DNA from: Lysinibacillus sp. 2017
GTDB taxonomy: Bacteria > Bacillota > Bacilli > Bacillales_A > Planococcaceae
DNA length: 64,000 bases
Assembly: GCF_003073375.1 (NCBI RefSeq)
Contig: NZ_CP029002.1
Span: forward strand, 1,102,001 to 1,166,000
Direction: 5' to 3'
Part shown: piece after piece, positions 1 to 64,000 of the stretch
How the letters are laid out: each line of letters starts with the position of its first letter
Numbering within the stretch: the first letter of the stretch is position 1
Position numbers and translations under genes: made by a program
The notes under the pieces: model-generated
The model's database searches: none
Told to the model about the DNA's origin: nothing
The model's input: the letters and a program-made list of their open reading frames with translations, nothing else

Positions 1-679
1 AAATATAAGCATCGATTTAATGTACGGTTTACCAGGACAATCAATGGAGCAATGGAAAGAAACATTACAAAAAGCGTTTGAATTAAAGTTGCCTCATTAT
101 TCAGCGTATTCGTTAATTGTCGAGCCAAAAACGATTTTTTATATTCAACACGCAAAGGGTAAGTTAAATTTACCGACAGAAGATTTAGAAGCCAATATGT
201 ACGGTGTATTGATGGAAGAAATGGAAGCACACGGATTACATCAATACGAAATAAGTAACTTTGCGCATAAAGGTTACGAGTCCACACATAATAAAATTTA
301 TTGGGATAATGATGAGTACGCTGGCTTTGGTGCAGGTGCACATGGTTATCTTGAAGGAATTCGTTATTCTAATGTTGCCCCAATTAAAAAGTACATTGAA
401 ACAGTTATGGCAGGAGAACGTCCTTTATTGCAAGAACACGAGGTAACTAAGGAAGAAAAAATAGAAGAGCAAATGTTTTTGGGTTTACGAAAAGTGGAAG
501 GTGTGTCTTACCAATCATTTGAAAATAAGTTCCATGAACCCATGCAAAGTTATTTTGAAGAGATTATTCAAGAATTGAAAAACAGAAAGTTACTGGATGT
601 AGACGAATTAGGAATTCGTTTGACTCGTCAAGGGCGATTCGTTGGTAATGAAGTATTTCTACGCTTTTTGATGGAATAA
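1..679 (+). CDS. hemW: HemW-type radical SAM protein, C-terminal part (5' end outside window)
   Basis: The reading frame is open from base 2 and runs to the TAA at 677-679, so this is the last ~225 codons of a longer gene. The visible part begins inside the radical SAM barrel (SIDLMYGLPGQS, a HemN/HemW signature) and ends with the winged-helix-like C-terminal domain (GLRKVEGV, then LTRQGRFVGNEVFLRF). The N-terminal CxxxCxxC cluster is upstream of the window. HemW is a heme-binding relative of coproporphyrinogen dehydrogenase HemN; older annotations call it HemN. It precedes hrcA exactly as in B. subtilis and other Bacillales, which supports the call over true HemN. Confidence 0.9.
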   Translation, partial: NISIDLMYGLPGQSMEQWKETLQKAFELKLPHYSAYSLIVEPKTIFYIQHAKGKLNLPTEDLEANMYGVLMEEMEAHGLHQYEISNFAHKGYESTHNKIYWDNDEYAGFGAGAHGYLEGIRYSNVAPIKKYIETVMAGERPLLQEHEVTKEEKIEEQMFLGLRKVEGVSYQSFENKFHEPMQSYFEEIIQELKNRKLLDVDELGIRLTRQGRFVGNEVFLRFLME

Positions 680-720
680 TGACATAAAAAAAAGATTCTT
701 AAAAAAATGATGCGAATTCA

Positions 721-749
721 TTGACATCAATTTAGAGATTTGCTAATTT
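721..749 (+). promoter_or_regulatory. sigma-A promoter of the hrcA operon
   Basis: TTGACA at 721-726, a 17-bp spacer, then an extended -10 TGC-TAATTT (741-749). The predicted start of transcription near 756 falls immediately before the CIRCE operator, the usual arrangement for HrcA repression. A TATAAT at 751-756 is also present but is 24 bp from the TTGACA, so it is the weaker choice. Confidence 0.7.
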
Positions 750-759
750 ATATAATATA

Positions 760-786
760 TTAGCACTCCACTTAAATGAGTGCTAA
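760..786 (+). promoter_or_regulatory. CIRCE operator (HrcA binding site)
   Basis: Perfect consensus inverted repeat TTAGCACTC-N9-GAGTGCTAA. It lies between the promoter and the hrcA start codon, so HrcA should autorepress hrcA-grpE-dnaK. No second CIRCE was seen before dnaJ. Confidence 0.97.
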
Positions 787-800
787 CAGAGGTGAAAAAG

Positions 801-1820
801 ATGTTAACAAATCGGCAGTTACAAATATTACAAGTAATCGTAGATGATTTTGTGATGTCTGCTCAGCCTGTTGGTTCGCGTCAATTATCTAAAAAGGAAG
901 GCATTACGTATAGTGCAGCAACAATTCGAAATGAGATGGCGGATTTAGAGGAGTTGGGCTTTTTAGAAAAAACGCATACTTCTTCAGGACGAGTCCCATC
1001 AGAAAAGGGGTATCGTTTTTACGTCGACCATTTATTACAACCTCAAGTCATTAAGCCTGGAGAGGTCGAACAAATCCATACTTTATTTGAAAAACAAATT
1101 TTCGAAGCCGAGCAGCTTATAAGAGAGTCCGCTAATATTTTATCGGAACTTACTACTTATACAACTATTTTACTCGGACCGGATGTGCAAAAGCATCGCG
1201 TAAAAAAATTCCAAATCGTTCCACTTACGGAACAAACGGCTGTAGCCATTATCGTTACAGATAATGGACATGTCGAAAATAGACCACTAACATTACCACC
1301 TGGGATTAGTCCAACCGATATTGAAAAGATGGTAAATATATTAAATGATCGTTTAGTCGGTATTCCGCTTCATGACTTACCAAGAAAATTAGAAACTGAA
1401 GCGTTATCAGTACTTAAACAACATGTGAGTGCATCCGAAACGATTATTAAGTCATTCCTTTCAATTCCATCTGTACAGTCTGAAGGTAAGGTTTATTATG
1501 GTGGTAAATCCAATATGTTAAACCAACCAGAATTTCATGATTTTAATAAAATGCGTATGTTTTTAGATCTCATCGACAAAGAGAGCCAAGTGCAAGCATT
1601 ATTTGATCAGCCAAATCAAGATATTCAAATTCGAATTGGCTCAGAAAATAATCATTTAGCAATGGAAGATTGTAGCGTCATTACCGCTTCATTTTTAGTA
1701 GGTGAAGAGCAACAAGGAGCAATCGCGATTATCGGTCCAACTCGAATGGATTATAAGCGAGTTGTCACATTGTTAGATGTAATGCGTCGCAGCTTATCTC
1801 AAGCCTTTTTCAAAGGATAA
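801..1820 (+). CDS. hrcA: heat-inducible transcription repressor HrcA
   Basis: 339-residue repressor of class I heat-shock genes; binds CIRCE and is kept active by GroEL (family knowledge). The N-terminal winged helix is visible (LTNRQLQILQVIVDDFV, then AATIRNEMADLEELGFL) followed by the GAF-like dimerisation region. The ATG at 801 is preferred: GAGGTG lies 8-13 bases upstream, whereas the in-frame GTG at 780 lies inside the CIRCE operator and has no ribosome-binding site. First gene of hrcA-grpE-dnaK, 28 bases before grpE. Confidence 0.97.
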   Translation: MLTNRQLQILQVIVDDFVMSAQPVGSRQLSKKEGITYSAATIRNEMADLEELGFLEKTHTSSGRVPSEKGYRFYVDHLLQPQVIKPGEVEQIHTLFEKQIFEAEQLIRESANILSELTTYTTILLGPDVQKHRVKKFQIVPLTEQTAVAIIVTDNGHVENRPLTLPPGISPTDIEKMVNILNDRLVGIPLHDLPRKLETEALSVLKQHVSASETIIKSFLSIPSVQSEGKVYYGGKSNMLNQPEFHDFNKMRMFLDLIDKESQVQALFDQPNQDIQIRIGSENNHLAMEDCSVITASFLVGEEQQGAIAIIGPTRMDYKRVVTLLDVMRRSLSQAFFKG

Positions 1821-1848
1821 ACATGAGATGTAATAAGGAGGAAATCAA

Positions 1849-2400
1849 GTGACTGAAACGACTAAGACGAACGAAGAATTAGAACAAGCAACTACGGAAG
1901 AAACACCTGTAGAAACTGTGGAGACAGAAGAAGTAGTGCTAGATGAAAAAGAACAAAAAATCGCTGAATTAGAAGCAAAGGTAGCAGAGGAAGAAACACG
2001 TTATTTACGTTTACGTGCAGACTATGATAACTTAGCTCGTCGCGGTCGTTTAGATCGTGAAGCATCTGAAAAATATCGTGCACAATCGCTTTTAACAGAG
2101 CTCTTACCAGTGTTAGATAATTTAGACCGTGCGCTTCAAGTAGAAGTTACATCAGAAGAAGCAACTTCATTATATAAAGGTGTAGAAATGGTATATCAAC
2201 AGCTTGTTGCGGCAACACAAAAAGAAGGTCTTGAAGTGATTCCAGCAGAAGGTGAAAGCTTTGATCCAAACTTCCACCAAGCAGTTATGCAAGAACAAGA
2301 CAGTGAAAAAGAAGCAGGAACAATCTTACGCGAGTTACAAAAAGGCTACAAATTAAAAGATCGCGTATTACGCCCATCAATGGTATCAGTGAACGAATAA
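1849..2400 (+). CDS. grpE: nucleotide exchange factor GrpE
   Basis: 183-residue cochaperone that releases ADP from DnaK. The acidic, low-complexity N-terminus (Glu/Thr rich) leads into a long coiled coil (about residues 40-95, with [15 protein letters not shown]) and the C-terminal beta domain ([19 protein letters not shown]). It starts with GTG at 1849, preceded by AAGGAGG with good spacing; no closer ATG exists. It lies between hrcA and dnaK in the CIRCE-controlled operon. Confidence 0.96.
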
Positions 2401-2409
2401 TATATTTCT

Positions 2410-2482
2410 TGCCATGCTTAGAGCAAAGTATGGCATCAATCTTTGAAAAAAATTATCGGATAATAACACGACAAACCGTGTT
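2410..2482 (+). other. two small hairpins in the grpE-dnaK spacer
   Basis: TGCCAT (2410-2415) pairs with ATGGCA (2430-2435), and AACACG (2465-2470) pairs with CGTGTT (2477-2482). Neither has a U-tract, so they are not terminators. They could affect mRNA processing or stability within the dnaK operon; this role is inferred only. Confidence 0.4.
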
Positions 2483-2491
2483 GAATAATAG

Positions 2492-4354
<1,863 letters not shown>

Positions 4355-4377
4355 AATTCGTTAAAATAAAAACAATT

Positions 4378-4410
4378 AAAAGCCAAAGACCGTTCGCGGC
4401 TTTGGCTTTT
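4378..4410 (+). terminator. hairpin after dnaK
   Basis: AAAAGCCAAAG (4378-4388) pairs with CTTTGGCTTTT (4400-4410), with a CCG-TTCG-CGG tip that resembles a stable UUCG tetraloop. The downstream T-tract is interrupted, so it may be a partial terminator or an mRNA 3'-stabilising stem. Confidence 0.65.
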
Positions 4411-4429
4411 AAGATTTTCTTAAATAGTT

Positions 4430-4477
4430 GGGGCCGTGCCCGCGTAAAGCGTCCGACCCGTAATGGAAAGCAATGGA
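4430..4477. repeat. degenerate copy of a dispersed Bacillales intergenic repeat
   Basis: The stretch GGGGCCGTGCCCGCG followed by AAAGCGTCCG and a GGAAAGCAATG end resembles the intergenic element I recall from many Bacillaceae genomes (consensus around GTGCCCGCGGAAAGCGTCCG and AGCGGAAATCAAC). It is far more GC-rich than its surroundings. Only one recognisable copy is in this window. Confidence 0.4.
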
Positions 4478-4508
4478 CCTTGTTAGAAGATTATCCATTG
4501 AAAAAAAC

Positions 4509-4540
4509 AATGATGTAGCAAATGGTATACATCATTTTTT
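4509..4540 (+). terminator. intrinsic terminator upstream of dnaJ
   Basis: AATGATGTA (4509-4517) pairs with TACATCATT (4528-4536), followed by TTTT. Together with the promoter just after it, this suggests dnaJ is transcribed separately from dnaK. Confidence 0.6.
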
Positions 4541-4554
4541 CAACATGTTAGAAT
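4526..4554 (+). promoter_or_regulatory. candidate dnaJ promoter with extended -10
   Basis: TATACA (4526-4531), 17-bp spacer, extended -10 TGT-TAGAAT ending at 4554. The -35 overlaps the right arm of the preceding terminator. No CIRCE is present. Confidence 0.45.
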
Positions 4555-4586
4555 AGACGTTATGTAAAAAGAGCGGAGTGTGAACA

Positions 4587-5708
4587 ATGAGTAAGCGCGA
4601 TTACTATGAAGTGCTTGGTTTAGCAAAAGACGCAAGCAAAGACGAAATTAAAAAAGCTTATCGTAAATTTTCAAAACAATATCACCCTGATTTAAACAAA
4701 GAGGAGGGTGCTGACGAAAAGTTTAAAGAAGTAGCAGAAGCATATGAAGTACTTTCTGATGAACAAAAACGTGCACGCTATGACCAATTTGGACATGAAG
4801 ATCCAAATGCCGGTTTTGGTGGCGGTGGCTTCGGAGGCAGCAGCGGTTTCGGTGGCTTTGAAGATATTTTCAGTTCATTCTTTGGAGGTGGACGTCGTCA
4901 AGATCCAAACGCACCTCGTAAAGGCGATGACCTACAATTCCGCATGAATATTACCTTTGAGGAAGCAGTTTTTGGGAAAGAAACAGAAATTGAAATTCCA
5001 AGAGAAGAAAATTGTGATACTTGTCACGGCTCAGGTGCAAAACCAGGTACACAGCCACAAACATGTTCACAATGTAATGGCTCTGGTCAAATTAACCAAG
5101 CTGTTGATACGCCATTTGGTCGCATGATGAATAAACGCTCATGCCCAAGCTGCCGAGGACAAGGTAAAATTATCGTTGAGAAATGTTCAACTTGTCGTGG
5201 TGCAGGTAATGTAACGAAAAAGAGAAAAATCAAAATTACGATTCCAGCAGGTGTGGATGACGGCCAACAATTACGTGTTTCTGGTCAAGGTGAGCCTGGC
5301 TTTAATGGTGGACCTTCAGGTGATTTATACATTATCTTCTCTGTACGTAAACATGAGCAGTTTGAACGCGATGGCGATGATATTTTATATGAACTAAACT
5401 TAACATTCCCACAAGCGTCTTTAGGTGATGAAATTGAAGTACCAACAATTCACGGTAAAGTGAAGTTGAAAATTCCAGCAGGAACACAATCAGGTGCACA
5501 ATTCCGTCTTAAAGATAAAGGAGTTAAAAATGTTCACGGTTATGGAATGGGTAATCAATATGTCATCGTAAAAGTCGTAACACCTTCAAAATTAACAGAA
5601 AAACAAAAACAATTATTACGTGAGTTTGCTGAAATTAGTGGAGATATTCCAGAAGAGCAAGGTAGCTCATTGTTTGATAAAATTAAGAAAAAAATTAAAG
5701 GCGACTAA
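4587..5708 (+). CDS. dnaJ: molecular chaperone DnaJ (Hsp40)
   Basis: 373-residue type I J-protein that delivers substrates to DnaK. The J domain (1-70) has the essential HPD at residues 33-35; a Gly/Phe-rich linker follows (about 72-105); four CxxCxGxG zinc-centre repeats are intact ([32 protein letters not shown]); then the C-terminal beta-sandwich domains. It sits 230 bases after dnaK, with its own likely promoter. Confidence 0.97.
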
Positions 5709-5722
5709 GGAGTGAATTGCAA

Positions 5723-6670
5723 GTGAAATGGACAGAGCTTTCAATTTTAACAACGCATGAAGCGGTAGATGCGGTAACGAATATTTTGCATGAAGCTGGA
5801 GCAAGCGGAGTTGTAATCGAGGATTCGAAGGAATTAGATAAGGAAAGAATTGATAAGTTCGGTGAGATTTATGCACTGGATCCTGCAGATTTTCCGAAAA
5901 CAGGAGTAATTGTCAAAGCTTACTTATCTGCATCAAGCTTTTTAGCAGAAACTGTTGAAGAAATTAAACTTGCAATTGCTAACCTTGTAAACTTTGATAT
6001 TAATATTGGTGAAAATGTTTTAACGCTTTGCGAAATAGATGAGGAAGATTGGTCTACTACGTGGAAACAATATTACCACCCAGTTAAAATTTCTGAGCGT
6101 TTCACAATTGTGCCAACTTGGGAAGACTATAAGCCTGTAACAACAGATGAATTAATTATCGAATTAGATCCGGGTATGGCATTCGGAACAGGTACGCATC
6201 CAACAACAGTCATGTGTCTACAAGCGCTTGAAAAGGTTGTTAAACAAGGCAATACAGTTGTTGATGTAGGTACAGGTTCAGGGGTGTTATCAATCGGTTC
6301 AGCAATGCTGGGTGCCAAAAGTGTTCACGCATTAGATTTGGACGAAGTAGCGGTAAAGGCAGCTCGTGAAAATGTGGAACTAAACAAAATGGATCATATA
6401 GTTGAAATATTCCACGGAGATTTATTAGATACAGTAAAAGAACCAGCAGACGTTGTAGTCGCAAATATTTTAGCTGAAATTATTATGACCTTCACAGATG
6501 ATGCATTTTCAATTGTAAAACCAGGTGGCTTATATGTGACTTCTGGTATTATCGGTGCGAAAAAAGACGAAGTAAAAAAAGCCTTAGAAAAATCAGGATT
6601 TGCCATCGAAGAGATATTAATGATGGAAGATTGGGTAGCAATTATTTCACGTCGTCCTGAAGTACAATAA
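5723..6670 (+). CDS. prmA: ribosomal protein L11 methyltransferase PrmA
   Basis: 315-residue SAM-dependent methyltransferase that methylates L11. The SAM loop is seen as [16 protein letters not shown] (about residues 178-193), followed by [14 protein letters not shown] and the substrate-side VVANILAEI motif (variant of NPPY-type). The GTG at 5723 is chosen: AAGGAG at 5707-5712 is well spaced, and the protein then begins MKWTEL like the B. subtilis homologue; the TTG at 5717 is too close to that site. It follows dnaJ by 14 bases. Confidence 0.93.
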
Positions 6671-6676
6671 TTTATT

Positions 6677-6707
6677 CAACAGCTGCCTATTTTGCAGCTG
6701 TTGTTTT
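6677..6707 (+). terminator. intrinsic terminator between prmA and rsmE
   Basis: CAACAGCTGC (6677-6686) and GCAGCTGTTG (6694-6703) form a perfect 10-bp stem followed by TTTTT. Such a strong terminator in a usually co-transcribed pair implies attenuation or a separate rsmE promoter. Confidence 0.85.
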
Positions 6708-6727
6708 TCTATAAGAGGAGTGAGAAT

Positions 6728-7471
6728 ATGCAGCGATATTTTGTAGAACAAGCAAGCAATGAAACAAATCAATTTATCATTTCTGATGACAATGCACGCC
6801 ATATTAGCAAAGTAATGCGTATGACTGTAGGGGATGAAATTATCGTCGTACATAATGGGAAAGCGCATATTTGTGAAATACAAGCTATTGAGCAAGAGGT
6901 TGTTGTACGTCAAACAGGTAAAACTATTACATCACCAGAAATGCCGTTAAAAGTGGATATTGCTTGTGGATTGCCTAAGGGTGATAAATTGGAACTCATC
7001 GCCCAAAAAGCAACTGAATTAGGAATGCACGCATTAATTCCATTTGCTGCAGAACGCTCGATTGTGAAGTGGGATGATAAAAAAGCGAAGAAAAACCAAG
7101 AACGCCTACAAAAAATTGCACAAGAGGCAGCTGAGCAATCACATCGTACCCATGTACCAGAAGTTGTACAACCAATTAGCTTTAAAAAGCTTATACAAAC
7201 GTTCACTAACTATGATGCGGTATTTATTGCCGATGAGGAAGATGCAAAGTTAGCGGAGCGTACAAGCTTTAAACAAAAGTTACAACAGTTGGACGCTACA
7301 AAAGATTTGAAAATCCTTTGTATTTTTGGTCCAGAAGGTGGTATATCACGCCAAGAATCAGCGTCTTTCCTTGAAGCAGGTGCACAAACGATGTCTCTAG
7401 GACCGAGAATATTGCGTGCAGAAACAGCACCGTTTTATGCTTTATCTGCAATTTCATATGAATTTGAATAA
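6728..7471 (+). CDS. rsmE: 16S rRNA (uracil1498-N3)-methyltransferase RsmE
   Basis: 247-residue SPOUT-family methyltransferase of 16S rRNA. Seen: the N-terminal PUA-like part (MQRYFVE, HISKVMRMTVGDEI), then the knotted SPOUT core with QKATELGMHALIPF, the FGPEGGISRQE loop and the SLGPRILRAETAPFYALS signature. ATG 6728 follows GAGGAG with good spacing; the longer frame starting upstream would overlap the terminator. Usual partner of prmA in Bacillales. Confidence 0.95.
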   Translation: MQRYFVEQASNETNQFIISDDNARHISKVMRMTVGDEIIVVHNGKAHICEIQAIEQEVVVRQTGKTITSPEMPLKVDIACGLPKGDKLELIAQKATELGMHALIPFAAERSIVKWDDKKAKKNQERLQKIAQEAAEQSHRTHVPEVVQPISFKKLIQTFTNYDAVFIADEEDAKLAERTSFKQKLQQLDATKDLKILCIFGPEGGISRQESASFLEAGAQTMSLGPRILRAETAPFYALSAISYEFE

Positions 7472-7530
7472 AAAATAAATTGTAGTTGGAAATAACTTAT
7501 CCCCCCTTAAGACACATGAATGTGTTTTAG
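7472..7530. other. start of a 317-base spacer downstream of rsmE
   Basis: Holds a weak hairpin (AAGACACA-TGAA-TGTGTTTT near 7510-7528) that could end rsmE transcription. The rest of the spacer to 7788 contains a decayed coding fragment (7531-7683) and the leader of the next gene. Confidence 0.35.
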
Positions 7531-7683
7531 ATTTTAGAATCTGCTCGAATTAAGGCAAATGGCGTTTTAGTGCAAGATAAATTGCCGCTTCATCCTGTTA
7601 AACCATTACCGAAAATCGAGAACTATTCACGAAAAGAGTTCAAATTAAAACAAAGAGCTGCTGCAATTCAAATAAACAGCTAA
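7531..7683 (+). pseudogene. unrecognised coding remnant (50 codons)
   Basis: An open stretch after a TAG (7528-7530) reads ILESARIKANGVLVQ, then DKLPLHPVKPLPKIENYS, and ends ...RAAAIQINS at the TAA 7681-7683. Composition and codon choice look like real protein (Pro/Lys-rich, soluble), but there is no start codon with a ribosome-binding site, and the frame differs from rsmE. I read it as the C-terminus of a lost gene. I do not recognise the family. Confidence 0.4.
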
Positions 7684-7788
7684 AATACATGATTCTGGTG
7701 ACTATCATTTATGTATTTTACTTAAAATGAAACTTTTCAAATAGCTATACGTAAAAGAGCTATAGATGTTTTAAGGAGGATATATTAT

Positions 7789-8403
7789 ATGTTTAAAAAA
7801 TTGGCAGCAGATGCACTAGGATTATCTGATATCGGTGTCGTAATTTCAAAAGAGGATTTTGACAAAACAGATGCGGATGATTTCGTTTTTAATGAAATCG
7901 ATGAGCGTATTTATTTCCTTATCAAAACAAAGGCTGATGAGTACTGCTTTACGAATTACGCACTTATTCATGTAGATGGTGCCAATGCAATGAGTAAAAA
8001 GCGAATGTTACGTCGCTATGATTATGAATATCATACAATCGATCAAGTGCTTTTAGAAACGGCGGGTACAATTGATTTAGACGTTGAAATTAAGTTTACA
8101 ATTGGTAACATTCCATTAAGTATTGATATTCATAAAAAATATTTAACTGAAATTAAAGATTTATATAAAGCACTACATGCGATTTCAAAAGAACAAAAAT
8201 CAAATGCCTATAGCATGGATACTGCGAAACAAAGCTTAAACTTAGCTGCAAGCGCACTCGGCAGAATTGGAAATGATAACGTATCTCCAGCAGATTCCTT
8301 TAAGGACATTACGACATTTTCTCACAACTGGTTATTAGAGCAAAAACAACAATTCGTCCAAAAAGATTTTGGTAAGGTATTTGAAAAATACATTAACAAT
8401 TAA
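7789..8403 (+). CDS. PH-domain protein of the YvbH type
   Basis: 204-residue protein resembling B. subtilis YvbH: an N-terminal bacterial pleckstrin-homology domain (DUF1696-like; about residues 1-125, with SDEYCFTN-like DEYCFTNYALIHVDG and ETAGTIDLDVEIKFTIG) and a helical C-terminal region that in YvbH is an oligomerisation segment. The function of the family is unknown. AAGGAGG precedes the ATG. Monocistronic: its own terminator follows at 8420. Confidence 0.75.
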   Translation: MFKKLAADALGLSDIGVVISKEDFDKTDADDFVFNEIDERIYFLIKTKADEYCFTNYALIHVDGANAMSKKRMLRRYDYEYHTIDQVLLETAGTIDLDVEIKFTIGNIPLSIDIHKKYLTEIKDLYKALHAISKEQKSNAYSMDTAKQSLNLAASALGRIGNDNVSPADSFKDITTFSHNWLLEQKQQFVQKDFGKVFEKYINN

Positions 8404-8419
8404 TACAATATTTGTGTGG

Positions 8420-8452
8420 CGTACGATTGTTATGCGAATCGTACGTTTTTTT
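8420..8452 (+). terminator. intrinsic terminator of the YvbH-like gene
   Basis: CGTACGATT (8420-8428) pairs with AATCGTACG (8437-8445), followed by seven T. Confidence 0.9.
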
Positions 8453-8514
8453 ATTATTTACTTAGAAACAAATAGACCTAGGTGTCAAAAAGGTAGGTTT
8501 ATTGCTATGTTTTA

Positions 8515-8523
8515 TGCTATGAT
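8515..8523 (+). promoter_or_regulatory. extended -10 element upstream of mtaB
   Basis: TGC-TATGAT at 8515-8523; no convincing -35 is visible at the correct distance. It is the best promoter candidate in the mtaB leader. Confidence 0.35.
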
Positions 8524-8573
8524 AAAACACGTTGATAATTTTGAAGTGTAACCGTGAAAGGATGATATATATT

Positions 8574-9923
8574 ATGAGTTACGAGGTTAAAAAAACCGTA
8601 TCTCTACATACTTTAGGTTGTAAAGTAAACCACTATGAAACAGAAGCCATTTGGCAATTATTTAAAGAACAAGGCTATGAACGCACGGAATTCGATCATG
8701 CAGCCGATGTATATGTAATTAATACTTGTACAGTAACAAATACAGGGGATAAAAAGTCTCGTCAAGTGATTCGTCGTGCGATTCGTCAAAATCCAGATGC
8801 GGTTATTTGTGTAACAGGTTGTTATGCACAAACGTCACCTGCTGAAATTATGGCGATCCCTGGTGTTGATATTGTTGTCGGTACACAAGACCGCGAAAAA
8901 ATGTTAGGTTACATTGAACAATATCGTGAAGAACGTCAGCCAATTAATGCAGTACGTAATATTATGAAAAATCGCGTGTACGAAGAACTTGATGTTCCTG
9001 CATTTACAGACCGTACACGTGCGTCATTAAAAATTCAAGAAGGATGTAACAACTTCTGTACATTCTGTATTATTCCTTGGGCACGTGGGCTAATGCGTTC
9101 TCGTGATCCACAAGAAGTAATCCGTCAAGCACAGCAATTAGTAGATGCTGGTTATTTAGAAATCGTCCTAACAGGTATCCATACAGGTGGCTATGGCCAA
9201 GATTTCAAAGATTATAACTTAGCGCGATTATTAGTAGACATGGAAGCGCAAGTAAAAGGCTTAAAACGTTTACGTATTTCTTCAATTGAAGCATCTCAGT
9301 TAACAGATGAAGTCATCGAAGTTCTTACAAATTCAAACATCGTTGTAAACCACCTACACATTCCGATTCAATCGGGTTCGGATACTGTGCTAAAACGTAT
9401 GCGTCGTAAATACACGATGGAATTTTTCGCAGAGCGCTTAGAAAAGCTAAAAATTGCTTTACCTGACTTAGCGGTAACTTCTGATGTTATCGTAGGATTC
9501 CCAGGCGAAACAGAAGAAGAATTTATGGAAACATTCAACTTCATTCGTGATCATAAATTCTCTGAGCTTCACGTATTCCCTTATTCTCAGCGTACTGGTA
9601 CACCTGCAGCTCGTATGGAGGACCAAATTGATGAGGAAATAAAAAACGAACGTGTACATCGCCTAATCACGTTAAATGATCAATTGGCAAAAGAGTACGC
9701 ATCTCGTTTTGAAGGGGAAGTACTTGAAGTCATTCCCGAAGAACGCTTTAAAGATGGCGAAGGTGAAAATCTATACGTAGGTTACACAACAAACTATCTT
9801 AAAGTTCTATTTGAAGGAACAGAAGATATGGTTGGTCAACTTGTGAAAGTGAAAGTTACAAAAGCAGGCTATCCTTATAATGAAGGACAATTTGTTCGTG
9901 TATTAGAAGAACAAAATAATTAA
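8574..9923 (+). CDS. mtaB: tRNA (N6-threonylcarbamoyladenosine37-C2)-methylthiotransferase MtaB
   Basis: 449-residue radical SAM methylthiotransferase that converts t6A37 to ms2t6A in tRNA-Lys. Order of parts: UPF0004 domain with cluster cysteines (TLGCKVN, NTCTVTN, VTGCYAQTSP), radical SAM core with CNNFCTFCIIPWARG, then a TRAM domain (about 380-445, GYPYNEGQFVRV). Very close to B. subtilis YqeV as remembered. ATG 8574 is used because AAGGATG lies about 11 bases upstream and the protein then begins like homologues; the longer frame from 8532 adds unrelated residues. Confidence 0.96.
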   Translation: MSYEVKKTVSLHTLGCKVNHYETEAIWQLFKEQGYERTEFDHAADVYVINTCTVTNTGDKKSRQVIRRAIRQNPDAVICVTGCYAQTSPAEIMAIPGVDIVVGTQDREKMLGYIEQYREERQPINAVRNIMKNRVYEELDVPAFTDRTRASLKIQEGCNNFCTFCIIPWARGLMRSRDPQEVIRQAQQLVDAGYLEIVLTGIHTGGYGQDFKDYNLARLLVDMEAQVKGLKRLRISSIEASQLTDEVIEVLTNSNIVVNHLHIPIQSGSDTVLKRMRRKYTMEFFAERLEKLKIALPDLAVTSDVIVGFPGETEEEFMETFNFIRDHKFSELHVFPYSQRTGTPAARMEDQIDEEIKNERVHRLITLNDQLAKEYASRFEGEVLEVIPEERFKDGEGENLYVGYTTNYLKVLFEGTEDMVGQLVKVKVTKAGYPYNEGQFVRVLEEQNN

Positions 9924-9934
9924 TAAATTGAAGA

Positions 9935-9972
9935 AACAACGCAGAACATCGACATGTTTTGCGTTGTTTTTT
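9935..9972 (+). terminator. intrinsic terminator of mtaB
   Basis: A 15-bp stem (9935-9949 with 9954-9968, one G-T pair) closed by CGAC and followed by TTTT. Confidence 0.9.
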
Positions 9973-10030
9973 GCATATATTAATAATGATTAGGGTAATA
10001 TAACATAATGGTCGTAGGAGGTGAATTTAC

Positions 10031-10504
10031 TTGAATCGAGGGTTATCAAAAGAAGAATTGGTGAAATTAGAAATCGTGAAAGTACCCAATGGTATTCTTG
10101 GAGATATTACGAAATTTAAAAATTTTAATCCATCACGAATTTTACACTATGAGATTAGAAATAATGAATTATTGTTATATATGAAAGAAGTGCATCGATT
10201 AGAGGCAATTGAAGAGTTTAAGAGTACAATCGAGGCTTTTCGATTTGAAGTAGAGCGAGGAGTTAGTCCTGAAGTGGAAGCCTTCTATTCTTTTGAATTT
10301 GACCGTGATTTCACAAAATTTATGGTGACGGTAGATCAACAGCAATTTGAACAGGATATTACAGCCGAAATGATTGAATTGACCATTGTTGAAGATGCAT
10401 TAAAATATCAAATGTATAACCGTAAACCGGTAGGCGTAGAGGTATTTTATCGAGATAAGCAATCGAAAGAAATGTTCAAAAAAAGAGAGTATCGGATAAG
10501 TTGA
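10031..10504 (+). CDS. hypothetical protein, 157 aa
   Basis: Starts with TTG at 10031, 8 bases after a strong AGGAGGTG. The protein is soluble, charged (Glu/Lys/Phe rich) with no signal peptide, membrane segment or metal motif. Predicted alternating strand and helix, e.g. RILHYEIRNNELLLYMKEV then RLEAIEEFKSTIEAFRFEVE. I do not recognise a family. It stands alone between the mtaB terminator and deoC. Confidence 0.7.
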   Translation: MNRGLSKEELVKLEIVKVPNGILGDITKFKNFNPSRILHYEIRNNELLLYMKEVHRLEAIEEFKSTIEAFRFEVERGVSPEVEAFYSFEFDRDFTKFMVTVDQQQFEQDITAEMIELTIVEDALKYQMYNRKPVGVEVFYRDKQSKEMFKKREYRIS

Positions 10505-10543
10505 TTGACTTGTCTGATAGTTTCCAATAGGTGAATAACATGC

Positions 10544-10549
10544 TAAAAT
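10544..10549 (+). promoter_or_regulatory. candidate deoC promoter (-10)
   Basis: TGC-TAAAAT gives an extended -10 with TTTCCA 17 bp upstream (10521-10526). Weak -35; plausible only. Confidence 0.35.
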
Positions 10550-10594
10550 GTAGATGTACGGACAACCAATAGATAAGTTAAGGGAGTAATTAAA

Positions 10595-11263
10595 ATGACT
10601 CAAAATTATGCAGCAATGATTGATCATACGTTATTAAAAGCTAACTCAACAAAAGATCAAGTGCAACAAATTTGCAAAGAAGCAAAACAATATGGCTTCG
10701 CTTCAGTTTGTGTGAATCCAACATGGGTAAAATTCAGTGCAGAACAATTAACTGGAACTGAAGTAAAAGTATGTACAGTAATCGGTTTCCCTCTAGGTGC
10801 AAATACGTCTGCAGTAAAAGCATTTGAAACAAAAGATGCCATTGCAAATGGTGCTGGCGAAATCGATATGGTCATTAATATCGGCGCATTAAAAGATGCG
10901 AACTACGATTTAGTTCGTGAAGATATTAAAGCAGTAGTCGATGCGGCTAATGGTACCTTAGTAAAAGTGATTATTGAAGCTTGTCTGTTAACTGATGAAG
11001 AAAAAGTAAAAGCTTGTGAATTATCTGTTGAAGCAGGTGCCAATTTTGTTAAAACATCTACTGGTTTCTCAACAGGTGGCGCAACTGCTGAAGATATCGC
11101 ATTAATGCGTAAAACAGTTGGCCCAGACCTAGGCGTAAAGGCTTCTGGTGGTGTACGTAGCTTAGAAGATATGCAATTAATGATTGAAAATGGTGCAACT
11201 AGAATTGGTGCTTCATCGGGTGTTGCGATTATGAATGGACTAAAATCGGATTCAAATTATTAA
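10595..11263 (+). CDS. deoC: deoxyribose-phosphate aldolase
   Basis: 222-residue class I aldolase cleaving 2-deoxyribose-5-phosphate to acetaldehyde and glyceraldehyde-3-phosphate in nucleoside salvage. The Schiff-base lysine is K153 in FVKTSTGF; the proton-relay pair is D91 (EIDMV) and K182 (VKASGG). Length is typical. Well-spaced GGGAG ribosome-binding site. In B. subtilis deoC lies in the dra-nupC-pdp operon, so its monocistronic position here is a local difference. Confidence 0.97.
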
Positions 11264-11277
11264 TTCAATAGTTTTTC

Positions 11278-11306
11278 TTGACACTATATTTAACCTAAGT
11301 TATACT
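11278..11306 (+). promoter_or_regulatory. strong sigma-A promoter of rpsU
   Basis: TTGACA (11278-11283), exactly 17 bp, TATACT (11301-11306). Near consensus, as expected for a ribosomal protein gene. Confidence 0.9.
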
Positions 11307-11373
11307 ACTTTAGTACACATTAACTAGCGTTAATGTTTTGTATTGACGTGTGTTCGGAGGGAGGGAAAGAGAG

Positions 11374-11547
11374 ATGTCAAAAACTGTCGTTCGCAAAAAC
11401 GAATCGCTTGAAGATGCTCTTCGTCGCTTCAAACGTACTGTATCAAAATCAGGTACAATTCAAGAAGTTAGAAAGCGCGAGTTCTACGAAAAACCTAGCG
11501 TAAAACGTAAAAAGAAATCAGAAGCTGCACGTAAACGTAAGTGGTAA
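11374..11547 (+). CDS. rpsU: 30S ribosomal protein S21
   Basis: 57 residues, start ATG 11374 after GGAGGGAGGGAAAG. The sequence is typical S21: [20 protein letters not shown] at the start and a very basic C-terminus ([14 protein letters not shown]). In B. subtilis rpsU is followed by yqeY; here yqeY is absent and a catabolic island follows instead. Confidence 0.98.
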
Positions 11548-11610
11548 TTTCCCTAAAAACCCTACGTTCATAACACGCAATTTTCAGATTTAACTGAGCA
11601 GACAAATGAT

Positions 11611-11649
11611 ATAACCCCCAAACTACTAATGTAGTTTGGGGGTTATTTG
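11611..11649 (+). terminator. strong terminator of rpsU, possibly bidirectional
   Basis: A 16-bp perfect stem (11611-11626 with 11631-11646) with loop TAAT and T-rich flank. It separates rpsU from the convergent minus-strand operon and lies only 7 bases from the remnant at 11653. Confidence 0.9.
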
Positions 11650-11652
11650 CAT

Positions 11653-11745
11653 TTATAAGCCTAAATTTTTGGTAATGATATTTTTCATAAGTTCATTCGT
11701 ACCCGCATAAATCGAACCTACCGTAATTGAGGGAAGTATTATCGA
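11653..11745 (-). pseudogene. acyl-CoA dehydrogenase C-terminal remnant
   Basis: On the minus strand, just after the thiolase stop, a frame reads ...VGSIYAGTNELM then KNIITKNLGL and a stop at 11653-11655. This is the characteristic end of acyl-CoA dehydrogenases (GTxEIMKxII...LGL). The frame is closed by a stop after about 30 codons upstream and has no start, so only the tail of the gene survives. It implies that the operon once ended with an acyl-CoA dehydrogenase, which would supply the oxidation step of a beta-oxidation route. Confidence 0.75.
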
Positions 11746-11756
11746 TCAAAGGCAAC

Positions 11757-12953
11757 CTATAATTTTTCTACTATCATGGCTGTACCTACACCGCCACCAC
11801 CACTTAACGTAACGAGCCCAAATTTTCCATTTCGATGCTGTAGTTCGTCTAATAAGGAGCAAAGCATCATCGCACCAGTTGCACCTAATGCATGCCCAGT
11901 TGCTATAACGCCTCCATTGGGATTGAATTTATGATCATCCACATGCCAATCTTGCATCGCTTTGACTGCAGTTGCGGCATATGCTTCATAAAATTCTATG
12001 ACATCCATGTCTTCAATCGTTAAATTGCATTTTTTTAATAGCTTTTCCGCAGCAGCTTGCCCCCCAAGTAAAAGCATTGGATGCTCTGCAATTGATAATG
12101 TTCCAATAATTTTAGCGATGGGCTTTTGCTGCAGTGATTGCTGTGCAGATTCATTGCCAATAACGAGTAACGCTGCACCATCTGCTAGGCTAGGAGAGTT
12201 GCCAACATGATGGACATGCGGGAACTCCTTGCCCAAAGTAAATTCTTGTTGGATCGTAGCAAGCTGTTGTGCTGATAAAAAGGGTGCAAAGCTCGGCTCT
12301 AGTGACGTAAGTTTGTCTAGAGAAGCATCTTCACGTATGAGTTCATCATGTGAAAGAACGACTTTACCGTCTATGCGGATAGGAATCATAGAGCGATGAA
12401 AGCGATTTTCTGTCGTAGCTTTTGCAGCTCGTTGATGAGAACGTACAGAGTAGCTATCTAATTGTTGCCGCTCTAGCTTTGCTAAGTGTGCCATTAAATC
12501 AGCCGAGATACCCATGTGGATAAATTTCGTTTCTTCACTGACTTTTGGATTGGCAAACCAAGCACCTTCATCACTAAACATAGGCACTCGAGAAACCGAT
12601 TCAACACCGCCAGCAACGATAACATCATGATTTACACTATGCACTTTACTCGCAGCTATCGAAATGGCATCCAAGCCTGAAGTACAAAATCGCGTAATTG
12701 TCATCCCTGGCACCGAATAGGGGAGACCCGCATACGTAGCAGCTGTTTTTGCAATATTGGCGCCTTGATCTTTTAATTGGGTTACACAGCCTAAAATGAC
12801 GTCCTCAATAGCAGGAGTTAGGTGACTGTTTCGTTGTTGTAGTGCTGCAAATAATTGTTTGACCATTTCAACGGGTTCAACATCATGTAAGGAACCATTT
12901 TTTCTAGTGGAACCCCTTGGTGTACGTACGGCATCATAAATATATGCATCCAT
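11757..12953 (-). CDS. thiolase-family acyl-CoA acetyltransferase with altered active site
   Basis: 398-residue thiolase-fold protein, last intact gene of the sigma-54 operon. The acyl-accepting cysteine is present (C90 in TRFCTSGLDAI) and so is the oxyanion histidine (H354 in GHALGATG). Two usual residues differ: the second catalytic cysteine near the C-terminus is Ser384 (VTLSGGGGVG instead of TxCxGGG), and NEAFAA is YEAYAA. The order of motifs is closest to FadI/trifunctional-type thiolases (GLVT...GGxG). It probably performs or once performed thiolysis of a 3-oxoacyl-CoA; the loss of the second cysteine makes the exact chemistry uncertain. Confidence 0.85.
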   Translation of the reverse strand: MDAYIYDAVRTPRGSTRKNGSLHDVEPVEMVKQLFAALQQRNSHLTPAIEDVILGCVTQLKDQGANIAKTAATYAGLPYSVPGMTITRFCTSGLDAISIAASKVHSVNHDVIVAGGVESVSRVPMFSDEGAWFANPKVSEETKFIHMGISADLMAHLAKLERQQLDSYSVRSHQRAAKATTENRFHRSMIPIRIDGKVVLSHDELIREDASLDKLTSLEPSFAPFLSAQQLATIQQEFTLGKEFPHVHHVGNSPSLADGAALLVIGNESAQQSLQQKPIAKIIGTLSIAEHPMLLLGGQAAAEKLLKKCNLTIEDMDVIEFYEAYAATAVKAMQDWHVDDHKFNPNGGVIATGHALGATGAMMLCSLLDELQHRNGKFGLVTLSGGGGVGTAMIVEKL

Positions 12954-12967
12954 TCTGACACGCCTCC

Positions 12968-14662
12968 TTATACGCCGACTTGTTCATCATAAACTTGATC
13001 GATAAGAGCAGATTTGATGACTTTCCCAACGGCGTTACGAGGTAAAGTATCCACAATCATTAGTTTTTCAGGTAATTTGAAAGAGGCGATTTTTTTATCT
13101 GTTAATAATTTGATAACTTCCTCTAATGTAACCGTTTGACCTTCTGCCACAACAACACATGCACAGCTGATTTCACCATGTGCTTTATGAGGGTAGGGAA
13201 TAACGGCAACTTCTACAATGCTCGGATGTGTTTGAATAATTTCCTCTAGTTCTAATGGGGAAATTTTCATACCGGAACGCACGATAATATCTTTTAATCG
13301 CCCGACCACGCGATAATAGCGGGCTTCATCATTTTCTACGATGATTTCAAATAAATCACCGGTACTGAAATATCCGTCTACGTCAAATGCTTTTGCATTG
13401 ATTTCAGGTGCTTGCCAATAGCCAGAAAATACACCAGGACCTTTGATTTTTAGTTCTCCTGGATGATTTGGTTCAGTAATTTCTTCACCTGTATCGACAT
13501 CTACGAGCTTACTTATGACCATTTTTCCGACACGATTATGCCAAGATAACTCTTTTGGACCAAAGCGCGGTAAATAGATGGCACGAAGCCCCGCATCTGG
13601 CACATCTTCAGCATCACTTAAAAATGTTGCGCCTTCATTTGAACCGAAATAATTGATCAAATCAACTCCGTGAATCTCCTTCCATGAATGAATAAGCCAA
13701 GGTGTAATTGGGGCAGAACCTGTTCCAATTGCTCTTAGTGCATTAGTATCAATACTTGCTAATATTGCTTCATTTTTTATCATCATTGTTAATAATGATG
13801 GAGGGACTAAGGTATAGGTAATACGGTGTGTACCGATTTGTCCTAAAAAAGTAGGGAAATCAAATGGATGATGCAACACAAGTGTGCCACCACTTAATAT
13901 CCAAGGAACTAAGACTCCACCAATACCTGCCATATTAACAAGAGGGAATGTTAATAAAATTCGGTCTGCTGCAGTTAGCTTGGCAGCATCTACACTTGCG
14001 TAGGCACTTACAAACCATTCATTGTGACTTCTTGGAACACCTTTTGGCTTGCCTTCTGTCCCAGATGTCCAACAGATCGTAAAAATATCGTTAGCAGTGA
14101 CGTTAACTTCAGGTAATGGGTGCGCGGCTTGTGTTTCTAAATCAATATGAATACCACCGTCTAATTCACCATCGAATATGAAAACTGTTTTTAATGAAGG
14201 TACTTGCGGTTGTAACTGTGTATACATATTTGCGTATTGGCGCTCATTAATTTGCTGCATGGTAATGACGGCCTTTGCTTGTAGTGATTGTAATAGTTGT
14301 AAACATTCAAACTCTCGGAACTGCACTGGAAACGGGCTCGAAATCGCCCCAACTTTTAATACGGCAAAATAACTAATAACTAGTTCTACGATATTGGGAA
14401 GCTGGAGTGCTACAATATCGTCTTTACCAATGCCCTGCTCGTGCAATGCAGTTGCCACTTGATCAATTTTGTGTTGAAGTTCCTCATATGTCAGTGAATA
14501 AGATGGCGTGTTACAAAGAGAAGCTTTATTGGCAGGATCAATTAATGCTTCTTTGTTTGGTGATTGATTGACTAAAGCTTGTAAGTAATCTTGTGTTGTT
14601 TTTGTTCCCCACCAACCGTTATCTGTGTAAACATTGATATTTTCTTGTGTTGTCAAAATCAT
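12968..14662 (-). CDS. acyl-CoA synthetase (AMP-forming, ANL superfamily)
   Basis: 564-residue adenylate-forming ligase: acid + ATP + CoA to acyl-CoA. Seen: P-loop-like TSGTEGKPKGVPRSH, YFGSNEGATF (A5), YFSTGDLFEI (A7), GRLKDIIVRSGMKISP (A8 hinge), and the catalytic lysine of A10 in LPRNAVGKVIK. ATG 14662 is chosen because AAGGGAGAG lies just upstream; the longer frame to 14710 overlaps the previous gene. Spacing of 14 bases to the thiolase and 22 to the oxygenase suggests one transcript. The substrate cannot be read; aromatic or medium-chain acids are both possible. Confidence 0.9.
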   Translation of the reverse strand: MILTTQENINVYTDNGWWGTKTTQDYLQALVNQSPNKEALIDPANKASLCNTPSYSLTYEELQHKIDQVATALHEQGIGKDDIVALQLPNIVELVISYFAVLKVGAISSPFPVQFREFECLQLLQSLQAKAVITMQQINERQYANMYTQLQPQVPSLKTVFIFDGELDGGIHIDLETQAAHPLPEVNVTANDIFTICWTSGTEGKPKGVPRSHNEWFVSAYASVDAAKLTAADRILLTFPLVNMAGIGGVLVPWILSGGTLVLHHPFDFPTFLGQIGTHRITYTLVPPSLLTMMIKNEAILASIDTNALRAIGTGSAPITPWLIHSWKEIHGVDLINYFGSNEGATFLSDAEDVPDAGLRAIYLPRFGPKELSWHNRVGKMVISKLVDVDTGEEITEPNHPGELKIKGPGVFSGYWQAPEINAKAFDVDGYFSTGDLFEIIVENDEARYYRVVGRLKDIIVRSGMKISPLELEEIIQTHPSIVEVAVIPYPHKAHGEISCACVVVAEGQTVTLEEVIKLLTDKKIASFKLPEKLMIVDTLPRNAVGKVIKSALIDQVYDEQVGV

Positions 14663-14684
14663 AAAATCTCTCCCTTCATTTCTG

Positions 14685-16112
14685 TTATTCTGCGTATAAG
14701 CTTTCGCCATTCACCCATGTAGCATGGAATCCCATCGGAATACGCTGTGGAATTTCTAAACGTGCAATTGGTCCAAGGTCGAAGTTTTGGGCATCTAAAA
14801 TGATTAATTCAGATGTGTCGTGAATTTGATCATATACATAGGTGATTAAATAGCCATCATCCTCTGATGTTGCATTAGGTCTTGGGGAATAGGCGCCCTC
14901 TGTGCCGAAGCGTCCTGGACCGAATTCATAGCGAATCGATTTTCCTGTCCATGTGTCGTATTTAGCAACTCCATCAAATTCGAGTGTGCGCCCATTTGTA
15001 ATGCAAACATTGTAGGAATAACGTGATTTTATGCCTGTGTAATCTAAGTTGATGACAGGAAATTCTGTATTGGCATCACAAAGTTCATATTCTTTTACAG
15101 CGCCTGTTTTTAAATTGAAACGCCAGCAGTGAAGCTGTGCATCAAGACGTAAGAACGATAGCATGCGTTCAAGTGGACCATCCTCTTTTGATTGTGTTGG
15201 TTCAGGTTCTTTTACACGGCAGCAAACCATGACAATTTCATCTCCCTCCTCCCAAGCATTGACAACGTGGTATATATAACAAGGAGCTGCTTCGAACCAT
15301 TTAATTTCTTCAGCACTTCCGTAGCGCGGAATAATGCCAAAGCGGCTTGGTAGCTCCCGATAAAACCTTGATTTGTAATAGCCAAGCTTTGCGGCCTCTG
15401 GATCGTTAAACAATGGCAAATCCATTAAAATAGAATAATTTTTAGTAATTGCCATGTCATGAGGGAGTCGTGGACCAGGTAGCTCAATTGGCACACAATG
15501 TTTAAGTTGTCCATCTGCAGACGCGACTCCGTACATCATGTAAGGATACGTATTGCCGTAATCAAAAAATAAAAATTCACCTGTGTGTTCATCGACTTTT
15601 GAATGGGCTGAAACATTACATGTAAGTTGCCCACCAAAGTCCTCAATTCCTATTGTTTCAAGTGTTAATGCATCGACCTTATATGGTTGACCTGCTCGAT
15701 ACCAGAGACTTAATAAATTACCATTGTGGAAGACAACATCCGTATTAGATGAATTTTTTTCTTTTTCGAAAAACGGATTGTTTTTTGGATTTTCAAGTAG
15801 ACCCGTCCAAATTGCCCGTCCTTCGATTGCCTCGTGTTGAAATGCTTTCGTTTGAACATAGCGATTTCGGTAACTGACTTTACCATCATTAAAATAGACT
15901 CCGTGTAACATCCCATCTCCATCAAACCAATGATAACGACCATTCGGATTATGTTTTGGGTTTGGACCGTTTCGGATGTATGCACCATAAATATCATTTG
16001 GCACATGTCCTTCAATCACAGTTAATTGTTCGACAAATAATTCATCCTTCGCTGGGCCATATAAATTTTCCTCATAATAAGGATTATTAAATGCAGGTAA
16101 CTCACGAACCAT
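14685..16112 (-). CDS. carotenoid-cleavage-type oxygenase (RPE65/CCD superfamily)
   Basis: 475-residue seven-bladed-propeller Fe(II) oxygenase. All four expected iron-binding histidines are present: H170 (SAHSKVDEHTG), H218 (LPHDMAITKNY), H282 (YIYHVVNAWEEG) and H463 (MGFHATWV), with the RNGPNP and FDGDGMLHG landmarks near the N-terminus. The superfamily includes carotenoid and apocarotenoid dioxygenases, lignostilbene dioxygenase and isoeugenol monooxygenase; I cannot tell which from sequence alone. It cleaves a C=C bond to give two carbonyls. Rare in this part of the Bacillales chromosome and embedded in a sigma-54 operon with CoA-ligation and thiolysis genes, which suggests catabolism rather than pigment synthesis. 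Confidence 0.9.
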   Translation of the reverse strand: MVRELPAFNNPYYEENLYGPAKDELFVEQLTVIEGHVPNDIYGAYIRNGPNPKHNPNGRYHWFDGDGMLHGVYFNDGKVSYRNRYVQTKAFQHEAIEGRAIWTGLLENPKNNPFFEKEKNSSNTDVVFHNGNLLSLWYRAGQPYKVDALTLETIGIEDFGGQLTCNVSAHSKVDEHTGEFLFFDYGNTYPYMMYGVASADGQLKHCVPIELPGPRLPHDMAITKNYSILMDLPLFNDPEAAKLGYYKSRFYRELPSRFGIIPRYGSAEEIKWFEAAPCYIYHVVNAWEEGDEIVMVCCRVKEPEPTQSKEDGPLERMLSFLRLDAQLHCWRFNLKTGAVKEYELCDANTEFPVINLDYTGIKSRYSYNVCITNGRTLEFDGVAKYDTWTGKSIRYEFGPGRFGTEGAYSPRPNATSEDDGYLITYVYDQIHDTSELIILDAQNFDLGPIARLEIPQRIPMGFHATWVNGESLYAE

Positions 16113-16127
16113 TGAAACTCCTCCTTT

Positions 16128-17090
16128 TTATTTGACGGTTGAACTGCTTGAATTAAGTAACTTATTTTTAGCAGTGTCATATTCTTCTTTTAATTTTTCA
16201 ATAATGCTTGAGACAGGTTGAATATCGGATAATCGACCGACACCATGTCCCGCAGACCAAATATCCTTCCAAGCTTTTGAACCATCTAATGGCTGTTCAA
16301 AATTGATTTTATCTTTCTTTTTTAAATTTAGAGGATCATATCCTGCTTTCTCGATGCTTTGACGCAGCATATTCGCAGGAACTCCTGAAAATGAATCCGT
16401 TAAAATAATGTCTGCACTCGTAGCTTCGGTAAGCATTTCTTTGTAGGCAGTTGGTGCAAGACTTTCCTCTGCCAAAATGAATTTTGTCCCCATATAAGCA
16501 AAATCAACGCCTAATGCTTCACACGCTAAAATACTAGAACCCGTTGACATACCACCTGCTAAGCATAGAAAGCCATCCCAAAATGTTCGAACTTCCTCGA
16601 CAAAGGCAAAGCTATTTAACAAACCTGTATGCCCACCAGCTCCTGCACAGACGAGTACTAATCCATCTACGCCACTTGATGCAGCTTTTTTTGCATAATC
16701 AATTGAATTGACATCAGCGAATACGAGACCACCATAGCTATGCACCGCTTCAATGACTCTTGCAGGATTTCCAAGTGCGGTTACGACAATCGGTGGTTTA
16801 TACCGTTTTACAAGTTCTAGTTCCTGATCCATTCGTTCATAAGATCTATGGACGACAATATTGGCTGCCCAAATTGCGCTATTAGAATCTTGTGATAAGG
16901 AAGAAGTAATTTCCTCCAGCCAATTTTCCAATAATTCTATTGTTCTAGCATTTTGAAACGGAAAAGAACCTACAATTCCCTGTTTGCAGCAGTTAATAAC
17001 AAGTTGGGGCCCAGAAACTAAAAACATCGGTGCCGCAATAATGGGTAAAGTGAGCGATTTAGTTATTGTTGATGGTAATGGTCTTCTCAT
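16128..17090 (-). CDS. nitronate monooxygenase-family flavoprotein
   Basis: 320-residue FMN-dependent TIM barrel of the nitronate monooxygenase / FabK-like family. Seen: PIIAAPMFLVSGPQLV at the N-terminus, VVTALGNP, GLVLVCAGAGGHTG (phosphate-binding glycines) and AGGMSTGSSILACEALG with GTKF. ATG 17090 follows AAAGGAG; an in-frame GTG at 17108 lies upstream of that site and is rejected. First gene of the operon, directly downstream of the -24/-12 promoter. Members oxidise nitronates but many act as oxidoreductases on other substrates; the operon context argues for a role in the same carbon pathway. Confidence 0.85.
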   Translation of the reverse strand: MRRPLPSTITKSLTLPIIAAPMFLVSGPQLVINCCKQGIVGSFPFQNARTIELLENWLEEITSSLSQDSNSAIWAANIVVHRSYERMDQELELVKRYKPPIVVTALGNPARVIEAVHSYGGLVFADVNSIDYAKKAASSGVDGLVLVCAGAGGHTGLLNSFAFVEEVRTFWDGFLCLAGGMSTGSSILACEALGVDFAYMGTKFILAEESLAPTAYKEMLTEATSADIILTDSFSGVPANMLRQSIEKAGYDPLNLKKKDKINFEQPLDGSKAWKDIWSAGHGVGRLSDIQPVSSIIEKLKEEYDTAKNKLLNSSSSTVK

Positions 17091-17125
17091 TTTAAATTCT
17101 CCTTTCACTTCTTATAAATAGTCTC

Positions 17126-17141
17126 GCAAGAAGCGTGCCAA
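17126..17141 (-). promoter_or_regulatory. sigma-54 (-24/-12) promoter of the catabolic operon
   Basis: On the minus strand: TTGGCACG-CTTC-TTGC, a full match to TGGCACG-N4-TTGC with the invariant GG and GC at the correct spacing. Predicted start near 17115, 25 bases before the NMO start codon. The neighbouring gene encodes an enhancer-binding protein, which is what this promoter type requires. Confidence 0.9.
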
Positions 17142-17183
17142 CCTATGAAATATAGGAGTAAAAATCAAATAATAGGATAAATA

Positions 17184-17271
17184 AACATTGAATGTTATAA
17201 TTTTCTGAAAAAAGGAAACGTATATTAAATTAAAGTGATGAAAAAAAGAATCGGTGATGAAAATATTCATC
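17184..17271. promoter_or_regulatory. candidate enhancer-binding (UAS) sites
   Basis: Two inverted repeats lie between the divergent genes: AACATT-G-AATGTT (17184-17196) and GATGAA-N4-TTCATC (17256-17271). GTGATGAAAA is also repeated directly at 17235-17244 and 17255-17264, 20 bp apart (about two helical turns). They lie about 70-155 bp upstream of the -24/-12 promoter start, a normal range for sigma-54 activators. Inferred function. Confidence 0.4.
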
Positions 17272-17284
17272 AAGGAGGTTGACT

Positions 17285-18619
17285 ATGCTTAATGAACAAT
17301 TAGCGGCACGCTTTAGTTATGATGGTCTATGCGTTATAGATAAGGATGGAACGGGACTTTATATGAATAAAGCAGCAGCAACCATTTGTAACTATTCACT
17401 AGAAGAATTTGTTGGGCATAATATTAATCAAGCGTTGAAAAAGGGAGAAATTAGTGATTCAGTAGGTCTGTTAGTTGCTAAAAGAGGAAAAGTCATTACA
17501 CGTATTATTAATATTCGAGGCGTTGATGTGCTTGTAACAGGTACACCGATTTTTGATGATGAAGGAATACTATCAAAAATTATATTAAATGTACGTGATA
17601 TTTATGAATTAAATAACTTAAAGATGGATCAGCTTTTATCGATTGCTTTAAAAAATAGACAGAGTGTTCAAGATGAATTTCCGTCAGATTCCTTACCTGA
17701 TTTAGAAAATATAGTGGCAAAAAGTAAAGCATTTCGAAATGTTATTAAATTAATTCTTCGGATAACAAAGGTAGATTCTACGGTTTACTTGCGCGGGGAG
17801 TCAGGTGTAGGGAAGGAAGTTATTGTGAACTTACTCCATCAATATAGTCCGCGTGCCAATAACCCACTTATTAAAGTCAATTGTTCAGCAATTCCAGGAC
17901 CACTTTTAGAGGCGGAATTATTTGGCTATGAAAAAGGGGCTTTTACAGGTGCTGACCAACGCGGCAAGCCTGGGTTATTTGAGCAGGCAAATGGCGGCAC
18001 AATTTTGCTAGATGAAATAGGGGACATGCCCATTGATTTACAAGCAAAAATTTTACGAGTGCTTCAGGAACATGAAGTCATGCGAATTGGGGGACGTAAA
18101 ACAATCCCATTGAATATTCGAGTCGTTTCTGCGACTAATAAGGATTTGAATGAGCTTGTCAAAGAAGGGAAGTTTCGACTGGATTTGTATTACCGATTAA
18201 ACATTGTACCCATTGAGATTCCCCCGCTACGAGAGCGGAAAGAGGACATTGCGCCGCTTGCCTATTATTTTTTACAAAAAAAGAACAGTAAATATAAGAT
18301 GAATGTCAAATTTGCCCCGGGAATTATTCATTTGTTTTCAGATTACGATTGGCCAGGAAATGTTCGCGAAATGGAAAATATGATCGAACGATTAGTCGTT
18401 ATGTCAGAGGAAGATGAAATTTCATGGAGTGACTTACCTTTTATTCATCAGCGGCCAGATACGCTGTCACAAAAGCCGTTAAAGAATTTAATGCTTGAAA
18501 TAGAAAACAAAATAATCGTTGAAAAGCTTCAACAATATAGGACAACAAGAAAAGCCGCGAATGCTTTAGGGATTAGTCAGTCTACACTTGTTAAGAAATT
18601 ACAACGCTTTGAACAATAG
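17285..18619 (+). CDS. sigma-54-dependent transcriptional activator (PAS-AAA-Fis HTH)
   Basis: 444-residue enhancer-binding protein. N-terminal PAS sensor domain (about 5-110), then the AAA+ domain with Walker A GESGVGKE (171-178), the sigma-54-contacting GAFTGA loop (218-223), Walker B ILLDE (240-244) and arginine fingers in YYRLNIVPIEIPPLRERKED; a Fis-type helix-turn-helix ends the protein (TTRKAANALGISQSTLVKK). No receiver domain, so it senses a ligand or redox state directly rather than a kinase. ATG 17285 is 7 bases after AAGGAGG. It is divergent from the operon it presumably controls and upstream of the hydrolase and rpoN. Confidence 0.95.
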   Translation: MLNEQLAARFSYDGLCVIDKDGTGLYMNKAAATICNYSLEEFVGHNINQALKKGEISDSVGLLVAKRGKVITRIINIRGVDVLVTGTPIFDDEGILSKIILNVRDIYELNNLKMDQLLSIALKNRQSVQDEFPSDSLPDLENIVAKSKAFRNVIKLILRITKVDSTVYLRGESGVGKEVIVNLLHQYSPRANNPLIKVNCSAIPGPLLEAELFGYEKGAFTGADQRGKPGLFEQANGGTILLDEIGDMPIDLQAKILRVLQEHEVMRIGGRKTIPLNIRVVSATNKDLNELVKEGKFRLDLYYRLNIVPIEIPPLRERKEDIAPLAYYFLQKKNSKYKMNVKFAPGIIHLFSDYDWPGNVREMENMIERLVVMSEEDEISWSDLPFIHQRPDTLSQKPLKNLMLEIENKIIVEKLQQYRTTRKAANALGISQSTLVKKLQRFEQ

Positions 18620-18636
18620 TTGGCATCAAACTTGCT
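18620..18636 (+). promoter_or_regulatory. second sigma-54 promoter, before the hydrolase and rpoN
   Basis: TTGGCATC-AAAC-TTGCT begins at the base after the regulator stop codon. GG and GC have the right spacing; two mismatches to TGGCACG. Predicted start near 18646, just before the ribosome-binding site of the hydrolase. Confidence 0.75.
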
Positions 18637-18662
18637 AGCTATATTGCAAGGAGGGATGTCAA

Positions 18663-19571
18663 ATGAAAAGAGAAAGTGTGACATTCAACAGTGAAGGGAA
18701 ATTCTGTGCGGCTTGGCTCTATGTACCTGATAATTTAAATCAGCCAGCTCCAGCAATCGTCATGGCGCACGGGTTTAGTTTAGTTAAGGAAGCTTATTTA
18801 GATCGTTATGCGGACATGTTTTGTAAAAATGGGTTTGTTGTACTTGTGTTTGATTATCGGAATTTCGGTGAAAGTGAAAGCGATAAGCCCCAGCATTTAG
18901 AGCCATATGAGCAAATTAAAGATTATCGTAATGCCATCACTTGGGTCAGTGCATTACCTGAAGTGAATGCAGAGCAAATCGGAATTTGGGGTACTTCTTA
19001 TAGTGGTGGTCATGTACTACATATTGCTGCTGTAGATAAGCGAGTAAAAGCAGTAGTAGCTCAAGTGCCGACCATTAATGGACGAAAAGGTGCAGCGCGA
19101 AAAATGGGAACCGAACAACTAGCTAATTTTGTCCATCAATTAGAAAGTTATCGCGCGTCCCGATATTTTACAGGTGAACAGCAAATGATGCCTGTTGTTT
19201 CGCTAGATGAACCTTCTGCACAGCCACATCCGGATGCTTTTGAGTGGTTTATGAGGGCATCTAAGATAGCGCCCAATTGGAAAAATGAAATTACGTTTGA
19301 GTCGATGGAGCATTATTTAGAGTATAATCCTGCTAGCTTTGTCGAGTTTATCTCACCGACGCCCTTATTAATGATTGCTGCTATGGAGGACGGAATTACA
19401 CCACCGGATTTAATCATTGAAGCTTACGAAGACTGGGCAAACGAGCCGAAAAAATTATTGCAGCTACCAGGTGGACATTTTGATGTATATGACGGCTTTA
19501 CATTTGATCAGGCAAGTGAAGGAGCGCTGCAATGGTTTTTGCAACATTTAGTAGTGCATATTGCGAAATAG
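18663..19571 (+). CDS. alpha/beta hydrolase, dienelactone hydrolase/acetyl-esterase type
   Basis: 302-residue cytoplasmic alpha/beta hydrolase. HGFSLVKEAYLDRYA gives the oxyanion region, GTSYSGG the nucleophile elbow (Ser near 117), and an Asp in AAMEDGITPP and a His in LPGGHFDVY complete the triad. Similar proteins are annotated as alpha/beta fold hydrolases of the DLH/CocE-like group. Start ATG follows AAGGAGGG. Predicted to be under the sigma-54 promoter at 18620, hence a likely esterase or thioesterase of the same pathway; substrate unknown. Confidence 0.85.
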   Translation: MKRESVTFNSEGKFCAAWLYVPDNLNQPAPAIVMAHGFSLVKEAYLDRYADMFCKNGFVVLVFDYRNFGESESDKPQHLEPYEQIKDYRNAITWVSALPEVNAEQIGIWGTSYSGGHVLHIAAVDKRVKAVVAQVPTINGRKGAARKMGTEQLANFVHQLESYRASRYFTGEQQMMPVVSLDEPSAQPHPDAFEWFMRASKIAPNWKNEITFESMEHYLEYNPASFVEFISPTPLLMIAAMEDGITPPDLIIEAYEDWANEPKKLLQLPGGHFDVYDGFTFDQASEGALQWFLQHLVVHIAK

Positions 19572-19603
19572 CTTAAAAAACGAAAATGAAACGGGGGATG
19601 CTT

Positions 19604-20893
19604 ATGCAAATGGACATCCAAATTTCACCTCAAATAAAGCAAATCATGACAATGGATACGATCTTTCATTTAGAGATACTCCAATTAACAAATGACGAGT
19701 TGGCAACAATGATTGCCGACAAAGCGTTAGAAAACCCTTTATTGCTAGTAGAGGATCATTTTAATAGATTTTCAGTAGATTATTCCAATCTAAAAAGATA
19801 TGACAATCGAATTGAACCTTTCAAAGTAAAGCAAGAAAGCGTTGTAGAGTATTTATGGGAGTTAATGCCTTTACAAATCGAACTACCAAATATTCAAGAA
19901 CGAGTACTTCGTTTTTTAATGGAACATCTTGATGAACATTTATTTTTACAGGTGGAAATAAGTGAAGTATGTAAAAAATTTTCGATTTCCGAGGAAGAAA
20001 TAATAGAATGTATTGAATTGCTTCAAAGCTTTGGTCCGTTTGGTATTGCATCAAAAAATAGTAAACACTTTTTGGAATTGCAAGTGAATTTAGATGAACA
20101 GGCACCCCCGTTTGCCTTATTATTTATTCAACAAGAGTTAACGGCTATTGCAAATCTTCAAATGTCTTACCTTATGAAGAAATATAAAATGACCAAAAAA
20201 GAAGTATTAACAACGATTGCTTATATAAAGGGATTGCAGCCATTTCCAAAAATGCCAACATTAAATGAACCTTCTATGTTCATCATTCCGGATTTACAGA
20301 TTTCTTTGGTCGCAGGACAATGGATAATTGAAATAAACAACCAGCTGCTGCCTAAAGTATCAATAAATGAAGGTTATATTGCATTATTAAAAGAGGAATC
20401 TCTTATAAAAGATTATGTTGAACAACAGTTAAAGCAGGCACAGTTATTGGTAGATGGCATCGAAGAGCGAAAAAAGACAATTTATCGAATCATGAATTGG
20501 TTAATTCAAAAACAACGCTACTTTTTAGAAAAGGGTCAAAGTGGACTAATACCTCTACGATTAGCAGATGCAGCAAGGGAATTAAATTTACATGAATCAA
20601 CGATTAGTCGCGCCATACGTAATAAATATGTAAGAACGCCGTTTGGGATGCTTATGTTAAAAGAATTTTTCCCGAAAGGCATTACTTATACAGAAAATCC
20701 GAACTTGACGAGTGATAGGATAAAGCAACGTATACAACAGTTAATAGCAGGAGAGTGTTCATCAAAGCCGCTATCTGACCAACAACTTGTCGAATTTTTG
20801 AAAAAGGAGCAAATCCTAATTTCGAGGAGGACTGTTGCGAAATATCGCGAAAGCTTAACGATTCCAAATTCAACAAAAAGAGCATATGCATGA
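19604..20893 (+). CDS. rpoN: RNA polymerase sigma-54 factor (RpoN/SigL)
   Basis: 429-residue sigma-54. Region I (activator-interacting) is seen at the N-terminus (IFHLEILQLTNDELATMIADK, ALENPLL), the core-binding part in the middle, the DNA-binding helix-turn-helix (LHESTISRAIRNKYVRTPFG) and the RpoN box near the end, here SRRTVAKYRE rather than ARRTVAKYRE. Start at ATG 19604 (GGGGGA about 6 bases upstream); ATG 19586, 19598 and 19610 are in-frame alternatives. It lies 32 bases after the hydrolase, so it may be transcribed from a sigma-54 promoter and thus positively autoregulated. In B. subtilis sigL is located elsewhere. Confidence 0.95.
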   Translation: MQMDIQISPQIKQIMTMDTIFHLEILQLTNDELATMIADKALENPLLLVEDHFNRFSVDYSNLKRYDNRIEPFKVKQESVVEYLWELMPLQIELPNIQERVLRFLMEHLDEHLFLQVEISEVCKKFSISEEEIIECIELLQSFGPFGIASKNSKHFLELQVNLDEQAPPFALLFIQQELTAIANLQMSYLMKKYKMTKKEVLTTIAYIKGLQPFPKMPTLNEPSMFIIPDLQISLVAGQWIIEINNQLLPKVSINEGYIALLKEESLIKDYVEQQLKQAQLLVDGIEERKKTIYRIMNWLIQKQRYFLEKGQSGLIPLRLADAARELNLHESTISRAIRNKYVRTPFGMLMLKEFFPKGITYTENPNLTSDRIKQRIQQLIAGECSSKPLSDQQLVEFLKKEQILISRRTVAKYRESLTIPNSTKRAYA

Positions 20894-20900
20894 ATAAGAG

Positions 20901-20950
20901 TAGCCTGTTTAGTAGAATCTAATTATTATACAGGCTAGTTTTTTGTTTTT
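20901..20950 (+). terminator. intrinsic terminator after rpoN
   Basis: TAGCCTGT (20901-20908) pairs with ACAGGCTA (20930-20937), followed by GTTTTTTGTTTTTT. It marks the right end of the accessory island. Confidence 0.85.
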
Positions 20951-21094
20951 TACTGAGTATAACGATGCGTAAAAATAGGATTATTATGTAATTTATAGAA
21001 AATTATTAAAATTGTAGTGAAGTTAGCGTATAATAGTTCAATGAAGCGTCATATTTTATAAAAGGCTTCTAAATAAAAGTTTATCTAATTTTTT

Positions 21095-21121
21095 TGAAAC
21101 CTTTTATTAAGTTGTCCCGTA
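21095..21121 (+). promoter_or_regulatory. sigma-W-type ECF promoter of nfeD-floA
   Basis: TGAAAC (21095-21100), 17-bp spacer, CGTA (21118-21121) followed by TAC. This matches the TGAAAC/CGTA consensus of sigma-W. In B. subtilis the yqeZ-yqfA-yqfB operon is a known sigma-W target, so function and position agree. A TATAAT at 21029-21034 has no good -35. Confidence 0.8.
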
Positions 21122-21163
21122 TACTTACTATACATAGAAATAGGCAAAAGAGAGGTGAGATAA

Positions 21164-22504
21164 ATGAAACGAACGAAGGGCTTTAGTTGGCTATTTTTGA
21201 TGGTCATGTCGATTTTTTTAATTTTCCCTTCATTTACGGCGTTTGCGAGTGGAAAAGTGTATGAAATTACGATTGATAATGAAATTGAAATGGGTTTACA
21301 CCAATATTTGAAGCGCGGCTTTGAAGAAGCAAAAGAAAATAATGCCCAAGCAATCGTATTAAATATGCATACACCAGGTGGAGCAATAAATGCGGCTGTA
21401 GATATCGGAAAATTAATTGATGAGACGAACATCCCTGTTGTTGCTTTTATTAATACAAATGCGATTTCAGCAGGTGCCTACATTGCGTTACATGCTGACC
21501 AAATTTATATGATGCCAAGCGCTACAATGGGTTCTGCAGCACCTATTAAGACTTCTGGAGATACGGCGGGAGACAAAGTTGAAAGTTATTGGTTAGCAGA
21601 AATGACCGCTGCGGCAACGAATTCTGGTGGAGGAAGAGATCCAATCTATGCCCAAGCAATGGTCGTCAAAACGGATAATCTACCTAAACTAAGTACACCT
21701 CCAGGGCAATTACTAACGTTGACAGCCGACGATGCATTAAAGGTTGGATATTCTGAAGGAACCGTAAGTTCAATGGAGGAACTTTTAAAAGTTTTAAAGT
21801 TTGAAGATGCTGAAGTTTTGACAGTTGAACAAACATTTTCTGAAAAGTTAGCCCGTTTCATTACGAATCCAATTGTTGTGCCAATTTTATTGTCGATTGC
21901 AAGTATAGGGTTAGTTGTCGAATTATATTCCCCAGGCTTTGGTATATCAGGTACAATGGGATTAGCATCACTCGGATTGTTCTTCTTTGGACATCTTGTT
22001 GCAGGGTTTGCTGGTTATGAAACATTTATTATATTTGTCATAGGGCTTATATTAGTCGTCGCTGAGTTTTTCGTGCCAGGTGGAATTGTTGGTATTTTAG
22101 GCGGCATACTTATCCTCGGAAGTATACTATTTGCAGGGCAGAGCTTTGTTCATATGGCCTACTCAATATTAATCGCAATGATAATTGCAGGTATAGGAAT
22201 GGTGATACTTATGAAATTCTTCGGTAAAAAGCTACATATGTTCAATCGACTCGTGCTGAAAGATGCTACGACGACAGAGGAAGGCTATGTATCAAACGCA
22301 AACCGAATTGATTTAATTGGCAAGCAGGGGATATCTCTTACACCGTTACGTCCGGCAGGTACAGTTGTCGTTGATAATGAACGTATTGATGTTGTGACAG
22401 AAGGTGGCTATGTCGATGCTGGTAAAACAGTTGAAGTAATTAAAGTAGAAGGCTCTCGCATTGTCGTGAGAGAATTAAAAGAAAAAGGTGGAGAACAAGT
22501 ATGA
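21164..22504 (+). CDS. yqeZ: NfeD-family membrane serine protease (ClpP class)
   Basis: 446-residue long-form NfeD. A signal peptide/anchor (residues 1-28) leads to a ClpP-like protease domain outside the membrane; the nucleophile serine is in [15 protein letters not shown]. Four to five membrane helices follow (about 235-370), then a C-terminal OB-fold NfeD domain ([19 protein letters not shown]). Long NfeD proteins work with flotillins in membrane organisation and stress resistance. Its TGA overlaps the floA ATG (ATGA at 22501), so the two are translationally coupled. Confidence 0.95.
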
Positions 22505-23502
22505 TTATTGATGCAACAGCAATAACGCTAATTATTGCGATTGTCGTGATTTTCTTAATATTAGCTGTATTTTTCACATTCGTTCCAGTTGCACTATGGA
22601 TTAGTGCGTTAGCAGCGGGTGTACGTGTAAGTATTTTCACATTAATTGGGATGCGCTTACGTCGCGTAATTCCTTCACGTATCGTAAATCCATTAATTAA
22701 AGCACATAAAGCAGGTATCGAGGTAACAATTAACCAATTAGAATCACATTATTTAGCTGGTGGTAATGTTGACCGTGTTGTTAATGCATTAATCGCAGCG
22801 CATCGTGCAAATATCGAATTAACTTTTGAACGTGCAGCAGCAATTGACTTAGCTGGACGTGATGTATTAGAAGCAGTACAAATGTCAGTAAATCCAAAAG
22901 TAATTGAAACGCCATTTATTGCTGGTGTGGCGATGAACGGAATCGAAGTAAAAGCAAAAGCGCGTATTACTGTACGTGCAAATCTAGACCGCTTAGTAGG
23001 TGGTGCTGGTGAAGAAACGATCGTTGCCCGTGTAGGTGAAGGTATCGTATCGACTTTAGGCTCGAGCGCTTCGCATTCTAAAGTATTAGAAAACCCAGAT
23101 TTAATCTCTCAAACAGTACTTTCAAAAGGTTTAGACTCTGGTACGGCATTCGAAATTCTATCGATTGATATTGCAGACGTTGATATCGGTAAAAACATCG
23201 GTGCTGAATTACAAATCGAGCAAGCACAAGCAGATAAAAACATCGCGCAAGCTAAAGCCGAAGAGCGCCGTGCAATGGCCGTTGCTAACGAGCAAGAGAT
23301 GATCGCGAAAGTTCAAGAAATGAAAGCAAAAGTAGTAGAAGCAGAAGCAGAAGTACCGATGGCGATAGCAGAAGCATTACGTTCTGGTAACTTCGGTATT
23401 ATGGATTATATGAATTATAAAAACATCCAAGCTGATACATCAATGCGTGAATCAATTTCTAAAGTATCAAACAATGATAGTCAAGATCCAAAAAATAAAT
23501 AA
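22501..23502 (+). CDS. floA: flotillin-like protein FloA
   Basis: 333-residue scaffold of functional membrane microdomains. A hydrophobic hairpin anchor (about 1-40), a conserved segment [23 protein letters not shown] (split here: [12 protein letters not shown] then [11 protein letters not shown]), the SPFH-like region, and a C-terminal Ala/Glu-rich coiled coil ([19 protein letters not shown]) are visible. Close to B. subtilis YqfA as remembered. Middle gene of the sigma-W operon. Confidence 0.97.
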
Positions 23503-23525
23503 TCGAGGAAGGAAGTGAGCACTAA

Positions 23526-24008
23526 ATGGAAGCGTTAATTATTGCAGTCGTTATTGGTATCATTACTTCTTTATTTAATAAAGGAAAAAAAGAAGAAAAC
23601 AAAAAGCCAACAAAGCAAATGCCGCCATTTAGCAGTCAGCCAGCTCCTCGACAAAAACAGGAAGTTCGCCCTGCACGGTCGCAAAATCGTCCGAAAACAT
23701 TAGAAGATTTTGCAAGTGAAGTATTTGGTCAGCTAAACGAAAAATCGAAGCCAGAAGTTAAAACGATTGAAACACCTGCTCCGATAAAGGTAGATCTACC
23801 GAAACGTGAAGTGAGTCGAGAAAGTATCGGAAATAAGCCAATGCTCGAAAGGACTCCAAGTACACGCCAATTAACCGAGCGACCTATTGTTCAAATGATT
23901 AAGAAACAAGAAGAACAATCATTACATGTGGTGCCAGCTACTCAACGTGAGCTTATGCAGGCGATTGTCATGTCAGAAATTTTAGGTCCACCAAAATCAA
24001 AACGCTAA
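23526..24008 (+). CDS. small membrane-anchored protein in the YqfB position
   Basis: 160 residues: a single N-terminal membrane helix (MEALIIAVVIGIITSLF) followed by a Lys/Pro/Gln-rich disordered region and a conserved-looking end (TQRELMQAIVMSEILGPPKSKR, split as TQRELMQAIVMSEI and LGPPKSKR). It is the third gene of the NfeD-FloA operon, the slot of B. subtilis yqfB. Similarity to YqfB beyond layout is not certain. A flotillin-partner role is inferred only from position. Confidence 0.65.
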   Translation: MEALIIAVVIGIITSLFNKGKKEENKKPTKQMPPFSSQPAPRQKQEVRPARSQNRPKTLEDFASEVFGQLNEKSKPEVKTIETPAPIKVDLPKREVSRESIGNKPMLERTPSTRQLTERPIVQMIKKQEEQSLHVVPATQRELMQAIVMSEILGPPKSKR

Positions 24009-24010
24009 TG

Positions 24011-24054
24011 AAACTACCTATTTTCATGTATATCATGGAGATGGGTAGTTTTTT
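24011..24054 (+). terminator. terminator of the nfeD-floA operon
   Basis: AAACTACC (24011-24018) pairs with GGTAGTTT (24044-24051) followed by more T. Confidence 0.8.
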
Positions 24055-24149
24055 GCCTAAAATCGTCAAATAAGGGTAAAGCATAAAGGAAAGAATAAGA
24101 GTTTATCCGGCTCTTTAAGACAACTCACAACATGGGAAATTCTAATTAA

Positions 24150-24179
24150 GTAATGCTCACTTAGCTTACTGCATATAGT
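24150..24179 (+). promoter_or_regulatory. possible sigma-E promoter of yqfC-yqfD
   Basis: CATATAGT (24172-24179) fits the sigma-E -10 pattern; GTAATGC 15 bp upstream is a poor -35. yqfCD is sigma-E dependent in B. subtilis, which is the main support. Confidence 0.3.
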
Positions 24180-24200
24180 ATCGCTAAGGGGGTTACTTTT

Positions 24201-24437
24201 TTGAAAAAATTATTTCCTACACAGTCTACTTTGCAAATTTCACCATTCGAAAAAATACATTATAACGGAAATTACGAACTCGAAAAGGTTGCAGATGACT
24301 ATTTTGAATGTGATGTTCAAAAATTTCGATTACAATTGGCCGCAAAAACGATAAAGGTTCAATATTTGTATGAAGAAGGGTTTTTAATACACTTTGATAC
24401 ATTACATAAACTAAGCATTGAGCGAAATGAAAAATGA
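24201..24437 (+). CDS. yqfC: sporulation protein YqfC
   Basis: 78-residue YabP/YqfC-family protein. It starts with TTG at 24201, 8 bases after AAGGGGG, and overlaps yqfD by ATGA at 24434. The core looks like the family (beta-rich, ...YNGNYELEKVADDYFECD). It is shorter than B. subtilis YqfC (about 93 residues). Genetic data from B. subtilis put yqfC and yqfD in forespore engulfment and later mother-cell functions. Confidence 0.8.
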   Translation: MKKLFPTQSTLQISPFEKIHYNGNYELEKVADDYFECDVQKFRLQLAAKTIKVQYLYEEGFLIHFDTLHKLSIERNEK

Positions 24438-25543
24438 AAACAATGAACAAAAAAATGATCTTAATTTCTTTGAAAAAAAGTGAACAGGCCTCTGAATTTA
24501 TTCGTTGTTTAAGAAAAAACCAGGTACCTCTATATAAAATCCGATTTCAACCACAACAAATCCAATTTCATATTGCGTATTCGCACTTAAAAGTTGTTCG
24601 ACAAATTCGTAGGAAATATCAAGTGAAGCTAACGGTAGATTATGTTGAGCCAAATCGTGTACTCCAAAAAGATAGTCGTACACTAATCGGTTTGATTTGT
24701 TTGTTTGTATTACCTTTTATTTTTTCACAATATCTTTGGAAGTTGGAAGTACAAGCCGACACAATTGAACTTTCTGATGACGTTATGCACTATTTAAATT
24801 ATGACTTAGCCATTGAATTTCCTATGTATCGAAAAAATTTTTTAACAGATAATACATTACGACAGCAAATAATGGAGCACTATCGTCAATTTTCATGGGT
24901 ACATATCATGAAGCAAGGTAGTCATATAGTTATTTCACCTCAGCTTGCTCCGAAAGTGAATACAGAGACTAAGTTAAATGACCAGCAACATTTAATTGCT
25001 TCAAATAGTGGCGTTGTAACGCATTTTGATATTAGCAAAGGAATTCGTCAAGTAGAACCGAATACAACTGTCTATAAGGGCGATACACTCGTTTCAGGTA
25101 TCTTAAGTCGCGGTGATGAACATTACATTGTTGGGGCACAGGGAGAAGTGTATGCAGATTATTGGTTGGAAACGTCATTTTCAATCCCCAAAGGAATAGA
25201 AATGAGTGTACTTGTGGACAGTGGTTGGAAATACGAATGGGATATTCAACAAATCAACAAAGTATTTGAAAAAAAATCCATTAAGCCATTAAAATCAATT
25301 GTGAAATTAACACCATATCACTTATTTGAAACAAAAAAAGAGCAAATTGACGAGAAACAATTCGATACATTGATATTGCCACTCTTACATGAAAAAATGC
25401 TGCGATCACTTCCTTTAAAATCAACCATTAAATCAGAAAAACTTTTGCACGTCTATGCTGATGATGATACAGTAAAAGGGAAAGTCCTATTTTTGGTAAA
25501 TGAAAATATTGCACAACCACAACCTATTCATCAAGGAGAATGA
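24434..25543 (+). CDS. yqfD: sporulation protein YqfD
   Basis: 369-residue membrane protein of the YqfD family: N-terminal cytoplasmic part (about 1-75), one membrane helix (TLIGLICLFVLPFIFSQYLW), and a large extracytoplasmic beta-rich domain. Stage IV sporulation family, sigma-E regulon member in B. subtilis. It is translationally coupled to yqfC, and its stop codon overlaps the ribosome-binding region of phoH. Confidence 0.88.
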   Translation: MKTMNKKMILISLKKSEQASEFIRCLRKNQVPLYKIRFQPQQIQFHIAYSHLKVVRQIRRKYQVKLTVDYVEPNRVLQKDSRTLIGLICLFVLPFIFSQYLWKLEVQADTIELSDDVMHYLNYDLAIEFPMYRKNFLTDNTLRQQIMEHYRQFSWVHIMKQGSHIVISPQLAPKVNTETKLNDQQHLIASNSGVVTHFDISKGIRQVEPNTTVYKGDTLVSGILSRGDEHYIVGAQGEVYADYWLETSFSIPKGIEMSVLVDSGWKYEWDIQQINKVFEKKSIKPLKSIVKLTPYHLFETKKEQIDEKQFDTLILPLLHEKMLRSLPLKSTIKSEKLLHVYADDDTVKGKVLFLVNENIAQPQPIHQGE

Positions 25544-25545
25544 GT

Positions 25546-26505
25546 ATGACTGAAAAATTTGTTGAGCTTCAAATCGATAATCCGAATGAAGCAGTAATGC
25601 TTTTAGGAATGTCAGATGCCAATATAACATTAATTGAAGAAACATACGGTGTTCAAATTATTACGCGTGGAGAAGTTATTCAAATTGCAGGAGACGATCT
25701 TGCCAAAAAGAATGAAGCATATTCAGTTTTAGAGGCGCTTTTAAAAGTAATTCGAAAAAATATTAATATTGACGCACGTGATGTGTCGACGGCCATTGAA
25801 ATGGCCAACAAAGGAACAATTGAGTACTATGCAGAGTTATATGATGAGGAAATTGCGCGTAGTTCAAAAGGAAAGCCAATTCGTGCAAAAACAATTGGAC
25901 AACGTGAATATATTCGTGCAATTCGTCATAAAGATTTGATTTTCGGTATCGGTCCAGCGGGCACAGGTAAAACTTATTTAGCTGTCGTCATGGCAACACA
26001 GGCGTTAAAAAATGGTCATGTAAAGCGTATTATTTTAACACGTCCAGCAGTTGAAGCAGGAGAGTCTTTAGGCTTTTTACCAGGTGATTTGAAAGAGAAG
26101 GTTGATCCATATTTACGTCCATTATATGACGCTTTACACGATATTTATGGTCAAGAACAAACGCAGCGTTTAATTGAACGCGGTACGATTGAAATTGCAC
26201 CACTTGCGTACATGCGTGGGCGTACATTAGATGATGCTTTTGTTATATTAGATGAAGCACAGAATACAACGCATCAACAAATGAAAATGTTCTTAACACG
26301 ATTAGGATTCGGTTCGAAAATGGTCATTACAGGTGATAAAACACAAGTAGATTTACCAAAAAACACAGAGTCGGGTTTGGTTGTAGCAGAACGCACATTA
26401 AAATATGTAAAAGATATTCACTTCCAAATATTAGAACAGGGCGATGTAGTCCGCCATCCATTAGTAGCTAGAGTAATACAGGCGTATACAGAACAAGAGC
26501 TTTAA
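25546..26505 (+). CDS. phoH: PhoH-like ATPase
   Basis: 319-residue protein with an N-terminal KH-like region (about 15-75) and a P-loop NTPase domain: Walker A GPAGTGKT, Walker B VILDEAQN, and TRLGFGSKMVITGDKTQ sensor motif. The family acts in RNA metabolism (predicted RNA helicase or ribonuclease partner of YbeY). ATG 25546 is chosen over 25540 because AAGGAG ends at 25538. Neighbours ybeY and era fit a ribosome/rRNA maturation role. Confidence 0.92.
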   Translation: MTEKFVELQIDNPNEAVMLLGMSDANITLIEETYGVQIITRGEVIQIAGDDLAKKNEAYSVLEALLKVIRKNINIDARDVSTAIEMANKGTIEYYAELYDEEIARSSKGKPIRAKTIGQREYIRAIRHKDLIFGIGPAGTGKTYLAVVMATQALKNGHVKRIILTRPAVEAGESLGFLPGDLKEKVDPYLRPLYDALHDIYGQEQTQRLIERGTIEIAPLAYMRGRTLDDAFVILDEAQNTTHQQMKMFLTRLGFGSKMVITGDKTQVDLPKNTESGLVVAERTLKYVKDIHFQILEQGDVVRHPLVARVIQAYTEQEL

Positions 26506-26518
26506 TACGAATAGAAGG

Positions 26519-26553
26519 CTTTCAATTCTTTTCTAGAGTTGAAAGTTTTTTTT
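26519..26553 (+). terminator. intrinsic terminator after phoH
   Basis: An 11-bp stem with one G-T pair (26519-26529 with 26535-26545) followed by eight T. Confidence 0.85.
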
Positions 26554-26660
26554 GTCTAAACTGCCCCAATTTAGACAATTATAAAAAACATATACGCTTT
26601 TCATAAACAGAAGTCACTAAATTTGGTAGAATAATAATATAGAGAGATGGGGGTGCGCAA

Positions 26661-28766
26661 GTGATTAAAAAAATGAAAAAGCATATTCATTTCATTAATT
26701 TTCGTATTTTGCTAGTCATTGTTCTTGTACTAACGGCATTATTACAGTTTTTCTTAATGCTTGATAATGTTCGAGGTGATACATATGACATTCAATTGAC
26801 TGAACTTGCACCAGAGACAATCCGTTCCGTTAAAACAGTTGAAGATAATGAGAAAACAGAATTTGATAAAGATCATGCAGAGGAATCTGTTGACTCGGTT
26901 TATGTGTTTAAAGAAGAAATAGCAAGCCATCGTGCAGCATTCGTGACTACGATCTTTGATATTGTATTAGAAGCAAAGAAAGACATTGCAAAATCTGAGG
27001 ATCTATCATCTGAGGAGCAAGTTGCGCTATTACGTGAAGATTTAAAGGATATTTTAGAAAATCAACAAAGCCTTACATTGTCTGATGCACAGTTAATGAT
27101 GTTGCTTAATGCATCTATGCAAAATATTGAATCGACACGAGATACGCTAGCCAATTTGGTGGAAATGAATTTAAATCGCCAATTGCGTAAAGAAAATTTA
27201 ATTACATATCGCAATGATATTGAAAGTAAAATACGTCAACAATCTGCTATTCAGGATAGTTTAATGAATGTGACAGTTGCTATTGGACGTGCAGCGATTG
27301 TAGAAACTGAAGTATTAGACGAAGAAAAAACGGTGATTGCCAAGCAGCAAGCTCGCGCTGCGGTTGAACCAACGCGTATCTTACAAGGCCAAATAATTGT
27401 TCAAGAAGGGGAAGTTATTACCCGGGAAATTTATCGCCAATTAGAATTACTAGGTATGCTAGATAATAAAACATCGATAAAACCAATTTTGGGATTAACC
27501 ATTTTAGTCGGGTTACAAATGGCATTTTTATTTATTTTATTTGACCGCTCTAAAAAAGAACTTTCGAAAAAACGCAACGAATTGTTTGTGACCGTCATTG
27601 TTTATGCAATTGCGTTAATCACGATGAAATTAATTGCTTTAATCGCATTGAACTTTGATGTTATGCTAGCATTCGTCTATCCTTCTGCGATGGCTACTAT
27701 GCTTGTACGAGTTTTAGCGAATGAACGTGCTGCTGGAATTGTGACGATATTAACTGCAGCATCTGCTGGAGTTATCTTTCATGAGGGCTATGCAGCAGTC
27801 TTACAAATGGACGCAGCACTATATATTTTATTTGGTGGTTTTGCATCGATTATTTTCATGCGAAACTTGGAAAAACGATCGGATTATTTACAAGCAGTGG
27901 CGGTTGTTACAGTAGTAAACTTAGCGTTTATTGCCTTTTACTTATTAATGGCGCAATCAGGTTATGGGTTTAAAGAGATTGCCTTTTATGTGGCAGCAGC
28001 GATTATTTCAGGTTTATTGTCAGGTGCTTTAACAATGGGATTACTGCCGTACTTTGAATCAGCATTTGGTTTATTATCGGTAATGCGCCTCATAGAACTG
28101 TCTAATCCGAACCATCCACTCTTGAAAAAGATTTTGACGGAAACACCAGGAACGTATCATCATAGTATTATGGTTGCAAATTTGGCAGAGGCCGCTTGTG
28201 AGGCAATTGATGCAGATGGCTTGCTTGCACGGGTGGGTTGCTATTATCATGATTTAGGGAAAACACGCAGACCGCTGTTTTTCATCGAAAATCAAATGGG
28301 CGCGAATCCACATGATTCATTGGCTCCTGAAAGCAGTGCAGATATTATTATTGCACATACAACAGATGGTGCTGAGCTTTTACGCAAACATAAAATGCCA
28401 CAAGAAATTATTGATATTTGCTTACAGCATCACGGTACAAGCCTGTTAAAATTCTTCTTGTTTAAGGCAAAGGAAGAAGGGAAACAATTAGATGAAAGTG
28501 TTTTCCGTTATCCAGGACCAAAACCTCAAACAAAAGAAGCTGCTATTATAAGCATAGCGGATAGTGTAGAAGCTGCAGTTCGATCGATGAAAGAGCCAAG
28601 CACAGAAAAGATTCAAAAGCTTGTCCAATCCATTATTCAGGACCGCGTTCAAGATGACCAATTTGATGAATGTGATATTTCATTAAAAGAATTAAAAATT
28701 ATTGAAGATGTATTATGTGAAACTTTGAATGGGACGTTCCACTCGCGTATTGAATATCCAAAGTAA
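26661..28766 (+). CDS. pgpH: 7TM-HD cyclic-di-AMP phosphodiesterase PgpH
   Basis: 701-residue membrane enzyme that degrades c-di-AMP. One N-terminal helix (about 14-33), an extracytoplasmic 7TM-7TMR_HDED-type domain (about 35-270), seven helices (about 275-465) and a C-terminal HD domain with [20 protein letters not shown] and LQHHGT metal ligands. Starts with GTG 26661 after GATGGGGGTG. It corresponds to B. subtilis yqfF, in the same order after phoH. Confidence 0.95.
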
Positions 28767-28783
28767 CACTAGGAGGAAACCAC

Positions 28784-29269
28784 ATGTTAGAAATCGACTT
28801 TTTAGATGAAACAAATGAAGTACAAGAATCACATATGGACTTAGTAGGAAAATTATTACAGCATGCCGCTCAGCACGAAGGAATTGAAGATGGCACAGAA
28901 GTTTCGATTACATTTGTAACGAACGAAGCCATTCATGAAATTAATCGTGAATACCGTGATAAAGACCAACCAACTGACGTTATTTCATTCGCATTAGAAG
29001 AAATGGGTGAAGGGGAAGTACAAATTATTGGTGAAGGCATGCCGCGTATCCTTGGAGATATTATTATTTCAACAGACCGCACACGTGAGCAGGCTGAAGA
29101 ATTTGGTCACTCATTTGAACGTGAGTTAGGTTTCTTAGCTGTACATGGTTTTTTACATCTACTAGGCTATGACCATATGGTACCTGAAGACGAAAAAGTA
29201 ATGTTTGGCAAACAAGATGAAATTTTAGAATCTTACGGCTTAGGTCGCGATACAAATGAACGCGCGTAA
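28784..29269 (+). CDS. ybeY: endoribonuclease YbeY
   Basis: 161-residue metallo-endoribonuclease for 16S rRNA 3'-end maturation and ribosome quality control. The zinc motif [11 protein letters not shown] is intact, with the conserved [10 protein letters not shown] and LGDIIIS segments. AGGAGG ribosome-binding site. The last 14 bases overlap dgkA. Confidence 0.97.
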
Positions 29270-29606
29270 ATTTTTTCGCTCGTTCGACTATGCGTTACAA
29301 GGTATTGTGACAGCGACAAAAGAACAAAATTTACGTTTTCATATACTTAGTGCCATCATCGTTATAATTGCAGGTGCTGTGACCCGGTTATCAATAACGG
29401 AGTGGTTAATCATTATTTTTGTGATGGCACTTGTTATTGGGGCGGAGTTGATAAACAGTGCGATAGAACGTGTTGTAGACTTAGCTTCGCCAGAAATCCA
29501 CCCACTTGCAAAAGAGGCAAAGGACATCGCAGCAGGTGCTGTACTTGTATTTGCAATGGCAAGTGTTATAATCGGTCTACTCATATTTTTACCAAAATGG
29601 TTTTAA
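29256..29606 (+). CDS. dgkA: undecaprenol/diacylglycerol kinase DgkA
   Basis: 116-residue integral membrane kinase with three helices. The family signature is visible: [15 protein letters not shown] followed by [16 protein letters not shown]. Gram-positive DgkA mainly phosphorylates undecaprenol for the lipid carrier cycle. Overlaps the end of ybeY by 14 bases, implying coupled translation. Confidence 0.95.
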
Positions 29607-29618
29607 AATGAAACTTCA

Positions 29619-29648
29619 AACAGTGATGTGTTTACATTTATCACTGTT
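29619..29648 (+). other. hairpin between dgkA and cdd
   Basis: AACAGTGAT (29619-29627) pairs perfectly with ATCACTGTT (29640-29648), without a T-tract. Possibly an mRNA processing or partial termination element. Confidence 0.45.
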
Positions 29649-29664
29649 CGTTAGTGCACGATAA

Positions 29665-30997
<1,333 letters not shown>

Positions 30998-31007
30998 TTT
31001 TTCAGGG

Positions 31008-31038
31008 CAGATGTGGCAATAGCTCACATCTGTTTTTT
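31008..31038 (+). terminator. intrinsic terminator of era
   Basis: CAGATGTG (31008-31015) pairs with CACATCTG (31025-31032), followed by TTTTTT. Confidence 0.9.
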
Positions 31039-31108
31039 ATTTTTAAGGAAATTATAAATCCATCGTATTGTGGATAACTTTTAAATAAAGCATATCTCAC
31101 GTCTAGGC

Positions 31109-31217
31109 TAAAGCGCCAGCCCCTCGAGCTTTTCGACCCCTCCGTTGATGCGTGATGGAACGTTTACTTTCTTGTCGGGTCCTCCAAAGCTGTTCGGGGG
31201 TAAACGGACGCTTTAGC
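31109..31217. repeat. 109-bp imperfect palindrome (dispersed Bacillales element)
   Basis: Ends are perfect 9-bp inverted repeats GCTAAAGCG / CGCTTTAGC; inside, CCCC pairs with GGGG and AGCTTT with AAAGCT, giving a long cruciform-capable hairpin. GC-rich relative to flanks. It resembles an intergenic repeat common in Bacillus-type genomes (GCGCCTAGCCCCTCG ... GTCGGGGCTG ... GGCGCTT) as I recall it. It lies between the era terminator and the CapA-like gene; the T-rich 3' flank could also let it terminate. Confidence 0.65.
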
Positions 31218-31305
31218 GCTTTTATTCTTTTACTTGAAAAAATTTTGTGATTTGATAGTATTTTATAAGGGAATAATTTACAAATTATTAGTAGTAGGTG
31301 AAGTA

Positions 31306-32562
31306 TTGAGTAAATTAAATAAATTTTTATTAGGGGTATGGGTCATTTCACTTGCTGTGTTAGTTGTGGTAGTGATGAATGTTGATAAGGATCACCCCTT
31401 TGTTAAAATGGCGGAAGGGCAGGGAATTAGTGAGGAAGTAGTCGAATCTAATTTGAATGCTGATGAGATGCCAGTAGAATCGGAACCTGAGTTAAAGCCT
31501 AAACAACCAGCACTAGAACCAGCACCAGAACCAAAAGCAGTACCAGCACCAAAACCAGAACCAGAACCAGAACCAAAACCAAAACCAAAACCAAAACCAG
31601 AAAATATGAAAGAATCGGTTCGGTTTGCGATGATTGGAGATGTACTTCTGCATTTGAGATTAGCGCAATATAAAGATTTTACGTCGTCATTTCAATCTGT
31701 CGCACCAATGCTTCACAACTATGACTATTTAATCGCCAATCAAGAATCTCCACCAGTAGGTAATAAATATGCACTTAGTGGGTACCCTCAGTTTTCGAGT
31801 CCTCAACATATTATTCGAGATATTCAAAAGGCTGGAGTAGATATGGTAACGATTGCGAATAACCATATTGTTGATAAAGGTGAGGGCGGCGTACGTACCG
31901 TATTTGAAAATTTGGATTTATACAATATGCCATATGTAGGCGTTTATAAATCAAATGATGATGCTGCTAAGCCACGTATTATTGAATTAGGCTCGATCAA
32001 AGTCGGGATGTTGGCTTATACGTATGGCACAAATGGGCTCTATTTGCCAAAAGGCTCTTCATTTAAAATTAATTATTTTGATGAAGCAAAAATAAAGGCA
32101 GATATCGAAGCAATAAAAGAGAAAGTTGATGTTGTTGCTGTATCAATGCATTGGGGCTCTGAATATGTGTACGAAGAAAATGATTACCAACGCCATTTAA
32201 CGAATGTATTAAATAATGCAGGGGTAGATATTATTTTTGGTACGCATCCCCATGTGTTACAGCCTTATAAAAAAATAGTAAATGAAAAGGGTCAAGAAAC
32301 ACATGTCTTCTATTCACTGGGCAATTTTTTCTCAACCATTTTAACAGTGCCTAATTCTATGATTGGCGGCGTGGCGAGCTTTGAAATTACAAAAGAAGGC
32401 GAAAATGTAAAAATTGGAAAACCACAATTTGATGCAACATCGGTATTAAAAGACTCAGATGGTATTTTTCGTGTATATCCCCTAAAAGAGGTAGAAGCAA
32501 GATCTATCAAAAATCTTTCATGGGTGAAGCAAATAATGGGTGAAGACGTAACGGTTAATTAA
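31306..32562 (+). CDS. CapA-family protein (PGA_cap metallophosphatase-like)
   Basis: 418 residues with one N-terminal membrane anchor (FLLGVWVISLAVLVVVVM), a Pro-Lys-Glu linker (about 50-100, repeats of PKPEPEP type) and an extracytoplasmic CapA domain: MIGDVLLH, NQESP, TIANNHIVDKGEGG, SMHWGSEY, GTHPHVLQPY, YSLGNFFS. CapA proteins are linked to poly-gamma-glutamate export/anchoring, but no capBC genes are near, so the role here is unassigned. TTG 31306 with AGGTGAAG is preferred to the distant TTG 31234. B. subtilis has no capA homologue in this slot. Confidence 0.85.
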   Translation: MSKLNKFLLGVWVISLAVLVVVVMNVDKDHPFVKMAEGQGISEEVVESNLNADEMPVESEPELKPKQPALEPAPEPKAVPAPKPEPEPEPKPKPKPKPENMKESVRFAMIGDVLLHLRLAQYKDFTSSFQSVAPMLHNYDYLIANQESPPVGNKYALSGYPQFSSPQHIIRDIQKAGVDMVTIANNHIVDKGEGGVRTVFENLDLYNMPYVGVYKSNDDAAKPRIIELGSIKVGMLAYTYGTNGLYLPKGSSFKINYFDEAKIKADIEAIKEKVDVVAVSMHWGSEYVYEENDYQRHLTNVLNNAGVDIIFGTHPHVLQPYKKIVNEKGQETHVFYSLGNFFSTILTVPNSMIGGVASFEITKEGENVKIGKPQFDATSVLKDSDGIFRVYPLKEVEARSIKNLSWVKQIMGEDVTVN

Positions 32563-32637
32563 TCGAATTGCACGCGAGCATTAGGCTATTTTCTCATGTA
32601 TAATAAGACATACGAACGAAACAAAGGAAGTGCTTAG

Positions 32638-33420
32638 ATGCTACATAAATGGGAAGGCATCGTTTTAAGAGCGCGTGCGTATGGCGAATCCAATAAAATT
32701 GTGACATTAATGACACGTGAAGCGGGGAAAGTTGCTTGTATGGCACGAGGTGCGAAAAAGCCAACAAGTCGCTTAGCAGGGGTTACACAGCCTTTTATGC
32801 ATGGCTCTTATTTAGTACAACGAACGACTGGGATGGGTACGCTCCAACAAGGTGAGCATTTTAATTCGATGCGACATATCCAAACTGATATTGTCGCAAC
32901 TGCATATGCGAGTTATATAGCGGAATTAGTAGATCGACTCGTCGAAGAAGGATCACCAGAACCATTTGCATTCGAAGTGCTAATTCAAGCATTAAATGCA
33001 ATTGAAGAAGGTTATGACCCTGAAGCAATTACGCTATTCGTTGATTGGAAAATGCTTCCGTATGCAGGGGTACAACCTATTTTACATGCTTGTGCAAATT
33101 GCGGGGCAGTAGATGGAGAATTTGCTTTTTCATTTACGCAAGGTGGTTTTATCTGTCACCGTTGTTTCCATTTAGATCCGTATATTATTCGTCTTTCTCC
33201 AACACAGTTAAAACTGATTCGCATGTTTTATACAGTACCAATCGATCAGGTTGGAAAGCTAGAATTGAAAGTGCAAACGAAGCAATTCATTAAAAAAATT
33301 GTGACGACTATCTATGAAGAACAAACGGGTATCCGATTAAAATCGAGAAAATTTATTGAACAATTAGAACGAACACCATTATTAACGCGGGATAGAAAAC
33401 CAGACGAATCATCGAATTAA
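32638..33420 (+). CDS. recO: DNA repair protein RecO
   Basis: 260-residue mediator that loads RecA on SSB-coated DNA. N-terminal OB fold (GIVLRARAYGESNKIVTLMT), helical body and a zinc-finger region with CANCGAV and CHRCF. AAGGAAG ribosome-binding site. Follows era in Bacillales; here the CapA-like gene is inserted between them. Confidence 0.95.
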   Translation: MLHKWEGIVLRARAYGESNKIVTLMTREAGKVACMARGAKKPTSRLAGVTQPFMHGSYLVQRTTGMGTLQQGEHFNSMRHIQTDIVATAYASYIAELVDRLVEEGSPEPFAFEVLIQALNAIEEGYDPEAITLFVDWKMLPYAGVQPILHACANCGAVDGEFAFSFTQGGFICHRCFHLDPYIIRLSPTQLKLIRMFYTVPIDQVGKLELKVQTKQFIKKIVTTIYEEQTGIRLKSRKFIEQLERTPLLTRDRKPDESSN

Positions 33421-33425
33421 TATTC

Positions 33426-33481
33426 GAAAGTAGCCAGTTCAAAAGGGTAACAAATCCCTAATGACTGGCTTTCGTTATTTT
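33426..33481 (+). terminator. hairpin terminator of recO
   Basis: GAAAG-TA-GCCAGT (33426-33438) pairs with ACTGGC-TTTC (33464-33473); an inner AGGG/CCCT stem is also possible. T-rich tail. Confidence 0.7.
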
Positions 33482-33498
33482 GTAAAAGGAGCGACGCA

Positions 33499-34284
33499 AT
33501 GATTCAATTTGAAAATGAGCATCTAACTGTTTTTCAAAGTGTACTGTATCAAACAACGACAGCGATTATTCAAACTGAGGATGCTGTAATTATGACCGAT
33601 CCAACCTGGTTACCAACTGAAATCCAAGCGATTCAGCAATATATCGATAAAATCATCGGGAATCGCCAACTTTTAATTGTTTTTACGCACAGTGATTTTG
33701 ATCATATATTAGCAGCAGGTGCTTTTTCAGATGCCCAGGTTATTGCATCTAAAGCCTTCGTTAATCGCAAAGACACGGAGCGTGTGTTAGAAGAAATTGC
33801 TCAATTTGATGCACAATATTATATCGAACGAACATATCCAATTATTTATCCAAATGTGGATTTTATTATTGAAAAAAATGAGCAGGAAATTTCAATTGGT
33901 GATGTGACGTTAACATTTTATTTAGCGCCAGGTCATACGGACGATGGGCTATTTACAGTTGTTGAACCGTATGGAATTTTACTAGCAGGGGATTATTTGT
34001 CAGATGTAGAGTTTCTATTTTTTACAGATTGGGAAGCCTATTATGAAACTCTACATAAAGCAAGTCAGATTGTTGAAAAGCAGGCGATTAAAACGCTTGT
34101 ACCAGGTCATGGGATGACAACGAATGATAACACGGAAATTCAAACGCGTATCGATGAATCACTCCAATATTTAACGAACCTAAAAGAGGGAACAAATCAA
34201 GAATCATATTTAGCGAGTCGTTATCCATTCTTCAAGGGATTAAAGGAAATGCATGAAGCCAATAGGGCGTTAATGAAAAAATAA
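33499..34284 (+). CDS. MBL-fold metallohydrolase
   Basis: 261-residue metallo-beta-lactamase-fold protein. The metal motif is THSDFDHI (HxxxDH variant HSDFDH), with further ligands in APGHTDDG, LLAGDYLSD and VPGHGM. No signal peptide, so cytoplasmic. Substrate unknown; candidates are glyoxalase-II-like or lactonase activities. Monocistronic between two terminators. AAAGGAG ribosome-binding site. Confidence 0.85.
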   Translation: MIQFENEHLTVFQSVLYQTTTAIIQTEDAVIMTDPTWLPTEIQAIQQYIDKIIGNRQLLIVFTHSDFDHILAAGAFSDAQVIASKAFVNRKDTERVLEEIAQFDAQYYIERTYPIIYPNVDFIIEKNEQEISIGDVTLTFYLAPGHTDDGLFTVVEPYGILLAGDYLSDVEFLFFTDWEAYYETLHKASQIVEKQAIKTLVPGHGMTTNDNTEIQTRIDESLQYLTNLKEGTNQESYLASRYPFFKGLKEMHEANRALMKK

Positions 34285-34288
34285 AAAT

Positions 34289-34330
34289 AGCCTAGAAAAC
34301 GTTGATAGAATGTTTTCTAGGCTTTTATTT
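34289..34330. terminator. bidirectional terminator between MBL gene and 34332 gene
   Basis: AGCCTAGAAAAC (34289-34300) pairs with GTTTTCTAGGCT (34312-34323); A-rich on the left and T-rich on the right. Confidence 0.85.
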
Positions 34331-34331
34331 A

Positions 34332-34796
34332 TTATTCAAATTGCGTTAACAATGGGGTTAAATCTGCCTTTAATCGTTCGAAAAAAAGTTCCTCTATTTG
34401 AAGCAATTGCTGAGCAGATTTGTTTTCGTAGAGCTTATACATCGCTTCAATTTTTTGTACGTGGAAACGGAAATGATGATTGAAATGCTCACGCTTGTTT
34501 TCTTCACATAAATGCATATAGCCACGAATGATTGTATAAAGTTGATTGTATTTTTTTGTGGCCAATTGGTAGGCTTCACGACTTAATAATCCTAATTCAC
34601 TCGAAGGATCATCAAATGGGCGATAAAAATCTCTTGCCTCTCGGTAGTTTTCTAGCTTCGTATTCGCTGTATATAAAATATGATGATTCGCACGATGATC
34701 AGGACATTCAAAATGGAGTACTGCTTTTACAAGTTCAAAAATTTTATCATAGGTTTCGTGCGATTTTACAGGCTTTTCTTTTAACTGAAAAAACAT
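34332..34796 (-). CDS. hypothetical helical protein, 154 aa
   Basis: Minus-strand gene starting at ATG 34796 (an in-frame ATG at 34802 is closer to the GGGGGG site). The protein is charged, mostly alpha-helical, rich in His, Tyr and Glu (e.g. HFNHHFRFHVQKIEAMYKLY). No membrane segment or known motif. I do not recognise the family. It shares the terminator at 34289 with the convergent MBL gene. Confidence 0.65.
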   Translation of the reverse strand: MFFQLKEKPVKSHETYDKIFELVKAVLHFECPDHRANHHILYTANTKLENYREARDFYRPFDDPSSELGLLSREAYQLATKKYNQLYTIIRGYMHLCEENKREHFNHHFRFHVQKIEAMYKLYENKSAQQLLQIEELFFERLKADLTPLLTQFE

Positions 34797-34926
34797 AACC
34801 ATCCCCCCATTGATAGATTGTCAGAAAATTATACCTTATTTTTGTTCATAATGTTCATTTAGTTCTATTTCTTGAACAAAAAAAGCTGCTCGCCCAAAAA
34901 TAGGGAAAGCAGCTCATTCGTTTCAA

Positions 34927-36315
34927 TTAAAATTGTAAGTGTTTTTCAATGTATGCTTTTACATCAGCAATTGGCATACGCGTTTGTTCCATTGAATCAC
35001 GGTGACGTACTGTTACTTGACCGTCTTCTTTAGAATCGAAGTCGTAAGTGATACAGAATGGCGTACCAATTTCGTCTTGACGACGGTAACGTTTACCGAT
35101 TGATTGAGACTCATCGTAGTCTACTGGGAAGGCCTTACGTAAGTCAGCCCATACATCGCTAGCTTCTTCAGATAATTTTTTAGATAAAGGAAGTACGGCT
35201 GCTTTAAATGGTGCTAAAGCAGGGTGGAAGCGTAATACTGTACGCTTGTCGTCACCTTCTAACACTTCTTCATCGTAAGCGTCACATAAGAATGCTAATG
35301 TAACACGGTCAGCACCTAATGATGGCTCGATACAGTATGGTACATAACGTTCGTTTGTAATAGGATCAATGTACGTGAAATCTTCACCAGAATGCTCCAT
35401 ATGACGTTTTAAGTCGAAGTCTGTACGAGATGCAACGCCCCAAAGTTCGCCCCAACCGAATGGGAAGCGGAATTCGATATCTGTTGTTGCATTTGAGTAG
35501 TGAGATAACTCATCTTCTTCATGATCACGAAGGCGCATTGAATCTTGTTTCATACCTAAGTTTAATAACCAATCTTTACAGAAGTTTTTCCAGTAAGCAT
35601 GCCACTCAAGGTCTTCACCTGGTTTACAGAAGAATTCTAATTCCATTTGTTCGAATTCACGTGTACGGAATGTGAAGTTACCTGGTGTAATTTCGTTACG
35701 GAATGATTTACCTACTTGCGCGATACCAAATGGTGTACGTTTACGCATTGAACGTTGCACATTTTTGAAGTTTACGAAAATACCTTGTGCCGTTTCAGGA
35801 CGCATGAAAATTTCATTTGTAGAACTTTCTGTTACACCTTGGAATGTTTTAAACATTAAGTTGAATTGACGGATATCTGTGAAGTCGATTTTACCGCATT
35901 CTGGACAAGCTACTTCTAACTCTTCCATTTTTGCTTTCATTTGGTCGAAAGTCATACCATCAACGATAATTTCTTTACCTGTTTTTGTTAAAGAAGCGTC
36001 TTCGATTAATTTATCTGCACGGTGACGCGCTTTACATGCTTTACAGTCAATCATTGGGTCATTGAAGTTTCCGACGTGACCTGATGCAACCCAAGTTTTT
36101 GGGTTCATTAAGATGGCTGCGTCAAGACCGACATTGTATTCAGATTCTTGAACGAATTTTTGCCACCAAGCTTTTTTTACGTTGTTTTTAAGTTCAACAC
36201 CTAGTGGACCGTAATCCCAAGTGTTTGCCAAACCACCGTAAATTTCAGAACCTGGGAATACGAACCCACGATGTTTTGCTAATGATACGATAGTTTCCAT
36301 TGATTTTTCTGTCAT
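34927..36315 (-). CDS. glyS: glycyl-tRNA synthetase, single-chain dimeric type
   Basis: 462-residue class II aaRS of the alpha2 (eukaryote/archaeal-like) type, not the glyQ/glyS alpha2-beta2 tetramer found in B. subtilis. Seen: [32 protein letters not shown], a CxxC zinc-like pair ([15 protein letters not shown]), motif 2 [17 protein letters not shown] and motif 3 EPSLGADRV. Strongly biased codons. Expression is set by the upstream T-box leader. Confidence 0.97.
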
Positions 36316-36466
36316 GAAAAACCCTCCTAATTATTCGATTGTGCCTTGGCAGAATCGCGTCCAGAATTTTTGGAGGATACTCAAAAAATTCCTTTAAAAA
36401 TCTGTGACATCTGCCAGAGGCTTATCTTGATTTGGCAGTGGTTTTTAACTCCCGTCAAATCAAGAT
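36316..36466 (-). other. long glyS 5' leader after the T-box, with competing hairpins
   Basis: In the RNA sense, a 13-bp perfect stem joins 36456-36468 to 36422-36434 (TTATCTTGATTTG / CAAATCAAGATAA). A second stem CTGCCA / TGGCAG uses bases just next to and inside the same region, so both cannot form fully. A third AT-rich stem GAATTTTT / AAAAATTC lies nearer the start codon. No known riboswitch fits. Confidence 0.5.
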
Positions 36467-36513
36467 AAAAAAGCACCCGTCTCCGGGCACAAAATATGCC
36501 CGGGGACGAGTGC
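36467..36513 (-). terminator. T-box regulatory terminator
   Basis: In RNA sense: GCAC-CGTC-CCGGGCA stem around TATTTTG, followed by six U. It overlaps the T-box region in function and is the attenuated structure. Confidence 0.9.
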
Positions 36514-36677
36514 ATCAAAATCGATATACCCGCGGTTCCACCCCGCTTGTTTTTATAATATATATAAAAACCTCTTTAGAAAAATAAGCTCAGGGTGCCG
36601 TTTCTCGAATAATTGTAGGCTTCCACTGTCCCTACTCGCTAAATGTATTCGATACTTATATTTCCCATCATTGCTTG
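36467..36677 (-). promoter_or_regulatory. T-box leader of glyS (tRNA-Gly responsive)
   Basis: The T-box antiterminator sequence GGGTGGAACCGCGGG is on the minus strand (36530-36544 region); UGGA would pair with the UCCA end of tRNA-Gly. The specifier loop has GGC (Gly codon) followed by A at 36597-36599, and GGGACAGTGGAAGCC forms the Stem I apical part. The factor-independent terminator follows at 36467-36513. Uncharged tRNA-Gly should favour antitermination. Confidence 0.93.
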
Positions 36678-36720
36678 AATATAAAATTAAATTGATAGAA
36701 CAATACAGTTCTTCACTAAT

Positions 36721-36749
36721 ATTGTAGCATGCGATTGTTTTCTTCGCAA
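36721..36749 (-). promoter_or_regulatory. glyS promoter
   Basis: Minus strand TTGCGA, 17-bp spacer, extended -10 TGC-TACAAT (36721-36726). Its -35 overlaps that of the divergent ccpN promoter. Confidence 0.7.
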
Positions 36750-36772
36750 TATAGAACGAAATAGTATATAAT
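36743..36772 (+). promoter_or_regulatory. candidate ccpN promoter
   Basis: TTCGCA (36743-36748), 18-bp spacer, TATAAT (36767-36772). Confidence 0.5.
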
Positions 36773-36806
36773 AATTAATGAAAAAGTATAACATTATTTG
36801 AAGCAG

Positions 36807-37445
36807 GTGAGTCCAATCGAACTCAATAAACGTCAAGATGCAATCTTGCAAATTGTGAAAGAAAATGGTCCTATTACGGGCGAACACATCGCTGAACGCC
36901 TTGGATTAACGCGTGCTACATTAAGACCAGATTTAGCAATTCTAACAATGGCGGGCTTTCTAGATGCACGACCACGTGTTGGCTATTTTTATGCAGGTAA
37001 AAAATCATCAATGGCCATTACAGAAGCTATGCTAAACTTAAAAGTGAAAGATTTTCAATCGATACCAGTTGTTGTTCCAGACGACATGACAATTTATGAT
37101 GCAATCATCCATATGTTTTCTGAAGATGTCGGAACACTTTTTGTTGTGGACAAAGATGAATTTTTACAAGGGGTTTTATCTCGAAAAGATCTTCTTCGTT
37201 CAAGTATTGGTACACAAGATTTAAATAAAATGCCAGTACATATTATTATGACGAGAATGCCAAATATCGCATACTGTCAAAACTCAGATTCATTAATAGA
37301 AGCAGCAAAAAAACTAATTGAACGTGAAATTGATTCGATGCCAGTTGTGAATGAATATGAACATGGATTACAAATTATTGGTCGATTAACAAAAACGAGT
37401 ATTACACGTGCATTCATTTCACTAGCTGAAACACATGAATTATAG
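36807..37445 (+). CDS. ccpN: CcpN-type gluconeogenesis repressor (HTH + CBS)
   Basis: 212-residue repressor, same length as B. subtilis CcpN. Winged HTH (about 3-60: ITGEHIAERLGLTRATLRPD) followed by two CBS domains (about 80-205) that sense nucleotide levels. CcpN represses gapB and pckA during glycolysis. The GTG at 36807 aligns with the Met of the homologue (SPIELNKRQ vs STIELNKRQ) although its ribosome-binding site is weak; TTG 36798 is the alternative. Immediately followed by ppsR. Confidence 0.93.
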   Translation: MSPIELNKRQDAILQIVKENGPITGEHIAERLGLTRATLRPDLAILTMAGFLDARPRVGYFYAGKKSSMAITEAMLNLKVKDFQSIPVVVPDDMTIYDAIIHMFSEDVGTLFVVDKDEFLQGVLSRKDLLRSSIGTQDLNKMPVHIIMTRMPNIAYCQNSDSLIEAAKKLIEREIDSMPVVNEYEHGLQIIGRLTKTSITRAFISLAETHEL

Positions 37446-37454
37446 GTGATTGTT

Positions 37455-38270
37455 TTGAAAAAATTAACGATATTTGTTGTTTCAGATTCTGTTGGTGAAA
37501 CAGGAGAAAGTGCAGTAAAAGCAGTCGTAAGTCAATTTCGTCCAAATTTCGAAAAAGTACGTATTCGAAAATTTACGCATATTAACAGTGTGGAACTGTT
37601 AGATAAAATTGTTCAAATTGCAGTATCGAATGAGGCAACCATCGTATTTACACTAGTTGAAAATCAAATGCGAAAAGCAATCAAACAATTGGCAAATGAA
37701 CAAGATGTGCCAGTTGTTGATTTACTTGGTTCGATGCTGGATTTAATCGAGCATTCAACAGATGAAAGACCATTACAAAAACCAGGAATTGTTCATCGAT
37801 TAGATGACGATTACTTTAAAAAAATTGAAGCGATTGAATTTGCGGTCAAATACGATGATGGGCAAGATCCACGGGGGATTTTATTGGCGGATATTGTATT
37901 AATTGGTGTATCAAGAACGTCGAAAACACCATTATCTCAATACTTAGCTCATAAAAGGTATAAGGTAGCTAATGTTCCGCTTGTACCAGAAGTGGATATG
38001 CCAGAAGAATTATTGCAAATTGATCCGAAAAAATGCTTCGGTTTAGTCATTACACCTGAAAAGTTGAATAATATCCGAAAACAACGATTGATTACGCTTG
38101 GTTTAACGGAAGATGCATTTTACGCACAATCCATAAGAATTGAGCAAGAAATTAGCTATTTTTATAAAATTGTTGATAAAATAGGATGTCAATCTATTGA
38201 TGTGACAAATCGAGCAGTTGAAGAAACGGCTCAACAAATTTTAGATTTGTTAGAAAATGAACAGAAATAG
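37455..38270 (+). CDS. ppsR: PEP synthase/PPDK regulatory protein (bifunctional kinase/pyrophosphorylase)
   Basis: 271-residue DUF299 protein that phosphorylates and dephosphorylates pyruvate phosphate dikinase or PEP synthase with ADP/Pi. Motifs: VVSDSVGETGES at the N-terminus and the P-loop-like VLIGVSRTSKTPLSQYLAHKRYK region (shown in part: GVSRTSKTPLS). TTG 37455 follows TAGGTGAT; a GTG at 37446, directly after the ccpN stop, is the other option. Forms the usual ccpN-ppsR (yqzB-yqfL) pair, coupling gluconeogenic control. Confidence 0.94.
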   Translation: MKKLTIFVVSDSVGETGESAVKAVVSQFRPNFEKVRIRKFTHINSVELLDKIVQIAVSNEATIVFTLVENQMRKAIKQLANEQDVPVVDLLGSMLDLIEHSTDERPLQKPGIVHRLDDDYFKKIEAIEFAVKYDDGQDPRGILLADIVLIGVSRTSKTPLSQYLAHKRYKVANVPLVPEVDMPEELLQIDPKKCFGLVITPEKLNNIRKQRLITLGLTEDAFYAQSIRIEQEISYFYKIVDKIGCQSIDVTNRAVEETAQQILDLLENEQK

Positions 38271-38273
38271 ATC

Positions 38274-38311
38274 AAAAAAACCACTTCTATAACATTAGAG
38301 GAGGTTTTTTT
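38274..38311 (+). terminator. terminator of ccpN-ppsR
   Basis: A7-CC arm (38274-38282...) pairs with GG-T7 (38303-38311) with an imperfect CTTCT/AGAGG middle; U-rich tail. Confidence 0.75.
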
Positions 38312-38517
38312 GCTGAAAACAATCTGTTTTAATGTTCAATTTCATCAATTTAGTCGTTTTGGAAATGCTATTTAAGTGCGAATAATGCTATTTTATGTGG
38401 AAATTTTAAAAAATATATAGCGATAATAGGCTTTTTGTTTTATAATAATAAAATTGTGGTAAAAATATTATTTATAGAGAACGTTCAATGATAATCTAAT
38501 TTTTTGTCGTAAAATAG
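38312..38517. other. AT-rich spacer before dnaG, no gene seen
   Basis: No coding frame of note. A TATAAT at 38441-38446 lacks a convincing -35. The useful signal is the sigma-H-like promoter that follows. Confidence 0.4.
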
Positions 38518-38542
38518 AGGATTATTGAAAATTATCTCGAAT
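38518..38542 (+). promoter_or_regulatory. sigma-H-type promoter of dnaG-rpoD
   Basis: AGGATTA (38518-38524), exactly 14 bases, GAAT (38539-38542). This spacing is the same as in the B. subtilis spoVG sigma-H promoter. The B. subtilis rpoD operon is known to have a sigma-H promoter, so the location is sensible. Predicted start near 38549, short leader before the dnaG ATG. Confidence 0.5.
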
Positions 38543-38560
38543 AGTGTAGATGGTGATGAT

Positions 38561-40387
38561 ATGGCTGGGAAAATACCTGAACATGTGATTGAGCAGATTC
38601 GTTCGCAGTCTGATATAGTCGATGTTATTAGCGATTATATGCAGTTAACGAAAAGAGGGCGCAACTATTTTGGATTATGTCCATTTCATGGTGAGCAAAC
38701 ACCCTCTTTTTCCGTGTCACAAGATAAACAGATTTTCCATTGCTTTGGCTGTGGTGCAGGCGGGAATTCGATAACATTCGTTATGGATATCGAACATATT
38801 GCATTTCCAGATGCACTTGTAAAGTTAGGGCAACGAGCAGGTATTCCTCTCGAATTGGACATACAGTCTGAACAATCAGATACGGCGAATCCTTTTTCAA
38901 AAAAAGAAGAACAAATGCGACAGGCACATACTTTTGCTGTAGAATTTTATCATCATATATTAATGAATACAGAAGATGGCGAGCCGGCATTAAATTATTT
39001 GCTTGAAAGAGGATTTACGCGTGAACAAATAGAAACTCATCAAATAGGATGGGCGTTACCAAATTGGGACACGCTTTCGATTCTTCTAGAACGAAAAGGG
39101 TACGATTTATCGGAAATGGCTGAAAGTGGGCTAATTATCCAAAAAGAAAGCGATGGTTCTCATTTTGACCGATTCAGAGGACGTATTATGTTCCCGATTC
39201 GTGATGAGAATGGTAAGACAATTGCGTTTTCAGGGAGGATTTTAAATTCTGATGGCGAAGAAGCCAAGTATTTAAATAGTCCAGAAACGCCAATTTTTCA
39301 TAAAAGTCAAGTGCTCTATAATTTAGATAAAGCGCGTGCGGCTATTCGGAAATCTAGGCAAGTGGTATTAATGGAAGGATTCATCGATGTTTTATCTGCA
39401 AATCGAGCCGGCGTTTATAATGCTGTTGCAACGATGGGCACGTCTCTAACAACTCAGCATATTACAAAGCTCAAACGCTTAGTTCAGCAAGTTACGATTT
39501 GCTACGATGGTGATAATGCTGGTTTTGAGGCTGCTAAACGTGCTGCAAAAATGCTCCATGACGAGCAGTTAAAAGTTGAAGTCGCCGTTTTACCAGATAA
39601 ACTTGACCCGGATGAATATATTCAAACGCATGGTCAAGAAGCTTTTACAAATCAAATAATCGAAAAACCACACGCTTATATCGCATTTATGATGATGCAT
39701 GCGAAGCGTGGTAAAAATTTTCAGTTTGAAAATGATACATTACAATACATTCAAGAAGTTCTAGAAACATTAAAAAACAACACTTCTCCTACTGAAAGAG
39801 ATTTATATATTCGTCAGTTAGCAAACGAAACGAATATTTCTCAAGAAGCGATTAGTACAGAGTTAAGAAAAATTGTTGCGGATGGTGCAAAAGAACAAAA
39901 ACGTAATCAAAATGCGTTGAGGCAGCCGATTGAACTTGTTCAAACGACGCGACCTAAAACAGCTACTGATCGTGCAGAAAGTTTGTTACTCTCTCACATG
40001 TTACATGATGTGAATATTGTTAATAAAGTGTTGAGAGAGGGAATTAATAAGCCTTTTATTCATGAAGAGTATTTAGCTGTATTTGTACGTTTAATTGGTT
40101 TTTATGAAGAGTATGAAATGGCAGATTTTCACCGATTCGTTGAGGAACTCAATGATAATGAATTACGAAAAATCGTTATGGAAGCGGCTTATATTGATCG
40201 TGATCCAGAAAACGGTGATGCCGAAGTGATTGATTGTATGAAACATATCGAAAAAAGACGTGTGAAAATGCAAATTGAGCAATTAATACATGATCAAAAA
40301 GAAGCGGAAAAGATGCACGAACATAGACGAGCACTTGAAATTGCCCAACAAATTATCCAGTTAACAAGATCATTAAAGGGCATATAA
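38561..40387 (+). CDS. dnaG: DNA primase DnaG
   Basis: 608-residue replication primase. N-terminal zinc-binding domain with [11 protein letters not shown] and [12 protein letters not shown] polymerase core with Toprim motifs [10 protein letters not shown] and CYDGDNAG, and a C-terminal helicase-binding domain (about 460-608). ATG 38561 gives the family N-terminus [14 protein letters not shown]; the frame from 38525 is longer without a ribosome-binding site. Confidence 0.97.
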
Positions 40388-40416
40388 CGCGATCTGTTTT
40401 AGAAGGAGGAAGGTTT

Positions 40417-41544
40417 ATGGCGGACAAGTCAAAACATTCAAAAGATACAGTGGTAAACGGCGTTTCATTAGAACAAGTAAAAAAACAAATTTTAGCAAAA
40501 GCAAAGCAAATTGGCGAAATGTCAATGAAGGAAATTTCAGATACATTGTCATTTTTTGAATTAGAAAATGAAGAAATTTTCAACTTTGCTGACGAAATTG
40601 AAAAACAAGATGTAACAGTTGAAGGAAAAGAAGAATTTGAAGAAGAATCATTAACGAAGCAAGAATCTAGTGAAGAAGCTTTTGATTTAAATGATTTAAG
40701 TGTTCCTCCAGGTGTTAAAATTAACGACCCAGTTCGTATGTATTTAAAAGAAATCGGCCGAGTTGATTTACTTTCTGCAGAAGAAGAAGTACGTTTAGCA
40801 GAACGCATTGAGCAGGGCGACGAAGAAGCACGTAAACGTTTAGCAGAGGCAAACTTACGTCTTGTAGTATCGATTGCAAAACGTTATGTAGGTCGTGGTA
40901 TGTTGTTCTTAGATCTTATTCAAGAAGGGAATATGGGGCTTATTAAAGCGGTTGAAAAATTCGATTACCGTAAAGGTTTCAAATTCTCAACTTATGCTAC
41001 GTGGTGGATTCGTCAAGCAATCACACGTGCAATTGCTGACCAAGCACGTACAATCCGTATTCCAGTACACATGGTTGAAACAATTAACAAGCTGATCCGT
41101 GTACAACGTCAATTACTTCAAGATTTAGGTCGCGAGCCATCTCCAGAAGAAATTGGTGAAGAAATGGATTTAACTCCAGAAAAAGTTCGTGAAATTTTAA
41201 AAATTGCTCAAGAACCAGTATCGTTAGAAACGCCAATTGGTGAAGAAGATGATTCACACTTAGGAGACTTCATTGAAGACTCAGAAGCACAATCTCCTTC
41301 TGATCATGCAGCATACGAGCTATTAAAAGAGCAACTTGAAGATGTGCTTGACACATTAACAGACCGTGAAGAAAACGTATTACGCTTACGTTTCGGTTTA
41401 GATGATGGTCGTACACGTACGTTAGAAGAAGTAGGGAAAGTTTTCGGCGTTACACGTGAACGTATTCGTCAAATCGAGGCAAAAGCATTACGTAAATTAC
41501 GTCACCCATCTCGTTCAAAACGATTAAAAGATTTCTTAGAATAA
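40417..41544 (+). CDS. rpoD: primary sigma factor SigA (sigma-70)
   Basis: 375-residue housekeeping sigma. Region 1.1 (about 1-80), region 1.2 ([13 protein letters not shown]), region 2 with [20 protein letters not shown]-type segment and [20 protein letters not shown], region 3 (HMVETINKL) and region 4.2 HTH ([18 protein letters not shown]). AAGGAGGAAGG ribosome-binding site. Second gene of the dnaG-rpoD operon, ended by the terminator at 41552. Confidence 0.98.
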
Positions 41545-41551
41545 AATGATT

Positions 41552-41590
41552 AAAAAAGATGAGGAAACCAAAAATTTCTTCATCTTTTTT
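41552..41590 (+). terminator. intrinsic terminator of dnaG-rpoD
   Basis: AAAAAAGATGAGGAAA (41552-41567) pairs with TTTCTTCATCTTTTTT (41575-41590). Confidence 0.92.
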
Positions 41591-41731
41591 GTTTATAATA
41601 ATACGTATTTATAGTTGGAAAGTAGCGAATCGTGCATTGAATGTTGTTACTTTATGCTGATGTGTGAACAGTTTAATTTACTTACAATATTAGGTACATC
41701 AATACATATTAAGTAGATTTGGGGAAATGTT

Positions 41732-42286
41732 ATGTCAAATCCGAAAAAGCAAATTATTATGAATGAGATTACATTTTGGAAACAAAATAAACTGTTACCA
41801 GAGCATTACTGTGATTTCTTAATGACGTTGTATTCAGAAGGAAATAATGAACCAGAAAGTATTGGCAATGCGAAAAATGCGGTTCACAGTGTAGAAAAGC
41901 GAAGAAAATGGGGAATTGCTACATTTTTCCCAATCATAGCAGCAATCATTATCTTATTGTTATTTACAATTCAATACGAGTGGGTAGTAATAGCTATTGC
42001 AGCTATATTTGCAGTGAGCTGTTTAATGGGTGCAATTTATTTTGCAAAGAAAAATAACTTATTAGCTACAATGTTACAATTGGCGACAGCATTAGCAGCA
42101 CTAGGAATTACCCTGAAAATTTGTACCGCGTATTTTGCAGGAAACAATGTGATGCTTTACACTTTGCTTATTGTTAACTGTGTATTTTGGCTATTGAGTG
42201 GAATCATTATGAAAACGATCTATTTTACGATTTCAGGGGTCTTAGGGTTAATCGTTATAATTTCAGCGTGGATCTATTTTTTATAA
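41732..42286 (+). CDS. hypothetical membrane protein, 184 aa
   Basis: A soluble helical N-terminus of about 58 residues (MSNPKKQIIMNEITFWKQNK, LLPEHYCDFLMTLYSEG) is followed by five or six membrane helices to the C-terminus. TTGGGGAAATGTT ribosome-binding region. The N-terminal WKQNKLLPEHYCDFL-type segment resembles the start of other Bacillales membrane proteins of unknown function. No operon partner. Confidence 0.7.
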   Translation: MSNPKKQIIMNEITFWKQNKLLPEHYCDFLMTLYSEGNNEPESIGNAKNAVHSVEKRRKWGIATFFPIIAAIIILLLFTIQYEWVVIAIAAIFAVSCLMGAIYFAKKNNLLATMLQLATALAALGITLKICTAYFAGNNVMLYTLLIVNCVFWLLSGIIMKTIYFTISGVLGLIVIISAWIYFL

Positions 42287-42595
42287 TTATAAAATTTAAA
42301 AATAGAACAATTTTTAAAGTAGCTACTCTTTTTCTGAAAGAGGTAAGCTTCCATATTTTGATCATTTAACAGACAATCTACAAGTACTAATGTATAACCC
42401 AAATTAGTTACTTTCTTAAAAAATCATTTGCTACAAGAGCAAACTTTACTTTTGGCATGCCCAATTCGGGAATCAAAAAAGTATAGCCCTATGCTTTTTA
42501 ATTCAAATCAATGTGATTCAAATAAATAAAAACATACGCTATTAGCTAATGCGTATATTTATTATAAATTGTATCAATAAGAAGGTGTTTATGAA
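42287..42595. other. spacer with no supported gene
   Basis: AT-rich. A hairpin ATACGC ... GCGTAT (about 42534-42556) with a small inner ATTAG/CTAAT palindrome may be a weak terminator. Otherwise nothing recognisable. Confidence 0.35.
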
Positions 42596-42703
42596 TTGAT
42601 AAAGTTAGATTGGGTAACGCTGAAAATACTAGAAATCGTTCAATTTATGGACCAATACACATTAAATGAAAAAGATATTTTTGAAAAAGGAGTTTTGAAA
42701 TAG
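42596..42703 (+). CDS. possible small ORF, 35 aa
   Basis: TTG start 8 bases after AAGGTG; reads MIKLDWVTLKILEIVQFMDQ then YTLNEKDIFEKGVLK and TAG. It looks like a helix followed by a charged tail. Could be a true small protein or the remnant of a larger one; no family recognised. Confidence 0.25.
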   Translation: MIKLDWVTLKILEIVQFMDQYTLNEKDIFEKGVLK

Positions 42704-42844
42704 CTTAAAGGTACATGATAATATAATTCATCCCCTTTCGTATTTATAATTATTTACTCTAAAATTCATTTATTTCCTGTAAAAACACCTAATTTTCTAT
42801 TAGAATGAAAGTGTAAGTATTTGTTGACTGGGAGGATGAAGAAT

Positions 42845-43987
42845 ATGCATTTTGATTTATCGACAGAGCAAAGTATGTTACAGAAAATGATACGAGAGTT
42901 TTCGGATGAAGTTGTAGCACCAGGAGCAGTTGAACGAGATCGGACGAAGGCGTTTCCAGTAGATATTTTTAAAGAATTATCGGAAATGGGCATTATGGGA
43001 TTACCGTTTCCGGAACAGTATGGGGGAGCAGGTGCTGATACCATAAGCTTCGCTATAGTAACAGAAGAACTGAGCCGAGTATGTGCTTCAACGGGAATTA
43101 CATATTCTGCACATATTTCATTGGGGGGAGCTCCTCTATATTTATTTGGGACAGAAGAACAAAAACAAAAATATTTAACACCTATTTGTACGGGTGAATC
43201 ATTTGGGGCATTCGGTTTAACTGAGCCAAATGCAGGTTCCGATGCTGGAGGGACAGAAACTACAGCAAAGCTTGAAAACGGGAACTATTCCATTAATGGC
43301 TCCAAAGTATTCATTACGAATGCAAGTTACGCCAAGCACCTAGCGTTAACCGCAATTACTGACCGCCAAGGCGTCCAAAAAGAAATTAGTGCAATCATAG
43401 TACCAACCGATGCACAAGGCTTTACAATCAAATCTGAGTACGAGAAAATGGGTTTAAATGCGTCCAATACAACAGAGTTAATATTAGAAAATGTACAAGT
43501 ACCAGAAGAAAATTTACTGGGAGTTCGTGGAAACGGTTTCAAACAATTTTTAACGACATTGGACGGTGGACGTATTGGAATTGCAGCGATGGCAGTAGGA
43601 ATCGCACAAGGAGCTTTAAATAAAGCTGTACAGTATGCAAAAGAACGTAAACAATTTGGAAAAGCACTAGCCGATTTTCAAGCTACTCAGTTTAAAATAG
43701 CCGATATGGAGGTAAAAATACAATTAGCACGTACTTTTGTTTATAAAGCAGCATGGCTAAAAGACCAAGGGCGTCCATTCGGTAAGGAAGCCGCGATTGC
43801 GAAGTACTTTGCGTCTGAGATGGCCATGGAAGTATGTGATGAAGCGATTCAAATTCACGGTGGTTACGGTTATATGAAAGAGTATGAAGTAGAACGTTAT
43901 ATGCGTGACGCAAAGCTATTAGAAATCGGAGAAGGTACATCCGAAGTCCAAAAAATGGTTATTGCAAGACATATCTTGAAAGGATAA
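42845..43987 (+). CDS. acyl-CoA dehydrogenase (short-chain/butyryl type)
   Basis: 380-residue FAD acyl-CoA dehydrogenase. Seen: N-terminal helical domain, AFGLTEPNAGSDAGG (FAD/substrate), VFITNASYA, and the C-terminal IQIHGGYGYMKEYEVERYMRD and EIGEGTSEVQKMVIAR with the catalytic glutamate in GEGTSE. ATG 42845 follows GGAGGATG. Complete and unrelated in position to the decayed dehydrogenase at 11653, which it could functionally replace. Probably fatty-acid or branched-chain degradation. Confidence 0.93.
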   Translation: MHFDLSTEQSMLQKMIREFSDEVVAPGAVERDRTKAFPVDIFKELSEMGIMGLPFPEQYGGAGADTISFAIVTEELSRVCASTGITYSAHISLGGAPLYLFGTEEQKQKYLTPICTGESFGAFGLTEPNAGSDAGGTETTAKLENGNYSINGSKVFITNASYAKHLALTAITDRQGVQKEISAIIVPTDAQGFTIKSEYEKMGLNASNTTELILENVQVPEENLLGVRGNGFKQFLTTLDGGRIGIAAMAVGIAQGALNKAVQYAKERKQFGKALADFQATQFKIADMEVKIQLARTFVYKAAWLKDQGRPFGKEAAIAKYFASEMAMEVCDEAIQIHGGYGYMKEYEVERYMRDAKLLEIGEGTSEVQKMVIARHILKG

Positions 43988-44131
43988 TAACAAATTGTCA
44001 AAAATGTTACAAAGCTAGTAAAACTTGTGCGTTAGGTCTTTTCGTTTTATACAGAATGCAGTACAATTAGTATTGTTTACCAGGCGATAGTCTGGCTAGA
44101 ATTAGAATATTTTATGAGGGAGGGGAACGCA

Positions 44132-44470
44132 ATGAAAAACAATCCACTTATTCCTTACGTACTTATCATGGCATTCGGTATTGGACTAATTTTCTTCATG
44201 TCATTTGAAGGTGCATCGGATAAAAATAGTGCGGACGGAGATCATTCAGGCGAAACAGCTGAATTAAACGGTGAAGAAATTGCTAAAAATAGCTGTACTT
44301 CTTGTCACGGTGGTGACTTAACTGGCGGTATGGGTCCATCAATCGTAGGTTTAGATGCTGATCATATTAAAGATTATGCTTTAAATGGTTCACCAAGCGG
44401 CGCAATGCCTGCTGTACTTAAAACAGAAGCTGAAGCAGATGCTGTAGCAGAGTATATTTCTGGTTTATAA
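44132..44470 (+). CDS. cccA: cytochrome c550 (membrane-anchored)
   Basis: 112 residues: N-terminal membrane anchor (LIPYVLIMAFGIGLIFFMSF), a flexible acidic linker, and a class I c-type haem domain with CTSCHGG and an axial Met in GAMPAVL. Corresponds to B. subtilis CccA, which also lies next to sigA. GAGGGAGGGG ribosome-binding site before ATG 44132. Confidence 0.95.
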   Translation: MKNNPLIPYVLIMAFGIGLIFFMSFEGASDKNSADGDHSGETAELNGEEIAKNSCTSCHGGDLTGGMGPSIVGLDADHIKDYALNGSPSGAMPAVLKTEAEADAVAEYISGL

Positions 44471-44481
44471 TATCGACTTAG

Positions 44482-44519
44482 GTGTAGAAAACGGAGAAAT
44501 CCTACTTCTACACTTTTTT
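44482..44519 (+). terminator. terminator of cccA
   Basis: GTGTAGAA (44482-44489) pairs with TTCTACAC (44506-44513), followed by six T. Confidence 0.88.
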
Positions 44520-44610
44520 AATATCCGAAAATCCTTCAATACGAGACGTTTTGCGTATTTTTTTATATAATGAAAGTAACTTGTGAAATAGAAAAGAGGA
44601 ACTTTAAAAT

Positions 44611-45306
44611 ATGAACGCTCAAAAACTTTCAAAGCGACTAGAAAAGGTGGCATCTTTCGTCCCAACTGGCGCAATTGTTGCAGATATTGGTAGTGATCAT
44701 GCATATTTACCATGTTATTTAGTACATAAGGGAATTGCCGCGCGTGCGGTTGCAGGTGAAGTTGTAAAAGGTCCTTATGAATCGGCAGTACGCCAAGTTC
44801 GTACAGAAGGATTATCAGAAAAAATTACCGTGCGTATGGCAGATGGTTTAGCGGCAGTTGAAGAGTCAGACAAGGTTTCTGCAGTGACGATTGCAGGTAT
44901 GGGTGGACCGTTAATCGTATCGATTTTAGAGAAACATCCACACGCATTAAAGACTGTCACACGTCTTATTTTACAGCCAAATATTCACGCAAAAACTATC
45001 CGTGAATGGGCGTTAGGACACGGTTGGGCATTACAAGATGAAGTGATTTTAGAAGAGGACGGCAAAGTTTATGAAGTACTTGTATTACAGCGAGGCCCAA
45101 TGAAGTTAACAGAAGCAGAAATTTTACTTGGACCCAAATTAATGGTGAGTAAATCACCTGTATTTGTTGAAAAATGGTCACGTGAAGTCGCTAACTGGAA
45201 ACGTGTGCAACAAGCTATTGCGGCGGCCGAACCTACACCAGAAAACGAAGCGAAGCATCAAGAACTAGCGCATTTAATTGAACTTGTTCAGGAGGCAATT
45301 GCATGA
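44611..45306 (+). CDS. trmK: tRNA (adenine22-N1)-methyltransferase TrmK
   Basis: 231-residue Rossmann methyltransferase modifying A22 of tRNA. SAM motif VADIGSDHAYLPCYL, catalytic-region VTIAGMGGPLIVSIL, and a C-terminal helical region. AGAGGA ribosome-binding site. Its TGA overlaps the ATG of the Nif3 gene (45303-45306), the same pair as B. subtilis yqfN-yqfO. Confidence 0.95.
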   Translation: MNAQKLSKRLEKVASFVPTGAIVADIGSDHAYLPCYLVHKGIAARAVAGEVVKGPYESAVRQVRTEGLSEKITVRMADGLAAVEESDKVSAVTIAGMGGPLIVSILEKHPHALKTVTRLILQPNIHAKTIREWALGHGWALQDEVILEEDGKVYEVLVLQRGPMKLTEAEILLGPKLMVSKSPVFVEKWSREVANWKRVQQAIAAAEPTPENEAKHQELAHLIELVQEAIA

Positions 45307-46424
45307 GAACGGTAAATGGAAATGAAATTATCCAATTATTTGAATCATGGTCACCGAAAAAATACGCATGTATGCCGAATGATCCAATTGGTTTAGCCAT
45401 TGGTACGCTAAACAAATCTATTTCAAAAGTTTTAGTTACGCTTGATGTAACACATGAAGTCGTAGATGAAGCCATTGCGCAGGGGTGTGAGCTTATTATT
45501 GCGCATCACCCACCGATTTTCAGGAAGCTTTCAAATTTGCGTACAGATAACCCACAAGGCGCACTTTATGAAAAATGCTTGAAAAATGATATTGCAGTTT
45601 ATGCAGCTCATACGAATTTAGATGTAGCTCAAGGTGGTGTGAATGATTTGTTAGCAGACGCACTACAATTACAAAACCGTCAAATTTTAGAGCATTCATA
45701 CGAAGAAAAAATGATGAAACTTGCAGTATTCGTGCCTGTAGGAGGTGCAGAAAAAATGCGTGAAGCACTGGCAAAAGTAGGAGCAGGGCGAATGGGTAAC
45801 TATGATTCTTGTAGTTATTCAATGACTGGCGAAGGGCGCTTCCGTGGTTTAGAAGGTGCCAATCCAACAGTTGGTGAAGTAGGGGATCTTCATGTCGAGC
45901 AAGAGCAAAAAATAGAAGTGGTATTCCCGCAAACTATTAAAAATAAAGTACTAAAAGCAATGTTAAATGTACACTCTTATGAAGAACCTGCTTATGATCT
46001 TTTCCAGATGGATATTAGTACGAATGAACAAGGGCTGGGTCGAATTGGAAAACTAAAAGAGCCAATGACATTACGTGCATTTGCTGAATTTGTGAAAACT
46101 CAATTAGAGGTACCTTGTGTGCGCGCGGTTGGTCCAGTAGACGGGATTGTACAAAAGGTTGCTATAGTTGGTGGGGACGGTAATAAGTATATCCATTCAG
46201 CTAAATTTGCTGGCGCGGACGTATTCGTAACAGGAGATATTGGCTTCCATATGGCACAGGACGCGGAAGTTCAAGGACTTAGCATTGTAGACCCTGGACA
46301 CCATGTTGAAAAGGTAATGATTAAAGGTGTTGCAGAGAAAATGATGAAGCTTTGCGCGGATAAAAAGCTACCTGTTGAATTTATTCAATCTAAAATTCAC
46401 ACAGAGCCGTTTAAATTTATTTAA
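45303..46424 (+). CDS. Nif3-like dinuclear metal-centre protein (YqfO)
   Basis: 373-residue NIF3 family protein with the PII-like insertion domain (about 130-230, SYEEKMMKLAVFVPVGG, split here as SYEEKMMKL). Metal ligands are visible in AHHPPIFR, AHTNLDV and the C-terminal GHHVEKVMI. Sometimes annotated as GTP cyclohydrolase 1 type 2 homologue; real function unknown. Translationally coupled to trmK. Confidence 0.93.
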   Translation: MRTVNGNEIIQLFESWSPKKYACMPNDPIGLAIGTLNKSISKVLVTLDVTHEVVDEAIAQGCELIIAHHPPIFRKLSNLRTDNPQGALYEKCLKNDIAVYAAHTNLDVAQGGVNDLLADALQLQNRQILEHSYEEKMMKLAVFVPVGGAEKMREALAKVGAGRMGNYDSCSYSMTGEGRFRGLEGANPTVGEVGDLHVEQEQKIEVVFPQTIKNKVLKAMLNVHSYEEPAYDLFQMDISTNEQGLGRIGKLKEPMTLRAFAEFVKTQLEVPCVRAVGPVDGIVQKVAIVGGDGNKYIHSAKFAGADVFVTGDIGFHMAQDAEVQGLSIVDPGHHVEKVMIKGVAEKMMKLCADKKLPVEFIQSKIHTEPFKFI

Positions 46425-46435
46425 TGAAAATAGAT

Positions 46436-46477
46436 AAAAGTTGTTCTTTTGAGTTACTCAAAGGAACAACTTTTTTT
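46436..46477. terminator. bidirectional terminator inside the 3' end of the convergent gene
   Basis: An 18-bp stem with two mismatches (46436-46453 with 46457-46474), loop TTA, T7 tail. The loop is the stop codon of the minus-strand gene, so one arm also encodes its last residues KKSCSFE. Confidence 0.9.
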
Positions 46478-48301
46478 GCGTTGCATTAAAAATGGGTACG
46501 TTAAAATTAAGCCTGTCAAATATAAAAGGAATAAAAAGTAAAGTGGTGTCAAGTGGATAAAACTTGTGTATCCAATAGCAAAATGAGTACCGATTCCTGC
46601 TAAAAAGGCGGGGAGTGCCCCGGCAGCATATGTATACCATAGCCAACGTTCACCTGCACGGAACCCCCAAAGCGAAAGACATAACACAAGAATACCAACG
46701 CTAATCAATGCACTTCCAAATCCAGCGCGATCATGTGCAATGACTGGAAGCAACATGTCACTTAGAGAACGAAGCATGTCAGGGTCCATACACAAAAAGC
46801 TTATGTCAGTTGTGACGAACACTTTTGTTATTCCAATAATAGAAATAACGAAGCCTCCAATTAGTAACGCAAATCCCATGATAACGAATAAAAGCTGTCC
46901 ATATATACCACGTATCCACATATGATCATTTGTATCATGCCAAGATTGAGGACTACTTGTATGGTGTTTGCTTTCACGTAAACTTAATAAATAGATTGGT
47001 AGTAAAATAAGCCAAAAAAGACCATGTAACCAATCAAAATAACCATAGCCAATAAAAAGGAAAATTCCTAGAAAACCTATAATTGCGGCACTATGGAAGG
47101 CCTTTTTTGCCCAATGAAGCTTGAAACGCAAACCAAAATAGGCGAGGCTCATATATAATATCCCAGCAGAAATCATAGTTCCCGCTAGTGACATTCTATC
47201 ATGTGCCATGAAAGCTAAAATTTGTGGATTGATGAAATTTAATTGTTCGCGTGATAAACCAATGAATTTTTCATCATATTGTAAAATAACGGTCGTAAGT
47301 GCAAAATACAGTGCGATTAAGCCGCCAATAAAAATAGCGAGACCAAATAAAAATGACCAATGCCAATACGGAGAAGGAATTTTAGGGACTTTATCATATA
47401 AAAGCCGTTCGTGAATTCGCTTTGGTAATCCGGGCCCAGTTTTTACATAGCCTTCAGATAAGATGATTAAGTCGGCACCCGCATTTAATAAAACAAGGGC
47501 ATCTGACGGGGAATTTATGCTGCCACTCGTGATGATGGGGATACTTGGAAAATTATTTTTAATTGATTGCACTGTTTCTTTTATTGCAAGTAAGCCTTCA
47601 GCTTGTTCAATAACTCGGTCACCCAAGGTTGTGTAGGGGCCATCGATAATGACACCTTCTATTGAATTGAAAAGTCGAATTTCCTCATTCTCGAAAAGAG
47701 TCGAAATGATTTGGTAAATTGGAACGTCAACTTTGCCATCTAGTTGTTCAATATGATGAGTATACAAAAAGAAACCATCTACAAATGGTGACAGCTGTTC
47801 AATACATCGTTGTAATTCGACTGTACTTAAACTTTCATCCAATCGTGCGAAAATGGGGATATGTAATTTTTTTGTGATGACTAGTTGTAAGGCAGTTTTT
47901 AAAGGTACTTTTTCGCTTGTTTTAGAATAGGCAATCTGGTTTTGTTGCCAAACAGGTGGAATAACATTAGGCTGCTTTTGAAAAACAATAGGTCCAATTT
48001 CTAGAAAACCGAACCCAAGCTCCTGAAAGGCAACAGTTCCACATAATTGAGGGTCAAGTGAACTACTTAATCCAACTGGTGATTTGAAAAAAACCTTATT
48101 TACATTTTTATGTAATATTGAACTCGTTTCATTGTGTCCTAAAAATTCAATTAAATGCTTTCCGCCAGGGATAGAGGCAATTGTTTGCATGGAATGGTGG
48201 ATAAAACGACGACTTTTTTTGGCTTCTAGTTTAGATAAAATGACTTTTTTTAAAGGATGATACGACCAATCTGGCAATTCAAATACACCTCGTTTCTCCA
48301 A
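46454..48301 (-). CDS. dihydroorotate dehydrogenase-like barrel fused to a duplicated membrane domain
   Basis: 615 residues. Residues 1-310 resemble class 2 dihydroorotate dehydrogenase (GLSSSLDPQ, LGFGFLEIGPI, ITSGSINSPSDALVLLNAGAD, GPGLPKRI), but the catalytic NxSSPN segment is absent, so activity is doubtful. Residues 312-440 and 461-600 are two copies of a four-helix membrane unit, each with an AHDR motif (366-369 and 522-525) followed by ISxGIL, GxR, W and IGYxxF. A flavoprotein-to-membrane redox role is possible but is an inference. Ends inside the shared terminator. No operon partner. Confidence 0.75.
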   Translation of the reverse strand: MEKRGVFELPDWSYHPLKKVILSKLEAKKSRRFIHHSMQTIASIPGGKHLIEFLGHNETSSILHKNVNKVFFKSPVGLSSSLDPQLCGTVAFQELGFGFLEIGPIVFQKQPNVIPPVWQQNQIAYSKTSEKVPLKTALQLVITKKLHIPIFARLDESLSTVELQRCIEQLSPFVDGFFLYTHHIEQLDGKVDVPIYQIISTLFENEEIRLFNSIEGVIIDGPYTTLGDRVIEQAEGLLAIKETVQSIKNNFPSIPIITSGSINSPSDALVLLNAGADLIILSEGYVKTGPGLPKRIHERLLYDKVPKIPSPYWHWSFLFGLAIFIGGLIALYFALTTVILQYDEKFIGLSREQLNFINPQILAFMAHDRMSLAGTMISAGILYMSLAYFGLRFKLHWAKKAFHSAAIIGFLGIFLFIGYGYFDWLHGLFWLILLPIYLLSLRESKHHTSSPQSWHDTNDHMWIRGIYGQLLFVIMGFALLIGGFVISIIGITKVFVTTDISFLCMDPDMLRSLSDMLLPVIAHDRAGFGSALISVGILVLCLSLWGFRAGERWLWYTYAAGALPAFLAGIGTHFAIGYTSFIHLTPLYFLFLLYLTGLILTYPFLMQRKKSCSFE

Positions 48302-48340
48302 TTTACTCTACTATAGCATATGGTAAAGTAAAATTTGTAT

Positions 48341-48375
48341 AAAAAAACAGCTCCTTAAATAAGCTAAGGAGCTGT
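48341..48375 (-). terminator. terminator of dctP
   Basis: ACAGCTCCTTA / TAAGGAGCTGT perfect 11-bp stem (48347-48357 with 48365-48375); in the minus sense it is followed by seven U. Confidence 0.9.
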
Positions 48376-48381
48376 ATAAAT

Positions 48382-49635
48382 TTATGCTCTTTTTGGAATT
48401 GCTTTTGCAGCCATTTCCTCATCAAAGTCATTTTCAGATTTCGATACAATCACACAAGCTACACCGTTACCGATTAAATTCGTTACAGCACGTGCTTCTG
48501 ACATGAAGCGGTCAACACCGATTAATAGTGCGATTCCTTCAAGTGGTACCATTGGGAAGGCAGCAAGTGTTGCAGCTAATGTGATGAAGCCAGAACCTGT
48601 TACACCAGCAGCACCCTTAGATGTAATCATTAATACCCCTAAAAGCGTGATGATTTCAATCCATGATAGATCGACACCGTATGCTTGTGCAATGAAGAGT
48701 GCCGCCATCGATAAGTAAATGGATGTACCATCTAAGTTGAATGAATACCCTGTTGGAACAACCAGACCTACAACTTGTTTACCACAGCCTAAGTTTTCTA
48801 ATTTACGCATCATTCCAGGTAAAGCAGATTCAGAAGAAGAAGTACCAATAACGACTAAAATTTCTTCTTTAATGTATCCGATAAAGCGGAAAATGTTGAA
48901 GCCCCAGTATTTAGCAATCAATCCTAATACAACGACAACGAATAAGAACATTGTGATGTATACAGCTGCCATTAACAGCCCGAGTGATTTTAACGAACCT
49001 AAACCGAAGTTACCTATTGTGTACGCCATTGCACCGAAGGCTCCGATAGGCGAGAACTTCATAACAATACCGACAATTTTGAAGAAGATTTCAGAAATTT
49101 GTTCAAAAAATGTAATAACAGGACGAGTCTTTTCTCCTAATGACGCTGCAGCGATACCGAATAGTACAGCGGCAAATAAAGTTGGAAGCAAAGCACCATC
49201 AGCTAAAGCGCCAACAAAGTTTTCTGGAATAATGTCATAGAAGAAGCCACTTAAACCAGCTTCACTATTTGCTTCAGCGGCCGATGTGTATTTTGAAATA
49301 TCTGTATCACCTGCATGTGAAGTATCAATTCCAGCACCCGCATTAATGACAACAGCAACCATGATTCCAATTGCAAGAGCGATTGTAGATACGATTTCAA
49401 AGTAAAGTAATGCTTTACCGCCGATTTTACCAACCTTTTTCATATCACCCATGCCACCAATACCGATGACAACTGTTAAGAAGATAATTGGAGCAATTAA
49501 CATTTTGATTAATTTAATGAATAAGTCAGCTAAAATTTTTAAGCTTGCACCAAACTCTGGCCAAATTGCACCAACGATAACACCTAAAATAATAGCAACA
49601 ATGACTTGGACTGTTAAATTTTTTAGTAATTTCAC
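48382..49635 (-). CDS. dctP: C4-dicarboxylate:cation symporter (DctA/GltT family)
   Basis: 417-residue SLC1-type transporter with eight helices and two re-entrant loops. Signatures: IGTSSSESALPGMM (HP1 serines), PTGYSFNLDGTSIYLSM (TM7 NMDGT-like), ITSKGAAGVTGSGF (HP2). Next to dctB/dctS/dctR, as in the B. subtilis ydbEFGH locus, which supports C4-dicarboxylate (fumarate, malate, succinate) uptake over glutamate. Preceded by a cre site. Confidence 0.92.
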   Translation of the reverse strand: MKLLKNLTVQVIVAIILGVIVGAIWPEFGASLKILADLFIKLIKMLIAPIIFLTVVIGIGGMGDMKKVGKIGGKALLYFEIVSTIALAIGIMVAVVINAGAGIDTSHAGDTDISKYTSAAEANSEAGLSGFFYDIIPENFVGALADGALLPTLFAAVLFGIAAASLGEKTRPVITFFEQISEIFFKIVGIVMKFSPIGAFGAMAYTIGNFGLGSLKSLGLLMAAVYITMFLFVVVVLGLIAKYWGFNIFRFIGYIKEEILVVIGTSSSESALPGMMRKLENLGCGKQVVGLVVPTGYSFNLDGTSIYLSMAALFIAQAYGVDLSWIEIITLLGVLMITSKGAAGVTGSGFITLAATLAAFPMVPLEGIALLIGVDRFMSEARAVTNLIGNGVACVIVSKSENDFDEEMAAKAIPKRA

Positions 49636-49661
49636 TTTTGCTTCCTCCTAATTTTTATGTA

Positions 49662-49675
49662 TGATAACGTTTACA
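49662..49675 (-). promoter_or_regulatory. cre site (CcpA) upstream of dctP
   Basis: Minus strand TGTAAACGTTATCA matches all fixed positions of TGWAANCGNTNWCA. It lies about 27-40 bases before the dctP start codon, where CcpA would repress. CcpA control of dctP is known in B. subtilis. Confidence 0.85.
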
Positions 49676-49680
49676 TTTGC

Positions 49681-49697
49681 AATCATAACGTATGATT
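49681..49697. promoter_or_regulatory. 7-3-7 perfect palindrome upstream of dctP
   Basis: AATCATA-ACG-TATGATT, just outside the cre site. Candidate binding site for DctR or another regulator; inferred. Confidence 0.45.
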
Positions 49698-49840
49698 ATT
49701 CAAAATATTACTTTTGATAATAAAAAACTTATCGTTCATTTTGTTCAATATTTAATGAAAATCTGACGAAACCTTGATATGTAAGTGTTTCCGTTGTTAT
49801 AATACTGTTTTGATTAGAAGGGAAGTTGTACTATAACAAA

Positions 49841-49870
49841 ATAAAAAACTACTTATTTACATAAGTAGTT
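49841..49870 (-). terminator. terminator of dctB
   Basis: AACTACTTA / TAAGTAGTT (49847-49855 with 49862-49870) with U-rich tail in the minus sense, so dctP is largely transcribed from its own promoter. Confidence 0.85.
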
Positions 49871-49892
49871 GGATATTGTTCATTTTGTTCAG

Positions 49893-50945
49893 TTATTCAA
49901 GCGTATTAATTTCCCTGCGGAGCTGCGATAAGTAGCCTTTCGCAGTCAATTTTTCATACGACTTATAAATGGGGTGTAATGCTTGCTTCCAGTGATTTAG
50001 TTGCTCTGCTGATAATGCCTGTATTTGAACTTGGTTTATACTTCTTAATTGCTTTAAGTTTTCTTTATTTAGTGCGATTGCCTGATCATGCTGCCATTGC
50101 TGCATTTCATCAAGGGAATCTTCTATTATTTTTTGTTGTTTGTTATTTAAGGATTCCCAAAAGTCTTCGTTCATTAAGACGCTATACGCAAGTATCCCAT
50201 GATTGGATAATGTGATATTAGGTTGCATCGCATAATAGCCTTTTGAATATAAATTTGAAATTGTATTTTCCTGTGCCAGTATTTCGTTATTTTGACTCGC
50301 TGCGTACAAATCATTAAATGTTGTTACAATCGGTTTTGCCTTTAATAAAGTAAATTGCTCTTTTAAAATAGTACTAGGCATCGAACGAATGGATAGATTA
50401 TTAAAATCTTCAACCTCTAATAAAGGTGTGGATTGCGAAGCCATTTGTTTAAAGCCATTATGCCAAAATGTTAACCCATGAATGTCTATCGAATTTAATT
50501 CATGTAATAAATTTTTGCTAAGCTCTCCATGAAGCACTTCGTAAACTTGTTCATCATTTTCAAATATAAAAGGTAAATCGAGCACTTGCCAAGAAGGAAG
50601 GGACTCTGTCATTTTTGAAATCGTTGGTGCAATCATTTCAATATCGCCTTGTTTGAGCGCGGATAATTCATTTTCATCATTATATAAAATACCATTAGGG
50701 AAAATTTGTACAATCATTTTGCCATCTGATTTTTCTTTCACGAGCTCGGCAAATTTGGTTGCGGCAATTCCCTTAGGTGTATTCTCAGCGACTACGTGAC
50801 TAAAATTAATAATAATTTGGTCATCAAGTCCAATTTGTTCGTCGTCATAGGGTAATTCTTTTTGGTTCCACACATCTAAACGAAAAGAAATCGAAACGAC
50901 TAAAACAGTAATGGTAATCAATGCCGTAATTACATAAAAGCGCAA
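49893..50945 (-). CDS. dctB: TRAP-type dicarboxylate-binding protein (DctB, sensory)
   Basis: 350-residue DctP-family solute-binding protein with an uncleaved or signal-like N-terminal hydrophobic segment (VITALITITVLVVSIS). Body motifs: FSHVVAENTPKGIAA, KFAELVKEKSDGKMIVQIFP (20 residues), and the substrate-arginine region SIRSMPSTI. No TRAP permease genes are adjacent; in B. subtilis DctB assists the DctS kinase in sensing. Divergent from dctS. Confidence 0.88.
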   Translation of the reverse strand: MRFYVITALITITVLVVSISFRLDVWNQKELPYDDEQIGLDDQIIINFSHVVAENTPKGIAATKFAELVKEKSDGKMIVQIFPNGILYNDENELSALKQGDIEMIAPTISKMTESLPSWQVLDLPFIFENDEQVYEVLHGELSKNLLHELNSIDIHGLTFWHNGFKQMASQSTPLLEVEDFNNLSIRSMPSTILKEQFTLLKAKPIVTTFNDLYAASQNNEILAQENTISNLYSKGYYAMQPNITLSNHGILAYSVLMNEDFWESLNNKQQKIIEDSLDEMQQWQHDQAIALNKENLKQLRSINQVQIQALSAEQLNHWKQALHPIYKSYEKLTAKGYLSQLRREINTLE

Positions 50946-51046
50946 AAATATCTCCCCATTTGTCCTAAAATTTTTCTTGAATATTGTACAATAAGTTTAT
51001 AATTAAATGTTGTCTAGTATAGTATATCGCAAAAAAGGGGCACAAA

Positions 51047-52645
51047 ATGAAAATTAAACAATTAACGATGAATGGCAAAATTGTGCTACTTACTTTTTTT
51101 ATTATTGCCTTTTCCTTTTTAGTAGCTGGAATTATGCTGCTAAGTAATCTAGTACAAGAACATGAAGAGACATTAGGTCAACGCGCAATGCTAATTGCAC
51201 GAACAATCTCTGATTTACCTGATATTCAAACGCAACTTGAGCAGAATGATTTGCAAGTAGCGCAAAATAATATTGATAAAATGGTTCACGAGATAAAAAT
51301 TATCAATAAAGCTGAATATATTGTTGTGATGAATATGGATCGGATTAAATTATCTCATCCATCACCAGATCAACTTGGTCGAAAAAGTAACTCGACAGAT
51401 ATTCATGCAGCATTTAGTGAAAATTATTATATTTCAAAAGCAGTTGGCGAACAAGGGAAGATGATCCGCGCATTTGTACCAATATTGAATGATCAAAAAG
51501 TTCAAATTGGGGTTGTTGTAGTAGGTTTTAAATTACCTACATTTAGTAATCTTATCGTTGAAAATTTAAATGCAATACTTCTGACAGCTTTTCTATCGAT
51601 GCTATTTAGCATTTGGGGAGCGCATACACTTGGACGTCATATTAAGCGTCAAATGTTTGGATTAGAGCCCCAGGAAATTGCGAAAGTATATGTAGAACGT
51701 ACCGAAACATTCAATGCCATGCATGAAGGAATTATTGCAGTCGATAAACATATGGTCATTACCATTTTCAATAAAAAAGCGAGCCGTATTTTAGGGGTTG
51801 GAGGGAATCCCAAAAAGTACATTGGAAAAAATATTTATGATGTCCTACCGGATACACGTTTGCCTGAAATTGTTGAAAGTGGACGAGCCGTGTATAACCA
51901 AGAAATTTACGTGAACGAACATAGTATTTTAAGTAATCGTATTCCGATTTTCGTCAATGGTAAAACAGCTGGTGCTGTGGCAGTGTTTAAAGATTTAACG
52001 GAATTTAAACAGCTTGCAGAGGAATTAACAGGTGTCAAAGCGTTTGTGCAGGCACTTCGTATTCAGACACATGAATATAAAAATAAACTGCATACCATTG
52101 CAGGGTTACTGCAACTTGGTCATAACCAACAAGCACTTGATTATTTATCACAAGTAAAAATTGAACACGATCAAGTAACGAAATTTTTAAATGAACGTAT
52201 ATACAACGAGAATATTTCTGGTTTATTACTTAGTAAAATTAGCCGAGGAAATGAGCTGGGCATTCAAGTGACAATTGATGAAGAAAGTCAGTTAACAAGA
52301 TTTCCAGAGCTGCTAGACCATCATGATTTTGTTTTATTATTCGGGAACTTAATTGAAAATGCTTTTGATGCGCTCGTTGGACTTGAAAGAGAGCAAAAGG
52401 AAGTATCGATTTCAATTGATGATAATGACGGCATGCTAGCAATTATGGTATCGGATAACGGTGTCGGCATACCAGAAGAAAATATGGATAGTATTTTTGA
52501 AAATGGTTTTTCAACTAAGCAAAATGAAAACCGTGGAATTGGTTTATTTTTAATTCAGGAGATTGTGAAAAAAGGTAATGGTACAATAGAAATAACGAGT
52601 GAGGTAGGAAAAGGAACGACATTTATTCTCACATTTGAGTTTTAG
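51047..52645 (+). CDS. dctS: sensor histidine kinase DctS (CitA/DcuS type)
   Basis: 532-residue membrane kinase. TM1 (about 12-32), an extracytoplasmic PASp/sCache domain (about 35-170), TM2 (about 175-195), a cytoplasmic PAS (about 215-325), H-box QTHEYKNKLHTIAGLLQLG (His about 344), and HATPase boxes NLIENAFDAL, DNGVGIPEE, NRGIGLFLI. It senses C4-dicarboxylates. Followed at 15 bases by dctR. Confidence 0.94.
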   Translation: MKIKQLTMNGKIVLLTFFIIAFSFLVAGIMLLSNLVQEHEETLGQRAMLIARTISDLPDIQTQLEQNDLQVAQNNIDKMVHEIKIINKAEYIVVMNMDRIKLSHPSPDQLGRKSNSTDIHAAFSENYYISKAVGEQGKMIRAFVPILNDQKVQIGVVVVGFKLPTFSNLIVENLNAILLTAFLSMLFSIWGAHTLGRHIKRQMFGLEPQEIAKVYVERTETFNAMHEGIIAVDKHMVITIFNKKASRILGVGGNPKKYIGKNIYDVLPDTRLPEIVESGRAVYNQEIYVNEHSILSNRIPIFVNGKTAGAVAVFKDLTEFKQLAEELTGVKAFVQALRIQTHEYKNKLHTIAGLLQLGHNQQALDYLSQVKIEHDQVTKFLNERIYNENISGLLLSKISRGNELGIQVTIDEESQLTRFPELLDHHDFVLLFGNLIENAFDALVGLEREQKEVSISIDDNDGMLAIMVSDNGVGIPEENMDSIFENGFSTKQNENRGIGLFLIQEIVKKGNGTIEITSEVGKGTTFILTFEF

Positions 52646-52660
52646 AGAGGGGCAAATAGC

Positions 52661-53365
52661 TTGAAGATCATTCAAGTTTTATTAGTAGAAGACGACCCAA
52701 TGGTGCGTGAAGTAAACCGCCAATTTATCGAGCGAGTAGATGGATTTAAAGTAATCGATATGGCGTCAGATGGCATTAAAGGTATTGAAAAAATAAAAAA
52801 TTTAACACCTGATTTAGTTGTGATGGATATTTTTATGCCCGAACAGGATGGCATTGAAACGTTGCGTCAAATTCGCAACGAAAATTTAACGGTTGATTGC
52901 ATTTCTGTAACGGCAGCAAATGATGTACAAACGATTCAACAAATTTTGCATTTAGGTGTATTTGATTACATTATGAAGCCATTTACATTTGAACGTATGG
53001 AGCAAACACTCATACATTACCGTCAGTTTAAAGAGAAAATGGACTCAGCAAAAGATGTTACGCAAGCGGAATTAGATGAAATGATTGGCCAAGTTTGGCA
53101 GCAAAAAGAAGAATCTGTTTTAGAAAGCACGTTTACACAAGTGCTACCAAAAGGTTTTAATCGAGCAACAATGGATAAAGTACTAGTGTTTTTAAAACAA
53201 TCAGCAGGTGGCGCATCTGCTGACGATGTAGCATCAGGTATTGGTGTTGCACGTGTAACGGCAAGACGTTATTTAGACTATATGGAAAAAAGCCATCTGA
53301 TCCATGTCGATATTCAGTACGGCAGTGTTGGAAGACCAATCAATCAATATTTCATTAAAGAATAA
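52661..53365 (+). CDS. dctR: response regulator DctR (CitB family)
   Basis: 234 residues. Receiver domain with acidic pair EDD at 10-12, phosphorylated Asp in VVMDIFMPEQDG, and Lys in YIMKPF; a C-terminal winged/HTH domain (about 165-230, VARVTARRYLDYM). Starts with TTG 52661 after GAGGGGC. Expected to activate dctP. Confidence 0.93.
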   Translation: MKIIQVLLVEDDPMVREVNRQFIERVDGFKVIDMASDGIKGIEKIKNLTPDLVVMDIFMPEQDGIETLRQIRNENLTVDCISVTAANDVQTIQQILHLGVFDYIMKPFTFERMEQTLIHYRQFKEKMDSAKDVTQAELDEMIGQVWQQKEESVLESTFTQVLPKGFNRATMDKVLVFLKQSAGGASADDVASGIGVARVTARRYLDYMEKSHLIHVDIQYGSVGRPINQYFIKE

Positions 53366-53408
53366 AAAAGCAGAAGCACTTAGATAATGACAAGTGCTTC
53401 TGCTTTTT
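53366..53408. terminator. bidirectional terminator dctR / ispH
   Basis: GCAGAAGCACTT (53370-53381) pairs with AAGTGCTTCTGC (53392-53403), flanked by A5 and T5. Confidence 0.92.
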
Positions 53409-53411
53409 GTA

Positions 53412-54380
53412 TTAGTAAGGCATAATTTTATCAACAGGTTTGGGTGTTTTGATTTTCGGTAGAATTTTGTCTAGTGTAACCGAACGCTCAAGACTATACG
53501 TAGCAGGGTCATTTTTATCGAATTTTTCTAAAAATGCGATGACCTCTTTTACGATTGGTGTTGGTGTAGAAGCACCAGCTGTAACCGCGACCGTTTCGAC
53601 ATTTTCAAGCCATTCGATTTTTAGCTCAGAAAGGTCTGAAATACGGTAAGATGATGTACCTGCAATTTCCACAGATACTTGTGTTAAACGGTTTGAGTTG
53701 TTTGATTTTGGATCACCAACAACGATTAAAAGGTCCGCAACACCAGCCTGTTTAGCTACCGCTTCTTGACGTACTTGTGTGGCTAAGCAAATTTCTTTAT
53801 GCACTTCGATATGTGGGAACTTTTCTTTTAGGCTATCCATTAAGAAAGCAACGTCCCATTGACTCATTGTCGTTTGATTTGTTACGAGAATTTTTTCGTT
53901 ATTAAATGATAAATTTTCAATATCATTCATCGATTGAACAAGGTGAACACGGTCAGGAGCGACACCAATTGCCCCTTCAGGCTCAGGGTGATTTCTCTTC
54001 CCAATGTAAATAATATCATAACCCTCAGCCGTTTTTTCACGGATTAGGTCATGTGTTACCGTTACGTCTGGGCAAGTTGCATCGATAGAAACAAGTCCTT
54101 TACGTTTCGCAATTTCACGAATTTCAGGAGAAACCCCGTGTGCTGTAAAGATAACCGTTCCTTCTTCAACTTGTTCGATTATATCTTTACGGTTTTCACC
54201 ATCAAGTGTAATAATACCGTCTTGTTCGAACGCATCTGTGACATGTTTATTATGGACAATCATACCTAATATGTAGATTGGTCTTGGTAAAGTTTTGTCA
54301 AGTGCTGCATTACGCGCAATGATCATCGCATCCACAACACCATAGCAATAACCACGAGGATTAATTTTAATTACTTTCAT
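53412..54380 (-). CDS. ispH: HMB-PP reductase IspH
   Basis: 322-residue [4Fe-4S] enzyme, last step of the MEP isoprenoid pathway, making IPP and DMAPP. Cluster cysteines: C12 (GYCYGV), in DATCPDV and in [10 protein letters not shown]-type region; active-site TNQTTMS and SNNSNRL segments present. A C-terminal extension of about 25 residues ([15 protein letters not shown]) is typical of Bacillus-type IspH. AAAGGAG ribosome-binding site. Confidence 0.96.
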
Positions 54381-54733
54381 TTTTGTTCGAAACTCCTTTC
54401 AAAGCTCAGTACCTTTATTATATAGGACGTTCATGCTTTATACAAAGTTCGATTACTGTTTTGTATGCTAAACTGATTTCACAATAATACTAGAGGAAAT
54501 TAACAGATGATACATATCAACTAATAATCGATTACTTCAAAGCACCTCTGAAGGCGATTTGAGTGAAATGCGTAAATACAGAGTGAAGCTAAAAGAAAAG
54601 TAAAGAAGGAATAAGTCAAGAAATGTTCATCATTTAACCTGACATTCATTATTTACAGAGCGTATTCTCCTATTGCTACCTTTTCATTGTGTATAATAAT
54701 GGCAATGAATAGCGGGAAATCGGGGGAAACTAA
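54381..54733. other. 353-base spacer, no supported gene
   Basis: Holds the ispH leader (minus) and the leader of the DUF1450 gene (plus). A 30-codon open stretch (about 54507-54603, ...NRLLQSTSEGDLSEM...) has no start and no known relative. TATAAT at 54692-54697 is a -10 candidate for the next gene, with a weak -35. Confidence 0.35.
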
Positions 54734-55012
54734 ATGGCTTTTTCATTTTTTAAGCGCAATAAAGAAAAATCATTAAAAAACCAGGTGGAATTTTGCATGA
54801 CCAATTTATCACTAGGTGCAGCCGATGCTTATGATGTGCTCGTTGAAAGAGAAGACGTTGAAATTACTGAATCTGGCTGTACATCAAACTGTGAAATTTG
54901 TGAATGTCACCTTTTTGCGATTGTAAATGGGGAACTTTTGAAGGCACAAGATGCGAATGAATTAGTGAAGATTATTCAAGAAGAATTAGAAATGAATTCG
55001 ATAGCGTTTTAA
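54734..55012 (+). CDS. DUF1450 (YuzB-family) protein
   Basis: 92 residues. The core resembles B. subtilis YuzB: VEFCMTNLSLGAADAYDVL, then GCTSNCEICECHLFAIVNGE with four cysteines that may bind metal. Function unknown. Cytoplasmic. Ended by the terminator at 55021. Confidence 0.8.
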   Translation: MAFSFFKRNKEKSLKNQVEFCMTNLSLGAADAYDVLVEREDVEITESGCTSNCEICECHLFAIVNGELLKAQDANELVKIIQEELEMNSIAF

Positions 55013-55020
55013 GTGAAAAG

Positions 55021-55054
55021 ACATGTCCCCTTATTGGATAGGACATGTTTTTTT
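55021..55054. terminator. terminator of the DUF1450 gene
   Basis: ACATGTCC (55021-55028) pairs with GGACATGT (55041-55048), T7 tail. It also ends next to the convergent gene at 55056. Confidence 0.9.
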
Positions 55055-55055
55055 A

Positions 55056-55250
55056 TTAGTCTCGATATTCTTCAAAATTTTCAACATAAAGTGTCACATG
55101 TCCACAAACGGTACAAACAGCTGCCTTTAAATAGTTTTGTGTGTTTTTAAATAAACCTTTGCGCTTTTTTTGTACATAAACGCCATGTGTAGATTCTAAT
55201 GTACAGCCCATTTCCATATGAGAATGACAATCTGGACAATTCCGAACCAT
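55056..55250 (-). CDS. small zinc-ribbon protein
   Basis: 64 residues with two knuckles, CPDCH (residues 5-9) and CTVCGH (46-51), a typical zinc ribbon. No other domain. Such proteins are often nucleic-acid or protein adaptors; no role can be assigned. No strong ribosome-binding site is visible. Confidence 0.6.
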   Translation of the reverse strand: MVRNCPDCHSHMEMGCTLESTHGVYVQKKRKGLFKNTQNYLKAAVCTVCGHVTLYVENFEEYRD

Positions 55251-55390
55251 ATGTATCCCAACTTTCTAAATAATTTACTTGTACTTTTTTATACGAATTT
55301 ACGACAATTTTGTTTCAAAATGTTGAAAAAAGAAGAGAAATTTCCCATTCACTCATTTTTTCAGCTATCATAAGAATGTGAGGTGAAATG

Positions 55391-56125
55391 ATGATATTTG
55401 TATTCGATTTAGATGGAACGATTTGTTTTAGTGGCGCGCCTTTAGATAAAAAAATTGTTGGCGCATTACATACGATAATCGAGCAAGGACATGAAGTGAT
55501 TTTCGCATCGGCTCGTCCGATTCGTGATATGCTTCCGGTCATTCCAACGTCGCTTCAAACATGCCGTATGATTGGCAGTAACGGGGCATTTACATATGTA
55601 GACGGATTTATCGAGGTGGAGTTTTTACATTCAAGTATTCAATCGCAAATTGTTGAGTTAGTGGAATCGCACGAATTAGCTTATTTAGCAGACAGTGATT
55701 GGAATTATGCTTATACGGGAAGTAAAAACCATCCAATGTATAGTGGCATTGATAGTGAGAAAAAGGCTGAAAAAGTGTCCATTCATGAATTAACAGGCTT
55801 TTCAAAAGTTTTGCTATTTGATCCACCAACGAGCGTGAAGAACTTTGTTAAAACGCTTCCAGTTACAACATTTGAATACACAGAAGAGAAAATTCTAGAC
55901 ATATGTTCGCCAAATCTAAATAAAATTAAAGGCTTGGAACGATTAGGTGTTACACATTATATTGCGTTTGGTAACGATGTCAATGACTTACTTATGTTCA
56001 AACAAGCGTCTCACAGTGTATGCGTTGGTATGCATTCCGTAGGCAACCATGCTACTGAGCGAATAGCACAGCATGATGTTCATGTCAAAATTGTGGAGCT
56101 CGGTCAAAAATGGCCAATTTCTTAA
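55391..56125 (+). CDS. HAD-family hydrolase (Cof type)
   Basis: 244-residue HAD-IIB phosphatase. Motif I FDLDGTI (nucleophile Asp), motif II FASARP, motif III Lys region near NLNKIKGLE and motif IV FGNDVNDLLMF. Likely sugar-phosphate or nucleotide phosphatase. ATG 55391 is favoured by its distance from AGGTG; ATG 55388 is the alternative. Followed at 12 bases by an acetyltransferase, so probably one transcript. Confidence 0.88.
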   Translation: MIFVFDLDGTICFSGAPLDKKIVGALHTIIEQGHEVIFASARPIRDMLPVIPTSLQTCRMIGSNGAFTYVDGFIEVEFLHSSIQSQIVELVESHELAYLADSDWNYAYTGSKNHPMYSGIDSEKKAEKVSIHELTGFSKVLLFDPPTSVKNFVKTLPVTTFEYTEEKILDICSPNLNKIKGLERLGVTHYIAFGNDVNDLLMFKQASHSVCVGMHSVGNHATERIAQHDVHVKIVELGQKWPIS

Positions 56126-56137
56126 GGAGTTGTGCAA

Positions 56138-56584
56138 ATGATTCGTCAAGTTTTCGATAATAAAAAGCAATTCCTTCCGCTATTATTATTAGCAGATGAG
56201 CAGGAAAGTATGATCGATCGTTATTTAGAACGTGGTGAGCTATTTGTATTAGAAGAGGCGAGTGAAGTGAGGGCAATTTGTGTCGTGACAAATGAAGGCG
56301 ACGGATTGTTTGAAATAAAAAATCTTGCAACTATACCTAATCAACAACGTAAAGGCTATGGCAAACAGATTGTATCCTATGCTTGCAATTATTTTGCAAA
56401 ATTAGGCCATACGATGCAAGTGGGGACGGGGGATAGCCCATTAACCATTCCATTTTATGAAGCTTGTGGTTTTATAAAGTCGCATTCAATCGAGAACTTT
56501 TTTACTGAAAACTACGATGAACCAATTTTTGAAGCAGGCAAGCAGTTAGTCCATATGATTATTTTAAGAAAAAAATTAAATTAA
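56138..56584 (+). CDS. GNAT-family N-acetyltransferase
   Basis: 148 residues. Motif A (acetyl-CoA pyrophosphate loop) is IPNQQRKGYGKQIV; motif B region FYEACGF. Substrate unknown. ATG 56138 is 8 bases after AAGGAG. Similar to short YvbK/YhbS-type acetyltransferases in fold only. Confidence 0.8.
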   Translation: MIRQVFDNKKQFLPLLLLADEQESMIDRYLERGELFVLEEASEVRAICVVTNEGDGLFEIKNLATIPNQQRKGYGKQIVSYACNYFAKLGHTMQVGTGDSPLTIPFYEACGFIKSHSIENFFTENYDEPIFEAGKQLVHMIILRKKLN

Positions 56585-56624
56585 AAAGGGTATGTCCGGA
56601 AATTCTTTCTGGACATACCCTTTT
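56584..56624. terminator. terminator of HAD-GNAT pair
   Basis: AAAAGGGTATGTCC (56584-56597) pairs with GGACATACCCTTTT (56611-56624); A-rich left and T-rich right make it bidirectional. Confidence 0.92.
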
Positions 56625-56659
56625 CTTACGAGAATGGAAACCAGCACTATGTTGGTCAT

Positions 56660-56698
56660 GAATGCGTTGTCACAAGGATGTGACGTTTTTTTGCATTC
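56660..56698 (+). terminator. second, stand-alone terminator-like hairpin
   Basis: GTCACA-AGGA-TGTGAC (56669-56684) followed by GTTTTTTT, enclosed by GAATGC / GCATTC (56660-56665, 56693-56698). There is no gene between it and the previous terminator. Confidence 0.6.
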
Positions 56699-56742
56699 GA
56701 TCTTTTTACTTTATGCGGATATTTAATACTAAAATGGTAAAT

Positions 56743-56770
56743 TGTCGCAAAAGGTATACCCTTTGCGACA
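56743..56770 (-). terminator. 28-bp near-perfect palindrome downstream of the VrrA-like gene
   Basis: TGTCGCAAA and TTTGCGACA flank GGTATACC with a single A/C mismatch pair. Probably the 3' hairpin of the minus-strand gene at 56794, but its U-tract is poor. Confidence 0.5.
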
Positions 56771-56793
56771 TACCCCTTTTCATTTAGAAAATA

Positions 56794-57318
56794 TTATTCA
56801 AACGGTGGTTGAAAAATCATTGGTACAGATGGACGATTTTTCAAAGGGGTTCTTTGTTGTTCCTGTTGTTCCTGTTGTTGTCGCTGTCTTCTACCTCGCC
56901 GTTCGACTGGTGCTACTGCAGTAGAAGAATCTAATACATCATCATCTGGGGAACCTTTAAAGCCTTTGTATAAACGCCATAAAGCTGGCAAATTTTTAAA
57001 CATCGGTGCGGCTTGTTGAACGTAAGGTGTAAACTTTTGCGCATTGGTAAATAATGAATTTGCTCCTGCTAAAAAACTTTCGAGACGTGGTGCACCACCA
57101 ACTGCTTGCGTTGGAAGTTGCGTTGGAAATTGCGTTGGAAGTTGTGATGGAAATTGTGATGGGAATTGAGATGGAATTTGTGGCGGAATTTGCGGTGGTA
57201 TTGGCATCTGTGAAGTGAAGGGTGTTCTCATAAAATTCGGTGCAAACATCGGAAAACGGGGCGGTATCGGTATTTGATTCATCGTGTAGCTAGGTGGGCC
57301 AAAATTAAATGGACGCAT
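56794..57318 (-). CDS. YqfQ/VrrA-family protein with tetrapeptide repeats
   Basis: 174 residues. Pro/Met/Gln-rich N-terminus, then eight tandem [ILF]P[PST]Q units (about residues 38-70), a hydrophobic helical core (SLFTNAQKFTPYVQQAAPMF), and a basic Gln-rich tail (RRGRRQRQQQEQQEQQR). It lies next to cshB like B. subtilis yqfQ and B. anthracis vrrA. Function unknown; family members occur in spore formers. ATG 57318 after AAAGGAG. Confidence 0.8.
   Translation of the reverse strand: MRPFNFGPPSYTMNQIPIPPRFPMFAPNFMRTPFTSQMPIPPQIPPQIPSQFPSQFPSQLPTQFPTQLPTQAVGGAPRLESFLAGANSLFTNAQKFTPYVQQAAPMFKNLPALWRLYKGFKGSPDDDVLDSSTAVAPVERRGRRQRQQQEQQEQQRTPLKNRPSVPMIFQPPFE
57106..57201. repeat. 12-bp tandem repeat (8 copies) inside the VrrA-like gene
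   Basis: Eight consecutive 12-mers beginning TTG, e.g. TTGCGTTGGAAG, TTGCGTTGGAAA, TTGTGATGGAAA. On the minus strand they encode IPPQ, IPPQ, IPSQ, FPSQ, FPSQ, LPTQ, FPTQ, LPTQ. Unit length equals that of the vrrA variable repeat of B. anthracis. Confidence 0.95.
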
Positions 57319-57477
57319 AAGGAGCTCCTTTCTCAAAATCGCCATGATTTTCTACATTTCTTTTATTAATTCTTCTTAACTGTTTGACGAAGAAACTTTT
57401 TATAGTTATGATATGCAGATGGTCTCTTAAATGTACGAAACATGGTACAATAGGATAGATGTAAGGAGGTACGAACA

Positions 57478-58788
57478 ATGTCAAAATATACTGATTATAA
57501 TTTCAAGCCATTTTTGCAGGACGCCATTGCAAAGCTTGGATTTACAGAACCGACGCCGATTCAAAAAGAAATGATTCCACTCGTATTAAAAGGTAAGAGT
57601 GCAATCGGACAAGCACATACAGGTACAGGTAAAACACATAGTTTCTTATTACCAATTGTAGAGCGCATTGTAGAAGAAAAACAAGAAGTACAAGCAGTTA
57701 TCACATCACCAACAAGAGAACTTGCGCAACAAATTTTTGATGCGCTAAACCAATTAACTGAAGGTACAAAAATCACTTCAAAATTATTTATTGGTGGTAC
57801 AGATAAACAGCGTTCAATCGACCGTTTAAAAACACAACCACAAATCGTTGTTGGTACACCAGGACGTATTCGTGATTTAGTAAAAGAAAATGCGTTATTA
57901 GTACACACAGCGCCAATTTTAGTTGTCGATGAAGCAGACTTAGCATTTGACATGGGCTTCATTGAAGAAATTGATGGATTTGCTTCAGTTATGCCAGATA
58001 AACTTGAAATGTTTGTCTTCTCAGCGACAATTCCAGAAAAGTTAAAACCTTTCTTAAAAAAATACATGGATTCACCCGTTCATATTCATATGAACGACAA
58101 ACGTCCAGTAGCAGAAGGCATTGATTTTGTATTAGTTCCAGTTCGTTCAAAATCGCGTAACACACGCTTACTTGAAGTGATGAAAGGAATTAACCCATTC
58201 TTAGCGGTTATTTTCTGTAACACACGTAAAAATGCCGAATCGGTTGCAAACTTTTTAGCAGAGCAAGGTATTCGCGCCGGTCAAATTCACGGGGACTTAA
58301 GCCCTCGTGATCGTAAAAAAGCGATGAAGCAAGTTCGCGATTTAGAATACCAATATATTGTAGCAACAGACTTAGCTGCACGTGGTATTGATATTCAAGG
58401 AATTTCTCACGTTATTAACTATGAACTTCCTGAAGATCTTGAATTCTTCATTCACCGTGTTGGTCGTACAGCACGTGCAGGTTCAAAAGGTACTGCAATC
58501 ACGTTATTCCAACCAGAAGATGAAGATGCAGTAGTCCGTATTGAAAAAATGGGTATTCCATTTGTTCAAAAGGACATTAAAAATGGAGAATGGTCTGAAT
58601 TAAAGGATCGTCACCAACGTGCAAGCCGTAAAAGTGAGCGCAAAGAAGATGAAATAGATAAAAAAGCCAAAGCCCTAGTACGTAAGCCGAAGAAAGTAAA
58701 ACCCGGCTACAAGCGTAATATGAAGTGGGAAATGGATAAAGTTAAAAAACGCGAACGTCGTATTAAAGCGCGTCGTAATAACGATTAA
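57478..58788 (+). CDS. cshB: DEAD-box RNA helicase CshB
   Basis: 436-residue RNA helicase. Q motif TEPTPIQKEMI, motif I AHTGTGKT, Ia PTRELAQQ, II DEAD (VVDEADLAFD), III SAT, V TDLAARGID, VI HRVGRTARAG; a Lys/Arg-rich C-terminal tail (about 370-436). AAGGAGG ribosome-binding site. Corresponds to B. subtilis yqfR (cold-shock helicase), with nfo following as usual. Confidence 0.96.
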   Translation: MSKYTDYNFKPFLQDAIAKLGFTEPTPIQKEMIPLVLKGKSAIGQAHTGTGKTHSFLLPIVERIVEEKQEVQAVITSPTRELAQQIFDALNQLTEGTKITSKLFIGGTDKQRSIDRLKTQPQIVVGTPGRIRDLVKENALLVHTAPILVVDEADLAFDMGFIEEIDGFASVMPDKLEMFVFSATIPEKLKPFLKKYMDSPVHIHMNDKRPVAEGIDFVLVPVRSKSRNTRLLEVMKGINPFLAVIFCNTRKNAESVANFLAEQGIRAGQIHGDLSPRDRKKAMKQVRDLEYQYIVATDLAARGIDIQGISHVINYELPEDLEFFIHRVGRTARAGSKGTAITLFQPEDEDAVVRIEKMGIPFVQKDIKNGEWSELKDRHQRASRKSERKEDEIDKKAKALVRKPKKVKPGYKRNMKWEMDKVKKRERRIKARRNND

Positions 58789-58795
58789 GCAAATT

Positions 58796-58826
58796 GGGCT
58801 GCCTAGAATTCATTTCTTCGCAGCCC
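58796..58826 (+). terminator. hairpin between cshB and nfo
   Basis: GGGCTGC (58796-58802) pairs with GCAGCCC (58820-58826); short T-rich tail only, possibly leaky. Confidence 0.6.
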
Positions 58827-58854
58827 GTTTGTATATTTGCGGAGGGAAAAATTA

Positions 58855-59742
58855 ATGTTATTAGGTTCACATGTTTCAATGAGTGGGAAAAATATGTTGT
58901 TAGGTGCAAGTGAAGAAGCTCTTAGCTATGGTGCAAACACGTTCATGATCTACACAGGCGCACCTCAAAATACACGCCGTAAACCAATTGAAGAACTAAA
59001 TATCGCAAAAGGGTTATTTCATATGCAAGAAAACGGAATGAGTAATATCGTTGTGCATGCTCCTTATATTATTAACTTAGGCAACACAACAAAGCCGGAA
59101 ACATTTGAACTTGGCGTTAACTTTTTGCAAGAAGAGATTAAACGAACTGCTGCTTTAGAAGCAACACAAATTGTATTACATCCAGGAGCTCATGTTGGTG
59201 CTGGTGTTGATGCCGGGATTACGAGAATTATCGAAGGCTTAAATGAAGTGCTTTCACAAAATTATCCTGTACAAATTGCTTTAGAAACGATGGCAGGTAA
59301 AGGGACAGAAATTGGCCGCAACTTTGAGGAACTCGCACGTATTATTGATGGTGTGACAAATAACGACCGCTTATCAATTTGTTTCGATACATGTCATACT
59401 CATGATGCAGGTTATGATGTTGTGAATGATTTTGATAGCGTTTTAAATGAATTTGACAAAATTATCGGCATTGATCGTTTAAAAGTACTACACATTAACG
59501 ATTCAAAAAATAGTTGTGGCGCTGGTAAAGATCGTCATGAAAATATTGGCTTTGGTCATATTGGTTTTGATGCGTTGAAAACAGTTGTACATCATCCGCA
59601 ATTAATGCATATCCCAAAAATTTTAGAGACACCGTATGTTGGAAAAGATGCGAAAACGAAACAAGCGCCTTATAAACATGAAATTGAGATGTTACGTGCA
59701 GGGGTATTTAGTCCTGAATTAATCGAAGAAATGCGCGGATAA
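58855..59742 (+). CDS. nfo: endonuclease IV (AP endonuclease)
   Basis: 295-residue tri-zinc AP endonuclease of base excision repair. Metal and family motifs: [69 protein letters not shown] 58855 follows GGAGGG. Same place as B. subtilis yqfS. Confidence 0.97.
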
Positions 59743-59753
59743 GTAAGGTTACT

Positions 59754-59793
59754 ACACATTTTGTATGATTTTGATACAAAGTGTGTTTTTTTT
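59754..59793 (+). terminator. terminator of nfo
   Basis: ACACATTTTGTAT (59754-59766) pairs with ATACAAAGTGTGT (59774-59786), T-run to 59793. Confidence 0.9.
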
Positions 59794-59863
59794 ATGTAAT
59801 TTACATATTTTTTTGATAACCTTAATTTATGGTAAATTCGGAAAATGAAAGGGTGGTCAAAAT

Positions 59864-61285
59864 ATGAAAAAAATTATCCAATTATTAATGCTTGTTTCGC
59901 TAATCTTCATATTACCAATCCAAAGCCAGGCAGCAACGATGAAGACAGTTGTTGCTAATAACTTAGGATTAAATAATTCATCGGTGGCAATCCGTGATGC
60001 AAAAACTGGAGAACTTGTCTATTCGTACAATGGGAATATAGCAATGCCTCCAGCATCTAATTTAAAACTAGTGACAGGTGCAGCTGCATTAGAAAGGTTA
60101 GGTCAGAATTATCGTTTCAAAACAAAATTGTATATCGATGGGAAAATAAAAAAACACGTATTACACGGTAATGTATACATAGAAGGCAGTGGGGACCCCA
60201 CATTAAATAATTTGGATTTTCAAGAATTAGCAAGTGCGCTGAAAAAAATGGGCATAAATTCGGTCACAGGGCACTTAATAGGAGATGATACGGCATTTTC
60301 AGGGAGTACATTATCTCCTGGCGTAGAAAAACAAGAGGAATCGTACTATTATGCTGCAAGAACCTCTGCTATTACCATGTCACCAAACAGTGATTATGAC
60401 GCAAGTACGGTCATTGTTACGGCTACACCAAGTAAAGTGGGCGCAAAACCAACTTATTCAATTACGCCTAATTTAAGTGGCATGGTGATTACCAACCAAG
60501 CGAAAACAGTGAAAAAGGGTCAAAAAAATACAATCGTTATTAAACGTAATTATAATTCAAATACGATTGTTATCTCAGGTAATTTACCTGTAGGAAGTTC
60601 TAGCAAAGAATGGGTAACCGTTCAAGATCCAACAATGAATACATTACAAGCTATTAAAAATTGCATGCAAAATATGGGGATAAAATTTTCAACTTCATCT
60701 AAAGTATTACGACAATCCCTAAAAGACGATGCACAACTAATTTTTACAAATGAATCGAAAACATTAGCGCAAATGTTCCCAGTATTTTTGAAATTAAGTA
60801 ATAACAGTATGGGGGATATATTTGTGAAAACGTTGGGGAAACATGTATACGGTGAAGGTAATTTAGAGACAGGTGCACAAGTGTTAATGGATTATGGACA
60901 CGCTAAAGACATTTCAATGTCAAATTGGCGGTTTGTTGATGGTTCCGGCTTATCAGCTCAAAACCGCGTAACTGCAATCGGCTTAACGCAATTGCTATAT
61001 GAAGTGCAAAGTGAGCCTTACTATCATACGTTTTATCAAGCACTTCCTGTAGCTGGAGATAAAGACCGACTAATCGGAGGAACGCTCAAATCACGCTTTA
61101 ATGCAGCCAATTTACAAGGGCGAATTGTTGCGAAGACAGGTTATATAGCAAATGTGAATACATTAACAGGCTATATGAAAGGCAATAGCGGGAAACAATA
61201 CATTTTTTCTATTTTAATTCAAAACCAAGCACATGGTATTTCCCATATTGATAATACTGTAGCAGGCTTAATGAAACAATTATAG
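59864..61285 (+). CDS. dacC: D-alanyl-D-alanine carboxypeptidase/endopeptidase (PBP4, S13 family)
   Basis: 473-residue exported penicillin-binding protein. Cleavable signal peptide (MKKIIQLLMLVSLIFILPIQ then SQA). Active-site motifs: SxxK as PPASNLK, SxN as LSNNSMGD, KTG as VAKTGY. The large insertion between the first two motifs fits class C-type PBP4. Acts on peptidoglycan cross-links outside the membrane. Not part of the B. subtilis gene order at this point. Confidence 0.93.
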   Translation: MKKIIQLLMLVSLIFILPIQSQAATMKTVVANNLGLNNSSVAIRDAKTGELVYSYNGNIAMPPASNLKLVTGAAALERLGQNYRFKTKLYIDGKIKKHVLHGNVYIEGSGDPTLNNLDFQELASALKKMGINSVTGHLIGDDTAFSGSTLSPGVEKQEESYYYAARTSAITMSPNSDYDASTVIVTATPSKVGAKPTYSITPNLSGMVITNQAKTVKKGQKNTIVIKRNYNSNTIVISGNLPVGSSSKEWVTVQDPTMNTLQAIKNCMQNMGIKFSTSSKVLRQSLKDDAQLIFTNESKTLAQMFPVFLKLSNNSMGDIFVKTLGKHVYGEGNLETGAQVLMDYGHAKDISMSNWRFVDGSGLSAQNRVTAIGLTQLLYEVQSEPYYHTFYQALPVAGDKDRLIGGTLKSRFNAANLQGRIVAKTGYIANVNTLTGYMKGNSGKQYIFSILIQNQAHGISHIDNTVAGLMKQL

Positions 61286-61293
61286 GTAATGCA

Positions 61294-61325
61294 GGGGCTA
61301 TTCTTTTACAGATAGCCTCTTTTTT
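61294..61325 (+). terminator. terminator of dacC-like gene
   Basis: GGGGCTAT (61294-61301) pairs with ATAGCCTC (61312-61319), T-run. Confidence 0.85.
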
Positions 61326-61447
61326 ACGAAGAGCTTTATATGTGCCGTCATTTTAAAAAAGTAATGAATCCGTTAGAATAGCAAGTAATAGATGCGTAAG
61401 GATTTCTTTCAATAAAAATCATAGAACAGCGATAGGAGCAACAAAAC

Positions 61448-62056
61448 ATGAAAAAATTACTTCTTACAGGCTTCGAACCATTTTTATCAAATCCGATTAA
61501 TCCGACAATGGATATTGTTACGGAATTGCACGCAAAAACAATAGGCGATTATGAAATTATTGGACATGTTTTAAGTGTTGATTTTACAGAAGGTCCAAAG
61601 CAATTTTTAAAACATTTAGAGGAAATTAAGCCTGATCTTGTCGTTTCACTTGGCTTGGCTGCAGGTAATACGAAAATTACACCAGAACGTGTAGCAATTA
61701 ATATAAAAGACGGTGAGAAGGATAATAATGGAGTAGCGTATGAAGATGCTCCAATTGTAAAAGATGGTAACGCAGCTTACTTTTCTACATTACCAACTCG
61801 TGCAATCGTCAATCGTTTGAACGAAGCAGGTTACCCAGCTGCCATTTCAAACTCAGCAGGTACCTATTTGTGTAATAATATTATGTACGAAGGCCTTCAC
61901 TATGCATGTATGCAAGAAAATGTCCGGTCAGGCTTTATCCACATTCCAGCATCATTTGAATTAGCCATCACACATGGTAAGATTCCAGGTTGGTCAAAAC
62001 GAGATTTACTAACTGCCATTGAGATTTGTCTAGCAGAGTGTATAAAAAATGACTAA
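61448..62056 (+). CDS. pcp: pyroglutamyl-peptidase I
   Basis: 202-residue cysteine peptidase (C15) removing N-terminal pyroglutamate. Triad: Glu near 80 in ITPERVAIN, Cys in SAGTYLCNNIMY, His in GFIHIPAS. Length typical (about 200-215). GATAGGAG ribosome-binding site. Cytoplasmic, monocistronic. Confidence 0.96.
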   Translation: MKKLLLTGFEPFLSNPINPTMDIVTELHAKTIGDYEIIGHVLSVDFTEGPKQFLKHLEEIKPDLVVSLGLAAGNTKITPERVAINIKDGEKDNNGVAYEDAPIVKDGNAAYFSTLPTRAIVNRLNEAGYPAAISNSAGTYLCNNIMYEGLHYACMQENVRSGFIHIPASFELAITHGKIPGWSKRDLLTAIEICLAECIKND

Positions 62057-62170
62057 AATTTGTCCGAGAATACGAAAGGAAATCGTGCTTAAAGTATTGA
62101 TTTAGTGCTATATCTCGAATTTCGATGAAAACAATCGAAAAAAGCTATGTATTAAAACTCGCTAAATTAT

Positions 62171-62187
62171 TGTTCTATAATGTAAAT
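62171..62187 (+). promoter_or_regulatory. GlnR/TnrA-box-like site overlapping a -10
   Basis: TGTTCTATAATGTAAAT resembles TGTNANAWWWTNTNACA with about three mismatches at fixed positions, and contains TATAAT (62176-62181). Possible autoregulation of the following gene. Confidence 0.35.
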
Positions 62188-62226
62188 CCGTTGTAATTTA
62201 TTAGTAGGAAGGCGGGGAGAACTTAT

Positions 62227-62556
62227 ATGAATAAAGATTATCGAAAAGCAATGCCCATTTTACCAATTCGCACTGTCATGCAAATTACGAATTTAACAGC
62301 AAGACAAATTCGCTACTACGAAGAACATGCATTAGTGGAACCAATTCGTTCAGAAGGCAATCGCCGTATGTTTTCACTCTATAATGTGGATGAATTATTA
62401 GAAATCCAAGATCTATTAGAGCAAGGTATTAATATTGCAGGAATTAAAAAATTATTTGAACTGAAACGTGAAAATGAAAGTCGTACATATCGAGGCAAAC
62501 CGTTACGAAATGAGCAATTACGAGCAATCGTACAAGAGGAAATGCTTTTAATATAG
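62227..62556 (+). CDS. GlnR-like MerR-family regulator, C-terminally short
   Basis: 109 residues. N-terminal MerR winged HTH very like GlnR (MPILPIRTVMQITNLTARQI, RYYEEHALVEPIRSEGNRRM) and dimer helix. It ends at ...RAIVQEEMLLI, whereas GlnR (about 135 residues) has a further ~23-residue tail that senses feedback-inhibited glutamine synthetase. It is not next to glnA here. By length it resembles TnrA, by sequence GlnR, so I leave the symbol blank. Regulation of nitrogen genes is likely. Confidence 0.8.
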   Translation: MNKDYRKAMPILPIRTVMQITNLTARQIRYYEEHALVEPIRSEGNRRMFSLYNVDELLEIQDLLEQGINIAGIKKLFELKRENESRTYRGKPLRNEQLRAIVQEEMLLI

Positions 62557-62563
62557 TAATAAC

Positions 62564-62606
62564 AAAGCTTGGTGTCGAGTTGAAATTGGCACCAAGCTTT
62601 AATTTT
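62564..62606. terminator. terminator between GlnR-like gene and yqfT
   Basis: AAAGCTTGGTG (62564-62574) pairs with CACCAAGCTTT (62590-62600), T-rich tail; serves both convergent genes. Confidence 0.88.
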
Positions 62607-62614
62607 TGGAAACC

Positions 62615-62863
62615 TTATATTCCTGATATTTTTTTGAGCTGCTGAAATCGATTCTCCCCAAGAATGCTTTGGATTTTTTGTAATACATCTTTTGGTACGC
62701 CGTAAATTCCCCAACTAATGGAGGCACCTTTTAATGCTTTCCGTAGTTTTTTTACCTCTTCTAACGTAAGTGCCAGGCCCTGTTTTTTGGCGAAGCGTTG
62801 AATTTGTTCATCGTTCATACGCTGTAAATTTTCGAACCATTCTAACATTTTCAGTTTCATCAT
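62615..62863 (-). CDS. DUF2624 protein (YqfT type)
   Basis: 82 residues, helical, with the family pattern FAKKQGLALTLEEVKKLRK in the middle. Similar in size and position (between nfo and the zinc operon) to B. subtilis YqfT. Function unknown. Start codon choice between ATG 62863 and 62860 is open; AAAGG lies very close to both. Confidence 0.65.
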   Translation of the reverse strand: MMKLKMLEWFENLQRMNDEQIQRFAKKQGLALTLEEVKKLRKALKGASISWGIYGVPKDVLQKIQSILGENRFQQLKKISGI

Positions 62864-62881
62864 CCTTTCAAGTTTATTCCC

Positions 62882-62910
62882 TTTACATATCTAAGAAACT
62901 CCACTATACT
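62882..62910 (+). promoter_or_regulatory. promoter of the zinc uptake operon
   Basis: TTTACA (62882-62887), 17-bp spacer, TATACT (62905-62910). Confidence 0.7.
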
Positions 62911-62920
62911 AAAAAGTTGT

Positions 62921-62941
62921 AAATCGTAATGATTTTGAATT
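62921..62941 (+). promoter_or_regulatory. Zur box
   Basis: AAATCGTAAT-G-ATTTTGAATT: the left half matches the Bacillus Zur consensus (TCGTAAT-N-ATTACGA) exactly and the right half in 5 of 7. It begins about 10 bases after the -10, so zinc-loaded Zur would block transcription. Confidence 0.7.
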
Positions 62942-62958
62942 AGAAAGAAGCGAATGAT

Positions 62959-63705
62959 ATGAAAAAACCATTAATCGAACTGAAAAACGTATCGTTTCAA
63001 TATGAATATACACAAGTTTTGAGAAATATTTCGTTACGTGTTGAAGAAGGCGATTTCTTAGCACTACTTGGTCAAAACGGATCAGGAAAATCAACCTTAT
63101 TAAAATTAGTTTTAGGATTATTAAAGCCAATGTCAGGTGAAATCCAGTTATTCGGACAAAATGCCAATCAATTTAAAAATCGAGAATGGATTGGGTATGT
63201 TTCACAAAAGTCGAACGCATTTAACTCTGGCTTTCCTGCAACGGTAGAAGAAGTTGTAAAAAGTGGTCTAACGAAAAAAGCAGGCTTACTGAAACGCTTG
63301 CCAAAAGATGCCGAAGCACTCGTACATCATGCATTAGCGGATGTTGGTATGGAAGAATTTGCGAAGCGCAATATTGGCCAATTATCTGGTGGTCAGCAAC
63401 AACGTGTGTTTATTGCACGCGCGCTAGTCGCACAACCGAAGCTTCTCATTTTAGATGAACCGACTGTTGGAGTCGACCATGAAAACGTGCAAGCATTTTA
63501 TGATATGCTCGCTCATTTAAATACGCAACATAATATGACGTTAATTTTAGTTACACATGATGTCGATATTGTTTCGAATCGTGTGAGCCATGTTGCTTGT
63601 TTAAATCAAACGATACATTTCCATGGCTATAAGAATGATTTTGATACTATTTCGGAAGAACAACGAGAATCGTGGTACGGTCACTCGGTTCGAAAGATTC
63701 ATTAA
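62959..63705 (+). CDS. znuC: zinc ABC transporter ATP-binding protein
   Basis: 248-residue ABC ATPase. Walker A GQNGSGKST, signature LSGGQQQR, Walker B LLILDEPTVGVD, H-loop LVTHD. Position and the Zur box identify it as the zinc system (zurA/znuC/adcC), not a manganese one. The substrate-binding lipoprotein is not in the window. Confidence 0.92.
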   Translation: MKKPLIELKNVSFQYEYTQVLRNISLRVEEGDFLALLGQNGSGKSTLLKLVLGLLKPMSGEIQLFGQNANQFKNREWIGYVSQKSNAFNSGFPATVEEVVKSGLTKKAGLLKRLPKDAEALVHHALADVGMEEFAKRNIGQLSGGQQQRVFIARALVAQPKLLILDEPTVGVDHENVQAFYDMLAHLNTQHNMTLILVTHDVDIVSNRVSHVACLNQTIHFHGYKNDFDTISEEQRESWYGHSVRKIH

Positions 63706-63720
63706 GAGGAGAAGGCATAG

Positions 63721-64000
63721 ATGATAGAAGCATTATTTAATTACGAATTTTTACAAAACGCCTTTTTCTCAGGGCTTGTTATTGGGGTTATTGCACCTTT
63801 ACTTGGGGTATTTATCGTCGTACGTCGTCTGTCTTTAATTGCAGACGCATTATCTCATGTAACGCTTGCTGGGCTTGCAGGGAGTTTATACTTAAGCCAG
63901 TCGTTCACAGCGCTTGCCTTATTAAATCCTATTTACTTAGGGATTGTCGCATCAGTGAGTGGCTCGATTTTAATTGAACGTCTGCGTAGCCTGTACAAGC
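63721..64000 (+). CDS. znuB: zinc ABC transporter permease, N-terminal part (runs off window)
   Basis: 93 codons visible from ATG 63721, after AAGAGGAGAAGG. ABC-3 family permease: YEFLQNAFFSGLVIGVIAPL, LGVFIVVRRLSLIADALSHV and a second helix region. The gene continues beyond 64000. Usual partner of znuC. Confidence 0.93.
   Translation, partial: MIEALFNYEFLQNAFFSGLVIGVIAPLLGVFIVVRRLSLIADALSHVTLAGLAGSLYLSQSFTALALLNPIYLGIVASVSGSILIERLRSLYK

Follow-up and report, generated by a model that had tools for sequence, protein, structure and literature searches.

Sigma-54 is usually described as serving many activators. How should a locus be read in which rpoN, an activator gene and a set of catabolic genes lie side by side between rpsU and nfeD? 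This arrangement occurs in Lysinibacillus sp. 2017, in the window analysed here (a stretch of 64 kb), and it had been interpreted as a sigma-54 regulon that is self-contained and brings its own rpoN. We judge it quite probable that the locus is a one-regulon sigma-54 system; a complete switch, factor plus activator, appears from the genomic comparisons below to serve a single CCD-centred breakdown cluster.

A probable catabolic cluster occupies the rpsU-nfeD interval

Seven ORFs, all intact, lie in the rpsU-nfeD interval, where the original prediction had placed the cluster, together with two -24/-12 sites and the remnant of a dehydrogenase gene. The ORF list and profile searches bore out every named gene, as an intact frame and as a member of the family claimed for it. 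Operon 1 runs on the minus strand. Its first gene encodes an NMO/FabK-type flavoprotein (16128..17108; PF03060, 92.7 bits), whose top solved-structure matches are FabK-type reductases. This is followed by an oxygenase of 475 aa (14685..16112) that belongs to the RPE65/CCD superfamily (PF03055, 445.7 bits against a 27-bit cut-off), an acyl-CoA ligase (12968..14710; AMP-binding, 225.4 bits) and, as the last gene, a thiolase (acetyl-CoA C-acyltransferase; 11757..12953; Thiolase_N 158.6 bits, Thiolase_C 101.7 bits). The ligase coordinate 14710 is the first ORF start, and the true start is likely nearer 14664. On the plus strand lie a PAS-AAA+-HTH sigma-54 activator (EBP; 17279..18619), an alpha/beta hydrolase (abh; 18663..19571; Peptidase_S15/Abhydrolase matches) and rpoN (19586..20893), whose ORF begins 14 bp past the hydrolase. 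The best NCBIfam match of abh is the UilS lactonase model NF047920 at 177.9 bits, below its 400-bit cut-off, so abh was not assigned as a UilS-type N-acyl-homoserine lactonase. Relatives of the thiolase, the ligase and the hydrolase are present in all seven clusters of this type.

The remnant (11652..11721, minus strand) preserves the 3′ end of an acyl-CoA dehydrogenase gene, codons for the C-terminus together with the stop, the frame ending IYAGTNELMKNIITKNLGL / ...VGSIYAGTNELMKNIITKNLGL, each followed by the stop. Over 70 bp its DNA shares 81% identity with the end of the intact gene of a congener (locus L093, genome G144), which occupies the equivalent place after rpsU. Judged by this alignment, the acyl-CoA dehydrogenase is lost from operon 1 in the window and a stub is left. 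One could read the stub as a sign that the whole cluster is decaying and that the pathway no longer works in this host, the more so as G144 has, beside the acyl-CoA dehydrogenase, a hydroxyacyl-CoA dehydrogenase and a second ligase that the window lacks, MIase-like and thioesterase genes found in the five other clusters are absent from both the window and G144, and sister lineages seem to have lost the cluster. However, the seven ORFs are all intact, GAFTGA is present in the activator, the oxygenase keeps its four metal-binding histidines and the promoters are conserved; we therefore regard decay as unlikely.

A sole sigma-54 factor and a sole competent-looking activator

The rpoN product was identified as a sigma-54 factor by TIGR02395 (333.5 bits, cut-off 277), by its AID, CBD and DBD domains (PF00309, PF04963 and PF04552, all above cut-offs) and by an RpoN box, RTVAKYR. 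It is the single PF04552 match in the 3.74-Mb, one-contig genome. The product of 17279..18619 combines a PAS domain (PAS_9), an AAA+ domain with the GAFTGA motif (PF00158, 223.8 bits) and an HTH (HTH_50, 43 bits), the make-up of a sigma-54 activator; its ATG start is probably at 17285. Four PF00158 matches were found genome-wide, and GAFTGA occurs only in the cluster activator; of the other three, one looks like a degenerate PAS-AAA regulator and two like Clp ATPases. The claim that this regulon is self-contained thus gains a sole rpoN and a sole GAFTGA-bearing activator in its favour.

Two conserved -24/-12 promoters

Both of the promoters that had been proposed were located. The operon 1 site (17125..17141, minus strand; TTGGCACGCTTCTTGC(G) / TTGGCACGCTTCTTGCG) starts 33 bp ahead of the NMO ORF. 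The operon 2 site, ahead of abh-rpoN (18620..18636, plus strand; TTGGCATCAAACTTGC(T) / TTGGCATCAAACTTGCT), starts 43 bp before the hydrolase and directly abuts the activator stop codon. Matches with at most one mismatch number 8 in the 64 kb against 5.7 expected, a count that is not significant on its own, and the strict pattern TTGGCAYN5TTGC occurs in the window at these two sites only. A strict site precedes operon 1 in 6/6 clusters, and in 7/7 with a seventh added later; the background chance is ~0.0076 per 250-bp window, which for 6/6 gives ~2e-13 if the clusters are independent. Before operon 2, a strict site is found in three of the six clusters examined (the window, L093 with the same site and L094 with a comparable one), and L013 has a loose site. 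This conservation in relatives makes a chance origin of the strict sites untenable, and a conserved, correctly oriented -24/-12 site upstream is what identifies a sigma-54-dependent operon.

The pattern itself was checked by varying its spacing across 132 rpoN loci: spacing 5 gave 167 hits, and each of 12 other spacings gave 0-10. A reversed pattern gave 0 hits and was set aside in favour of the spacing control, because it is CpG-rich and hence unfair. Across the host genome, a scan restricted to strict matches returned 12: the two cluster promoters, nine within ORFs and one between convergent ORFs. The last is part of an inverted repeat, with T following, and was read for that reason as a terminator. 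Four of the nine sites within ORFs are on the coding strand and could, by their orientation, be internal promoters. The cluster promoters are thus the only two of the 12 that are intergenic and lie before a gene, which, with their retention in relatives, strengthens the case for a self-contained regulon.

A candidate activator-binding palindrome, GATGAAAATATTCATC (17256..17271), lies 114 bp upstream of the operon 1 -24 element; the distance is also 114 bp in L093 and is 82 bp upstream in L012. The motif GATGAAN4TTCATC, picked post hoc, turns up 7 times across 2.75 Mb from other loci and at 3 places in the host genome. No copy was found near the second promoter, from which the palindrome is ~1.35 kb away. 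A search for an activator-binding motif common to all clusters found none; two palindrome classes were seen.

Clusters and sigma-54 genes in relatives

Lack of conservation in related genomes had been named beforehand as grounds for abandoning the regulon; this check did not go against it, as seven different genomes carry the cluster. The six cluster activators compared (window plus five) form one clade with a support of 100. The rpoN gene adjoins the cluster in four of the seven and there belongs to three separate lineages: a single clade was rejected both for the four in-cluster rpoN genes (p=7e-57) and for those of the window, L093 and L094 (p=8.6e-5). The fetched flanks of the other three clusters showed no rpoN, so carrying one is not required, and all seven cluster-bearing genomes have rpoN somewhere. 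Between congeners the CCD is 92% identical and rpoN 62%; that rpoN diverges much faster than its neighbours could mean relaxed constraint.

Within the genus, 9 of 16 genomes have rpoN as well as the activator, and the other 7 have neither (E<=1e-10 for rpoN, 1e-35 for the activator). In 14/16 congeners rpsU-nfeD is a gap of 284-754 bp, and the 11 gaps scanned for ORFs contain a single one of more than 60 aa. Two congeners without rpoN and activator, G048 and G013, carry an rpoN tail in this gap (E 1e-10 and 6e-4, respectively; none in a reversed control), and in G048 the tail is the only rpoN trace of the genome. By position and similarity, these tails seem to be scars of a joint loss of switch and cluster, and the apparent departure of rpoN along with its cluster again fits the regulon as first proposed.

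Dedication, in the sense of one rpoN and one activator per genome, is seen in the window and G144 only. G004 has two rpoN genes and four activators, and G134 has one and five. The G134 rpoN is 92% identical to rpoN genes of its own genus that lack an activator in the stretch, and this kinship suggests that the cluster may have landed beside a resident gene. Across the family, a GAFTGA-type activator lies within 10 kb of rpoN at 87 of 133 loci, and 40 loci have no activator in the stretch. Loci L102 and L108, placed off-centre because an activator was known 11 kb away, are counted in the totals of 93 and 89 'in the stretch' and not in those of 91 and 87 within 10 kb. A canonical rpoN position beside a GAPDH gene was considered and rejected: just five rpoN loci matched the GAPDH motif, and none of them has an activator in the stretch, so the unlinked loci do not share one syntenic housekeeping position.

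These surveys bear on the possibility that the window's rpoN encodes a global sigma-54 of the ordinary kind, placed by chance next to one of several target operons. The factor often serves several activators, five of them in B. subtilis according to the relevant part of PMC3162934, and both the 40 loci without an activator and the several activators of G134 and G004 are in keeping with such a role. However, the host has a single GAFTGA-bearing activator and no further strict site placed like a promoter, and in the genus rpoN and activator are co-absent from 7/16 genomes, with rpoN remnants in two; a global factor is thus very unlikely here. For the family as a whole we lean towards sigma-54 being largely a plug-in factor, in which rpoN would be acquired, teamed with an activator and a target operon, and lost again as a unit with them. 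The CCD cluster would have come to lie beside rpoN at least 3 times, deletion of a cluster could leave a species without sigma-54, and sister lineages would regain an unrelated rpoN with other clusters.

The oxygenase and its candidate substrates

The closest solved relative of the oxygenase is a carotenoid 9,10-dioxygenase (9luz, which we take to be plant CCD1), at 321 bits and 41.6% identity over the aligned part, compared with 178 bits and 29.9% for LsdA; its four metal-binding histidines align with those of both. Unlike 9luz, this bacterial enzyme is encoded within an operon for CoA-dependent catabolism. Its scores with the NCBIfam models for carotenoid and lignostilbene enzymes are below cut-off, and at 279.3 bits against 675 for NF052295 (8′-apo-carotenoid 13,14-cleaving dioxygenase) it is related to, and distinct from, that equivalog. 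A CCD at E<=1e-130 occurs in 11/261 genomes of the order, with at least 62% identity in six of those. Several phyla have parts of the CCD pathway next to their CCD genes.

The host genome has one gene of the squalene/phytoene-synthase family (86.8 bits), and the cluster might accordingly recycle the host's own carotenoids in place of an external substrate. The resemblance of the operon to CoA-dependent catabolism and the rarity of the cluster type within the order make this highly improbable.

The segment HVVNAWEEG, earlier described as shared with isoeugenol monooxygenase and lignostilbene dioxygenase, proved nearer to HNANAWEEG of the 9,10-dioxygenase than to HVMNAFNDG of LsdA. In LSD4, Tyr-101 and Lys-134 hydrogen-bond the 4-hydroxyl of the substrate, as described in part of PMC8191317. 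Phe-59 is retained in the oxygenase (LSD4 numbering throughout, mapped to the LsdA chain by a presumed offset of one), and in all six cluster CCDs aligned Tyr-101 aligns with Leu and Lys-134 with Tyr, with an adjacent Trp. That the oxygenase is of the isoeugenol monooxygenase or lignostilbene dioxygenase type and the cluster degrades phenylpropenoids, as the shared superfamily, the similar length and the vanillin made from isoeugenol by L. fusiformis SW-B9 might suggest (PMC4400434), is very improbable and was rejected, since these active-site residues and the similarity to 9luz speak against it, the NCBIfam LSD models stay below cut-off and SW-B9 has no iem-like gene according to its authors (PMC4400434). 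Of the substrates first proposed, isoeugenol and lignostilbene are therefore disfavoured, and an apocarotenoid-like compound remains a candidate. For abscisic acid or other named substrates, no described cluster of such make-up was found among the open-access titles and abstract openings surveyed.

A model for a one-regulon switch

The best account of these observations is a model in which a small molecule of the pathway is probably sensed by the PAS-domain activator (17279-18619). The activator would bind close to 17256-17271 and, at two promoters, remodel RNA polymerase containing sigma-54. The first would drive nmo-ccd-acyl-CoA ligase-thiolase; the second, at the activator stop codon, would drive abh-rpoN. 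The position of abh-rpoN behind its own -24/-12 site implies autoactivation, by which sigma-54 would raise its own synthesis, starting with read-through out of the activator gene. An unsaturated isoprenoid-type compound is the most likely target for degradation by the enzymes: the CCD would split a C=C bond to give carbonyl products, the ligase would convert the resulting acid to a CoA ester, the FabK-like flavoprotein (in G144 also the acyl-CoA and hydroxyacyl-CoA dehydrogenases) would adjust the oxidation state, the thiolase would release acetyl- or acyl-CoA, and the hydrolase may open a lactone, an ester or a C-C bond.

Comparison with known systems

To our knowledge, the mannose PTS is the only sigma-54 target in Lactobacillus plantarum. 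As far as the consulted part of PMC3162934 describes them, L. plantarum, where sigma-54 is tied to that PTS, and Chlamydia trachomatis each pair one sigma-54 with one activator, as the window genome does; unlike in these two, a PAS-type activator is here paired with a CCD/acyl-CoA cluster as target, the locus itself supplies a -24/-12 site ahead of rpoN, and relatives have neighbouring rpoN genes from other lineages. On ICEMlSym of Mesorhizobium loti (rpoN2/nifA2; PMC3538637), a sigma-54 gene likewise shares one genetic unit with its activator and regulon and is needed for it, but a separate chromosomal rpoN1 exists, whereas the cluster rpoN is a sole copy. Steroid ring C/D catabolism (fadD3, ipdC, fadA6) also uses a CoA ligase, a FabK-like flavoenzyme (IpdC) and a thiolase, there on an isoprenoid-derived acid; it differs in having no CCD in the part of PMC5380842 drawn on here, and the NMO-IpdC likeness is one of type only. 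Among the open-access titles and abstract openings surveyed, we found no account of this cluster or of a cluster-borne rpoN in the family, and among open-access papers none that combines sigma-54 and rpoN with Lysinibacillus.

At this locus, sigma-54 behaves as part of one operon's regulator: the host retains a single sigma-54 and a single activator that looks competent, and the evidence points to two promoters. The locus offers a compact natural circuit, comprising a sensor-activator, a self-driven sigma factor and two outputs. It also points the way to a CCD pathway yet to be characterised. Since relatives pair this regulon with differing rpoN genes, and traces of rpoN persist where the cluster is gone, the retention and loss of sigma-54 become testable within one genus.

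Composition of the cluster

Seven ORFs, all intact, fill the rpsU-nfeD interval as two divergently oriented sets. The leftward group encodes, in order, an NMO-family flavoprotein, a CCD-family oxygenase, an acyl-CoA ligase and a thiolase (operon 1, 11757-17108), followed by an acyl-CoA dehydrogenase stub; the rightward group encodes a PAS-AAA+-HTH activator (17279-18619), an alpha/beta hydrolase (abh, 18663-19571) and rpoN (19586-20893). Family searches bore out the gene families originally predicted for all seven intact ORFs, and a domain search found no aldehyde dehydrogenase among these genes. One -24/-12 site lies at 17125-17141 on the minus strand; a second, at 18620-18636 on the plus strand, starts at the activator's stop codon and is followed by the hydrolase and rpoN ORFs, which are 14 bp apart.

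The set of CCD, ligase, thiolase, hydrolase and activator genes was also found in the sampled genomes G144 (L093), G004 (L094), G134 (L092) and G247 (L261), in Neobacillus niacini (L012) and in Sporosarcina aquimarina (L013), giving seven clusters with the window included (G229, L262, is sequence-identical to L013 and was left out of the count). Six of the seven carry the NMO gene, which was not found in the fetched G144 stretch, and five encode a muconolactone-isomerase-like protein together with a 4HBT-type thioesterase, both absent from G144 and from the window's ORF list. The G144 cluster encodes an acyl-CoA dehydrogenase, a hydroxyacyl-CoA dehydrogenase and a second ligase. Because the window's stub matches the tail of this acyl-CoA dehydrogenase at the corresponding place, the window has lost genes.

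The oxygenase aligns with all four metal histidines. Its closest solved structures are carotenoid 9,10-dioxygenases by name, which we take to be plant CCD1 (41.6%, versus 29.9% to the lignostilbene dioxygenase LsdA). The lignostilbene-type residues Tyr-101 and Lys-134 (LSD4 numbering; PMC8191317) are missing from all six cluster CCDs aligned (L261 not included). The NMO protein most resembles FabK-type reductases; the FabK-like flavoenzyme IpdC of steroid catabolism works on acyl-CoA (PMC5380842), a likeness that suggests an acyl-CoA redox role.

Among the best 80 CCD loci kept from the genome_contigs collection, an NMO relative lies nearby in 16, with two of these matches weak or partial, and ligases and thiolases related to the window's are frequent, so the module extends beyond the window's family. 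Within 78 of these loci (L014-L091), acyl-CoA ligase and thiolases recur close to CCD genes of Chloroflexi, Actinobacteria, Proteobacteria and Bacteroidetes, often with a second SCP-type thiolase; 14 of the 78 also have the NMO gene (two weak or partial), none of them titled actinobacterial. A second CCD type within the family (L095, L096, L097, L098 and L099; ~41-45% to the window's CCD) has, at three of its five loci, a neighbouring hydrolase that shares 42-44% identity with the window's, and the window's activator as a tblastn query returned nothing above 80 bits in these stretches.

A single sigma-54 and a single activator

The host genome (3.74 Mb, one contig) has the cluster copy as its sole rpoN. 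It yields four PF00158 matches, of which the cluster activator is the one with GAFTGA. A degenerate PAS-AAA(-HTH) regulator lacking this motif (G000:C1:3337183, L003) resembles a sigma-54 activator and is probably sigma-54-independent; by sequence, the two remaining matches are read as Clp ATPases. Counting strict matches only, with mismatched sites excluded, TTGGCAYN5TTGC occurs 12 times genome-wide (six ending A/T, six ending G/C). Two are the cluster's own promoters and nine lie inside ORFs (five A/T-ending, four G/C-ending), four of the nine on the coding strand and one of these four ~300 bp ahead of the next ORF. The twelfth reads as a terminator, since it lies between convergent ORFs within an inverted repeat followed by T. 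On this evidence, the host's sigma-54 regulon would be the cluster locus.

By match counting alone the two -24/-12 sites would be unconvincing in the 64-kb window, but the strict form occurs there only at these positions. Six of six clusters have a strict site no more than 250 bp from operon 1, against a background of ~0.0076 per search window (162 strict matches in 5.33 Mb strand-bases), and L261, fetched once the pattern was fixed, has one as well. For operon 2, three of the six clusters examined have a strict site and L013 adds a loose one. Palindromes upstream of operon 1 fall into two classes: GATGAAN4TTCATC, positioned 82-114 bp upstream of the -24 element in L012, L093 and the window, and TTTGATTN8AATCRAA in L094, L092 and L013 (37-68 bp upstream) and also in L261. 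Both are candidate activator sites, the motifs having been chosen post hoc.

For the closely spaced abh-rpoN pair, which follows a promoter starting where the activator gene stops, the most economical model is that read-through from the activator gene would give basal sigma-54 and that, once the activator is on, sigma-54 would amplify itself via the 18620 promoter. The same layout was found in G144 only.

Different rpoN lineages beside one regulon

On a tree of 98 activators, those of the six clusters other than L261 group as a single clade, with support of 100. The four in-cluster rpoN genes form no single clade: those of the window and G144 are sisters, that of G004 is placed with the rpoN genes of its congeners, and that of G134 falls among own-genus rpoN genes with no activator in the stretch. 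Forcing all four together was rejected (p=7e-57), as was forcing together those of the window, L093 and L094 (p=8.6e-5), on trees with long branches and by a model-dependent topology test. Between the window and L093 (12479-13771), rpoN identity is 62%, compared with 92% for the CCD and 86% for the activator, which may reflect either unusually fast divergence or in-place replacement of the sigma factor.

No rpoN lies within the fetched flanks of three clusters; all seven cluster-bearing genomes have one, matching what the activator requires. With five activators to one rpoN in G134, and four activators to two rpoN in G004, the adjoining rpoN need not be dedicated in these genomes; the G134 cluster may have arrived next to a resident rpoN.

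Probable loss within the genus

Among 16 congeneric genomes, rpoN (E<=1e-10) and activator (E<=1e-35) go together throughout: nine genomes have both and seven have neither, with exactly one of each in five of the nine, the window's among them. Of the 16 rpsU-nfeD intervals, two are occupied and the other 14 measure 284-754 bp. There, G048 and G013 keep an rpoN C-terminus (E 1e-10 and 6e-4, respectively), with no such tail in reversed controls for the interval; a genome-wide search at E<=0.001 gave nothing for rpoN in G013 and this stub alone in G048. These remnants point to joint loss. On the nfeD-region DNA tree, a single-locus rather than a species tree, the window's branch falls outside G144 as well as this scar pair. 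The cluster was therefore probably present in the ancestor of this group and lost on several occasions. In other congeners, rpoN genes of further lineages sit next to different activators; the scanned neighbours there include acyl-CoA dehydrogenase, aminotransferase, amino-acid permease, glutamate-semialdehyde dehydrogenase and carboxyltransferase genes.

Linkage of rpoN and activators across the family

Of 200 family genomes drawn, 109 have rpoN. The rpoN loci examined number 133, made up of the window's and 132 that were fetched, with three short fragments set aside. In 93 of them the stretch around rpoN (<=20 kb) also contains an activator, two stretches having been placed off-centre to take in a known activator 11 kb off; in 89 it has a GAFTGA-type loop, 60 of these <=5 kb away. 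A 10-kb limit leaves 91 with any activator and 87 with the GAFTGA type. A chance model made generous on purpose, with 16 activators in 2.4 Mb, predicts ~20; as the loci are related, the binomial value should not be taken as a true probability. Across the rpoN tree, the linked/unlinked state has to change 16 times, and 12 of these changes are forced by starred branches. Strict -24/-12 sites occur in 100 of the 132 fetched loci, with 167 matches at spacing 5 and 0-10 at each of 12 other spacings; a small comparison of 20 family loci fetched for other reasons gave none in 0.18 Mb.

Activator-like proteins (E<=1e-35) occur in 169 of the 200 genomes versus 109 for rpoN, and many group g8 genomes have one activator and no listed rpoN; the surplus might represent either TyrR-like regulators or orphans. 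Three other genomes contain short C-terminal pieces of rpoN (G086:C9:955320, G016:C40:10365, G056:C22:44704), two of them a few kb from a full-length rpoN on the same contig; these may reflect either duplication or decay of rpoN.

Sigma-54 with a single activator is known from C. trachomatis and L. plantarum (PMC3162934), and a mobile rpoN carried with its activator from M. loti (PMC3538637). What looks new is the combination: a cluster-borne rpoN as the genome's only sigma-54, three rpoN lineages beside one regulon, and remnants suggestive of joint loss.
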